Shown: positions 1-49,351 of the stretch, one piece after another
Position numbering within the stretch: position 1 is the first letter of the stretch
Layout of the letters: every line of letters begins with the position of its first letter
The notes under the pieces: generated by a model
Told to the model about the DNA's origin: nothing
The model's input: the letters and a program-made list of their open reading frames with translations, nothing else
The model's database searches: none
Assembly (NCBI GenBank): GCA_023954815.1
Contig: JAGSHB010000022.1
Location: forward strand, 1-49,351
Origin: Myxococcales bacterium
GTDB taxonomy: Bacteria > Myxococcota_A > UBA9042
Length of the DNA stretch: 49,351 nt
Direction: 5' to 3'
Position numbers and translations under genes: made by a program

Positions 1-1445
1 AGGACGTAGCCGAGCTCCTTTTCCTTGAAGGTGACCTTGGCGATGCCGTCCGAGCTCTTGCAGCCCGCGGTGATCTTGGGCGCCTTGCCGTTGCGGGTAA
101 TCGAGCCGCTGACCGTGAAACGCTTGTAGTCGAGGACCAAGCCGACCGTGTCTTTGTTCAGCTTAAGGTCCTTAAAGACGCGCTGTCGCAACGTGCCCAT
201 GTCACTCTTGTTGTAGTAGTAGCTGCTCGATGGATCGAAGCCGCCGACCCAGACCTCGTAGGTGCCGGGGTACAGGCTGAGAGACCAGTCGAACTTACCG
301 TCTTTGCAGTAGAGGTAGTCGGTCAGGACGTAGCCGAGCTCCTTTTCCTTGAAGGTGACCTTGGCGATGCCGTCCGAATTCTTGCAGCCGGCCGTGATCT
401 TCGGCGCTTTGCCGTTGAGCGTGATGGAGCCCGAGGCCTTGAAGCGCTTGTAGCCGAGCACCAAGCCGACCGTGTCCTTGCTGAGCTTGAGGTCCTTCAA
501 CACCCGCTGTGGCAGCGTGCCCATGTCGCTCTTGTTGTAGTAGTAGCTGCTCGATGGATCGAAGCCGCCGACCCAGACTTCGTATGTGCCGGGGTACAGG
601 CTGAGTGACCAATCAAAGCTGCCGTCTTTGCAGTAGAGGTAGTCGGTCAGGGTGTAGCCGAGGGTCGTCTCCTTGAAGGTGACCTTGGCGATGCCGTCCG
701 AGTTCTTGCAGCCGGCGGTGATCTTCGGCGATTGGCCATTGTGCGTAATGGAGCCTGAGGCCTTGAAGCGCTTGTAGTCGAGGACCAGGCCGACGGTGTC
801 TTTGCTGAGCTTGAGGTCCTTGAAGACCCGCTGCTGCAGCGTGCCCATGTCGCTCATGTTGTAGTAGTAGCTGCTCGATGGATCGAATCCGCCGACCCAG
901 ACCTCGTAGGTGCCGGGGTAGAGGCTGACAGACCAGTCGAACTTACCGTCTTTGCAGTAGAGGTAGTCGGTCAGGGTGTAGCCGAGCTCCTTTTCCTTGA
1001 AGGTGACCTTGGCGATGCCGTCCGAATTCTTGCAGCCCGCCGTGATCTTCGGGGCTTTACCGTTGAGCGTGATCGAGCCCGAGGCCTTGAAGCGCTTGTA
1101 GTCGAGCACCAAGCCGACCGTGTCCTTGCTGAGCTTGAGGTCCTTGAACACCCGCTGCGGCAACGTGCCGAGGTCGCTCTTGTTGTAGTAGGAGCTGCTC
1201 GATGGATTGAAGCCGCCCACCCAGATCTCGTAGGTGCCGGGGTACAGGCTGAGCTTCCAATCGAAGCTGCCGTCCTTGCAGTAGAGGTAGTCGGTCAGGG
1301 TGTAGCCGAGGTCTATTTCCTTGAAGGTGACCTTGGCGATGCCATCCGAGTTCTTGCAGCCCGCCGTAATCTTGGGTGACTTGCCGTTGAGTTTGATGGT
1401 GCCGCTGACTTTGAAGACCTTGTAATCGAGCACCAGCCCCGTGGT
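1..1445 (-). repeat. 324-bp in-frame tandem repeat array (4 full copies plus a partial)
   Basis: A landmark such as cgcttgtag recurs at 121, 445, 769 and 1093, with a diverged copy at 1417, so the spacing is exactly 324 bp each time. In the lipoprotein frame the units are about 1445-1122, 1121-798, 797-474, 473-150 and 149 to the edge. The units nearest the left edge are nearly identical to each other, while the N-terminal-most unit is the most diverged. This suggests recent unit duplication or gene conversion. The array continues off the window, so the copy number is unknown. Confidence 0.95.
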
Positions 1446-2258
1446 TTTGCCGTTTTCGCAAAGGCCATTGCCGCCGCAGGTCCAGCCCGTTGGGCAGGTC
1501 GGGTCGCAGGTGGGGCAAACACCGCAATCGATGGACTTGCCGCAGCCGTTGCTGTGCTTTCCGCACGTTTTTCCAAGCTCGTTGCACGTTTTGGGCTGGC
1601 AGATGCACGCGCCCTTTTCACACGCCTCGCTGCTCTTGCAGGTGCCGCACGCGAGCTGCTTGCCGCAGCCATCGGTGGCCGAGCCGCACACGAGGCTCTG
1701 CTCCTTGCAGGTCTTGGGCACGCAGGGCTTGGCCTCGCACTGATTGGCGCCATTGCAGACTTGGTCGGCCTTGCAGGTGCCGCACTTCAGCGTTCCTCCG
1801 CAACCGTCGGCGACCTGCCCGCACACGGCCTTCAACACCGCGCAGGTCTTGGGCGCGCACGCGTCGGGTGGCGTCGTCGTATCAGGTGTGGACGTCGTAT
1901 CCGGCGACGTCCCGGTGTCAGGGGTGCCGGTGTCAGGGGTGCCGGTGTCTGGCGTACCGCTCGTATCGGCTCCACTGTCGGCGATTTCGGCATCTGCGAC
2001 CGAACCACTGTCCTTTGTCGTCGTGACATCTCCGATGCCGGTATCCGAAGTTCCCGCATCGTCGGCGCCGGTATCTTGCGCCCCCGTGTCAGATCCACCG
2101 GTTGCGCCGTCGGTTTGGACGCTGGTGCCATCAGCTTGGGTCGTGCCTGCATCAGCAGGAGTCGTTGACTCAGTCGATCCCTTGTCGTCGCCGCCGCATC
2201 CGGTCAATGGCGCAATGCCCAAGAACAGTAGTGTGCCAAGAACTGTGTGCAGACGCAT
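1..2258 (-). CDS. Cys-rich lipoprotein with 108-aa tandem repeats (3' end beyond window)
   Basis: The ATG at 2258 follows a GGGAGG ribosome site, and the frame stays open to the left edge (at least 752 codons). The N-terminus is a lipoprotein signal with lipobox LTGC. Next comes a low-complexity Asp/Thr/Gly/Ala stalk of about 100 residues (three 15-bp repeats at 1914-1958 encode PDTGT). About 130 Cys-rich residues follow, with three passes of a pattern like KTC...VCG...GCGxxLxCGTC. The rest is a tandem array of 108-residue, Tyr-rich, probably all-beta units, each with two Cys (in GCKNSDG and YCKDG) and the segment LYPGTYEVWVGGFDPSSS, which resembles carboxypeptidase-regulatory or Ig-like folds. 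It is presumably anchored in the outer membrane and surface exposed. Its function is unknown; adhesion or a structural role is only a guess. It is divergent from the histidine kinase at 2879. Confidence 0.85.
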   Translation of the reverse strand, partial: MRLHTVLGTLLFLGIAPLTGCGGDDKGSTESTTPADAGTTQADGTSVQTDGATGGSDTGAQDTGADDAGTSDTGIGDVTTTKDSGSVADAEIADSGADTSGTPDTGTPDTGTPDTGTSPDTTSTPDTTTPPDACAPKTCAVLKAVCGQVADGCGGTLKCGTCKADQVCNGANQCEAKPCVPKTCKEQSLVCGSATDGCGKQLACGTCKSSEACEKGACICQPKTCNELGKTCGKHSNGCGKSIDCGVCPTCDPTCPTGWTCGGNGLCENGKTTGLVLDYKVFKVSGTIKLNGKSPKITAGCKNSDGIAKVTFKEIDLGYTLTDYLYCKDGSFDWKLSLYPGTYEIWVGGFNPSSSSYYNKSDLGTLPQRVFKDLKLSKDTVGLVLDYKRFKASGSITLNGKAPKITAGCKNSDGIAKVTFKEKELGYTLTDYLYCKDGKFDWSVSLYPGTYEVWVGGFDPSSSYYYNMSDMGTLQQRVFKDLKLSKDTVGLVLDYKRFKASGSITHNGQSPKITAGCKNSDGIAKVTFKETTLGYTLTDYLYCKDGSFDWSLSLYPGTYEVWVGGFDPSSSYYYNKSDMGTLPQRVLKDLKLSKDTVGLVLGYKRFKASGSITLNGKAPKITAGCKNSDGIAKVTFKEKELGYVLTDYLYCKDGKFDWSLSLYPGTYEVWVGGFDPSSSYYYNKSDMGTLRQRVFKDLKLNKDTVGLVLDYKRFTVSGSITRNGKAPKITAGCKSSDGIAKVTFKEKELGYV

Positions 2259-2878
2259 GAGCGAACCTCCCAAATTGCGCCGGGATACTGGTGAAATCGC
2301 TTTGTTTGAGCAAGTAGAACTTCTCGGGTGTGGGGTCTGCGCTTCCCAGGGATCCGAATGAGGGCGTGTTCCCAAGCGCGGCACAGTTCGCCCACGGGGG
2401 TGCCAGCGGTGGCGCCGTCGTCATCGAAACCGCAGCTTTTCCGTGAGCCCTCACCGCGGTGCTGCGGCATCTGGCTGGGACGACGCCGAAGGCTGGACGT
2501 TCGGCGTCAAACGGCCATCTCTCGGCCGCTGGTCTCGCTCTGGCTAGGCCCAACTCTTGGCTGCATCGTCGCGATAAGTCGATTGGAATGTCTACGAGAA
2601 TGTGCGATAGTTTGGAGGAATAACCAAGTCATACGAACCGATCGCTCCTCCATCAAAGCTGTTGGTTCGAGTCGTGCGCTACGTCCTTGCGGCAGCAGGT
2701 GTACGCAGGTCAACCGCCCCCCTGATGGGCGGCATCAACGCTTCGTGCGCGCGGGGGCGGGCACGAAGCGAGGACCGGAGGCTGTGCAAGCTCGCAGCGT
2801 ATCCGGTCGGTCAACGCGAGACGTACGCAGCCGGGGCAAGCGCTCGGCATCGGGGCGTCGACAATGGGAGGATGTTCC
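2259..2878. other. 620-bp gap between divergent genes
   Basis: This space separates the divergent lipoprotein (2258, -) and histidine kinase (2879, +) and should hold both promoters. Short open frames on both strands lack ribosome sites and recognisable protein features. A GGTTCGAGTC stretch near 2664 resembles a tRNA T-loop, but the flanking arms do not pair. I could not assign a specific element. Confidence 0.5.
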
Positions 2879-4447
2879 GTGAACGCGCTGCTTTTTGCCC
2901 ACCTCGCCGTCCGGCTCACGCTGACCCTTCGCGCCCATCGTGTTCGCCCCAGCGGCAACCGTGGGGTGGCGCTGGCTGTGCTTGCCTTGGGTGTGCTCGC
3001 CAGCCTCGATGTTGCTATTCGTCTGTATTCAGGAGCCCTTACACCAGCATTATGGGGGTTGTCTGGGTGGTTGACCCACACGGCGCTGCTCGATGTGCTG
3101 ATCACGGCGGCCCTAGGCGCGTCCGTGCGCCTCGTTGTTCGATTTGCGCAATCGCAAGATGAGAGCGAGAGACGGATCATAAGAGCCAGTGAGCGTGCTC
3201 GTGAGGAGGAACACACAGCGGCCTGCAGGCGCATGGCTGATGGGTTTGTACATCGTGTGAGCAGTCTGCTGACGACGCTGCGCAGCGCCACCGAGTTGCT
3301 GGAGCAGGGGCTGAGTTTCGAGCCCCAATCTCGACCGCAGTTGATGCGCCTGCAGGCCGCGCTCGAGATTGGCGAGGCCCTGGCCGAGGACCTGTATGCG
3401 ATGAGCGGCGAGCAGGAGTTCGCACCCAAACGGGTGAAGGTCAACGGCATTCTGAGCGACGTGGTCGTGCGCCTGCAAAACGATGCGCCAGCTGGTGTAA
3501 GGGTGCTCTCCCAACTCGATGCCGCCGCCGGTTCTGTCGTCGCTGATCCGCGGCAGTTGGAGCGATGCTTGTGGCGATTGGTCGTCAACGCAGTGGATGC
3601 CATGCCGTCGGGAGGCGGGTTGGAGATCTCGACGACGCTGCTTCACGTCGATTTGGGCGATGACATTGAGCTCGCTCCCGGGCGCTGGGTCTGCGTTGAG
3701 ATTCGCGATACCGGTCCGGGCATGAGCCCAGAGGCGTGCAGAAAGGCGCTGGAACCTTTTTACTCCACCTCAGGCAAGAAGGGCCTCGGACTGCCCGCTG
3801 TGGTGGCGTTCGCTGACCAATGCGGCGGTCGATTCGATTTGCGCAGCCGAATCGGAGTGGGCTCGACCGGCCGTCTGTACCTCCCCGCCGCCGTGACACG
3901 GGTCCGAACGACACAAGTCTCCGACGTAGCTCCTGCACCACGGCGCGCCAAACCCAGAGTTCTCGTCGCGGAAGACACCGAGACGGTACGCGTCGCAGCT
4001 CGGGAGCTGTTGGTGAGCATCGGTTGCGACGTCGTCACCGCTGTCGATGGCCAGGACGCGCTGGACTTGGCAGTCGACGCGGACTTTGGATTCGACCTGG
4101 TGCTCACGGATGTCGTTATGCCCAGACTCTCGGGCCCAGAGCTCGCCGAGGCGCTGCTGAGTCATAGCCCGAACCTGCCGATCGTCTTCATGACGGGGCA
4201 CCAGCAAGCGGCGTTTGTGCGCGGCTACTTGCCCGATGATTGCGGCGTTATTTCCAAGCCATTTGGCGTGGAGGAGCTCCGTCTCAGCGTGATGATGGCC
4301 CTCAATAAACGCGGCCCGGTCGGTGAGGGCGGAGAGGAGCTGCCGACGTTGCCCTTGCGCGAAACTGTGGACTTGCGTCGCGGGGCGGGAGCATCCATTG
4401 CCACGTCGTCGGACAATCACCACGTCGCACCAACGGCCGACGCCTGA
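2879..4447 (+). CDS. Hybrid sensor histidine kinase with C-terminal receiver domain
   Basis: I chose the GTG at 2879 because GGGAGG lies 7-8 nt upstream; an in-frame ATG at 2864 sits inside that ribosome site. The product is about 522 aa. Residues 1-90 contain about three hydrophobic segments. A phosphoacceptor helix follows with His in DGFVHRVSSLLTTL (near residue 125). The ATPase domain has N-box NAVDAMPSGGG, G1 box DTGPGM and GLGLPAV. The C-terminal receiver carries the phosphorylated Asp in LTDVVMP and the conserved Lys in VISKPFG. This is the usual arrangement for a hybrid kinase, which autophosphorylates on His and passes phosphate to its own Asp. The input signal is unknown. No partner regulator is adjacent. 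It is convergent with the 4472-7687 gene, with only 24 bp between them. Confidence 0.9.
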   Translation: MNALLFAHLAVRLTLTLRAHRVRPSGNRGVALAVLALGVLASLDVAIRLYSGALTPALWGLSGWLTHTALLDVLITAALGASVRLVVRFAQSQDESERRIIRASERAREEEHTAACRRMADGFVHRVSSLLTTLRSATELLEQGLSFEPQSRPQLMRLQAALEIGEALAEDLYAMSGEQEFAPKRVKVNGILSDVVVRLQNDAPAGVRVLSQLDAAAGSVVADPRQLERCLWRLVVNAVDAMPSGGGLEISTTLLHVDLGDDIELAPGRWVCVEIRDTGPGMSPEACRKALEPFYSTSGKKGLGLPAVVAFADQCGGRFDLRSRIGVGSTGRLYLPAAVTRVRTTQVSDVAPAPRRAKPRVLVAEDTETVRVAARELLVSIGCDVVTAVDGQDALDLAVDADFGFDLVLTDVVMPRLSGPELAEALLSHSPNLPIVFMTGHQQAAFVRGYLPDDCGVISKPFGVEELRLSVMMALNKRGPVGEGGEELPTLPLRETVDLRRGAGASIATSSDNHHVAPTADA

Positions 4448-4471
4448 TGCCGATGCCTTTCGCCGAGGTCG

Positions 4472-7400
4472 CTACAGTCCAGCGTCCAGAGCGGGCGGCG
4501 CGGCGGCGGAAAAGGCCATGAGATCCGCCGCGGCTTGGGGAGCCAGGGGGTGGTTGGTATCGCGGTAGCAGGTGAATCGGCCGGTGAGCACGGCCTTGTT
4601 CCACGGCGGATGGGGCTCATATTGCGCGAACGCTTTTGCGCAGAGACCTTTGAAATTCAGGGATTTCGCTAGCTCAACACGTCGCACGAGTCGCTCTTCT
4701 TCCAAGCAACGCATCACGAATGGCTGGGCCAACAGGTCAAAGAGGGACTGGCCGAACTGCGCGTTGCGGCGTGCGATTTGTCGGGACAGGTTGAGGGCGC
4801 GAACGACCACCGCTTGGTGCGCCCAGGGGTCGGTCTGGTACCGCTTTAGCCCGCGCAGGAGGAGCCCCGTCGCCGCGGTCTCGTCGCCCTTGGCCGCCGC
4901 GAGTGTGGCGCGAATCAGCAGCGCTTCGGCAGCGCTGAGCTGGGCAACGTCCTTGATGAGCGGCAGCGCAGCGTCCTCCCCGTTCGCAGCGTAGGCCTCG
5001 GCCAGCATCGCCCGATCGCGCGGCGCAACCGGAGCGGCCGCCTGTTGCCGCCAAAGCTGCACGGTCTGGCGCAACCGACCGGCCTGCCACGCTTGTCTTG
5101 CTCTGATTCTGGCTCGGCTGGCAGCATCGTGTGCCTCTGGTGGTCGAACCGATCGCGTCTCAGCGAGATTGCGTACTGACAGCCATTCGTCGACGTGCTG
5201 CCAATTCGGCGCCGTTCCCACCACCTTGGGCCGGTGCACGTTCAGACGCCTGGCGAGCTGGCGCAGCTCGGCAATTCGCGCCTGTCCGCCGCTCGTCATG
5301 GCGCGGGCTGCATCAAATTCAATCACCGTCTTATCGTCCGTATTGCGCCGGTCGCCCTCTGCCTGGGCGATGGCTCCGACAAGCTCATTTCGCGCAATAA
5401 AGCCGGAATACAGGCCAGCGAGCCCGGAAACCCCCCACACCTTGGCCATCGCGTCCCGGTAAAACGGTTCGGCGAGCCGCTTGCGCAGGCGGGTTGCGTC
5501 GTGCCCAACAGGCGTCAGGCTCGCTACGAGGAGCAGGTCGCTGCCGCGTTGGAGCTCCCACACTTCCACGTGGGGAAACACCGAGCGCAATGTGGCGAGC
5601 ACGGTTCGCACGGTGCCGGCATCCACCTCGTAGACCTGCAACCACTGCAGTAGAAGGCCATTGGGCGTCAATCGGTCGGCCACCGACTTGTAAAACTCGG
5701 CCGTAAAAAGCCCGGCGACACCGGCGCGATAGGGATTGCTGGGCTCAGAGGCGATGAGGTCATAGCGCCGCGGCGTCGTCTGTAGCACCTCCCGCGCGTC
5801 GCCGATGTGAAGATGATGCTTGGGGTTGGTGAGCACGCTGTGGTTGGCCGGAGCTGCCCGCTTGGCGACCTCCACAATCGCGGGCTCAAGCTCGACGGAG
5901 TCCACTCGGGTCATGGTCGGAACCGCCGCCAACCAGCCACTGGTCTCGCCTGTTCCGAGGCCGATGACCATCGCGGTCTTGGGCTCGGGATGCAAAACGG
6001 CGCCGACCATGCCCAACATCACCATCGTCGATGCGTCGGTGTAGACGTTGCCGTCCGACTTGCCGTTGATGAGGAAGGACCAACAATTCAAGGCCTGTAG
6101 CGCGACCGAACTCTCGACTCCGTCGGCCTGCCAGCGGACGCCACGGCGGCGTTGTTGCATGCGCTGTTTCAGCGTATTTGTGCCGCTATGTTCAAGCGGG
6201 AAACGGCCGATACCGATGGGGCTGTGACGCCAAAATGCGGTGGGTCCTGGCGCCAACATCATCGGTAGCGACAGGGCCATGACGAGCACTGCACCAAGTG
6301 CTTGGACTCGCTGCTCGCCGTCGGAAACGCGCTGGCGTTGCGCCAATGCGAGGGCGAGCACACTCAGTGTCAGCAGCAGCCATCCGCATAGGCGCCACAC
6401 GGCGGTCGCGCCCAACAGCGGCATGAGACCGAAGCCGCCGGCGATAGAGCCGAGGATGGCGCCAACCGTGTTGACGGCATAGACCAGCCCCACCTGCCGG
6501 CCGACAGCGGTGCGACCGGCGCCGAAGAGCCCGATGAGCATGGGGAACTGGTAGCCGGAGATCAGCGCTGCGGGCAGCACAACGATGAAGGCGATGACCG
6601 ACCACCCGACGAGCATGGAGCCGAATCCCACCTCACCCATCGCCCGAAGTTGATTGGCAAAGACAGCGAAATCATCCCCCCACGCGAAGGGCACCATGAG
6701 GAGCACGGCCTCGAGCGCGCATGTCGTGGCGAACGCGCGCAGGGAAGGGCGGCGAGCCTGGGCCCCCATGCCGTAGCGCAGGCTGCCTAGACCAATGCCG
6801 GCGAGCGCCATGGCGAGAATCAATGCGAAGGTATAGCCAGACCCACCCAGAATCGGCGCCAACATGCGGTACCAGACTAACTCCATGAGGAGGAAGACGA
6901 AGCCCACGAGGCCTGCGGCCACCAGCACGAACCAAGCCGGGACTTTGCTGGCTTCGTTGCCGTCCGCGGCCCCATCGGCGCGGCGTTCCGTTGCCGCATG
7001 GGCGACTACATCGACGCTAGGTTGCGCGTCAGGAATGGCGCCGGTTTCTGGCTCATGACCTGAAAACTCGGGCTTTTTCGACCAAAGTAGCGCGACGGCC
7101 ACCACCACGAGATTGAGGGCCGCGCCGGACCACAGCGTCACGCGAGCGCCGAGGAGCTCGACAGCGACAAAGCTTGCCCACATCACCCCGACGACAGCGC
7201 CGAGCGTGTTTAGGGCGTACAGCAGGCCAACGTAGCGCCGCCCGACGTCATGGCCGCGCTCGACAGCGCGAACGACCGCAGGGAGGGTGCCGCCCATGAG
7301 GAGTGTTGGGGGGCCGAGTACGAGTGCCGCCAGTCCCAGGCGCACGAACGTGGAAACGGTGCTGCCCAACGTCGTCTCGCCGCCCATGCCGTAATAAGCC

Positions 7401-7687
7401 GCGCGCACGCCATCGATAAGCCAGGGGCTGATCACGGCGATGGCGGTGATGCCCAACTCAAGCAAGCCATACAAGCGCAGCGCGTTGCGAGATCTGTCGG
7501 CCATGCGCCCAAAGAGCAGCCCGCCGATGCCCAGACCGCCCATGAACACACCGATGACGGCTGCGTTGGCGGGCGTCGATGCGCCGAAGACGAGACGAAA
7601 AAACCGCAGCCAAGCGCTTTGATAGACCAGCGCGCAGAATCCAGAAGTCAGCAGCAGCGCGGCGATCTGCCAGGGAAATCGAGGCAT
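4472..7687 (-). CDS. Fused MFS-like membrane / spermidine-synthase-like protein
   Basis: This is a 1071-aa protein. Residues 1 to about 500 are strongly hydrophobic (roughly 12-14 membrane segments) with a transporter-like layout. Residues of about 530-770 form a Rossmann methyltransferase-like domain of the spermidine synthase superfamily, with an AdoMet-type glycine motif (VIGLGTGETSGWLA), the acidic end of a strand (VDSVELEP), and the family signature IASEPSNPYRAGVAGLFTAEFY. The last 300 residues are Ala-rich helices resembling degenerate TPRs. Proteins of this fused type are widespread and their substrate is usually unproven, so polyamine synthesis should not be assumed. The ATG at 7687 has no strong ribosome site. 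It lies last in a co-directional minus-strand set with the membrane protein (7836-8477) and the peroxiredoxin (8660-9250). Confidence 0.85.
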   Translation of the reverse strand: MPRFPWQIAALLLTSGFCALVYQSAWLRFFRLVFGASTPANAAVIGVFMGGLGIGGLLFGRMADRSRNALRLYGLLELGITAIAVISPWLIDGVRAAYYGMGGETTLGSTVSTFVRLGLAALVLGPPTLLMGGTLPAVVRAVERGHDVGRRYVGLLYALNTLGAVVGVMWASFVAVELLGARVTLWSGAALNLVVVAVALLWSKKPEFSGHEPETGAIPDAQPSVDVVAHAATERRADGAADGNEASKVPAWFVLVAAGLVGFVFLLMELVWYRMLAPILGGSGYTFALILAMALAGIGLGSLRYGMGAQARRPSLRAFATTCALEAVLLMVPFAWGDDFAVFANQLRAMGEVGFGSMLVGWSVIAFIVVLPAALISGYQFPMLIGLFGAGRTAVGRQVGLVYAVNTVGAILGSIAGGFGLMPLLGATAVWRLCGWLLLTLSVLALALAQRQRVSDGEQRVQALGAVLVMALSLPMMLAPGPTAFWRHSPIGIGRFPLEHSGTNTLKQRMQQRRRGVRWQADGVESSVALQALNCWSFLINGKSDGNVYTDASTMVMLGMVGAVLHPEPKTAMVIGLGTGETSGWLAAVPTMTRVDSVELEPAIVEVAKRAAPANHSVLTNPKHHLHIGDAREVLQTTPRRYDLIASEPSNPYRAGVAGLFTAEFYKSVADRLTPNGLLLQWLQVYEVDAGTVRTVLATLRSVFPHVEVWELQRGSDLLLVASLTPVGHDATRLRKRLAEPFYRDAMAKVWGVSGLAGLYSGFIARNELVGAIAQAEGDRRNTDDKTVIEFDAARAMTSGGQARIAELRQLARRLNVHRPKVVGTAPNWQHVDEWLSVRNLAETRSVRPPEAHDAASRARIRARQAWQAGRLRQTVQLWRQQAAAPVAPRDRAMLAEAYAANGEDAALPLIKDVAQLSAAEALLIRATLAAAKGDETAATGLLLRGLKRYQTDPWAHQAVVVRALNLSRQIARRNAQFGQSLFDLLAQPFVMRCLEEERLVRRVELAKSLNFKGLCAKAFAQYEPHPPWNKAVLTGRFTCYRDTNHPLAPQAAADLMAFSAAAPPALDAGL

Positions 7688-7835
7688 GGAGTGGCCTATG
7701 GGGTCGGAGCCAAGGGGGCGACTGTTCGGCGGAGAGCGCCGGTCGGGGTCCTGAACGGTAGCCTGCCGGGCCCATTTGTCACAGTCCCTCGATGCCGATG
7801 CGCACGAAACTCAACCCAGTCTGACTGGGCGCGAC

Positions 7836-8477
7836 CTACCTGCTGGGGACCCGCAGCTTCTTGAGGAGGACCACGTGCCCCAACCAGGCGGCCATCACCA
7901 AGATGAGCGGTAACCAAGTGAACGGGAAGAAGCCCACCCACACGTTGTCTGGCTGAATCTGCTGAAATGGGGTGGGCATACTCAGCACGGCGACGGTCAT
8001 CACGTTGAGCAGCAGCCCCCACCCGACAAGATTAAAGACGTGCAGCGCCCAAACCGGCAATCGCCTGGCCACTGGGATGAGCAGGAGCGCAAGAACGCCG
8101 GTGGCCACGTCCCAGTTGAGTCCGGTCCAGGTGAATTGCGGCGGGGCGACGCCCTCCACCACGGCCTGGTGAATCAACAACTCGACGAGGATACGAAACG
8201 CCTGAAACCCCACGATGAGCCGAATCGACTTGAGGTGCCAATCGGAACGCCACGCCAGCACAGTCAGGGCGATCAACCCGGGGAAGAGCAGCAGAGGTAG
8301 CCGCGGTGGGTCGAACGATGACAAGACACCGGCGATGCTCAGCCCACCAGTGACAAACACCCAGCCGGCGACAAGCCGGCGACGTTGCGTCCACCAAGCG
8401 ACGAAGACAGCCATGCACAATGAAAGACCGATGAAACCGGCTTGTAACGCCATCGATGGCTCGGTGGGTAGGCCCAT
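7836..8477 (-). CDS. Integral membrane protein of unknown function
   Basis: The open frame extends to 8855, but the ATG at 8477 is preceded by AAAGGAGA at good spacing and opens directly into hydrophobic sequence, so I take it as the start (213 aa). The protein has about six transmembrane helices, with short loops rich in Arg and Trp (WWTQRRRLVAG, WRSDWHLKS) and a Pro/Trp-containing C-terminal hairpin (VGFFPFTWLPLILV). No catalytic motif is obvious and I do not recognise the family. It lies between the peroxiredoxin and the MFS/SpeE fusion on the same strand, separated by gaps of 182 and 148 bp, so co-transcription is possible but not shown. Confidence 0.8.
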   Translation of the reverse strand: MGLPTEPSMALQAGFIGLSLCMAVFVAWWTQRRRLVAGWVFVTGGLSIAGVLSSFDPPRLPLLLFPGLIALTVLAWRSDWHLKSIRLIVGFQAFRILVELLIHQAVVEGVAPPQFTWTGLNWDVATGVLALLLIPVARRLPVWALHVFNLVGWGLLLNVMTVAVLSMPTPFQQIQPDNVWVGFFPFTWLPLILVMAAWLGHVVLLKKLRVPSR

Positions 8478-8659
8478 GGGGTTTCTCCTTTTACACCCAT
8501 AAAGTAAGCCGCCGCAGGGGGGCGCTATCTCTGGGCCCGGATTTCCGGGATTTTGTCGGGGTGTGGGCTTGGCACAACTGGCCTGAGCGGCTCGAGCGGC
8601 TTGAGCGGGTCGCTGGGGCCGGGCTGTCGATTCTTGAGATTGCAGGTGCCAACTAGGGG

Positions 8660-9250
8660 CTATTTCAGGCGTTTGAGTGCCGTGAGGGCTGCGTCGGCAT
8701 GCTCGTTGGGCGAGAGTGATTGTCCATCGGCGGGGAAACGCTCGACCACGGCGCCGGTTGGGTCGAGCACCAGGGTGATGCGGCTGGCGAAGGGTTGCGC
8801 TCCGAGGCGAATCACCCCGTAGTGCAGCGCAAGCGCCTTGTCGCCATCGCTCCACAGCGGATAGTTCAGGCGCTCCTTGGTATGAAATGCACGGTTGGCC
8901 TCAGCGCTGTCGAAGCTGACCCCGTAGACAGCGACGCCCATGGACGAAAATGCAGCGATCTGGTCGCGGAACCCGCGACTTTCTAGCGTTCAGCCGCTGG
9001 TTTGGGCTTTGGGATAGAACCACAACACCGACCAATGTCCGACGAGTGCCTCGTGAGACACCTTCGCGCCGTGGTGGTCGACGACGTCGGCGAAGAGGGA
9101 GCCTTTGACCGCTGTGCTTGGGCCGCGCTTGGGAACGGTGCACGCAACCGCAACGAGCATGGCTGCCGCGAGCATGATGTGGCTGACAAGCGACCGGGCC
9201 CTGCTGGCGGTCAAGAGCGAGGGGGCTAGGGAACGAGGGTAGATATTCAT
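8660..9250 (-). CDS. Peroxiredoxin, probable selenoprotein (in-frame TGA = Sec)
   Basis: Two open stretches (9250-8993 and 8989-8660) are in the same frame, separated only by a TGA at 8992-8990. Read through, they give a 196-residue AhpC/TSA peroxiredoxin of the Bcp type: an N-terminal hydrophobic signal (possible relaxed lipobox ending VAC, Cys37), the core strand SVLWFYPKAQTSG, Sec at residue 87, then TLESRGFRDQIAAF and GVAVYGVSFDS. In Bcp proteins the peroxidatic Cys occupies exactly this place (PGCT followed by GFRD), so TGA replaces the catalytic Cys codon. No resolving Cys follows, which implies a 1-Cys type mechanism. A SECIS-like hairpin begins 10 nt after the TGA. It would reduce peroxides, probably outside the cytoplasm. 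The start is uncertain (ATG 9250 or 9175; neither has a strong ribosome site). A nonsense mutation is the alternative. Confidence 0.8.
8963..8979 (-). promoter_or_regulatory. Candidate bacterial SECIS element
   Basis: On the minus strand the TGA (8992-8990) is followed by 10 nt and then a perfect hairpin, GTCGCGG-GTT-CCGCGAC (7-bp stem, 3-nt loop containing G and U). Bacterial SECIS elements sit just downstream of the Sec UGA, with a short stem and a G/U-containing apical loop read by SelB. The spacing and size here match that layout closely. The stem also encodes protein (SRGFRD), as is usual for bacterial SECIS. Confidence 0.7.
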
Positions 9251-9442
9251 GGCGTTAGTGTACCAGGAACGCCGATGGATTCCGCGGATTCGGTGGTGAG
9301 ATCGTCAGTGGGTCTTCGGCGCGCTCACCAAATGCACGGTAATTCAAGTAGATCAGATGGCTGTGTCGTGGCCACTTGACGATTTCCGAGCGCGATCAGA
9401 CCGTGCGCCCGTGGCCCATCCTCGGGCCCGCAAGGAGTGGCC

Positions 9443-12058
9443 ATGTGTGGTGTCATCGGTCTCGTTTATGAGCATCATCGCAGCGACCTCGGTAGAATCG
9501 CCGGTGAGTTGCTCAAAACCTTGGAATACCGAGGGTATGACTCGACGGGCGGCGCCATCCAAGGCGATGACGTTAGCGTGGATCTGCGGAAAGGCGTTGG
9601 TGCGCCCAGTGTGATGGCCGACAAACTCGGTATCACCAGCCTCGGCGGACGGATCTTCTGTGGCCAGGTGCGCTGGGCAACCTTTGGCGCGGTGGATGAC
9701 GCCAACGCACAGCCCCACGTCGTTCGGTGCAAGTCCTTCCTGTACGGGGCGCACAACGGTAACGTGACCAACAGTGATGAGCTGAAGGCGTGGCTGACGA
9801 GTGAAGGCCACGACGTAAAAAGCGACAATGACGGTGAGATGGTCGTGCACACCATCGAGCATTGCTTCGAGGGGCTGCTGTCTCAGGAAACCGAGGCTCA
9901 CCGCGAGCTACCTGACGTGCGTAAGCGTGTCATGCGGGCAGCCATCGCCTCGGCGTCTCAGCGACTGCAGGGCAGCTTTGCGGCCGTCATTGTCGACCCA
10001 AAAGTGCGGACGGCGTGGGCTATCAAGCTCGGTTCGAGCCTGTATTGCGGCGTTGGCACATCCGAAGTCGGCGGTCGTTTTGTCATCGCGTCGAGTGATT
10101 TGTCGTCGGTGCTCAAGCTCACCCGCGTGGTACTGCCGATGGTCGAGGGCGAGTTCGTTGAGATGAGCGCCACCGGTCACCAAATGTACGGCATCACCGG
10201 CGGCGGCGAAGGTGTTCAGCCGCTGGATCGCGAGCCGGTTCGCAGTCGCCTGCAGGCGGCCGATATCGGGCTGACCCCGCCCTTTGAGACCTTCATGGAT
10301 CAGGAGATCGCCGCACAGGAGGGCACGGTTCGCGATGTGGTGCGTCTGTTGCTCGGCGGCTCCGAGTTCACCCGTTCGCTCAGTGAGCTTTTTGAGGCTG
10401 TGACCGACAAGGACGTGGCGCAGCTGCAGGCGGGAATCGATGGGCTGCGCAGCCTCACCGACGATGGCGAGCTCCGAGATGGCTTCCGAAAGCTGGCGGA
10501 TGGCCCCGCCTTTCAGCGCCTGGTGCAGTCTGTTCCAGCGGGCGTAAGAGCCGAAGCGCTGCGCGGTGGTGCAGACGCGCTTTTGTCCGCGGAGGCGGGA
10601 TTCCTGGGCGATTTGCTGCCCATGGCCCGCCATGAAGCGGACCGGGTGTCCGTGCGGCTACTCGATTGTGTGCTTGAGCGCGCGGATGTTCGGGAGTGGT
10701 CAGCGGCCGTCGACGCCTTCGTCGAGCGCTGCATCTCCGCGATTGAGCAACGTGGCCGGCTGTACGTCGTCTGCTGTGGCTCGAGCTTTCACGCCGCAAA
10801 GGCGGGTGCTGTGTTCTTCAACGCCATCGCACGGTGTGAGCTGCTTGCGGTGTTGCCGGGCGAATTCCGTGGCCAGCATGCGCGCAGTCTTCAGGACGGA
10901 GACGTGGTGCTCGCCGTGAGCCAGAGCGGCGAGACGAAAGATCTCATCGACGTACTCAACGACGTCATCGCTGGACCGGAGAAGGTCAGCTGCATGGGGC
11001 TGGTCAACAACGTCAATTCGACGCTGGGTCAGGAGAAGGCGGAGGTCGTCATTCCGTTGCGCTGTGGGCCCGAGATCGCGGTACCTGCGACCAAGAGCTT
11101 CATGAACCAGGTGGCTGTGTTTTACGGTCTCGCTATTCGGTTGGGTGCTGCCCGCGTCAATGCTGGTCATCTGTCAGGTGAGGCGCGCGCCGAGATGAAC
11201 ACAGACGTGACCGCACGCGTCGCCAAGCTGCCGAGCTTGCCGGACTTGCTGCGCGCGACATTCGAGAGCACCGACGCGGCGATCGAGGAGGCGGCGCAGC
11301 TGTTGTACCTCAAGCCGTCGATGCACCTGCTGGCGATTCGGCATATCGCCGTGGCCAAGGAAGGCGCGCTGAAGATCCGCGAGGTGGTGCTCAATCATGC
11401 TGAGGGATTTGAGGGCTCGGAGTTCAAGCACGGTCCGAACACGATTTTGGGCAAGAACACGATATGGGGACCGCGACAGGTTCAACGTCTGCTGCAGTCC
11501 ACCGGGCACGCGATTGACGCTGTGGCTGAGAGGGCTGCGGATGGTCGCCTGAGTCCGAAGTCGGCGCGGCGCGTGGCCCGCGCGGTGTCGGATGCGCTGT
11601 TCAGCCCGGAAGGAAGTTTCGCGCTGGCGGACGATGAACGCGCGCTGCTCGACAAGATCTTCGATCGCGATGCGGCGCTCAATACACTCGATAGCGACTA
11701 CCCGCTGGTGTTCATCACCGGGCCCGACGAGCGCGACGTCTTGCTGGCTGTGTCACAGATCAACACGCACAAAATCCGCGGCGCGTGCACGGTGGTCATC
11801 GCTGAAGATCACCCCGCGCTCCAGACCGCCGCGAGCAAAGCGCCGGCGGATAACCCCGGCTATCGGCACGTGACCATCACGCTGCCGCGCACCGACGACA
11901 CGCTGATGACCCCGTTTTCCGCGACGTTGGTGCTGCAACGGCTCGCGCTCAAGATGAGCCTGCTGAAGATGCACCACCTCGACCGACTCGGGATGGAAGG
12001 CCACGGTGTGCACCCCGACGTGCCGAAGAATGTGAGCAAGTCGATTACGGTCGACTAG
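9443..12058 (+). CDS. glmS: GlmS-like glutamine amidotransferase / double SIS-domain protein (871 aa)
   Basis: The ATG at 9443 follows AAGGAG and gives MCGVIG, so after Met removal Cys1 is the N-terminal nucleophile of a class II glutaminase. The in-frame GTG at 9437 would bury it. The glutaminase domain (2 to about 245) has YRGYDSTGG and HNGNVTN. SIS domain 1 has CCGSSFHAAKAG and AVSQSGETKDL (442-500). SIS domain 2 has AKEGALKIREVVLNHAEGFEG and EFKHGP (638-665). The C-terminus, DVPKNVSKSITVD, matches the GlmS end. Known GlmS (about 609 aa) makes glucosamine-6-phosphate from fructose-6-phosphate and glutamine. This one has about 260 extra residues: one insert between the glutaminase and SIS1 (about 305-435) and one inside SIS2 (about 672-752). 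The same reaction is likely but unproven. Its TAG stop lies inside repeat copy A. Confidence 0.85.
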   Translation: MCGVIGLVYEHHRSDLGRIAGELLKTLEYRGYDSTGGAIQGDDVSVDLRKGVGAPSVMADKLGITSLGGRIFCGQVRWATFGAVDDANAQPHVVRCKSFLYGAHNGNVTNSDELKAWLTSEGHDVKSDNDGEMVVHTIEHCFEGLLSQETEAHRELPDVRKRVMRAAIASASQRLQGSFAAVIVDPKVRTAWAIKLGSSLYCGVGTSEVGGRFVIASSDLSSVLKLTRVVLPMVEGEFVEMSATGHQMYGITGGGEGVQPLDREPVRSRLQAADIGLTPPFETFMDQEIAAQEGTVRDVVRLLLGGSEFTRSLSELFEAVTDKDVAQLQAGIDGLRSLTDDGELRDGFRKLADGPAFQRLVQSVPAGVRAEALRGGADALLSAEAGFLGDLLPMARHEADRVSVRLLDCVLERADVREWSAAVDAFVERCISAIEQRGRLYVVCCGSSFHAAKAGAVFFNAIARCELLAVLPGEFRGQHARSLQDGDVVLAVSQSGETKDLIDVLNDVIAGPEKVSCMGLVNNVNSTLGQEKAEVVIPLRCGPEIAVPATKSFMNQVAVFYGLAIRLGAARVNAGHLSGEARAEMNTDVTARVAKLPSLPDLLRATFESTDAAIEEAAQLLYLKPSMHLLAIRHIAVAKEGALKIREVVLNHAEGFEGSEFKHGPNTILGKNTIWGPRQVQRLLQSTGHAIDAVAERAADGRLSPKSARRVARAVSDALFSPEGSFALADDERALLDKIFDRDAALNTLDSDYPLVFITGPDERDVLLAVSQINTHKIRGACTVVIAEDHPALQTAASKAPADNPGYRHVTITLPRTDDTLMTPFSATLVLQRLALKMSLLKMHHLDRLGMEGHGVHPDVPKNVSKSITVD

Positions 12059-12226
12059 CAACGTGCGGCGTAATTAAAATTACTGTCGCAGCACGCTGCT
12101 AGTATTCTTTTCAATTTGGGGGCTACGAGCGCCCCCAGTCGCGGCGAGCCGCGAATTCCCCATCCCAGCAGGCTGCGGCCCGTGGCGTCCTTTTCCGAAA
12201 AGTTGCGAAAAAGCGCAGTCTGCTAG
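12055..12226 (+). repeat. 172-bp CTAG-bounded multi-hairpin repeat, copy A
   Basis: This copy begins with the CTAG that contains the glmS stop and ends with CTAG at 12223-12226. It contains, in order: a 48-nt hairpin (12055-12102) whose arms CTAGCAACGTGC and GCACGCTGCTAG close over the palindrome GTAATT-AA-AATTAC; a GGGGGC/GCCCCC hairpin (12118-12136); CGCGGC-GA-GCCGCG (12140-12153); CTTTT-CCG-AAAAG (12190-12202); and the tail GAAAAAGCGCAGTCTGCTAG. It is homologous over its full length to copy B at 30922-31093, in the opposite orientation. It lies between the convergent genes glmS and glnS, where a bidirectional terminator would be expected. Confidence 0.9.
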
Positions 12227-12252
12227 CAGCGCCTCAAGAGTGGTGGACGGGG

Positions 12253-14553
<2,301 letters not shown>

Positions 14554-14852
14554 TTTGCGGACTCCTGGGGCTGCTGCCGCGATTGGGCTTGTTGCAGGGA
14601 TGAGGTTTGTTGCGAACGTCGGCTGCTAGGTCAAGGGCGGAGGGAACAATGCACGGACTGGCGCGTCTTCGCTGCTCACGACGAGATCGCGTGCGTAGGC
14701 TTCAGTAGGTGCCAGGCGTTTCACGAAAGTCTGAATTTCTGGGGTTTGCGAATGAATCTTGCAGCGACTGCAAAATAAAACCGACGATTTTTGCGCTGGC
14801 CAGCGTCGTAGAGGGTGAGTTTCGGCAATCGAGCCGACGGAGGACCCCCAAT
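14554..14852. other. Gap holding the left end of the transposase unit
   Basis: This 299-bp space lies between the divergent glnS start and the transposase start. The left inverted end at 14707-14728 divides it into glnS upstream sequence and transposase leader. GGAGGA at 14839-14844 is the ribosome site for the transposase. No other gene is visible. Confidence 0.6.
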
Positions 14853-15797
14853 ATGCGACTCGAACGCGGACCACATCCACGCGCACTTTTTGAAATCACA
14901 ACCCGGACCACCGACGGCCAGATGCTATGTCGACCCAGCGAAGAGGTGAATCGACAGATTATCGGCGTCATGGCCGTCGCACAGGCGCAAAATGACATTC
15001 AGGTTCACGGCTTCGCGTTTCTGTCCAATCACTATCACATGCTGATTTCCGCCAAGGACGCTGCCGAGAAGTCTCAGTTCATCGGGTTCGTCAACTGCAA
15101 TATCACGAAGAAACTCAATCATATCAATGAACGCCAAGGTTCGAGCTGGGCGCGGCGTTTCACTGAAGTGCCCGTCACCGAAGATGAATTTACGCAGACC
15201 TGGCGGCTGCGGTACCTGCTATCCCAGGGCGTGAAGGAGAACCTAGTGCCCGTCGTCGAGGATTGGCCGGGCGCGACTTCCACGCCGTGGCTGCTGCACG
15301 GTAAGCGGATTTATGGCGTTTGGACGAACCTGTCCCAGCGAAATCGGGCTGAGAATCGGAAGGGATTTGTTGAGATTCCAGGGGAATTCGACACCGTTGT
15401 GGAGCTGAAGATGACGGTGCTGCCGTGCTGGGCGCATCTACCGCCGAATGAGTGGCGGCAGCGGGTGTGGGCCCTCGTGGAGAGCATTAATCTGGAGGCG
15501 GCCGAGGCACGGCGGCTGAGTGGGTCGAGTGTGCTTGGGGTTGCTGCGGTGCTTGCGATGAGCCCGTTTTGCCGGGGTAAGCGCATGAAGAGGAAGCGAA
15601 TGCCCCTTGTGCACGCTCCAAATAGGGCAGTGCGAGACCGGTATATCGCCGTTCGCCGCGAGATGATTGCCGCGTACAGGGAGGCGTCTTATCGCTTCCG
15701 GAATGGCGAGTGGGATGTGGAGTTTCCCGCCGGCATGTTCCGGCCTGCTGGCGGCTTCGTCGGCGGCTGCGATAATCGGACGCTAGACTCTTGGTAG
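14853..15797 (+). CDS. Y1 (HUH) transposase, RAYT/TnpA-REP type
   Basis: The ATG at 14853 has GGAGGA 8 nt upstream, giving 314 aa; a longer in-frame GTG start (14709) would lie inside the left repeat and is rejected. The domain shows the metal-binding HUH motif in FLSNHYHML (His60, His62) and a candidate catalytic Tyr121 in RLRYLLSQG, followed by a WPG segment typical of RAYT proteins (the family pattern is roughly Y..NPV.AGLV..P..W). The C-terminal 120 residues are basic (KRMKRKRMPL) and could bind the REP hairpin. RAYTs cleave single-stranded hairpins and are thought to disperse REP sequences. The gene appears intact, with no frameshift. Confidence 0.85.
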   Translation: MRLERGPHPRALFEITTRTTDGQMLCRPSEEVNRQIIGVMAVAQAQNDIQVHGFAFLSNHYHMLISAKDAAEKSQFIGFVNCNITKKLNHINERQGSSWARRFTEVPVTEDEFTQTWRLRYLLSQGVKENLVPVVEDWPGATSTPWLLHGKRIYGVWTNLSQRNRAENRKGFVEIPGEFDTVVELKMTVLPCWAHLPPNEWRQRVWALVESINLEAAEARRLSGSSVLGVAAVLAMSPFCRGKRMKRKRMPLVHAPNRAVRDRYIAVRREMIAAYREASYRFRNGEWDVEFPAGMFRPAGGFVGGCDNRTLDSW

Positions 15798-15826
15798 CTT
15801 TTCAACGTCGTCATCGCTGAAACGTG

Positions 15827-15905
15827 CATCTGCAGCCTAAGCGCTGCTTCGGTTCGAGGAAATCCCCAACAAGCCAATTTCGCGACGCAGCCCAGGCTGC
15901 AGATG
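15827..15905. repeat. 12-bp inverted repeat downstream of the transposase
   Basis: CATCTGCAGCCT (15827-15838) and AGGCTGCAGATG (15894-15905) are perfect inverted copies 55 bp apart. Inner segments (GCTGC / GCAGC) can extend the pairing. The structure starts 29 bp after the transposase stop and could be part of the mobile unit or a transcript-end structure. No T-run follows. Confidence 0.55.
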
Positions 15906-16053
15906 TCGAGCTATGCTCGGTCTCTTTGTTAGAGAGGGCGTTTCGTGAAACGCCTGGCACCTAATGAGGCACCTAATGAGGCAGACCAAATGCGAGTGCC
16001 GTCTTGCTGGCCACCGGACGCCACTGCTAGTCTCCACCGACTAGGAGGGCCCC

Positions 16054-17013
16054 TTGCGCGTGCTCGTCACCGGCGGCGCCGGCTTCATCGGATCACACTG
16101 CTGCGAAGCACTCACCGAATCCGGCCATGAGGTGGTCGCGTTTGACTGCTTCACTCCATTTTATGACCCGGCCCTCAAGCACCGAAACATCTCGGAGGCC
16201 ATAGCGCGATCCGGCGGACACCTCTCCCTCATCAAGGGCGATGTCCTCACCCCCAACGACCTCGCACGCGCATTCGCAGCAGGCCCATTCGACTGCGTCA
16301 TCCACCTAGCCGCCAGCGTTGGCGTTCGGCCTTCTACCGAGCAACCCGCCGCATACATGCGCAACAACGTCGAAGGCACCGCCAGCCTCTTGGCCGCGAT
16401 GACCGCCCACGCTTGCAACCGCCTAGTCTTTGCATCGTCCTCCTCGGTTTACGGCGACACAGCAACAGCCCCATTCGCCGAACACGAAGCCGCCGATCTG
16501 CCTGTCAGCCCGTACGCCGCAAGCAAGCGAGCCGCCGAACTACTCTGCCACAGTTGGCACGCCCTCCACGGTACAGACGTTTTCGCCCTCCGCTTCTTCA
16601 CGGTCTATGGGCCGAGGCAACGCCCCGAGATGGCCTTCCACAAGTTCGCCACCGCCATGGCTCGCGACGAACCGATCACCATGTACGGCGACGGCTCATC
16701 GAGCCGGGACTACACCTACGTCGGGGATATCGCGTCAGCCGTCGTCACCGCTGCGGAACGCGCGCGCGGCTTTGAGTTGATCAACGTCGGAGGGGACCGA
16801 GAAATCAGCCTCTCAGCGGTGATTGAGCTGTTGGGGCAAGCCCTAGGCACGACCCCTCTCATCGACCGGCGAGCCCGCTCCGCCGGAGACGTGCGCCAGA
16901 CATCCGCCGACATCTCCAGAGCTCAAGCGCTGCTCGATTACGCCCCTCAAAAGTCTTTGACCGCCGGATTGGCTGAATTTGCAGCTTGGTTCGCAGAACA
17001 CGGCGTCCACTGA
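16054..17013 (+). CDS. NAD-dependent sugar-nucleotide epimerase (SDR family)
   Basis: The TTG at 16054 is the likely start: AGGAGG lies 6 nt upstream and the product then begins directly with MRVLVTGGAGFIGSHCCEA, the Rossmann glycine motif (GxxGxxG). The protein is 319 aa, a normal length for extended SDR epimerases. The catalytic residues are visible as SSSSVYG (Ser) and YAASKRAAE (YxxxK), followed by RFFTVYGPRQRPEMAFHKF, which is typical of UDP-glucuronate 4-epimerases and related GalE-like enzymes. The expected role is epimerisation of a UDP-sugar for cell-surface polysaccharide. The exact substrate cannot be told from sequence. No other polysaccharide gene is adjacent. Confidence 0.85.
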   Translation: MRVLVTGGAGFIGSHCCEALTESGHEVVAFDCFTPFYDPALKHRNISEAIARSGGHLSLIKGDVLTPNDLARAFAAGPFDCVIHLAASVGVRPSTEQPAAYMRNNVEGTASLLAAMTAHACNRLVFASSSSVYGDTATAPFAEHEAADLPVSPYAASKRAAELLCHSWHALHGTDVFALRFFTVYGPRQRPEMAFHKFATAMARDEPITMYGDGSSSRDYTYVGDIASAVVTAAERARGFELINVGGDREISLSAVIELLGQALGTTPLIDRRARSAGDVRQTSADISRAQALLDYAPQKSLTAGLAEFAAWFAEHGVH

Positions 17014-17114
17014 GCAGCCCTCTCGCGACCTTTTTCATCCCAAAATTGATCCAACGTCCACACACGTGCCACGGAGTAATAACCGTGAAGGCACGCTAAT
17101 TGTGGGGGACGAAC

Positions 17115-17648
17115 ATGCGACGTCAGTTGATTGGAATCGTTGTGGGAGTTGCAGCTATCGCCATCGCCGCGGCGGTGGGGGCCAAGCCCAAACCTCGGAA
17201 TGCCTCGCTGGATGCGGCGCTGCAATCACAGGCGGCTGTCCGCACCATGAGTCAGCGCCTCAAAGACGCCAGAGTGGACTACGAGCAAGCACGCAAAGCA
17301 GGCGACATCGGCAAGATGAACTGCGTCTCAGAGCCGTTGAAGCTGCTGCAGTCAGTCACAAAACTCGCTCAGCTCAGCCTTGTCGATCTGCAAGGGGCGC
17401 AGGCACGTCGGCGCAAGAAGCAGGTCAAGCGCGAGTATATCAAAATATCGACCCTGCTGAGCAAAGCGGAAACCTACTACGGCCAACTTAAGGGCTGCAG
17501 TATGGGCCACGGCACCACGGTTCCAACGGGCGTTCAGATCGAGAAGAAGGTTTCGCCGGGAATCCCCAAAGTTAACGCGTCAGAAGGCCTGACAAAGATG
17601 CCGGCCACGCGCGGCTACGTCTCGTCGGTGAGTCCGTTCTACAACTGA
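17115..17648 (+). CDS. Small secreted protein of unknown function
   Basis: The ATG at 17115 is preceded by GGGGGA. The 177-aa product starts with a clear signal peptide (MRRQLIGIVVGVAAIAIAAAVGA), with cleavage likely before KPKPRN. The mature part is basic and mostly helical (residues of about 45-130 look like a helical bundle: MSQRLKDARVDYEQARKAGD, KLAQLSLVDLQGAQARRRKK). It has two Cys (in MNCVSEP and KGCSMGH) that could form a disulfide, and a Gly/Pro/Val-rich tail. I do not recognise the family. It is convergent with carB, 45 bp apart. Confidence 0.75.
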   Translation: MRRQLIGIVVGVAAIAIAAAVGAKPKPRNASLDAALQSQAAVRTMSQRLKDARVDYEQARKAGDIGKMNCVSEPLKLLQSVTKLAQLSLVDLQGAQARRRKKQVKREYIKISTLLSKAETYYGQLKGCSMGHGTTVPTGVQIEKKVSPGIPKVNASEGLTKMPATRGYVSSVSPFYN

Positions 17649-17693
17649 TTGTCGCGAGCCGGCCCCCCGCTTCTATCCCGGAAATTCAGTCCG

Positions 17694-20891
<3,198 letters not shown>

Positions 20892-20970
20892 GATCCCTCT
20901 GCTTGTCGACGGCGTGACGCCGGGAGCCGGATGTCAGCAATAAGCCGATTATTATAGGCTGTTTGCTGGT

Positions 20971-22122
20971 CTATCGCGTGCGGGAAAAGCGAATCATCTC
21001 GTCGACAAATCGCTTGAACAGGTGATGGCTGTCATGGGGGCCCGGCGAGGCTTCCGGGTGAAATTGCACCGAAAACGCTGAGTGGATCCGGTGGCGAACG
21101 CCCGCGACGGTGTCGTCATTGAGGTGCAGGTGGCTGATCTGCAGTCCCGTCCCCGCCAGCGATCCACCATCGACCGCAAAACCGTGGTTCTGCGCGGTAA
21201 TCTCGACGCGACCCGTGTGCAAATCTCGCACTGGATGATTGGAGCCGCGATGGCCAAAGGGCAGTTTGTAGGTGCGTGCACCACAGGCCAACGCGAACAG
21301 CTGGTGGCCCAGACAAATACCGAAAATCGGCACGTCACCCAGCAGCTCGGCAATCATGTCGACCGCATATTCCACGGGTTCAGGATCGCCTGGGCCATTG
21401 CTCAGCATCACGCCGTCCGGAGCCATCGCGAGGATCTCACTAGCGGTCGTGTGCGCAGGTACGATCGTCAGCCTGCATCCAGCCTGCACCAGCTGTCGGC
21501 CGATATTTTTCTTCATGCCAAAGTCGACGACGACCACGTGCCACCGCGCATCCTTGGGGCCCATGGACCAGGCGGCATCACAGGTCACTTCGGAGGCGAG
21601 ATCGCGCCCTGCCATCGATGGCACCGCCGCTGCTTCCAACGCCATGGCAGTCAAGGCATCAGCCGCTGCGCCTGCCGGTAGCGCTGAGGCCTGACCCACG
21701 AAGGGCAGCTCATCCGCATCGGACAGATCTCGAATCACCCCACGCAGCGCGCCGCTCTCTCGCAAGTGCAGGGTCAGAGCGCGGGTGTCGATCCCAAACA
21801 GCCCTGGCACATCGACCTTCCCAAGCCAATCGCCGAGCCGCTGATCGCTTCGCCAGTTGGACGGCACGGGGTGGTAGTCCCGCACAATCAGACCCGCGAC
21901 TTGAATCGCACTCGACTCTATGTCGACGGGGTTGACGCCGTAGCTCCCGATGTGCGGATACGTCAGCGTGACCAACTGGCCAGCGTAGGAGGGGTCGGTG
22001 AGAATCTCCTGATAACCGGTCAGCGAGGTGTTGAAGACAACCTCGCCATCACGGTCAACCGGACCACCGAAACGCTCTCCTCGAAAGAAAGCTCCGTCTT
22101 CGAGGACTAGGACTCCGTCCAT
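20971..22122 (-). CDS. carA: Carbamoyl-phosphate synthase small subunit
   Basis: The start at ATG 22122 (MDGVLVLEDGAFFRGERFG) is preferred over the in-frame codon at 22146 because the family begins here and GGAG precedes it; the product is 383 aa. The N-terminal CarA domain has FNTSLTGYQEILTDPSYAGQ. The C-terminal class I glutaminase has the nucleophile in FGICLGHQLFALACG and the His-Glu pair in FHPEASPGPHD. It hydrolyses glutamine and channels ammonia to CarB. It is the first gene of the carAB pair, with a plausible sigma-70-type promoter directly upstream (22158-22186). Confidence 0.97.
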   Translation of the reverse strand: MDGVLVLEDGAFFRGERFGGPVDRDGEVVFNTSLTGYQEILTDPSYAGQLVTLTYPHIGSYGVNPVDIESSAIQVAGLIVRDYHPVPSNWRSDQRLGDWLGKVDVPGLFGIDTRALTLHLRESGALRGVIRDLSDADELPFVGQASALPAGAAADALTAMALEAAAVPSMAGRDLASEVTCDAAWSMGPKDARWHVVVVDFGMKKNIGRQLVQAGCRLTIVPAHTTASEILAMAPDGVMLSNGPGDPEPVEYAVDMIAELLGDVPIFGICLGHQLFALACGARTYKLPFGHRGSNHPVRDLHTGRVEITAQNHGFAVDGGSLAGTGLQISHLHLNDDTVAGVRHRIHSAFSVQFHPEASPGPHDSHHLFKRFVDEMIRFSRTR

Positions 22123-22157
22123 CAGTGCGCTCCAGCGCCTGCACACGGCGCGGCGCG

Positions 22158-22186
22158 AACCTAGGCATCGTTACGCACTGCGTCAA
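22158..22186 (-). promoter_or_regulatory. Candidate carA promoter
   Basis: On the minus strand TTGACG (22186-22181) is separated by exactly 17 bp from TAGGTT (22163-22158). A start site would lie near 22151, leaving a leader of about 30 nt before the carA ATG at 22122. The -10 box is a weak match to TATAAT. I see no attenuator or PyrR-type structure in this short leader. Confidence 0.45.
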
Positions 22187-22233
22187 GCCGCGTCGTCAAC
22201 CTATTGCATGGTTGTTTCCGGGAGGACTCGCTT

Positions 22234-23910
22234 CTAGAAGTCGGGCTTGCACTCTCCACCATCCTCGCAAATTTTCGTCTTCACGGGCATGGAGGCGTTG
22301 GTCTTGTCCTCAGGACTCTCCGGCGGATTGCCCGCGTTTCGCCCTCCGGACGAACCCGAACCCTGCTCGCCTGAGCCGTTTGTGTCCGTGTCATCTGCAG
22401 CTTGGTACTGGTTGGACGCCGCGTAAGACGGCGCTGGGCTGCCGTTGACGACCACCGCGTACTTGCTGCCTGTCATCAGAGAGCCCGTAATTTCAACGTC
22501 GGGAGACCCATCTGCCTTCTTCTTGGGTTGGTGCACCAGCACCGCCGCGCGAGCGTTGTTCTTCAGTTGCGCGTTGCGAATGGTCGCTCGCGCGCCATCA
22601 AACACACCGATGCCGTCACCGGCATCCGTATTCGCGCCGCGACTACCCAAGCTCTGCGCGACCGTGCCGCTCACCGTCGCGCCATCGAGAAATAGATCCG
22701 CGCCCTCTGCCACTGCGACGCCGACGAGGGTGTTCCCTCCGAGTCCCGCGTCGCCGGTGACGGTGACCAGGCTCGCCGCGCCCGCCCAAATGCCGCACAG
22801 GCGATTGCGCGAGATGTCGGCGCCGACCTGCAGGCTAGCCCGGGTCAACATCGACACACCGGTTCGGCGGTTGTTCGCGATGACGCTGCGGGCGTCGATT
22901 TGAACACCGACAGACTTGCCGCCGCTGAGTCCGCCGACCAGCATGACGCCGTCGGCCCACGGTCCGCCAGGGCCGACCTTGGTGTGCACAATCGCGCTAT
23001 TGCTGATTCGAGCCGAAGCGCCCCACAAGCCAACTCCGAATCCGCCGTTGTTGGCGATATGGGTGCTGTCTACCAGTACATTGGGCGAGCCCACTGGAGA
23101 GTAGATCGGTTCGATGATGGCCACGCCACCGAGCCCGTTGCCTGAGATCTGGCTCTGCGGCTGATAGATCGGCTCGATGATCCCGAACTTTCCTGCAGCA
23201 TTGCGCGGCGATGGCAGGTAGATAGGCTCAATGATTTGCACTTTGGATGTCTTGCGCGCCAGTAGGCCAAGGCCCTTGTTGTCGAGCAATTGTGTGCTGA
23301 TCAAGGTGAGTCGAGCCAGCTCCGACGCGACGACGCCGTGCCCCAGCTTTCCGCTACTCGTGGTCTTGCGCACGACCACCTTTTCGAGTCGCAGACTCCC
23401 GCCAGTCGCCTCGATACCAGCGTCGACAGCCGCGTCGACCACGACACCTCGAATCGTGGTGACACCTTTGCCATCTACAACAACGCCGGCGCCGCCGCGG
23501 ATGACCACCGTGCCGTTCAGTGCTGCCACGAGATGGACACCCTCAGGCAAAACAAAACCGCCGTCGTATTGGGCTGGCCCGAGGACGACCGCATCACCGG
23601 ACTTTGCCAAAGCGAGCGCGTCTGAGATCTGGTTAAACGGCCGCTGCACGGAGCCGTCACCTGCTGCGCAATCCTCCCCAACGACGTAGATGAACTTGCC
23701 AGTCTTTCCCACGACTGCGGTGGGGGTACGCACGGCGCACACCGTATCGACCTTCGCGCTCATCTCTGCCGACGCGCACCCGGCCAGAACGATCAGGAGC
23801 CCGGCCACACACTGCGTCACGATCGAGGCAACTCGGCGCTTACCACGCGACGTACCATGTTCCGCTGGCGCGCCGGGTCTCAGGCTCTCTCTTGTCTCTC
23901 GGCGGTTCAT
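22234..23910 (-). CDS. Lipoprotein with right-handed beta-helix domain
   Basis: The ATG at 23910 has GAGGGG upstream; the product is 558 aa. The signal segment ends in a lipobox LAGC (Cys45). After a Cys-containing linker, a DUF1565-like opening (DGSVQRPFNQISDALALAKSGDAVVLG) leads into a long run of short beta rungs (VVIRGGAGVVVDGKGVTTIRGVVVD and onward), typical of parallel beta-helix (pectate-lyase-like) proteins with passenger, lyase or adhesin roles. Residues 226-270 contain IIEPIY three times, which is unusual. The C-terminus (about 500-558) is Asp/Gly/Ser-rich with two Cys. No catalytic residues can be assigned. It is probably surface exposed. It lies upstream of carA on the same strand, and carA appears to have its own promoter. 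Confidence 0.8.
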   Translation of the reverse strand: MNRRETRESLRPGAPAEHGTSRGKRRVASIVTQCVAGLLIVLAGCASAEMSAKVDTVCAVRTPTAVVGKTGKFIYVVGEDCAAGDGSVQRPFNQISDALALAKSGDAVVLGPAQYDGGFVLPEGVHLVAALNGTVVIRGGAGVVVDGKGVTTIRGVVVDAAVDAGIEATGGSLRLEKVVVRKTTSSGKLGHGVVASELARLTLISTQLLDNKGLGLLARKTSKVQIIEPIYLPSPRNAAGKFGIIEPIYQPQSQISGNGLGGVAIIEPIYSPVGSPNVLVDSTHIANNGGFGVGLWGASARISNSAIVHTKVGPGGPWADGVMLVGGLSGGKSVGVQIDARSVIANNRRTGVSMLTRASLQVGADISRNRLCGIWAGAASLVTVTGDAGLGGNTLVGVAVAEGADLFLDGATVSGTVAQSLGSRGANTDAGDGIGVFDGARATIRNAQLKNNARAAVLVHQPKKKADGSPDVEITGSLMTGSKYAVVVNGSPAPSYAASNQYQAADDTDTNGSGEQGSGSSGGRNAGNPPESPEDKTNASMPVKTKICEDGGECKPDF

Positions 23911-24345
23911 CCCGTCCCCTCGTCGATTCGATGCTTGTCGTCACTACGCAATCTAGGTGTTTCTGACCTGCCTTCAAACTTGGTCCTCATTGCGTGGGTG
24001 CAATGATGGCAAACGCCTACATCTGCACGAAGATGATGACCTCTTATATGGCCTTGCAGGTTGTGTGCCAGTCGCGCCCAAAGACTGAAATTACGGGCTA
24101 AAAGTAGAAAGTCGTACGTCCAATCCCGTCGCTGGACTGAGAAGTTGTTTAATAAATCATCACAAATGACTAGGATCTGTAGAAATATACTACACTCTGT
24201 GGTTTTTTGAACTGAGCTCTTGCTGCGGCCCGCATCCTCTTGCCCGTGATAGTGTGCGATGGCGTGTCACGTTTGAGGGTTTGCTGCGACGCTGTACCGT
24301 CACGCGACGACTACCGACGTGGGTCGCTCGCAACCTGGAGGCCTC
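23911..24345. other. AT-rich divergent intergenic region
   Basis: These 435 bp separate the beta-helix lipoprotein (-) from the small membrane protein (+). The part at about 24090-24215 is clearly richer in A+T than its neighbours (runs such as TTTAATAAATCATCACAAAT). It contains TATACT at 24186-24191, which could serve as a -10 box for the plus strand, although no good -35 lies 17 bp upstream. No gene is recognisable. Confidence 0.5.
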
Positions 24346-24747
24346 ATGCCCACTTCGTCTGTACCTGGCGCCTTGCGCAAATGGTTCGTTGTTCATTTCT
24401 GGGCGGATATTTTGTTTGCCTTGCCGCTTTTTGTAGCGCCCCAGGCGGTCTTGTCGCTCGTGGGTTGGCAGCAAGTTGACCCAATCACCGCGCGCTTGGT
24501 CGCTGCGGCGCTTTTCGGGATCGGGATCGAGTCGCTTCTTGGGCGCAACGCGGACGCGGAGAGCTTCCGCACAATGCTCAACCTCAAAGTGATCTGGTCG
24601 GCCACCGCGTCCGTCGGCATCGCCTGGTCGATCGCCGAAGGAGCACATGGCAGGCCCCCGTTTGCATGGCTGGTGCTCGGCATTTTCGTGGTCTTTCACT
24701 TGCTGTGGGTCTATTGGCGCCTCCGCATGCGCCAAGATGCAGCCTGA
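24346..24747 (+). CDS. Small integral membrane protein
   Basis: The ATG at 24346 has TGGAGG 6 nt upstream and gives 133 aa; the frame opens at a GTG at 24319 with no ribosome site. About four transmembrane helices are visible (for example WADILFALPLFVAPQAVLSLVG, ARLVAAALFGIGIESLLG, VIWSATASVGIAWSIA, PPFAWLVLGIFVVFHLLWVYW), followed by a basic end, RLRMRQDAA. It resembles small uncharacterised four-helix membrane proteins, and no function can be given. It lies 103 bp upstream of the PhoB-type regulator on the same strand. Confidence 0.75.
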   Translation: MPTSSVPGALRKWFVVHFWADILFALPLFVAPQAVLSLVGWQQVDPITARLVAAALFGIGIESLLGRNADAESFRTMLNLKVIWSATASVGIAWSIAEGAHGRPPFAWLVLGIFVVFHLLWVYWRLRMRQDAA

Positions 24748-24850
24748 ACCTCCGTGAGAGGTCGCACCGCGGTCGCCTTCACGGTATACGGTAGCGGCAC
24801 GAGTTCATGCTCCACAGGCGCATTAGCGTCGGCGCACCGCGGAGGGTTGC

Positions 24851-25555
24851 ATGTCATCGCTCATCTTGATTGTGGACGACGAGCAGGATCTGGTTCGTAC
24901 GCTTGACTACAACCTCAAGCGAGAGGGCTTTCAGACGCGCACTGCCGGTACAGGCCAGGAGGCGCTGAGCGAGGCAAGTCGCCTACCCGTCCCCGATTTG
25001 GTCCTGCTCGATTTGATGCTCCCGGACATGAGCGGCACAGAAGTTTGCCGCCGCCTTCGTGCTGCCGATGCAACCCGTGACACACTGGTCGTCATGGTCA
25101 CCGCCAAGGGCGAAGAGATCGATCGCGTTGTCGGATTTGAAGTGGGCGCGGATGATTACGTCGTTAAACCCTACTCTGTTCGGGAGTTGATGCTGCGTGT
25201 CCGCGCCATTTTGCGCCGCCGCGGGGTGGATGAGGAGCCTGCCGCGTCAGCCTCTACGCACATTTCTCACGGCATCCTTCAGGTGGACTCAGCTGGCCAT
25301 TCGGTGTTGGTCGAAGGGGAGCCTGCGAAACTTACAGCCCTAGAATTCAGGCTTTTGCTGACCTTGCTTCACCGCCGGGGCAAGGTGCAGTCGCGCGAAA
25401 CCCTGCTCAGTGACGTGTGGGGATATGCGCCAGAGGTCACCACGCGCACGGTCGATACACATGTCAAACGGCTCCGCGCCAAACTGAGCGCGGCGGGTGC
25501 CCTGATCGAGACGATTCGGGGTGTTGGCTACTGCATTCGCGATCTCAACACCTAG
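24851..25555 (+). CDS. phoB: PhoB-type response regulator (receiver plus winged helix)
   Basis: This is a 234-aa OmpR/PhoB-family regulator starting at ATG 24851 behind GGAGGG. The receiver domain has acidic residues VDDE near residue 10, the phosphorylated Asp54 in LLDLMLPD, and Lys in DDYVVKPYS. The C-terminal winged helix (about 135-234) contains KLTALEFRLLLTLLHRRGKV and TRTVDTHVKRLRAKL, the DNA-recognition region of the PhoB/OmpR group. The next gene, 15 bp downstream, is a PhoR-like kinase fused to PhoU, which supports a role in phosphate starvation control. No obvious Pho box was identified upstream, and no pst genes lie in the window. Confidence 0.85.
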   Translation: MSSLILIVDDEQDLVRTLDYNLKREGFQTRTAGTGQEALSEASRLPVPDLVLLDLMLPDMSGTEVCRRLRAADATRDTLVVMVTAKGEEIDRVVGFEVGADDYVVKPYSVRELMLRVRAILRRRGVDEEPAASASTHISHGILQVDSAGHSVLVEGEPAKLTALEFRLLLTLLHRRGKVQSRETLLSDVWGYAPEVTTRTVDTHVKRLRAKLSAAGALIETIRGVGYCIRDLNT

Positions 25556-25570
25556 CCGAGGGATCTTCCA

Positions 25571-27802
25571 GTGAGCCAGCGCAGTCACCTTCATACGCGC
25601 ACCTTTGTGGCGACGCTGGTGGCCACACTCGCAGCGCTTGCGGTCGGCGCCTTCTTCGTTGGTCCTGCGCTGGTCGCCTCTGAGGCGGGCACAGAGGCGG
25701 GTGCGCTTACTCTCCGCCTGAGCGGCTGGGTCGCATTTGCGTTGCTGTTGTCCGCAGGCGTCACTTGGTGGACATCTCGTTGGCTGGGAGAGTCCCTGAC
25801 CCGTTTGCGTGAGCTCATCGGTCAGAGTCCCAAAGCCCTTTCCGCTGAAGGTGTCGACGAGCCGGCCCTCCGGCCGTTGGCAACCGCTGTCCGCAGATTG
25901 TCTGGCGATCTAAATGACGCACTCCGCCGCTTGGCTGATGAACGGGCTCGTCTGTTGGCGGTTCTGGAGGGGATGGAAGACGCCGTCGTCGCAACGAATG
26001 ACGAGGGCATGGTGACGCTCGCCAACAGCGAGGCGCGCTTGCTGCTGGGGGGCAAGGGCTCGCCGGTCGGTCAGTTGCTGCTCGACGTCATTCGTGCGCC
26101 AGCACTGCACGATTTGGCAGACCGCGTCGCCAACGGTGAGCACGACACTGCTCAGCTGGACCTGCCAGGACCGCCGGAGCGGCATTTACTCGTTCGTGGG
26201 GCGCCGCAGCGCAATGGCGGGGCCGTATTGGTGCTCCAGGACACCACGCGTCGCCGGCAACTTGAGCAGATGCGCCGCGAGTTTGTGGCCAATGTCTCCC
26301 ATGAGTTGCGTACACCGGTCAGCGTTATTCGCGCCAATGCGGAAACGCTCTTAGACGGCGCAATTTCGGACCCAGAGTTTGCCCGCGGCTTTCTGGAGGC
26401 GCTGGTCCGCAATGCCGATCGGCTCTCGGCTTTGGTGTCTGACCTCTTGGATTTGTCCCGAGTCGAATCGGGCCAATATCCCATTGAACGCCGACGCATG
26501 ACTCCCCAGTCCGCCGTGCAATCAGTCGTCGAATCGTTGGGCCAAACCGCCATCAACGCCGGACTCGACCTGCGCACGCAGATACCGCCGAGCATCGAGA
26601 CCTATGCCGACCCCAAGGCCGTGGAGCAGGTGCTCATCAACCTGATTCATAACGCCATCAAACACAGCCCCGATCAGGGTCTCATCTCCGTCATCGCTAC
26701 GCCGGAGGACGATACGGTCCGCATCGCTGTCGCCGACCAGGGACCAGGTATTCCGGTTCCACTGCGCGCCCGAATTTTCGAGCGTTTCTACCGTGTCGAC
26801 AAGGGGCGTGCGCGTGAGGTTGGTGGCACCGGACTGGGCCTCGCCATCGTGCGCACCCTCGTCTCCGCGATGGGGGGCACGGTCGGGGTCGGAGACGCGC
26901 CTGATGGCTCCGGTGGGGCTGAGTTTTGGTTCACGTTGCCTCGGTTTCGCTCGGTGTTCGAAGACGAGGCAGGTCGCAGCTATGTGCGGATGGCGGTCAC
27001 GCCACAGGCCGCCGACTCCAGCGTCGACTTTGAACTGGATTCAGGCGTTCAGGAGCTGCGCCGCCGTATTCTCCTCATGGCAGGGCGCGTCGAGGAGATG
27101 ATCGCGCACGCGGCGCGCGCAGTGGTGCAGCGCGATCTGGAGTTGGCCCGCAAAACGATCCGCGCCGATCGCAACGTCAATCGCGACGAGATTGAAACCG
27201 ACGAACTGTGCCTTCGCCTGCTGGAACGCCAGGACATGGGTTCTGCCGACCTACGCTTCATCACCCGCGCCAGCAAGATGGTCACCGATCTGGAGCGTAT
27301 TGCCGATCTTGCGGTCAACATCTGTGAGCGCACGGAACGCTTGCAGGGCACGCCGCGGATGGCTGCCGGAGGTGAGATTCCGAGGATGGCGGGGTTGGTA
27401 CAGTCGATGGTACGGGATGTCATCGATGCGTTCGTCGGTCGGGATCCCCGCCGTGCCCATGCCGTCATCGCGCGCGACGACGAGGTGGATGCGCTCTATC
27501 ACGATGTCTCGCGCGAGGTGATGGCGCTGATGACCAGCGGCAAGGAGTGGGTCGAGCCCGGCATTCACGTGCAGGCCGTCGCGAAATTTCTCGAGCGTAT
27601 GGCCGACCACGCCACGAACTTGGCTGAGCAGGTCGTCTTCATGGTGCGCGGCGACGAGATTCGCCATCCGGGCAAACTCGGCGCCATTGAGGCAGCACAG
27701 CGCGCTGTGCACTTGACGGATGACCCCGACAATCCTTATGAGCCAAGCCCTCCCGCGGAACAATCGAGCGCGACTAGCGCACAAGTTGAGGTCATCGAAT
27801 GA
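25571..27802 (+). CDS. PhoR-type histidine kinase fused to PhoU
   Basis: The GTG at 25571 follows GAGGGATC; the product is 743 aa. It has two membrane helices (about 11-35 and 52-68), a HAMP/PAS-like region (to about 225), HisKA with His244 in REFVANVSHELRTPVS, and an ATPase domain with NLIHNAIKHSP, DQGPGIP and GGTGLGLAIV (to about 458). A linker then joins it to a complete PhoU domain (about 487-695), opening FELDSGVQELRRRILLMAG and carrying both PhoU metal-site motifs, DLERIADLAVNI (573-584) and FLERMADHATNL (673-684). PhoR phosphorylates PhoB; PhoU normally acts as a separate protein that keeps PhoR off when phosphate is plentiful. Here both are one polypeptide. The stop overlaps the start of the next gene (ATGA). 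Confidence 0.9.
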   Translation: MSQRSHLHTRTFVATLVATLAALAVGAFFVGPALVASEAGTEAGALTLRLSGWVAFALLLSAGVTWWTSRWLGESLTRLRELIGQSPKALSAEGVDEPALRPLATAVRRLSGDLNDALRRLADERARLLAVLEGMEDAVVATNDEGMVTLANSEARLLLGGKGSPVGQLLLDVIRAPALHDLADRVANGEHDTAQLDLPGPPERHLLVRGAPQRNGGAVLVLQDTTRRRQLEQMRREFVANVSHELRTPVSVIRANAETLLDGAISDPEFARGFLEALVRNADRLSALVSDLLDLSRVESGQYPIERRRMTPQSAVQSVVESLGQTAINAGLDLRTQIPPSIETYADPKAVEQVLINLIHNAIKHSPDQGLISVIATPEDDTVRIAVADQGPGIPVPLRARIFERFYRVDKGRAREVGGTGLGLAIVRTLVSAMGGTVGVGDAPDGSGGAEFWFTLPRFRSVFEDEAGRSYVRMAVTPQAADSSVDFELDSGVQELRRRILLMAGRVEEMIAHAARAVVQRDLELARKTIRADRNVNRDEIETDELCLRLLERQDMGSADLRFITRASKMVTDLERIADLAVNICERTERLQGTPRMAAGGEIPRMAGLVQSMVRDVIDAFVGRDPRRAHAVIARDDEVDALYHDVSREVMALMTSGKEWVEPGIHVQAVAKFLERMADHATNLAEQVVFMVRGDEIRHPGKLGAIEAAQRAVHLTDDPDNPYEPSPPAEQSSATSAQVEVIE

Positions 27803-28839
27803 GTAGGTCTTGCATCGCTACGAGGGCGCTATTGTGCCTAATTATCGGGAGTCTTTTCTCCAGTTCGGCTTTCGCAGCTGACCCCGTCGTCGCTCCTGAG
27901 AAGCTACGTGCGGTGGCGCTGGCCAAGGCTGCGACCCCCACAGCGAGCAAATGGTCGACCAAGCTCACGCTCGGCGGCACCGGTTCGGCGAACTCGTCGA
28001 GTCACGTGGTCGGAGCCGTGGACGGAACGACGATGCAGCTCGGTCTACTGCTGGTCGGCGAGGCCAACCACGTCAGCGGCCGCAATGAGTGGAAGAACGC
28101 TATGAAGTTGCAGCATGCGCAGACCCGGACGCCCCTCATGGACGCGTGGGTCAAGTCTGCCGACAATCTCGAGATGCAATCGACCTACCTCATCCGCATG
28201 AAGTCGATCCCCTGGGTCGGTCCCTTCGCCCGCGCCAAGTTGCAGACCCAGGTGCTCGGCAGCTACGACATTCGTCCTGGGGAATCGACGATCAAGTATC
28301 AGGACGCTGCCGGAAAAGAGACTGCCAGTGAGACAGTGGCGGCCGAAACGCAGACTGCGACGACCCGCGCCTTTGAGCCCCTGCTCATCAACGCTTCGGC
28401 GGGTTTCTTTGCCAATCCAATTGAGAAAAAGAAGCTCGCTGTGAAGCTCAAGGCAGGCGCCGGCTCGCAGCACATTATTGCCCGAGACGGGTACGCAGTC
28501 ACGGGTTACGCGAAGGACACGGCCACGGTCACGCTCAAGCAGCTAGAAACATCAACACAGGCCGGTGCAGAGTTTGAGTTGGAGGCTAACGGCGAGGTCA
28601 ATTCGCATGTCAGCTGGAAGGCGAAGAGCCGTTTCTTCTATCCGCTGTACTCAAGCTCCGAACAGAAATTTACTGGCGTCGATGCGCTCAATACCGACGT
28701 CACAGCGACGTTGTCGGTCAAACTCGCAAAGTGGGCCTCGCTGGACTATGTTTTCACCCTCAAGCGCATCCCGCTCGTGGTCGACCAATGGCAGATGCAG
28801 CACGGGCTACTGCTGACGACGGGATTCAATCTGCTCTAG
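27799..28839 (+). CDS. Probable outer-membrane beta-barrel protein
   Basis: The ATG overlaps the PhoR-PhoU stop by 4 nt, so the genes are translationally coupled. The 346-aa product has a signal peptide ending SSSAFA before ADPVV. The mature protein is rich in alternating amphipathic strands (for example KWSTKLTLGGTGSANSSS, KLAVKLKAGAGSQHIIA, HVSWKAKSRFFYPLYS) and ends in a strand finishing FNLL, as expected for an outer-membrane barrel. It resembles DUF3078/DUF481-like barrels but lacks a motif that would settle this. Its place in the operon suggests, without proof, a role linked to phosphate limitation. Confidence 0.7.
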   Translation: MSRSCIATRALLCLIIGSLFSSSAFAADPVVAPEKLRAVALAKAATPTASKWSTKLTLGGTGSANSSSHVVGAVDGTTMQLGLLLVGEANHVSGRNEWKNAMKLQHAQTRTPLMDAWVKSADNLEMQSTYLIRMKSIPWVGPFARAKLQTQVLGSYDIRPGESTIKYQDAAGKETASETVAAETQTATTRAFEPLLINASAGFFANPIEKKKLAVKLKAGAGSQHIIARDGYAVTGYAKDTATVTLKQLETSTQAGAEFELEANGEVNSHVSWKAKSRFFYPLYSSSEQKFTGVDALNTDVTATLSVKLAKWASLDYVFTLKRIPLVVDQWQMQHGLLLTTGFNLL

Positions 28840-28872
28840 CGCGCAGCCTCGCGTCGACGGTGTACGAAGGTC

Positions 28873-30846
28873 ATGTCCGACAGTCCAGACCAACGCATTT
28901 GCCCCATCTGCGGAACGCTTACGCCGGAGGCGTTCTGTCCCAAGGAAGGGGCGTCGACCGTTGTCGCGCGATCGTTTTCGAAACATCCGCGCAACTATGG
29001 GCTCGATGATCATGTCGCCGACAGGTACCGCATCACCGGTGCCCTCGGTAGCGGCGGATATGCTGCCGTCTATTCGGCTGAGCACACGGGAACGGGGCAA
29101 GAGGTCGCCGTTAAATTGATGGCCTTCGATCCGACAGCTGCTGGCGGCGAGGTGGCGGTTCGCCGGTTTTTTCGAGAGGCGCGCATCACGGCAGGGTTGT
29201 CGCACCCCAACACGGTCCGGGTGTTCGATGTTGGCCAGGACGAAGGCGGCGCCCTGTACATCGCCATGGAGTTGCTGCGCGGCGAGTCCTTGGAGCAGCG
29301 ACTCAAGCGTGTGTTGACTGCGGGTGATGCGCTGAGCGTCGATGATTCGTTGGACATCATGATTCCAGTGCTCGATAGCCTCGCCGAGGCGCACGACAAG
29401 CAGCTGGTGCACCGGGATCTAAAGCCCGCCAACATCTTTCTCACCCAGGTGACCCAGGAAGATGAAACAGTTATGGTGCCGAAAGTGCTGGATTTTGGCA
29501 TTGCTCGCACCGCAGACAGCTCGCTGACCGTCGGTGGCACCATTCCCGGCACGCCGCCCTTCATGAGCCCTGAGCAGTGTCGCGGCGAGGAGCTCGATGG
29601 CCGCAGTGATCTCTACAGCCTCGCGGTCTTGCTCTTTCTGTGCGTGACGGGGCGCCTGCCATTTCACGACACAAATGTGCTGCGTTTGATGCGGATGCAT
29701 GCCTTTGACGCTCCGCCGAATCCACGATCCAAGACCAACCGGCCGTTGCCCGACGGGCTGGTGTCGCTGCTTATGAGAAGCCTAGCCAAAGCGCCGGCAG
29801 ATCGCCCGCCGACGGCAGCTGCCATGAGGAAGGAGTTAGCAGAGATCCAACAGGGAAATTGGACTCCCCCGGTGTTTGATGGCGACACAGCAGCAGCGGT
29901 CGATTCAGTCTCAGCCAGCGAGCAACTGACCCTCGACTCAGCACCCAGCGTGCTGGAGTCGGGTTCAGACGAAGGCGGCTCCACGCCAGGTTCAGCGCCT
30001 AGCGTGTCGTCTGGGGGCTCCGCGGGAGACACGGCAGCAGGTGAGTTGACCGTGGCTCACAAGTCAGCGTCCGACCCCGCGCGGGCCTCTGCACAAGAGT
30101 CGGCCAACCTCGCGCCGTCCCACGACCTGAAAGATGGAGCTGCACCCGAAAATACCGCACACGCTTCGCCATCAGATGGCGGCTCTGAGGCCACGGAGAC
30201 CAAGCCGGGTCGAATCGTGATGTGGCTCGGGCTGACATTACTGCTATTGGCAGGCGCGACAATCGCTGTCCTGCTCGCTCGTGGAAATGGTCGCGGTGAC
30301 CACCCGGCACAGACGTCAGCGCAAGGTGCCAACCACCAGGCTGGTGACCACGGCGAGCCAAGACCGGCTGGCAGCGCCGTGGCGAACGGGGACGCTGGTC
30401 GGACGCAAAATGCACCGGATGCTGCCGCTGGGACAGCTGCGGCTGCTCCCGACGCGTCACACCAAGAGGTGTCACGGGATAGCGCGAACGCGGCTAGCGC
30501 AGCGGTCGGTACAGCACCAGACGCCATAGCTGACGCTGCGGCACATGTGGCGCCCTCAACTGCAGCGGCAGCCGCCGTGGCCTATGCTCGTGCGAAGGTC
30601 GCCACCGACCGTGCGGCGAAACTGAAATATGCCCGCGAGGCCGCACGACTCGCCCCAACCAACGCCGACTACGCGCAGCTCCTCAAGGCGCTCTCTGCCC
30701 CAGTTCGGCCCAAGAAAGCGGACGTAAAACCGTCAAAGATCAAGCCAAAAACTGTCGGCAAGGCCCCGAAAGTCAAGGCGAAAGCGCCCATGGTGCGGCC
30801 GGTCACCAAGAAGAAAGGCCTCGGGCCAGCGCTCATGGAAGACTAA
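28873..30846 (+). CDS. Membrane-anchored Ser/Thr protein kinase with N-terminal zinc-ribbon-like Cys cluster
   Basis: The ATG at 28873 has AAGG upstream, 33 bp after the barrel gene; the product is 657 aa. The N-terminus has CPICG plus a third Cys (10, 13, 22), a partial zinc-ribbon. The kinase domain (about 51-325) has the glycine loop GALGSGGYAAVYSAEHTG, Lys81 in VAVKLM, the HRDLKPAN catalytic loop, DFGIAR, and SPEQCRGEELDGRSDLYSLA, so it should be active. An acidic/Ser-rich linker is followed by one transmembrane helix (MWLGLTLLLLAGATIAVLLA, about 450-472), an Ala-rich segment with a TPR-like pair, and a Lys/Pro-rich tail ending GLGPALMED. The kinase is cytoplasmic and the tail probably periplasmic. 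The second kinase at 32053 has a matching tail. Confidence 0.9.
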   Translation: MSDSPDQRICPICGTLTPEAFCPKEGASTVVARSFSKHPRNYGLDDHVADRYRITGALGSGGYAAVYSAEHTGTGQEVAVKLMAFDPTAAGGEVAVRRFFREARITAGLSHPNTVRVFDVGQDEGGALYIAMELLRGESLEQRLKRVLTAGDALSVDDSLDIMIPVLDSLAEAHDKQLVHRDLKPANIFLTQVTQEDETVMVPKVLDFGIARTADSSLTVGGTIPGTPPFMSPEQCRGEELDGRSDLYSLAVLLFLCVTGRLPFHDTNVLRLMRMHAFDAPPNPRSKTNRPLPDGLVSLLMRSLAKAPADRPPTAAAMRKELAEIQQGNWTPPVFDGDTAAAVDSVSASEQLTLDSAPSVLESGSDEGGSTPGSAPSVSSGGSAGDTAAGELTVAHKSASDPARASAQESANLAPSHDLKDGAAPENTAHASPSDGGSEATETKPGRIVMWLGLTLLLLAGATIAVLLARGNGRGDHPAQTSAQGANHQAGDHGEPRPAGSAVANGDAGRTQNAPDAAAGTAAAAPDASHQEVSRDSANAASAAVGTAPDAIADAAAHVAPSTAAAAAVAYARAKVATDRAAKLKYAREAARLAPTNADYAQLLKALSAPVRPKKADVKPSKIKPKTVGKAPKVKAKAPMVRPVTKKKGLGPALMED

Positions 30847-30921
30847 TTCGCAGCCCGGCGCCGCCCCATCGCGCACAACGGCCCGGCGGGGCCACACATC
30901 GGGGCCAAGTTCGGGCGTGCC

Positions 30922-31093
30922 CTAGCAGACTGCGCTTTTTCTCGTTTTGTCGGAGACGTTCTCCGTTGGGGGCTGTCTGCTGGGATGGGGAAGTCGCGGC
31001 TTGCCGCGGCTGGGGGCGCTCGTAGCCCCCCAATGATGAAGAAAACTAGCAGTGTGCTGCGACAGTAATTTTAATTACGCCGCACGCTGCTAG
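30922..31093 (-). repeat. 172-bp CTAG-bounded multi-hairpin repeat, copy B
   Basis: This copy has the same length and layout as copy A, in inverted orientation. The 48-nt terminal hairpin spans 31046-31093 with the same inner palindrome GTAATT..AATTAC, followed by the G/C-rich hairpins. A variable-position stem reads CGGAGA-ACG-TCTCCG on the minus strand where copy A has CTTTT-CCG-AAAAG. Its outer CTAG (31090-31093) contains the TAG stop of the minus-strand gene. It lies between convergent genes (the Ser/Thr kinase and the TPR-like protein). Confidence 0.9.
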
Positions 31094-31947
31094 AAACGAA
31101 CCATCAATCGCGCACCGGACAGTGTTGGCAAGAGCGTGACCTTCTGGTCTGACTCGGACTGCAGCAGCTGCCAAACGCCGTACCCGATAGCCACGGCTCC
31201 CACCCCCATCATCGCCATCCCCGCCGCAGACCGGACGTTCGCGCTGTCCTGGTCGGCCTTGGCGTCCTCATAGGTCGTTCCAACGATCACCTCATCGTCG
31301 CCTGCGCCTGTGGTCTTGGCGAGGCGCCCCTCAAGCGCCCTGATGTCGTCAGCAGCACCGAGGGCGAGCCATAGCCCCACAGCCGCCAATGCAGTGCCGC
31401 CGCCCACCGCGCTCCAGGGCACCAGCTGCGATGGACCAATCCGCGATGGACCAGGCTGCGATTGACCAGTCACGCCAGCTGCGGGCTTTGTGGTTGGTGA
31501 CTTGTTCGCTGGCTCGCTCGTAGGTGCAGTCGCAGTTTGGGGCGCTGCAGTTGTCGCAGCGCCGGTTTTGTCGCCACGCGCCACCTCGATTTCCGTCCGG
31601 TGCTTTTTCGCCTTGGCCGCCAACGAGTCACCGGCAGATGCGCTCTCCAAGTAGCGCCCGTAGTTGATGTAGGCCTTGTCCAGTTGACCGGCCTTCTGTT
31701 CGCATCGGGCTGCGCTGTACAAGTAGCCCCGTTCGGCCGGGTGCATAATCCAGGCTTGATGAAAGAGCATCGCGCACGTCTTGAAGTCGCCGGCTCGCGC
31801 GCGTGCCACAGCAGTGATCGAAATCGCTGCAGCTTGCTCGGCTTTGTCTAGCTGCGGCTGCGCATGGGCGACGGGCATTGCGCACGTCATGATGACAACA
31901 GCGCTGACTAGTGTGACGGCGTTGGACATCGCATTGGGTTTGGACAT
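31090..31947 (-). CDS. Secreted or membrane TPR-like protein
   Basis: The frame runs up to 32013 (TTG), but ATG 31947 or 31929 is more likely because the signal peptide (MSNAVTLVSAVVIMTCAMPVAHA before QPQLDK) starts there; neither has a strong ribosome site. The product is about 285 aa. Residues of about 35-110 hold TPR-like helices (RAGDFKTCAMLFHQAWIMHP, RGYLYSAARCEQKAGQLDKA). A Thr/Pro/Ala-rich linker follows, then two hydrophobic segments (LVPWSAVGGGTALAAVGLWL and GMAMMGVGAVAIGYGVWQLL) and a short beta-like end, GARLMVRF. This layout is common near Ser/Thr kinases in myxobacteria-like genomes, with no known function. Its TAG stop lies in repeat copy B. It follows the second kinase on the same strand. 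Confidence 0.75.
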   Translation of the reverse strand: MSKPNAMSNAVTLVSAVVIMTCAMPVAHAQPQLDKAEQAAAISITAVARARAGDFKTCAMLFHQAWIMHPAERGYLYSAARCEQKAGQLDKAYINYGRYLESASAGDSLAAKAKKHRTEIEVARGDKTGAATTAAPQTATAPTSEPANKSPTTKPAAGVTGQSQPGPSRIGPSQLVPWSAVGGGTALAAVGLWLALGAADDIRALEGRLAKTTGAGDDEVIVGTTYEDAKADQDSANVRSAAGMAMMGVGAVAIGYGVWQLLQSESDQKVTLLPTLSGARLMVRF

Positions 31948-32052
31948 TGGCGTGCTCGCAGGGACGGATTCGTTGTCAGCGCCAGGATGCCACCGAGTTC
32001 GGCTCCGGGGCAATGGCGTCGTAGGCGCACGGACCTGAGTGACCTACTAGAC

Positions 32053-33834
32053 CTAGTCGTCCATGACCGCACCGCGCAGACGTCGCCGGGCCTTTGGTGG
32101 GCGTTTGGTTGCGGGCTGCTTGTTGGCGCGCGAGGGCCTTGTCGCTGCTGGCGCTTTGGGCCTGACCGGCCGGCGTGAATTTGGGCGTGGTTTCAGACGC
32201 TTGGTCGCCTCATTCGCTCGTCTGGGTTTGGCCGCGCTGGCGGGCGGTTTCTCAGCAACTGGCGCCGCACCTGCATCGGGCGTGCTACCTATCCGTACCG
32301 CATCGCTGGCGTGCCCTGAGGCGTCGGCCGCCGGTGCCGCGCTGGCGTCGGCCTCCAGCGCTGGGACATCAGGCTGTTGGGCGGGCGTTTTGCCTTTGAG
32401 GATCGCCTGAGAGTTTGAATTTCCAGCAGTTTTGCTAGGTGGGGCGGACGTCGTCGCGGGCAGATTCGGGGCGCCCTTTGGCCGTGGGTCCGGAGCCTCA
32501 AGCAGCCGCCGCAGACCCAAACCGGCCCCAATCACCAAGATGAGGAGCACAACAACCAGGGCCCATTGACTGTTCTTGCCCCGCGATGTCGTGGTGGCAG
32601 GTGGCGCGGCCGCCACGGCCTCCCCCTCCTCTGAGGCTGTCGCATCCATCGCCTCCGCTACGGCAGGGCCGCTCATCGCTGGGGCCATCGCCTCGCCATC
32701 CCGAATGGAACCAGCGACCGACGTGGCTGGGCCAGCTGCGGCCTCGCCGCCACCTTGGGTGCCTGTCTGATAATCCAGGGTGTTGCCGTCGAAGATCTCG
32801 TCTGTGGGTGTCGGCTCCTCGGCCACGCCAGCCCGCTTGAGCGAATCCTGAACGTCATCGAACGTGGTCCCCAGCAGGTTGGAGAGCACGTGAGCGTCAG
32901 ACCGCCGACCCTGAATCTGTGTGTGCCCGTCACCAGCGCTACGTACGTGCGCGCCAAAGGTCGTCATGGCATTGCGGAAGGCCATGCGCATCTGCTGCGC
33001 ATCGGCAAATCGCTCGTTCGGGTCCTTCGCCAGCGCACGCAGCAGCAGCTCCGCCATCGTGTCGCTGATGTTGTGCGTGCTGACGGTGCGCGGATCTGGG
33101 ATCGCCTCGCTCACATGCTTGTAGATGAGGGTCAGGGGTTGATCGCTGACAAACGGCAGCCTGCCGGTCGCGCAGCGGTACAACATGACGCCCACCGCGT
33201 AGATATCGCTGCGTGGATCGACCGCTTCTCCACGACACTGCTCCGGGCTCATGTAGCCCGGTGTGCCCATGACCGTGCCCTCCAGCGTCAAGTCGGAGTC
33301 AGCGGTGCTAGAACATCCAAAATCCAGCACTTTTACGACAGGATCGCTGCCCGACACCTGCGCCAACATGATGTTCGCCGGCTTCAGATCGCGATGGACC
33401 AATCCCGCGGCGTGCGCCTCGGCCAGACTGTTGAGCATGCTGACGCAGATCGTCGCCGCCTGCTGTTCGCTCATCACCCGGTTGTGGGCTTCGAGCTTCT
33501 TGAGAACGTGCTCCAAGGTCGGGCCCTTGAGCATCTCCATCGCGATAAATAGGGGCCCACGGTCTGCGCGACCCACATCAAATACACGCACGGTATTGGG
33601 CGAGCTCAGCGCCGCAGTGATACGGGCCTCACGGTAAAAACGGGCCTCAGACTCCTCATCCCCATCCGACGTCAACATCTTCAGGGCGATGGGCTGTTGC
33701 GTGCCGGTGTGTTGCGCGGCGTACACCGCTCCGAAACCGCCGCGCCCAAGGACACCGGTCACACGGTAACGCCCGGCGACCACGTCGCTGGCTTGGTACG
33801 AGAGAGCGTCTCGATCAAATAGGGGTTCAGACAA
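32053..33834 (-). CDS. Membrane-anchored Ser/Thr protein kinase
   Basis: I chose the TTG at 33834 because GGGAGA lies 8 nt upstream and the kinase domain starts soon after; the open frame extends to another TTG at 33903. The product is 593 aa. The kinase domain has GVLGRGGFGAVYAAQHTG, the Lys in IALKML, HRDLKPANIMLA, DFGCSSTAD and MGTPGYMSPEQCRGEAV, so all catalytic residues are present. After an Ala/Asp-rich linker there is one transmembrane helix (WALVVVLLILVIGAGLGL), then Pro/Ala/Lys/Arg-rich sequence ending RRRLRGAVMDD, similar to the other kinase's end. It is probably the middle gene of a minus-strand trio with the membrane protein upstream and the TPR-like protein downstream. Confidence 0.88.
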   Translation of the reverse strand: MSEPLFDRDALSYQASDVVAGRYRVTGVLGRGGFGAVYAAQHTGTQQPIALKMLTSDGDEESEARFYREARITAALSSPNTVRVFDVGRADRGPLFIAMEMLKGPTLEHVLKKLEAHNRVMSEQQAATICVSMLNSLAEAHAAGLVHRDLKPANIMLAQVSGSDPVVKVLDFGCSSTADSDLTLEGTVMGTPGYMSPEQCRGEAVDPRSDIYAVGVMLYRCATGRLPFVSDQPLTLIYKHVSEAIPDPRTVSTHNISDTMAELLLRALAKDPNERFADAQQMRMAFRNAMTTFGAHVRSAGDGHTQIQGRRSDAHVLSNLLGTTFDDVQDSLKRAGVAEEPTPTDEIFDGNTLDYQTGTQGGGEAAAGPATSVAGSIRDGEAMAPAMSGPAVAEAMDATASEEGEAVAAAPPATTTSRGKNSQWALVVVLLILVIGAGLGLRRLLEAPDPRPKGAPNLPATTSAPPSKTAGNSNSQAILKGKTPAQQPDVPALEADASAAPAADASGHASDAVRIGSTPDAGAAPVAEKPPASAAKPRRANEATKRLKPRPNSRRPVRPKAPAATRPSRANKQPATKRPPKARRRLRGAVMDD

Positions 33835-33970
33835 CGGTGATGTCTCCCGAAGGGCGTGGATCAGCGAACAGCGGGGCAAACTGCGGCGTCGACGCCCCTG
33901 CAAGGGTGGGCCCGTAGATTAACACGGACACCACCCAGGCGGGAGTCGAAGAGGCGGGGTAGTTGGTCTG

Positions 33971-34540
33971 CTATGCCTTGCGCGGCAGACCTTGGGCGTC
34001 GGCGGCGGCGAGGATGGCGTCCCTGTGGGACTCGTAAAAGCGCCAAGCCGCAACCACTGTCAGCGGTGCGGTGACGAGGATGCCAACGCAGCAGACCATG
34101 AAGCCGACGGTGTTGATGACGGCGGCCATGATCATAAACATGATGATCTCGCCGAAGTTCTCTTTGCCGTGGGCCATCGATGCTTTCATGGCGTCCATGG
34201 GGGCGAAATCCCCGTCGGCGGCGAGCATTGGCGCCCAGAAGAACAACACGCTCGTCACGATTGCGCCGACGAAGCACAACATGAAGCCGACGAAGTTGGC
34301 GACGCTCTGCAGAATCATCGTCACCAAGTCATCGCTGATGTCGTCGAACTGGAAGAGCTCACCCATTTCTGGCGCCCGCTCTTCGCGAAGTGCGTTGCGA
34401 ATCGTGCGGAACAGATTGGGCACCAGCAGAAAGCCAAAGCCGCCAGTGAAGGAGTTGATCAGCGAGAAGACCAGCATGAGGATGACCCACGGAACGAGGT
34501 CGCCCTTCATCATTTCCCATGTCTCTTTGAATTGATCCAT
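33971..34540 (-). CDS. Small multi-pass membrane protein
   Basis: This is a 189-aa protein with ATG at 34540 behind GAGGGAGAGCGAG. A short cytoplasmic start (MDQFKETWEMMKGDLVPW) leads into about four to five membrane helices with many Gly, Met and Phe (LVFSLINSFTGGFGFLLVPN, VANFVGFMLCFVGAIVTSVL, IIMFMIMAAVINTVGFMVCCVGILVTAPLTV). It ends with a charged helix AAWRFYESHRDAILAAADA. The layout resembles uncharacterised bacterial membrane proteins with a repeated membrane hairpin (such as DUF4013-like or YciC-like). I cannot name the family or role. It is the first gene of the presumed trio with the second kinase. Confidence 0.8.
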   Translation of the reverse strand: MDQFKETWEMMKGDLVPWVILMLVFSLINSFTGGFGFLLVPNLFRTIRNALREERAPEMGELFQFDDISDDLVTMILQSVANFVGFMLCFVGAIVTSVLFFWAPMLAADGDFAPMDAMKASMAHGKENFGEIIMFMIMAAVINTVGFMVCCVGILVTAPLTVVAAWRFYESHRDAILAAADAQGLPRKA

Positions 34541-34780
34541 CTCGCTCTCCCTCTCGGTGGGCGCCCTACGACGCTAAAGTTCCGGTCTGCCCCGCATAGG
34601 CGAATCGCCCGCGAGATTGTCGCGAGGCCAGCGAATGGGAGTGATCCGTGGACTGACTGTGGCCGGCTGCGCACCGATTGACAAGGCAAAGGATCGAGTT
34701 TCTCAGTCGATTTTGTGCTCGCAGGGGGCGACAACAAGATGTCGGTTGCGCCGTAGCGCGCCAAGGTCGATCATCGTGTC
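34541..34780. other. Divergent intergenic region
   Basis: This 240-bp space separates the membrane protein (-) from the kinase-like protein (+). Both promoters should lie here, but I found no convincing -35/-10 pair and no repeat. Confidence 0.4.
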
Positions 34781-36166
34781 ATGATCAGAGATCTCGCTCT
34801 TCGTCGCCATGACTTGGTACGCCCTGTGCGGCGCCGCTCGGCGGTTTCGATGCTTCCCTATGTGGCCCTGGCCATCACCCTGCTCGGGGGCGTCGCTGCG
34901 ATCGCCACAACGCGGCCCGATAAGTCGCGCGCAGCGGCCGACTCCGGAGCTGTTGCGGATGGCTCGACGACCGTGCGGCTACGTCGCTGCTGTAAGGTCG
35001 CAGCCAAAGGGAGGCTCATCGTGAAGCCCGGAGAGGTCGGGATTTCGGCGCTTCCAGACGGCCGTGCGTTGCCTGCCGGGCACCCCGACGATGTCTACTA
35101 CACGGGGCGCAAACCCAGCACTACGCGGCTGCCCGCTGCTTATCGATTCTGGCCGATAGTTCAGCCGCTCAAGATCAACTTTCGGGCTGATTTTCCAGCC
35201 TCAGTGCGCTTTCACGGCTTCGCCACCCATGGTCGCAACCTCACCCAAGCTGCCGAGACCAAGATGGTGGCGCTGCTCAAGCGAGTACTCGGCGACGGGG
35301 CTCGCCTGTCGCGTCTAGGGCAGGGTGGCCATCAAGTGGTGTGGAGGGCCTGTCGGGTCACGCTGCCCGGGGCGAAACAGACGCGCTGTGTGGTGGCGAA
35401 GGTCCGCAGGATGGGGGGCGGTCGTACGGCAAAGGAGCGGCGGGCCGTTGCGGTTCAAGCGGCAGCTGGGTTGCGACGCGATCTGGCGCTCTTTCGAGTA
35501 GCAGAGGAGGTCACCGCCCGTGCTCACTTTGTGGGCGAAAAGGGCAGAGCCAAGCCCACGATCCTGCTTGGTCGGGCAGTCCGCGGTTCGCAGCCGCCCG
35601 CAGGTCCCGCAGGTAGAATCGCCCGCACTGCCCGGTTGCTCCATCCCGCTGCGCTGACCAACGGCGTTGTTGTTCAGGAGCTGATCGCCTTTCGTCCGAG
35701 CGCCCAGCTGCGAAAGATGCTGGCCGGATTGGAGGGGCCCAATGGCGTGTTGCGCGACAAAGCGTGGACCGAAGCGCCTAAGTTCGGCGTCAATCGGGTC
35801 CGTGTGCTCGGTTTTATCGATCGCTACAAGTCGGTGTCGCGCATCGGCCCAGATGTGATTCGACTGAGCGCATTTGTTCGCGATTGCGCCGCGGTGAAGA
35901 AAGTGCCGACGATCGGGGCGTTTTGTGTCCAGGTACGCCGAGATTTTCGGGTGCCGGATGATTTTCTGAGTCGCGTCCGCGCCCTGGAGCAGCTCTTCCG
36001 AGATAGTGCCGGGGCAGTCATGCGATTTCACCGGGCCAACTTCGATGTGGCGGTCGGTAATCCTGGGGTCGACGGCAAGGTGCGCGAGGTGGGGCTCGAC
36101 TACAACCATGGCCGCAACGTGGGCTGGGATCCAACGACGCTACAGTTCGTGCTGTTCGACTTGTGA
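34781..36166 (+). CDS. Membrane-anchored protein with an atypical kinase-like fold
   Basis: This is a 461-aa protein starting at ATG 34781 with an Arg-rich N-terminus followed by one hydrophobic segment (MLPYVALAITLLGGVAAIA, about 24-42), suggesting an N-in anchor with the rest outside the cytoplasm. The N-lobe of a kinase fold is suggested by a glycine-rich loop (LGQGGHQVVWRACR) and a following VVAKVRR, like the ATP-binding Lys. The very C-terminus (LDYNHGRNVGWDPTTLQFVLFDL) resembles the catalytic loop plus metal-binding Asp of APH/ABC1-like kinases (D...N...DF). It stops there, with no C-terminal helices. It could be an atypical kinase, a pseudokinase or a coincidence of motifs. The protein is very rich in Arg and Ala. 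Its neighbours give no functional clue. Confidence 0.65.
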   Translation: MIRDLALRRHDLVRPVRRRSAVSMLPYVALAITLLGGVAAIATTRPDKSRAAADSGAVADGSTTVRLRRCCKVAAKGRLIVKPGEVGISALPDGRALPAGHPDDVYYTGRKPSTTRLPAAYRFWPIVQPLKINFRADFPASVRFHGFATHGRNLTQAAETKMVALLKRVLGDGARLSRLGQGGHQVVWRACRVTLPGAKQTRCVVAKVRRMGGGRTAKERRAVAVQAAAGLRRDLALFRVAEEVTARAHFVGEKGRAKPTILLGRAVRGSQPPAGPAGRIARTARLLHPAALTNGVVVQELIAFRPSAQLRKMLAGLEGPNGVLRDKAWTEAPKFGVNRVRVLGFIDRYKSVSRIGPDVIRLSAFVRDCAAVKKVPTIGAFCVQVRRDFRVPDDFLSRVRALEQLFRDSAGAVMRFHRANFDVAVGNPGVDGKVREVGLDYNHGRNVGWDPTTLQFVLFDL

Positions 36167-36247
36167 CGAGCGGGCAGTGGTCGCCGTCGTCTCGGCTAGA
36201 GTCGAGACCGCTCCTGCCGTCAGTCGCAGACCGACTTCGTGAGCAGG

Positions 36248-38617
36248 CTAGTGGTTTGCGATCGACTTTACGGGTTTGTCAGACGCCGTTGAGCCCACCG
36301 CCCGATGCTGACCGGTCTGCTCGTCCACGACGCCAAGGGGTTTGCCGCCGGTGCTTTGTTTCGAGGCGAAAACCCGCAAAACGGCTCCTAACCCGAGGGT
36401 CTTGTCGGATTGTGCCTGCACCCAGTCGGCGTCCTGTTGGCTCGGCGGCGGCATCCCCATGATGACGAGATCGGCCCGCTTGGAGCGAAGGCGCAATAGA
36501 TCCAGCGGCGACTCTGTCTCCTTGCTCGCGTCCATCACAATGACGTCCGCCCGCACGCGACCGGCGCTCAACAGCCGCTTGATGGCTTTGCGCCGAGGCT
36601 CGATCTGGTCGGGGTCCATCACCACCGTGGCCACGCGAACACGCGCCCGTGCCCAGGCGGCGTTCTGCTGAATGTAGTGGGCCACCAGCAGCATAAGGCC
36701 GCCGTTGCTCTGATTGTAGCCCCACCACACATCCAGCTTGCGGCGCTCGCCGAAGCCGCGGTGCTCATCCGTGGACAGCAGCAGCACGTTCACGTCTCGC
36801 TTGGTGAGGTCCTGCACCATCTGCTGAAATGCCGCATGCTTATGAGGCCTTTTCGGCCAGCCGAGCATCACACCATTGGGGGTCATGCCCACAACGCCAT
36901 ACCAATCCGTGGCTGTTCGCACGCCGTCTGGCACCGAGTCACAGGCGCGGGTGGTGTGAAATACGCTGTGAAAGGTGAAGTCCTCGTAGTTCTCCGCGAT
37001 CGGTCGCATCGTCCGAGAGTCGGTCTGCTCCCGCCTCGCCGAATCGATGGCAGTAGCGTCGAGCTCTGTTCCGTCGAGCGCGTACACACCAGTGGGCGGC
37101 CGCTCTCTCGCAAGCAGGGTGAAGTTCGTCAGCAGGCCGTGCTCGCGCACAATCCACTGGGCCAATTTCAGCAAATGGGGCCGATATTCGGGGTGACCGC
37201 CGAAAAGCAGCATGATCGGTCGCCACGTCCCCTGCTCGCTGCTCGCGAGTCGCAGCCGATACAAACCGGAACGAACCAAGCTCTGCCAGATACCCGCCCA
37301 GATGTTACCGCTGTCGAGCTCGAGTTGCCGCTGCTTAATGGCGAGATAGAGCAGTCCCAACGCGACGAGGGCGCCTGTCATGGCGGCGGCATCGACCTTG
37401 AACATCGTGCCGAAGCAGACCACCGCGCCGATCCACGAAACCACGCTTGGGCTTCGAAACCGGGGTCTGAAGTCAGGGTTGGCCCAGCGTTCTAGTCCAC
37501 TAGCGAGATTGAGCGTGCCGTACGTGGTGAGAAACAGCATCGTGAGGACGCGCGCCACCAGATCCAGGTCACCGATGAGGATCCCAGCCTCGGCGATGAT
37601 GAAGGTGGCGAGCGTTGCGGCGCGGGGTTCGTTGGCGGGACCAGAGCCGCGCGCCAAGAAGTTGGGGCCGACGCCGTCGAGGGCGAGCGCCTGCAAGATA
37701 CGAGGCGCGCCGAGCAGGCTGCCGATCGCGGAGGAGAGCGTCGCGCCCCAGACGCCGGCGAGAACCAACTCCGGTCGAGCGGACATGTGCGACCAGATAT
37801 CGTTGTCACTCCGGAGCGTGTCACCGTCGACGGTGAGACCGAGAAAGACCGCCAAACCGACGTAGACGACAAGGCCCGTACCCACCGCGGCGAGCGTGCC
37901 GACCGGGATGCTTTTGTTCGGGTTTTTGAGGTCGCCACTCATGGCAACCCCCGCCGTAAAGCCCGTAACGGCGGGGAAAAAGATGGCGAACACCAACTCC
38001 ATGCTGACGCCGCTGGTACTTGGCCAGAGGTGGATGCTGGTTGGCTCAGCTGGCGATTGGCCGACCAAGATCGAGCCGATGGACAGGACAATCGCCGCCA
38101 TGATGACGAACTGCACCCGAATCGCGAGGTTGGCGCTGAAGATGGTGAGCGCAGTGAGCAGCACGCAGGTGATGGTGCCGGTCACGCGAATGTGGGACAG
38201 ATCGTTACCCCAACCGTCGAGATGGCTGGCGAGCAGGGTATTGACGGTCTCCGAGAAGCCGATGATGTAGATGCTGGTGCCGAGCGCCGTCGCCAGGAAC
38301 AGCGCGCCGCCGATGGAGCCGCCGATGGGCAGGCCGAGGCTGCGGCTGATGATGTAGTAGACGCCACCGCCGCCGATGGAGCGATTACTGGCCAAAGACG
38401 CGATGGACAGGCTGGTCGGCACGCTGATGGCGTGGGCGAGCAGGATGATGAGGATGGCGCCAAAGATGCCCGCGTGCCCGACGACCCAGCCGAGGCGCAG
38501 GTACATGATCACGCCGAGAATGGTCAGCAGTGACGGGGTGAACACACCGCCAAACGTCCCGAACCGCGAGCCGTTCTCGGCGCTTGCGCTGGGCGATCTG
38601 GATTCGGTGACGGCCAT
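36248..38617 (-). CDS. Amino acid-polyamine-organocation permease, cation-chloride cotransporter type
   Basis: The ATG at 38617 (MAVTESRS) has GGAG upstream; the product is 789 aa. Residues of about 20-450 contain about 12 membrane helices and open with GTFGGVFTPSLLTILGVIMYLRLGWVVGHAGIFGA, the pattern of the SLC12 cation-chloride cotransporter family (compare [21 protein letters not shown]-like starts), followed by ASLASNRSIGGGGVYYIISRSLG. The large cytoplasmic C-terminus (about 450-789) contains alternating strands and helices like the NKCC/KCC C-terminal domain (GVVGMTPNGVMLGWP, DLTKRDVNVLLLSTD, RADLVIMGMPPPSQQ). The expected role is electroneutral movement of K+/Na+ with Cl-, or amino acid transport. 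It is divergent from the oxygenase-like gene. Confidence 0.85.
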   Translation of the reverse strand: MAVTESRSPSASAENGSRFGTFGGVFTPSLLTILGVIMYLRLGWVVGHAGIFGAILIILLAHAISVPTSLSIASLASNRSIGGGGVYYIISRSLGLPIGGSIGGALFLATALGTSIYIIGFSETVNTLLASHLDGWGNDLSHIRVTGTITCVLLTALTIFSANLAIRVQFVIMAAIVLSIGSILVGQSPAEPTSIHLWPSTSGVSMELVFAIFFPAVTGFTAGVAMSGDLKNPNKSIPVGTLAAVGTGLVVYVGLAVFLGLTVDGDTLRSDNDIWSHMSARPELVLAGVWGATLSSAIGSLLGAPRILQALALDGVGPNFLARGSGPANEPRAATLATFIIAEAGILIGDLDLVARVLTMLFLTTYGTLNLASGLERWANPDFRPRFRSPSVVSWIGAVVCFGTMFKVDAAAMTGALVALGLLYLAIKQRQLELDSGNIWAGIWQSLVRSGLYRLRLASSEQGTWRPIMLLFGGHPEYRPHLLKLAQWIVREHGLLTNFTLLARERPPTGVYALDGTELDATAIDSARREQTDSRTMRPIAENYEDFTFHSVFHTTRACDSVPDGVRTATDWYGVVGMTPNGVMLGWPKRPHKHAAFQQMVQDLTKRDVNVLLLSTDEHRGFGERRKLDVWWGYNQSNGGLMLLVAHYIQQNAAWARARVRVATVVMDPDQIEPRRKAIKRLLSAGRVRADVIVMDASKETESPLDLLRLRSKRADLVIMGMPPPSQQDADWVQAQSDKTLGLGAVLRVFASKQSTGGKPLGVVDEQTGQHRAVGSTASDKPVKSIANH

Positions 38618-38793
38618 CAAACTCCGGTCTTTCGTGCGGCAGCGATCAACGACGGTTTGGGGGGGGATTCAAGCCCCTCCCAGCCCCCGCCGCAACGGCT
38701 ATTGCAGAGCGCCGCGAGCGGCACGTCAAGGGGGCACGCCAATGCGGCGGGGTCATGGCTGCTATCTGATTGAAAGTACCGTAGAGTTTATGC

Positions 38794-39687
38794 ATGAAGC
38801 GACTGCGACGAGATCTCATTGTCCACTCCGACGGCGGCAAAGTTGAGCTTGTGGACACGCTTTTGGAGCGCGTGATCGCTGTGCCGACCGAATTATCGGC
38901 GCTCCCGGAGCCCGGAGGTGTCATCGCCGACCTAGCGCTCGCGCGATGGCTGGCGAGCGAGTTGCTTGACGAATCGTCCGTCATCGACGGGATTCGTACC
39001 GCGGGGTGGGCGGCGCGAGCGAGGCGCACTGTGCGGGTGCCCGATCTGGATGAGGCAGCTGGTTCCTGGCACTTGGCCGCCGAACTACCCCAATGGGTGA
39101 CGCCCGTCTGGCGACAACCGGAGCGCTGGCGTCGTCTGGCAGAGCAGCGCGCGGCAGGTACGCGGCTCCTGCGACTGGACGGATTCGTGGAGCGGGAGGT
39201 GGCGCTGCAGTGGCGCGATGTGGTCCGGGGAGCGGCGCTGCAGCCCTGCCAAAACCCCTATGCGACGGGCTTGTGGGACCAAAATACGCCTGTCTTGCCG
39301 CAGTGGCGCGCCGCATTGACCTCCGGTTCGCTGCAGGCCCTGCTCGGCGCCGCAGCTGGGGTGAAGCTGCCCAGTACGATTCAAATCAATGCCTGGAATC
39401 TCAGCCCCGGGGACCAGATGGCGCTGCATGCCGACGGGACGCGATACGCGGCGACTGTGAGTCTCGGGCTGAGCGAGGCGTGGGCGGCGCACAAGGGCGG
39501 AGCCATCGCCTTTGGTTGGCCCACGGCAGATGGCTTGGCCATCCAAGAGCGCTGGTTGCCGCACACTGGCGATGTGCTCCTGTTTGCGGTCGAGGCGACC
39601 CTCTGGCATGCCGTCGAGCGGGTCAACGCAGCCGAACGCATGACGCTCACGGGTCAGTACGTCCTGGGTGCCGGTGTTGGTTCCTAG
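38794..39687 (+). CDS. 2-oxoglutarate/Fe(II)-dependent oxygenase-like protein
   Basis: This is a 297-aa protein. The C-terminal half shows the facial triad of prolyl-hydroxylase-like dioxygenases: His and Asp in MALHADGTRYAATVSLGLS, a distal His in TLWHAVERV, and the 2-oxoglutarate-binding Arg in RMTLTGQY, spaced as in the family. The N-terminal 150 residues are Arg/Trp/Leu-rich and may be a separate helical domain. The expected chemistry is hydroxylation of a protein or small molecule using O2 and 2-oxoglutarate; the substrate is unknown. The ATG at 38794 has no clear ribosome site. The stop is 80 bp before the thioredoxin-fold lipoprotein on the same strand. Confidence 0.8.
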   Translation: MKRLRRDLIVHSDGGKVELVDTLLERVIAVPTELSALPEPGGVIADLALARWLASELLDESSVIDGIRTAGWAARARRTVRVPDLDEAAGSWHLAAELPQWVTPVWRQPERWRRLAEQRAAGTRLLRLDGFVEREVALQWRDVVRGAALQPCQNPYATGLWDQNTPVLPQWRAALTSGSLQALLGAAAGVKLPSTIQINAWNLSPGDQMALHADGTRYAATVSLGLSEAWAAHKGGAIAFGWPTADGLAIQERWLPHTGDVLLFAVEATLWHAVERVNAAERMTLTGQYVLGAGVGS

Positions 39688-39767
39688 ATCGAATTGACCA
39701 AAGAACAGGGCCAACCCCTGTGCTAGCGTGCCGTTGTGCACACCCCAGTGGCCCCGCCGGAGGATCC

Positions 39768-40535
39768 ATGAACCGTCATCACCGCTTGTCTATCAGCCTC
39801 TGCCTAGTCGCCGTTATGGCTACGCTGGGGTGCAGCAAAAAGGCGAAGAATCCGGCAAAAAAGCCCACAGCTGCCGTCAAAAAGGCCACCGGTGACGAGG
39901 ACCCAAACGCAGCCGTAAAGACGCCGAAAGCGGTGACGCCAGCCGTCGCTGCCACCGTGACGGTCGCCCCGCCCGCGCCGCCGCCGCCGGTTCTCGCCAA
40001 AGTTGGCGCGTATGCGCCGGACTTTGAGCTGCCATCGGTAGACGGCCAGACCATGCGCATGAGCACGTACAAGGGGCAGATCATCGTCCTGGAGTGGTTC
40101 AACCCGGACTGCCCCTTCGTCAAACGCGCACACAAAAAGGGGCCGCTCAAGGACATGGCGCGTCGCTGGCAGGACAAGGGCGTCTTCTGGATCGCCATCA
40201 ACTCCGGCGCGCCTGGCAAGCAGGGTCATGGGCGCGAACGCAACGCCGCAGCAATCGAGGAGTTTGGTCTCAATCACGCGGTTCTATTGGATGAAACCGG
40301 CGCGGTCGGCAAGAAATACGGTGCCGATCACACGCCGCACGTCTTTGTCATCGATGGGCTTGGCAAGTTGCGCTACGCCGGCGCGCTCAACAACATGCCC
40401 TACGGCGAAGTCAGCGAGCCGGGCCAGCAGCCGCTGCAATACCTAGAGGACGCGCTTGAAGCCGTCGCTCGTGGTCAGGACGCGCCTGTTCAGCAGACCA
40501 AGAGCTGGGGCTGTTCAGTCAAATACGCGAAATAG
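39768..40535 (+). CDS. Thioredoxin-fold (redoxin/TlpA-like) lipoprotein
   Basis: The ATG at 39768 has GGAGGATCC upstream, although the frame is open far upstream inside the oxygenase gene. The 255-aa product has a signal with lipobox TLGC, a Lys/Pro/Ala-rich linker, and a redoxin domain from about residue 78: APDFELPSVDGQTMRMSTYKG, EWFNPDCPFVKRAHKKG (single Cys at the usual active site), LLDETGAVGKKYGADHTPHVFVID. A second Cys near the C-terminus lies in KSWGCSVKYAK. This pattern (DCPFVK plus GCSVKY end) is typical of extracytoplasmic thiol-dependent redoxins of the AhpC/TSA superfamily. It is likely a periplasmic thiol oxidoreductase or peroxidase. Confidence 0.85.
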   Translation: MNRHHRLSISLCLVAVMATLGCSKKAKNPAKKPTAAVKKATGDEDPNAAVKTPKAVTPAVAATVTVAPPAPPPPVLAKVGAYAPDFELPSVDGQTMRMSTYKGQIIVLEWFNPDCPFVKRAHKKGPLKDMARRWQDKGVFWIAINSGAPGKQGHGRERNAAAIEEFGLNHAVLLDETGAVGKKYGADHTPHVFVIDGLGKLRYAGALNNMPYGEVSEPGQQPLQYLEDALEAVARGQDAPVQQTKSWGCSVKYAK

Positions 40536-40604
40536 GACGCGGCCGGACCGGGCAGGCAATGTCCACGGTCAGTCAGTCTAGCTGCCCAACTACGCTGCAT
40601 ACTT

Positions 40605-42644
40605 TCACGGCCAAGTCTTGCAGACGCGGTCGACGCAGACTTTGCCGCCTGAGCAATGCGGGTCGATCTCACACTGGGCGCAGACGTTATTCCAGCATCC
40701 ATGCTCGGTCTTGGGGCAGTGCGGACACAGCGAGCCATTTTTGCAGAAGTCGTTGTTGTACTTGTAACTCTGGTCCTGCTTGCGCGGGTGATGGCAGCCC
40801 TTCTCGCAAAATCCGTAGTGGCAGGTCTGCCCCTTCGGACAGTCAGCGTCATATTTGCTCGCCTCACAGATGCCCTTGGTCGTACTCGGCACACACTTTC
40901 GAACCGCGCACGTGTCGCCCGTGGCACAGCTGCCACCACCCTTGTTGCACTGGGTCGTGCAGTAGCCGCCGACACAAAAAATCCCGGCTTGTCCGCCGCA
41001 GGACCCGCTGCACGCGGAGCCCACACACTTGCCGTTGACGCAGCCTTTGCCGAGGTGGTCGCACCCCGCGTTGTTGACGCACTCGGCGGGCGCAAGTTCC
41101 GGGCGACGACTGTGAATGTACACGCGTGTCAGCCGACCGACGACGCCGTGATCGAGCGCGTAGAAGCGTAGCCAGATGTTCTTCCCCTTCGGTACCAGGT
41201 CTGTGACACGCACATGGCCAGCCGACCAGCCGAATGGGCTGCCGTTGGGAACGCCGATGTGGGTGCCCCGAATATCACCATGAGGCCCGGCGATTTTCTG
41301 GATGCCGCCAGTAGCTGAAACTGACGAGCTCGCCTGAAGAACCAGGGCTTTCAGCGGCTTTTCGTCTTTCTTCGGCGCGTGGTCGAACGCCTCCACCACG
41401 AAGTAGTTGTCGACGCCCCAAGGCTGTTCGCCGAGAGAGTCGCCCGCGAGGAAGAGCACCTGGTCGCTATTGCGAATGAAGCACTGTGTGACCGTCGCCA
41501 CGATCTTCCCGTTTGGGCTGTAGTTGGTGTTGGTGCCGTTGGCCGTGCCGTAGACCGACGTCGATTTCTCAACGACTTCTGCCGTCACCTGCACAGAGCG
41601 GTTGCGGTCGAGATTGACGCAGCCAAACCCCTTGGCATCGAGCAGCCCCAGCGGGCCGATACGCGCACCGGAACGACTCTCAGGAATCTCGCAGGCACCG
41701 GGGGCTGTGATCCGCGCATTCAGGCTCATAGGCGCGTAGGCGGTGAGCAGCTTGCCCTGGAGTTCGACGCTGTGATCGCCTGGTGATAGCGCGATAGGAA
41801 TCTCCAGCAGCGCCCCTTTTTTCTTGAAGGTGGTGACCTTTTTGCCATCAAAAGCGAGGCGGTCAGTCAGCAGTTCGGTGTTGTCGGGGTGCAGCTCAAG
41901 CGTCGCGTTGGCAGTCCCGGCGGAGACACGAATATCGATGCGAATCTTGACGATGTCACCGGTCTTCAGGGGATCGAACCCGCCCGCAATGCTACCGCCT
42001 GTCTGGTCGTACAAGGTGATGCCCGTGACGGCTGACACCTTTGGGCAGGTCGCAAAGACGCAGAGCCCGTCTGACAGCCCAAAGCCCACGTTGCAGCCGC
42101 AGGACGCCTTTCCTTGGACCACCGTGCACACGCCTTTGTCTGGTGCGGCGCAGGGATTCGGAAAGCACGGGCTCTTCTTGGTCTCAGGCCAGCAGTCCGT
42201 GGTTCCAACTGGGTAGTACCCTGCGTCACACGAGCACAGCGCGATGTCGTATAGCGCAAAGCACGAGCCGTGACCGCTGCAGGTCTGGCCGTCGCAGGGA
42301 TCAGCCGCCACCGGTGTGTCGGTCGGCATCGCGTCGGCGACTGCAGCATCCGTTGGGCTCGCGTCGCCGTCTGCCTGATCCGTCGCGTCCTTTTCGGCCA
42401 CAGATTGGCCGTCTGCGCCCGCCTGTGTATCCGGTTGCTGCACGGCATCCAGCGACATGGCGACATCGGCGGTCACGTCGGCTTCGACCACTGCGTCGGG
42501 GTCTGCGTCTGTGGGAACACTCAGCGCATCGGAGGCTTTGGAGGTGGTGTCTCCGTCCTCGCCGCACCCGGCGCCGCCCAGCAGCAAGAGGGCCGTCATC
42601 AAGACAGCGAATCCGCGCTGCGAGATCGTGCGTGGCTCAGCCAT
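40605..42644 (-). CDS. Lipoprotein with EGF-like and Cys-rich repeats
   Basis: I chose ATG 42644 because AAGGAGG precedes it and the signal peptide begins there; it starts 8 nt before the upstream gene ends, so the two are coupled. The 679-aa product has lipobox GGAGC, an Asp/Ala/Thr-rich stalk (about 25-115), two EGF-like modules (CDGQTCSGHGSCFALYD...CSCDAGYYP and a second with CGCNVGFGLSDGLC), a beta-rich central domain of about 330 residues, and a C-terminal Cys-rich region of about 190 residues with repeated C..G.C patterns (CVNGKCVGSACSGSCGG, CPKGQTCHYGFCEKGCHH). It is presumably outer-membrane anchored and disulfide rich. The function is unknown; linkage with the metal-transporter-like gene may be only transcriptional. 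Confidence 0.85.
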   Translation of the reverse strand: MAEPRTISQRGFAVLMTALLLLGGAGCGEDGDTTSKASDALSVPTDADPDAVVEADVTADVAMSLDAVQQPDTQAGADGQSVAEKDATDQADGDASPTDAAVADAMPTDTPVAADPCDGQTCSGHGSCFALYDIALCSCDAGYYPVGTTDCWPETKKSPCFPNPCAAPDKGVCTVVQGKASCGCNVGFGLSDGLCVFATCPKVSAVTGITLYDQTGGSIAGGFDPLKTGDIVKIRIDIRVSAGTANATLELHPDNTELLTDRLAFDGKKVTTFKKKGALLEIPIALSPGDHSVELQGKLLTAYAPMSLNARITAPGACEIPESRSGARIGPLGLLDAKGFGCVNLDRNRSVQVTAEVVEKSTSVYGTANGTNTNYSPNGKIVATVTQCFIRNSDQVLFLAGDSLGEQPWGVDNYFVVEAFDHAPKKDEKPLKALVLQASSSVSATGGIQKIAGPHGDIRGTHIGVPNGSPFGWSAGHVRVTDLVPKGKNIWLRFYALDHGVVGRLTRVYIHSRRPELAPAECVNNAGCDHLGKGCVNGKCVGSACSGSCGGQAGIFCVGGYCTTQCNKGGGSCATGDTCAVRKCVPSTTKGICEASKYDADCPKGQTCHYGFCEKGCHHPRKQDQSYKYNNDFCKNGSLCPHCPKTEHGCWNNVCAQCEIDPHCSGGKVCVDRVCKTWP

Positions 42645-44640
42645 GATGACCCTCCTTGGCGTGATGATGCGATGGGTGGCTGTCATCCGTGTGGTCGTGG
42701 TGCGCGTGGGTGTCGTGGTGGCTATGTTCGTGGTTCGGTCCGTGTGCTGCAACGACCTTGTCGATCAGTCCGCGCGGCCCACGTCTCAGCAAAGCCACCG
42801 CGGCCGCTGCGCCAAGAAGGATCGTCGCGCCGACGTGAACCCAGTGGTTGCTGCCTCCGCCGAGCGCGTGCAGTTGAGCGATGTTCGTCTGAGGTTCCAG
42901 ATGGTCGATCAGCAGCCCAACTGCGACCGCGGAGAGGAAGACTGTGGCGATGAACGCGACAGCCACCCCCTTTCCATGGCGATTCGCCACAGACTTCGCA
43001 GCAGGCACGCTCGCGCTCGACACGGTGACAAGCCAGGCGATTGCGGCGCCGGGAGACAGCCCCTTGTGAACGAGGATCATGGCGATAGGCGTCGCGCCAG
43101 TGGCGCAGAAATAGAGCGGCAAGCCCAATATCGCCAGCAGAATCACACCCGCGTGCCCATCCAATGAGATTTCCAACATCGGTTCAGCCATCGCGGCGAT
43201 AACGAGGCCCACAACCACCCATGGAATCACAGCGTCAAACAGGTCGATGAGCCCGAATCTCAGGGCACGACGCGCCAATTCAGCGAGGGAAGATGACAGC
43301 CCCGCCGGAGCGAGAGCGTCCTCGGGGACGACGTCAGCGACAGCTTGTGCATCGACGTCGCGCCGCCCCATCCAACCCGCGACGACGGCCGCCAGCAACG
43401 CGACGACGACCACGGCTCCCAGTCGGTACAGGGTCAGGTCGACGCCCAACAGCGGCAGTGAAACGAGGAGCGCATCGATACCGAACGCAGGTGCCGCGGC
43501 AAGCAGCGCTAGGGCCAACGGGGGCGCTACGCCGCGCTGTGTCATCGTGTCGTGCAGCGAGGGGACGCCACAGGGCTTCAATGGCAAAAGCACACCTAGG
43601 CCCACGCCGCGCAAGGCGCCCATAAGGCGACCTCGGGACAGCGCAGAGGGGGGTGAAAGGCGATTCATCAACCCAACGTGCAGGAGGCCAGCGCCGACCA
43701 ACGCAACGAGTAGGATGGGGGCGATAGCGAGCAGCAGGGCGATGAAAGTCTCGGTCGCCGCCAGGTGAGCGGTCTCTGTCGTTGGATGGGTGCCGCCGAC
43801 GACAAAGAGCGTGGCCAAGCCAAGTGCGCCGCCCACGGCGGACGCCCGCGTGTGCGAATCGCCGAATATTCCGCTGTCGCCGCAGGGCTCGTTCTGGGGC
43901 TCAGCGACGTGGGTGTGGAAGATTACGTGGAGCAATGCGCCAGCCACGAACGCTTCAAAGACGCTCATCGCTGCGAGTCCTGCTGCGAACAGGTCACTCG
44001 CAAAGAAGCCCGCCACGGTGGCGCCAGCCATCGCGATGAGGGTGCCCAGCGCCACGCCAACACCAAATCGCGGCGCAAGAGCCCACCACAGCGCGATCCC
44101 GATAGGCAAGCGATGCAGGACCACAGCCAGACCAAGTAGTGGCAGGGCAGCGCCGTGCGTGTCGTGAGCAGCGTGCCCAGCGTGGTCGTGCCCAGCGTGG
44201 TCGTGCCCAGCGTGGTCGTGCCCGGCGTGGTCGTGCACGTCGAGCCCGTGATGGTGGAGCTCCCCGGTCATGGCCGCGCCACCTAGGGCGCTCCCATCAA
44301 TGATGGCGTGCACTAACAGGGCGAGACCGGCGACCAGCAGCAGCAGCCATGGCTCGGGCTCTTCCCGCACACCGCCGTCGCTATGGTCGTGCCCGTGATC
44401 GCCGCCATGCAAGACCCGGTGCACGGCGAGCGGCAGCCCCAACCCCAAGAGGGCAGCCCACATCGCGAGCTGACCGCCCTGCTCGAAACTGTGTGGGAGG
44501 AGATGCAGCAGCACCAAGCCGCCCATGGCGACCAGCACAAAACCATCGATGCCGTGAACTATTCGCCCGTCTTTCCGGGCAATTTGGCTGAGCAGCGGCC
44601 CAGCGAAGAGGGCAGCCACGCCGACGAGCAGTAGCCACAT
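42637..44640 (-). CDS. His-rich fusion of a ZIP-like metal transporter and an ArsP/DUF318-type permease
   Basis: This is a 667-aa protein; the ATG at 44640 has AGAGGA upstream. Residues 1 to about 290 resemble ZIP transporters, with HAIIDGSALGG (like the HxxxDG helix) and VVLHRLPIGIAL (like the second metal-binding helix), separated by a His-rich loop containing four HDHAG repeats. Residues of about 310-615 resemble the YraQ/ArsP permease family, with internal duplicates KPCGVPSLHDTMTQRGVAPP and CATGATPIAMILVHKGLSPG, each followed by a hydrophobic segment. The C-terminus is a His/Asp-rich tail (HEHSHHDTHAHHDHTDDSHP). It is probably an inner-membrane metal or metalloid transporter. The two halves are normally separate proteins. 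Confidence 0.8.
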   Translation of the reverse strand: MWLLLVGVAALFAGPLLSQIARKDGRIVHGIDGFVLVAMGGLVLLHLLPHSFEQGGQLAMWAALLGLGLPLAVHRVLHGGDHGHDHSDGGVREEPEPWLLLLVAGLALLVHAIIDGSALGGAAMTGELHHHGLDVHDHAGHDHAGHDHAGHDHAGHAAHDTHGAALPLLGLAVVLHRLPIGIALWWALAPRFGVGVALGTLIAMAGATVAGFFASDLFAAGLAAMSVFEAFVAGALLHVIFHTHVAEPQNEPCGDSGIFGDSHTRASAVGGALGLATLFVVGGTHPTTETAHLAATETFIALLLAIAPILLVALVGAGLLHVGLMNRLSPPSALSRGRLMGALRGVGLGVLLPLKPCGVPSLHDTMTQRGVAPPLALALLAAAPAFGIDALLVSLPLLGVDLTLYRLGAVVVVALLAAVVAGWMGRRDVDAQAVADVVPEDALAPAGLSSSLAELARRALRFGLIDLFDAVIPWVVVGLVIAAMAEPMLEISLDGHAGVILLAILGLPLYFCATGATPIAMILVHKGLSPGAAIAWLVTVSSASVPAAKSVANRHGKGVAVAFIATVFLSAVAVGLLIDHLEPQTNIAQLHALGGGSNHWVHVGATILLGAAAAVALLRRGPRGLIDKVVAAHGPNHEHSHHDTHAHHDHTDDSHPSHHHAKEGHHG
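44173..44232 (-). repeat. Four 15-bp tandem repeats encoding HDHAG
   Basis: The unit gtgcccagcgtggtc is repeated at 44173, 44188, 44203 and (with one change) 44218 on the plus strand. In the transporter frame it encodes the metal-binding His loop. Because it is a multiple of 3, slippage would change the loop length without breaking the frame. Confidence 0.9.
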
Positions 44641-44662
44641 AAATCAGTTCCTCTTGCCAACG

Positions 44663-44703
44663 ACGAACGCCCCGCAGACGCAGGGCGCATGCGGGGCGTT
44701 CGT
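44663..44703 (-). promoter_or_regulatory. Strong hairpin in the leader of the metal transporter
   Basis: ACGAACGCCCCGC (44663-44675) and its exact inverse GCGGGGCGTTCGT (44691-44703) form a 13-bp stem with a 15-nt loop. On the minus strand the hairpin ends 22 nt before the transporter start codon and is not followed by a T-run. It may insulate the gene from dksA read-through or act as a translational or attenuation element. Confidence 0.55.
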
Positions 44704-44717
44704 TGCGTTAGCTCACG

Positions 44718-44814
44718 CTAGCAGACAGCGCCAGTTCCCATTTTCATCGGGCCGGGCCGTCTGTGGGAGCGGCGTCTGCTGCGATAGTCATGCAATGACG
44801 CCGCACACGGCTAG
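44718..44814 (-). repeat. Deleted copy (97 bp) of the CTAG-bounded hairpin repeat, copy C
   Basis: The left end CTAGCAGACAGCGC matches copy B's CTAGCAGACTGCGC. The right part, CTGCTGCGATAGTCAT..ATGACGCCGCAC..GGCTAG, matches copy B's CTGCGACAGTAATT..AATTACGCCGCAC..GCTAG. The inner palindrome has changed to GTCAT-GCA-ATGAC but still pairs. The G/C-rich middle is missing. The outer CTAG (44811-44814) holds the TAG stop of the DksA-like gene. Confidence 0.75.
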
Positions 44815-45215
44815 CCGCCCTTCTTCATGCGTTCGAGGCGCTCTTTGTGGTGGATGCTGTAGCGCGTCCACGGCCGGGCCTCGAGGCGCTTCTTGCCGAT
44901 CATGTCACCGGTACCCTCGCAGACTCCATAGTCATCGTTGTCGAACTTCACCAACGCGCGATCGATCTGATTGAGCAGCTTGCGCTCTTTATCAGCGATA
45001 CGAAGCAGGGCGATCTGCTCGCTCTCACGGCTGGCCTGATCGATTTCGTCGGGCAACGAGTCCGTCTCGTACACGGCCGCGGTCACGCGACGCTCCATGC
45101 GCTCTTGAACCTTGGCCCGCTCGTCGACTAGCCGTTTCTTGAAGTGCGTGAGATCAGCATCGGTGAGCTCCTCATCATCATCGATCTCCTCGAAATCATC
45201 GTCGAAGCGTCGCAT
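44811..45215 (-). CDS. DksA/TraR-family RNA-polymerase-binding protein, single-Cys type
   Basis: This is a 134-aa protein starting at ATG 45215 (MRRFDDDFEEIDDDEELT). Its acidic N-terminus is followed by a coiled-coil region (about 20-95) with an acidic tip, DEIDQASRES, matching the DxxDxA motif that DksA inserts into the polymerase secondary channel. The C-terminal zinc-finger region reads YGVCEGTGDMIGKKRLEARPWTRYSIHHKERLE: only the first of four zinc-ligand Cys remains. Such variants are known and work without zinc. It likely modulates transcription initiation, with or without ppGpp. The neighbours on the same strand are phoH-type upstream and the metal transporter downstream. Confidence 0.88.
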   Translation of the reverse strand: MRRFDDDFEEIDDDEELTDADLTHFKKRLVDERAKVQERMERRVTAAVYETDSLPDEIDQASRESEQIALLRIADKERKLLNQIDRALVKFDNDDYGVCEGTGDMIGKKRLEARPWTRYSIHHKERLERMKKGG

Positions 45216-45365
45216 GGGGCTCTCCTTGGTATTCGCACTGGGCTATTTGTGCGCTGCGCAGTGTTCGCGCCGCGCCAGATTCGTACTTTGCTGCGGGCAA
45301 GCGAACTCACCGATTCGCAGTTAGCGGCGGCGGAGTCTACGCCTGTGCCCACAAAATCGCAACCC

Positions 45366-45381
45366 TGTCGCACGCTGCTAG
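45366..45381 (+). repeat. Remnant of the CTAG hairpin repeat, copy D
   Basis: TGTCGCACGCTGCTAG matches the right arm of the terminal hairpin in copy A (TGTCGCAGCACGCTGCTAG) apart from a 3-nt deletion. The remaining sequence back to 45216 has no convincing match. The CTAG (45378-45381) again holds the TAG stop of the adjacent gene. With only 16 bp this is tentative. Confidence 0.45.
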
Positions 45382-46685
45382 AGCAAGTTGGCGGCGAGTT
45401 CGGCCAGCGGCGAACGCTCACCGCGGGTCAGCGTCACGTGGGCAGCGAGTTTGGAGCTCTTGAACTTCTCCACCACGTACGTCAGGCCATTGTTGACGCT
45501 GTCGAGATAGGGCTGGTCAATCTGGTAGGGATCGCCGGTGAAGATGATCTTTGTGTCCTGGCCAACGCGCGTCAGCACAGTCTTGATCTCGTGCGGCGTT
45601 AGGTTCTGGGCTTCGTCGACGATGATGAACTGCTGCGGTAGCGAGCGACCGCGGATGTAGGTCAACGCCTCCAGCTGCACCAAACCCTCAGAGACGAGGC
45701 TGTCGTAGCTCCGCACCTCCGAGTTGGAGGTCACACTGGTCAGGTACTCGAAGTTGTCTTTGATCGGCTGCATCCACGGGCTCAGCTTATCGTTGAGATC
45801 GCCGGGCAAAAAGCCCAAATCCCGCCCCATGGGGAAGATCGGCCGACTCACGAGCAGGCGCCGATAGGTGTTGTCCGAGACCACCTTCTCAAGCCCAGTT
45901 GCCAACGCCATAAGCGTCTTGCCGGTGCCCGCCTTGCCGATGAGCGTACAGAGCTGCACGTCGGGCCGCGTCAGCATGTCGAGCGCGAAGTGTTGCTCGC
46001 GATTACGGGGACGAATTCCCCAGATGGGTCGACGAATCCGGTGCAGCGCCTCGACCTTGTCGTCGTGAACGCGAGCCAGGGCATTTTGCCGCCGCCCGGT
46101 GCCGCCGACCAGCGTCAGGTACTCGTTGGGGTAGAAGTGGTTGACGTCCAGCTCCGAGATCGGAATCGAGGCGCCATCGTGCAACCGATCGATGAGATCG
46201 CCTTCGACTTTCACCTCGCGTGTGCCGGTGTAGACCTCAGAGATCTCCTTGCCTTCCGTGTCGTAATCGACAGCGGTAATCCCCAGCGCGTCCGATCGAA
46301 TCCGGAGGTTGGTGTCCTTGGTGACGAACACCACCGGTGTGTCCGGCTCAGTCCTGGCGATGTGCACGGCCACGGCCAGAATGGAGTTGTCCATGCTGTG
46401 CTCGACCGAGAAACCCGACGGCAACTCGCCTCGCTGCAGCTGCACCCGAAGGATGCCACCGCTGTCGAGCGGTACACCGGCTTCGAGGCTGCCCGCCTGC
46501 CGGTAGCGATCCAACTCCCGAGCGACCGCGCGTGCGTTACGGCCCAACTCAGTTTGATTGCGCTTGAAGGTGTCGAGCTCCTCGATCACGTAGATCGGGA
46601 TGTTGACCACATTGTCTTCAAAACCGTGCAGGCAGTTGGCGTCATGCAGCAGCACATTGGTGTCGAGTACGAAGTTCTTCCGCAT
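45378..46685 (-). CDS. PIN-domain / PhoH-like ATPase
   Basis: The ATG at 46685 (MRKNFVLDTNVLLHD) follows GGAGATC; the frame extends upstream to 46730. The 435-aa product has an N-terminal PIN domain (DTNVLLHD, IYVIEELDTFKRN, DNSILAVA and VFVTKDTNLRIRSDALG, with the acidic metal-binding residues) and a C-terminal PhoH domain with Walker A GKAGTGKT, RPIFPMGRDLGFLPGDLNDKL, Walker B FIIVDEAQN and a TGDPYQID motif. This PIN-PhoH pairing is common in bacteria (YlaK-like) and is linked to RNA unwinding and cleavage. It is not known to respond to phosphate despite the name. Its TAG stop lies in repeat remnant D. Confidence 0.93.
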   Translation of the reverse strand: MRKNFVLDTNVLLHDANCLHGFEDNVVNIPIYVIEELDTFKRNQTELGRNARAVARELDRYRQAGSLEAGVPLDSGGILRVQLQRGELPSGFSVEHSMDNSILAVAVHIARTEPDTPVVFVTKDTNLRIRSDALGITAVDYDTEGKEISEVYTGTREVKVEGDLIDRLHDGASIPISELDVNHFYPNEYLTLVGGTGRRQNALARVHDDKVEALHRIRRPIWGIRPRNREQHFALDMLTRPDVQLCTLIGKAGTGKTLMALATGLEKVVSDNTYRRLLVSRPIFPMGRDLGFLPGDLNDKLSPWMQPIKDNFEYLTSVTSNSEVRSYDSLVSEGLVQLEALTYIRGRSLPQQFIIVDEAQNLTPHEIKTVLTRVGQDTKIIFTGDPYQIDQPYLDSVNNGLTYVVEKFKSSKLAAHVTLTRGERSPLAELAANLL

Positions 46686-46760
46686 ACGATCTCCAGCGAT
46701 TGAGTTGGATCTACGGGGTTTTAGCGCCAAGAGCGCTAGGAGGTGGGAAGCTGACTGCCG

Positions 46761-47258
46761 CTAGTGGTGATGACCACCGGGGCCGTGCACATGGCCGTGC
46801 TCCAGCTCTTCAGCAGACGCTGCCCGCAGCTCTTTGACTTCCACATTGAAGTGCAGAGGCGTGTCGGCGAGCGGGTGATTACCCGTGACGAGAACGCGCT
46901 CTTCCTCCACACCGAGCACCGTGTACATGACCATCTGGTCATCGTCGGCTGGATGCTCAGCTACGAACTGCACGCTTGGCTCAAGCTGACCCAACATCTC
47001 GTCGGGGAAGGCCGTCTTGGGAATGGCCAGATCCAACGAGTCGTCGTGGGTGCCGTAGCCGTCTTCCGGGCTGACCACCACGTCGACCTTGTCGCCAACA
47101 CCTTTGCCAGCGAGCGCGCGCTCGAGGCCGACCACGATTTGGCCGTGACCGTGCAGGTACGCCAGGGGATCGGCGCCGCTAGAGCTATCGAGAATCTCAC
47201 CCTCCGGATCGCGCAGGGTGTAGTGAATGGTCGCAACGACGTCTTGTCCGATTTTCAT
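46761..47258 (-). CDS. slyD: SlyD-type FKBP peptidyl-prolyl isomerase
   Basis: The ATG at 47258 (MKIGQDVVATIHYTLRDPEG) has GGAG upstream; the longer frame to 47333 lacks family similarity. The 165-aa product begins with the split FKBP domain (SSGADPLAYLHGHGQIVVGLERALAGK), then the inserted IF domain with VSPEDGYGTHDDSLD, and returns to the FKBP core with NHPLADTPLHFNVEVKELR. A short His-rich tail (HGHVHGPGGHHH) resembles the metal-binding tail of E. coli SlyD, which binds nickel. It catalyses prolyl isomerisation and acts as a chaperone in the cytoplasm. It lies 75 bp upstream of the PIN-PhoH gene on the same strand. Confidence 0.92.
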   Translation of the reverse strand: MKIGQDVVATIHYTLRDPEGEILDSSSGADPLAYLHGHGQIVVGLERALAGKGVGDKVDVVVSPEDGYGTHDDSLDLAIPKTAFPDEMLGQLEPSVQFVAEHPADDDQMVMYTVLGVEEERVLVTGNHPLADTPLHFNVEVKELRAASAEELEHGHVHGPGGHHH

Positions 47259-47381
47259 GCTTGCATATCTCCAATGGCGGCAGCTTATGGCCGCGGACAC
47301 TACGCCCAAGGCGCGAGGGTGTCGAGGGGGCATTTTCCTGACTTCGGGCTAGAGATGGCCCTTATTTTGCGCACTCGGTTC

Positions 47382-48287
47382 CTACTTCACGCCGCAGTCA
47401 TCGGGCACGATCCAGCCCGCGCTGCCGGTGACGGGTACCTCGATCGACACGAGCACGATGGTGTCTGCTTTAAGGTCAGCGCTCATGGCCATCCATGCCT
47501 TCTTCAACGTCGGCACCCAATCGGGACGCAACGTCCAAATGTGCAGGATCTGCTTTTTCCACTTGTCGGCCTTGCTCACCTTGGCCGTGCTCGCCAGCAC
47601 ACCACCAAGCTTCTTGGTCAGCAGCTTCACGGCGTCGGCATCCGTATAGGTCGTGATCGTCGGCCCCTTGTAAGCGCGGGTCACGGAAACCCCGATTTTC
47701 TCGCCTGCGAGCGTGGTTTCGTAGTCGGTGATAGCGCCTTGGTCGGAGGTGTAGACGATCTCCTTTTCGGTCTTGTAGAGCACGGCGCCCTCGCACTCAT
47801 GCAGCACCTGCATGCTCATCACTTCGCTGCAAATACTGCTGCCGCCAGCGTTCTCGCCGTTGTAGCGCTTGGTCGCACCGGTCGACAGACCGTCTGGGCT
47901 GAACGCAGCCGCGTCGTTGAAGGTGAAGGTGTTGACGAGAAATGAAGGACCGCTCCCGCCAACCTCCGCGCCGACGGTGCCGCATGCGCCCGTGATCTTG
48001 CCCCATTTCGTGGTCTTGGGGCCGGCTGCACCCGCATCGTCATTGGCGGCGTCTGGAGGACTCGCTGTGTCATCGCTGCCGCCCACATCGAGGCCTGCAT
48101 CACTAGCGGCGGCGTTGCCGCTGTCGCTTGGCGCGGTATCGGTGTTCGCGGCGTCTTCCGCCCCAACATCGGCGTTGGCGACATCCTGGGCAGCGGCGTC
48201 GGGCGATTGATCAGTCGTATCAGGACTACAACCGACGCTCGCCAGCACCATCGCAAACGTAAGAAACAAGCAGGTATGCAGTTTCAT
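47382..48287 (-). CDS. Stalk lipoprotein of unknown function
   Basis: The ATG at 48287 has GAGGA upstream; the product is 301 aa. The signal ends with lipobox ASVGC, followed by an Asp/Ala-rich stalk (about 20-85; SPDAAAQDVANADVGAEDAA and onward), then a globular domain of about 210 residues with five Cys, including ITGACGTVG and the terminal PDDCGVK. The domain contains GEKIGVSVTRAYKGPTITTY and WKKQILHIWTLRPDWVPTLK. I do not recognise the fold. It shares the lipobox-plus-Asp-rich-stalk plan with the lipoproteins at 1-2258 and 40605-42644, but not their Cys-rich modules. Confidence 0.78.
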   Translation of the reverse strand: MKLHTCLFLTFAMVLASVGCSPDTTDQSPDAAAQDVANADVGAEDAANTDTAPSDSGNAAASDAGLDVGGSDDTASPPDAANDDAGAAGPKTTKWGKITGACGTVGAEVGGSGPSFLVNTFTFNDAAAFSPDGLSTGATKRYNGENAGGSSICSEVMSMQVLHECEGAVLYKTEKEIVYTSDQGAITDYETTLAGEKIGVSVTRAYKGPTITTYTDADAVKLLTKKLGGVLASTAKVSKADKWKKQILHIWTLRPDWVPTLKKAWMAMSADLKADTIVLVSIEVPVTGSAGWIVPDDCGVK

Positions 48288-48325
48288 TGTGGTCCTCGGC
48301 GTCGGCCGTGCCAACGACGGTTAAC

Positions 48326-48937
48326 TTACACCAGTTGCGCCACCAAATTGATGTCCGGGCCGTCGCCGCGGGCCAAAATGCCGCGGTCGCCCTCGGGAAA
48401 GCCCCAGGCCGCCATCCAAGGCTCCGGCAGGTCGAGCTGCATGAGCGCGTGCTGCAGAACCAGTCCGCCGTAGAACATGAAACACGCATATTCGATGACG
48501 TCTCTGGCGTCGGCGTGGGCCTCTTGCAGCCAGATCGCCTCGGCCTTCGTCAGACCGTGAATCAAGTGGAAGTCGCCAAACCACGGGCAGCGGTCGGTCC
48601 AGTCCAATTCGTCACCAGCGGGGTCGCAGTCGCTGGTTGCGCCAACCTCCAGGCACCAGCCCTCATCGTCGGCCATCGACTGTGGATCCATCCACAGCGC
48701 GATGCCGTGGGGTGGGCCAGATTCGACCTCATTGAGAAACTGGCTAGCATCTTCCAGCTGTTCGTCGAGCCACAGTTTGCAGGCCTCCGCGTCGGCGCGG
48801 CCGTTGAGCTGCTTGAGCTCCTCCCAAGCCGGTGACGGCGTGGTCTTGTGGAGCGTATCGCAGCAGGCCGCCCAGCCAGCATTGACGGAACGTGCGTTCT
48901 GCAGGGTCGTGAGCAGGGCGTCGAAGGGCAGATCCAT
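48326..48937 (-). CDS. Unrecognised cytoplasmic protein
   Basis: The ATG at 48937 (MDLPFDALLTTLQNARSVNAG) follows TGGAG; the frame extends to 48970. The product is 203 aa, acidic, Trp-rich and without a signal peptide or membrane segment. Visible features are a helical N-terminus with KLWLDEQLEDASQFLNEVES, the segment GDELDWTDRCPWFGDF, and a closing FPEGDRGILARGDGPDIN. Several Cys are present, without a metal-site pattern. The repeated Asp/Trp clusters resemble immunity-like or SMI1-like proteins only loosely, so no function is assigned. It lies upstream of the stalk lipoprotein on the same strand. Confidence 0.65.
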   Translation of the reverse strand: MDLPFDALLTTLQNARSVNAGWAACCDTLHKTTPSPAWEELKQLNGRADAEACKLWLDEQLEDASQFLNEVESGPPHGIALWMDPQSMADDEGWCLEVGATSDCDPAGDELDWTDRCPWFGDFHLIHGLTKAEAIWLQEAHADARDVIEYACFMFYGGLVLQHALMQLDLPEPWMAAWGFPEGDRGILARGDGPDINLVAQLV

Positions 48938-49196
48938 GGTGGCTCCAGAGCGGCGAATCGGCGGAAACACGGCGCGATTGCGTCATGCAGCGGCCGCAAT
49001 CTATGCACGAAGGCGCGATCTGTCGACCTTCCGCCACGACTCCTCCCACAGTTACCACCCCGCCGTCGAGTTCGACGTAGTTTTCAGCGAAAGAAATTTG
49101 GCTCTCGACACCCGACGGCTGCCAGCGAAAAAAGAGCTGAATATTTTGAGCAACGACGCGTTAGACAGAGGGGTAGACGACTATCTGGAGTTTTGA

Positions 49197-49351
49197 ATGG
49201 CTCAAATTACACCGTATCATCAAAGAGTTGGGTTCGTTGTTTTCTTAGTTTCCGCGCTGCTGCTGGCGAGTCCCGCCTTCGCTGGCAAGCTCAAGAAGGT
49301 CAGTTCGGCAGCACGTGGCAAGCGCGCTTCATCCTCCTCGTCCTCCTCGTC
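49197..49351 (+). CDS. Secreted protein with Ser-rich linker (5' part only)
   Basis: The ATG at 49197 has TGGAG 6 nt upstream. The first 51 codons are in the window: a clear signal peptide (VGFVVFLVSALLLASPAFA) cleaved before GKLKKVSS, then a basic stretch and a poly-Ser run from tcctcctcg repeats that continues past the edge. Poly-Ser linkers of this kind often join a signal peptide to a C-terminal domain in myxobacteria-like genomes. The domain itself is outside the window. It is divergent from the 48326-48937 gene, with 259 bp between their starts. Confidence 0.6.
   Translation, partial: MAQITPYHQRVGFVVFLVSALLLASPAFAGKLKKVSSAARGKRASSSSSSS

Follow-up and report, generated by a model that had tools for sequence, protein, structure and literature searches.

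The peroxiredoxin gene at 8660..9250 (minus strand) of the window, i.e. the entire analysed stretch of 49,351 nt, raises the question whether its internal TGA marks a broken gene or is translated as selenocysteine (Sec). The frame starts with ATG at 9250 and ends with TAG at 8662-8660, comprising 196 codons with codon 87 (8992-8990) as the only in-frame TGA. As claimed by the first-pass annotation, this single TGA lies within a continuous frame of the Bcp type: Pfam AhpC-TSA (PF00578) extends uninterrupted across it (residues 57-170, E 6.9e-25). Read through, the gene is complete and encodes an AhpC/TSA protein of Bcp/PrxQ type with 196 aa and predicted Sec at residue 87. Moreover, the codon-usage signal on both sides ranks this TGA first among 171 TGAs flanked by open frames. 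The region downstream of the TGA is under purifying selection, the dN/dS against two orthologues of the genus being about 0.25-0.36 after the TGA and of the same order before it (0.20-0.25). A sigma-70-type promoter was not found upstream of the gene.

The best PDB sequence matches of the read-through protein are Bcp/PrxQ proteins. An AlphaFold model built from 28 family members shows a mean pLDDT of 84.8 with values >90 in the core and most of the domain, and matches Bcp/PrxQ structures with Z 20-23. Residues 39-196 share the fold of Xanthomonas campestris PrxQ (5iph/3gkm) and M. tuberculosis BcpB (5epf), with Sec predicted in place of their Cys (VIA-align: Z 22-23, rmsd 2.1-2.6 A, 30-34% identity). 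Given the high pLDDT and the match to BcpB and PrxQ, the residues encoded past the TGA are part of an intact fold.

In the clade alignment the TGA (8990..8992, minus strand) occupies the peroxidatic position, giving P80-x-x-x-T84-x-x-U87. The surrounding residues F-Y-P80-K-A-Q-T84-S-G-U87-T represent the active-site motif PxxxTxxC of peroxiredoxins with Sec replacing Cys, while R157, invariant in the clade, corresponds to the Arg in Bcp's R-S-T-F segment. The search for homologues covered 90 genomes, drawn from the genus and from its family, class and phylum (Myxococcota). Each of the best 26 matches to the protein has exactly one TGA, located at the Sec column in those matches that were read. 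Scattered further stops in relatives, named beforehand as an argument against Sec, were not seen in any of these. Altogether 30 related Myxococcota genes of the clade carry TGA in the same column, whereas 15 more distant homologues have Cys there; both the placement of the TGA on the catalytic Cys column and the suggested U/C exchange are thus borne out. An additional search for related loci returned known matches (L047/L048, the same as L018/L019) and a distant Cys homologue (L049). A tree with 49 rows implies three changes between the Sec and Cys forms. Two small Sec groups are placed among Cys enzymes, and one Cys row lies inside the large Sec clade with weak support.

One might instead suppose that a nonsense mutation has disrupted a gene for a Cys-peroxiredoxin, or that TGC/TGT was misread as TGA during sequencing; either would need a single base change only, and Cys homologues do exist. 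Nevertheless this explanation is vanishingly improbable and in practice already refuted by conservation: assemblies made independently, from the genus up through family and class to the phylum, carry TGA at the same codon. The purifying selection downstream of the TGA argues against it as well, as do two findings detailed below, namely the full Sec machinery in the genome and a hairpin conserved in TGA forms only.

The complete Sec machinery, the lack of which would have spoken against a selenoprotein, is encoded by this genome: a tRNA-Sec whose anticodon is UCA (78.5 bits), SelA (407 bits), SelB (278 bits, above the cut-off of 242) and SelD (397 bits). The respective contigs have the same GC content (62-64%) as the window. 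SelD is itself a predicted Sec protein with an in-frame TGA (GAG-U-ACK; C154:15282-16220, L015), hence selenophosphate synthesis would depend on Sec decoding. Sec-containing SelD occurs in many bacteria. Across the genomes, SelA is present in 28 of 29 with a TGA-peroxiredoxin versus 32 of the 61 remaining ones (Fisher p 1e-5). It was not found in G039, which is 87% complete and has a TGA-peroxiredoxin of the clade, most likely owing to an assembly gap.

Alternatively the TGA might be read as another amino acid (Trp, Cys or Arg) by recoding of the stop or by near-cognate read-through, and UGA read-through is a known leak in bacteria. However, TGA ends 5 of 20 long ORFs of the window and is thus an ordinary stop in this organism. 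Moreover, the codon falls exactly on the Cys column, a SECIS hairpin follows and tRNA-Sec is present. We consider such a reading highly improbable, if marginally less so than a broken gene. Pseudogene, sequencing error and recoded TGA are effectively excluded, leaving insertion of Sec as the preferred reading.

The hairpin GUCGCGG-GUU-CCGCGAC (8963..8979, minus strand) consists of a 7-bp Watson-Crick stem (8979-8973 / 8969-8963) and a GUU loop. The stem begins exactly 10 nt past the TGA, as described in the first-pass annotation, and the loop 17 nt past it. The published bacterial SECIS (bSECIS) model comprises a loop of 3-9 nt, a stem of 4-16 bp, G in the first two loop positions, a spacing of 16-37 nt and an MFE of at most -7.5 (PMC13188914). 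With its 3-nt GUU loop, 7 bp, 17 nt and -12.9 kcal/mol the window hairpin agrees with this model on all four counts. A 7-bp Watson-Crick stem with a 3-nt G[GU] loop 16-37 nt past a TGA occurs for just one of 1469 TGAs in the window, that of codon 87; looser stems (at least 7 bp, G-U allowed) follow 7% of the 1469 TGA triplets. The fold energy of the single hairpin is not unusual (z -0.32, not significant), hence conservation was used as evidence instead. Eight pairs (the 7-bp stem and one flanking pair) are formed in 96.3% of the cells in 30 Sec clade members versus 42-49% when the same pairs are slid. Two stem pairs are altered on both sides, from G-C to U-A in L033 and from G-C to A-U in L032.

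As the region also encodes the conserved peptide G-C-G-F-R-D, synonymous codons provide the strongest test of the hairpin. Gly at +4 from Sec is encoded by GGT in 27 of 28 genes, compared with a background of 17% for Gly elsewhere in these genes, and Gly at +6 by GGG in 28 of 29 (background 15%). The hairpin is absent from the 15 Cys homologues, which encode a similar peptide with different codons, and their folding is weaker (-9.2 versus -13.7 kcal/mol in Sec forms, n=15 Cys homologues, p 2e-5). All codon and hairpin counts stem from related sequences such that nominal p values overstate independence, but the direction of the evidence is not in doubt. Rfam SECIS_1 gave no match in the organism's own genome and is uninformative because it failed in all controls, too; an Rfam search of the region yielded chance matches only. 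The clade hairpin pattern retrieved a paralogue on contig C102 alone from the own genome, the window copy being just beyond the mismatch limit. Judged from sequence, the hairpin after UGA 87 is a SECIS.

Very probably, the in-gene "stop" codon codes for Sec, the catalytic residue of the enzyme. With a continuous conserved frame, a clade-wide TGA in the catalytic column, a conserved hairpin and complete Sec machinery, we hold with high confidence that the locus is a genuine selenoprotein gene. It would encode a peroxidase of Bcp/PrxQ fold, probably exported and lipid-anchored. In vivo, a ribosome reaching UGA 87 would meet the downstream hairpin that recruits SelB with Sec-tRNA-Sec; Sec would be inserted and translation continue to the TAG at 8662-8660.

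Enzymes of the 2-Cys Bcp/PrxQ type have a resolving Cys at +5, which is also seen in 25 of 34 Sec homologues. In the window protein the alignment shows Arg92 at this site (8975..8977, minus strand; CGC for TGC), an exchange shared by its two orthologues of the genus. No Cys follows Sec87, the sole Cys of the protein being C37. Hence Sec would be the only redox residue of the mature protein and its selenenic acid would need an outside thiol. According to the predicted mechanism, P80, T84 and R157 prime Sec87, whose selenolate attacks peroxides and is converted to selenenic acid; an external thiol would then reduce this acid (one-Sec mechanism). With TGC changed to CGC, the single U-G pair in the SECIS stem becomes C-G; the overlap with the SECIS may therefore have favoured the exchange of Cys for Arg. 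The locus is a clean case of a coding sequence and a SECIS that overlap, each constraining the other.

Bcp/PrxQ enzymes such as PrxQ and BcpB are cytosolic and not known to carry a lipobox. In contrast, comparison with orthologues points to a signal sequence at the N-terminus of the window protein (9140..9250, minus strand), ending with a relaxed lipobox at Cys37 (9142-9140). This lipobox, which had been claimed before, reads A-V-A-C37 and is relaxed by A at -3. The pattern tested was [LVI][ASTVI][GAS]C; the window protein has AVAC, and the two closest orthologues have the canonical sites LAAC and LGGC, both located at -53 relative to Sec, as is Cys37. Among 28 clade members, the regular expression [LVIAMF][ASTVIG][GAS]C finds a suitably placed site in 14, and a looser rule applied by eye adds a lipobox-like site in ten more. 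The remaining four (L034, L036, L038, L052) have short N-termini without a lipobox.

These short N-termini and the relaxed AVAC would also suit a cytoplasmic Sec-peroxiredoxin, the hydrophobic N-terminus being no lipoprotein signal or the start lying further downstream. We regard a cytoplasmic enzyme as unlikely, with roughly one chance in five, considering the canonical sites at -53 in the two closest orthologues and the lipobox followed by an Asp/Ala/Thr-rich linker in most clade members. The peroxiredoxin is probably an exported lipoprotein, which would leave the cytoplasm by its signal peptide and be anchored through lipidated Cys37. Tentatively, and with slightly less than even confidence, we extend this to a Myxococcota clade whose Sec peroxiredoxins would be exported and anchored to the membrane, with this genus as a one-Sec branch that lacks the resolving Cys and whose enzyme would act as an extracytoplasmic selenol peroxidase. 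The gene offers a testable case in which Sec would serve to reduce peroxides beyond the cytoplasm in the absence of a resolving Cys.

Sec-containing peroxiredoxins with a TxxU motif (COG1225, Bcp-type) are an established selenoprotein family (PMC1088965, PMC1794560, PMC13188914). The Sargasso Sea set contains 43 such COG1225 Sec genes (PMC1088965), a survey of bacteria counted 91 Sec peroxiredoxins (PMC5029168), and the myxobacterium Anaeromyxobacter dehalogenans has three of these genes (PMC1794560, Table 3). The gene described here adds to the known Sec peroxiredoxins of Bcp type, with which it shares the AhpC/TSA domain, the PxxxTxxU motif and a bSECIS directly after the UGA. The predicted lipoprotein signal and the lack of the resolving Cys in the genus set it apart as unusual variant features, a distinction drawn without direct comparison to published sequences. 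A literature search for a Sec peroxiredoxin with lipoprotein signal returned no paper, which does not show absence. As far as the citing paper describes it, PrxU of Eubacterium acidaminophilum is a Sec peroxiredoxin (Sohling 2001, cited in PMC13188914) that likewise has Sec as peroxidatic residue. The window protein scores only 25 bits against NF040737 (PrxU; cut-off 270) and hence belongs to a different subfamily.

Outside the clade, four genes of other peroxiredoxin subfamilies (L044, L055, L056 and L057 in G065, G056, G069 and G061, respectively) carry TGA at the same catalytic column without the hairpin sequence of the Bcp clade. Apparently these are independent changes from Cys to Sec within the phylum.

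The organism's own genome encodes a second Sec-peroxiredoxin with the motif TAGUT and the same hairpin (C102:465-836, L051). Moreover, four AhpC/TSA-like genes with one TGA each were found, reading GGWUPYC (C236:12871-13305, L081), GHWUSHC (C153:18655-19020, L082), AAWUSFC (C124:21179-21469, L095) and QGWUTSC (C216:7482-7793, L093). Clear SECIS-like stem-loops follow the TGA in four of these five further genes, i.e. C102 and three others, and G is found in the first two loop positions in three of the four W-U genes. Two Sec-peroxiredoxins, a Sec-containing SelD and four more active-site TGAs in one genome hence indicate an uncultured Myxococcota member rich in thioredoxin-fold selenoproteins. 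Standard gene callers split such Sec genes in two.

Other genes of the window show noteworthy domain arrangements. A PhoR-like histidine kinase (PAS-HisKA-HATPase) is fused to a full-length PhoU in one frame of 743 aa (25571-27802, plus strand), the PhoU part reaching 184.6 bits with TIGR02135 (cut-off 130). At 9437-12058 (plus strand) a GlmS-like protein of 873 aa combines GATase and SIS domains; it scores below the GlmS cut-off and exceeds the model length by about 260 aa. The gene at 12253-14553 (minus strand) encodes a glutamine-tRNA ligase with a fused YqeY domain (NF011291, 1061 bits), which is a known fusion.
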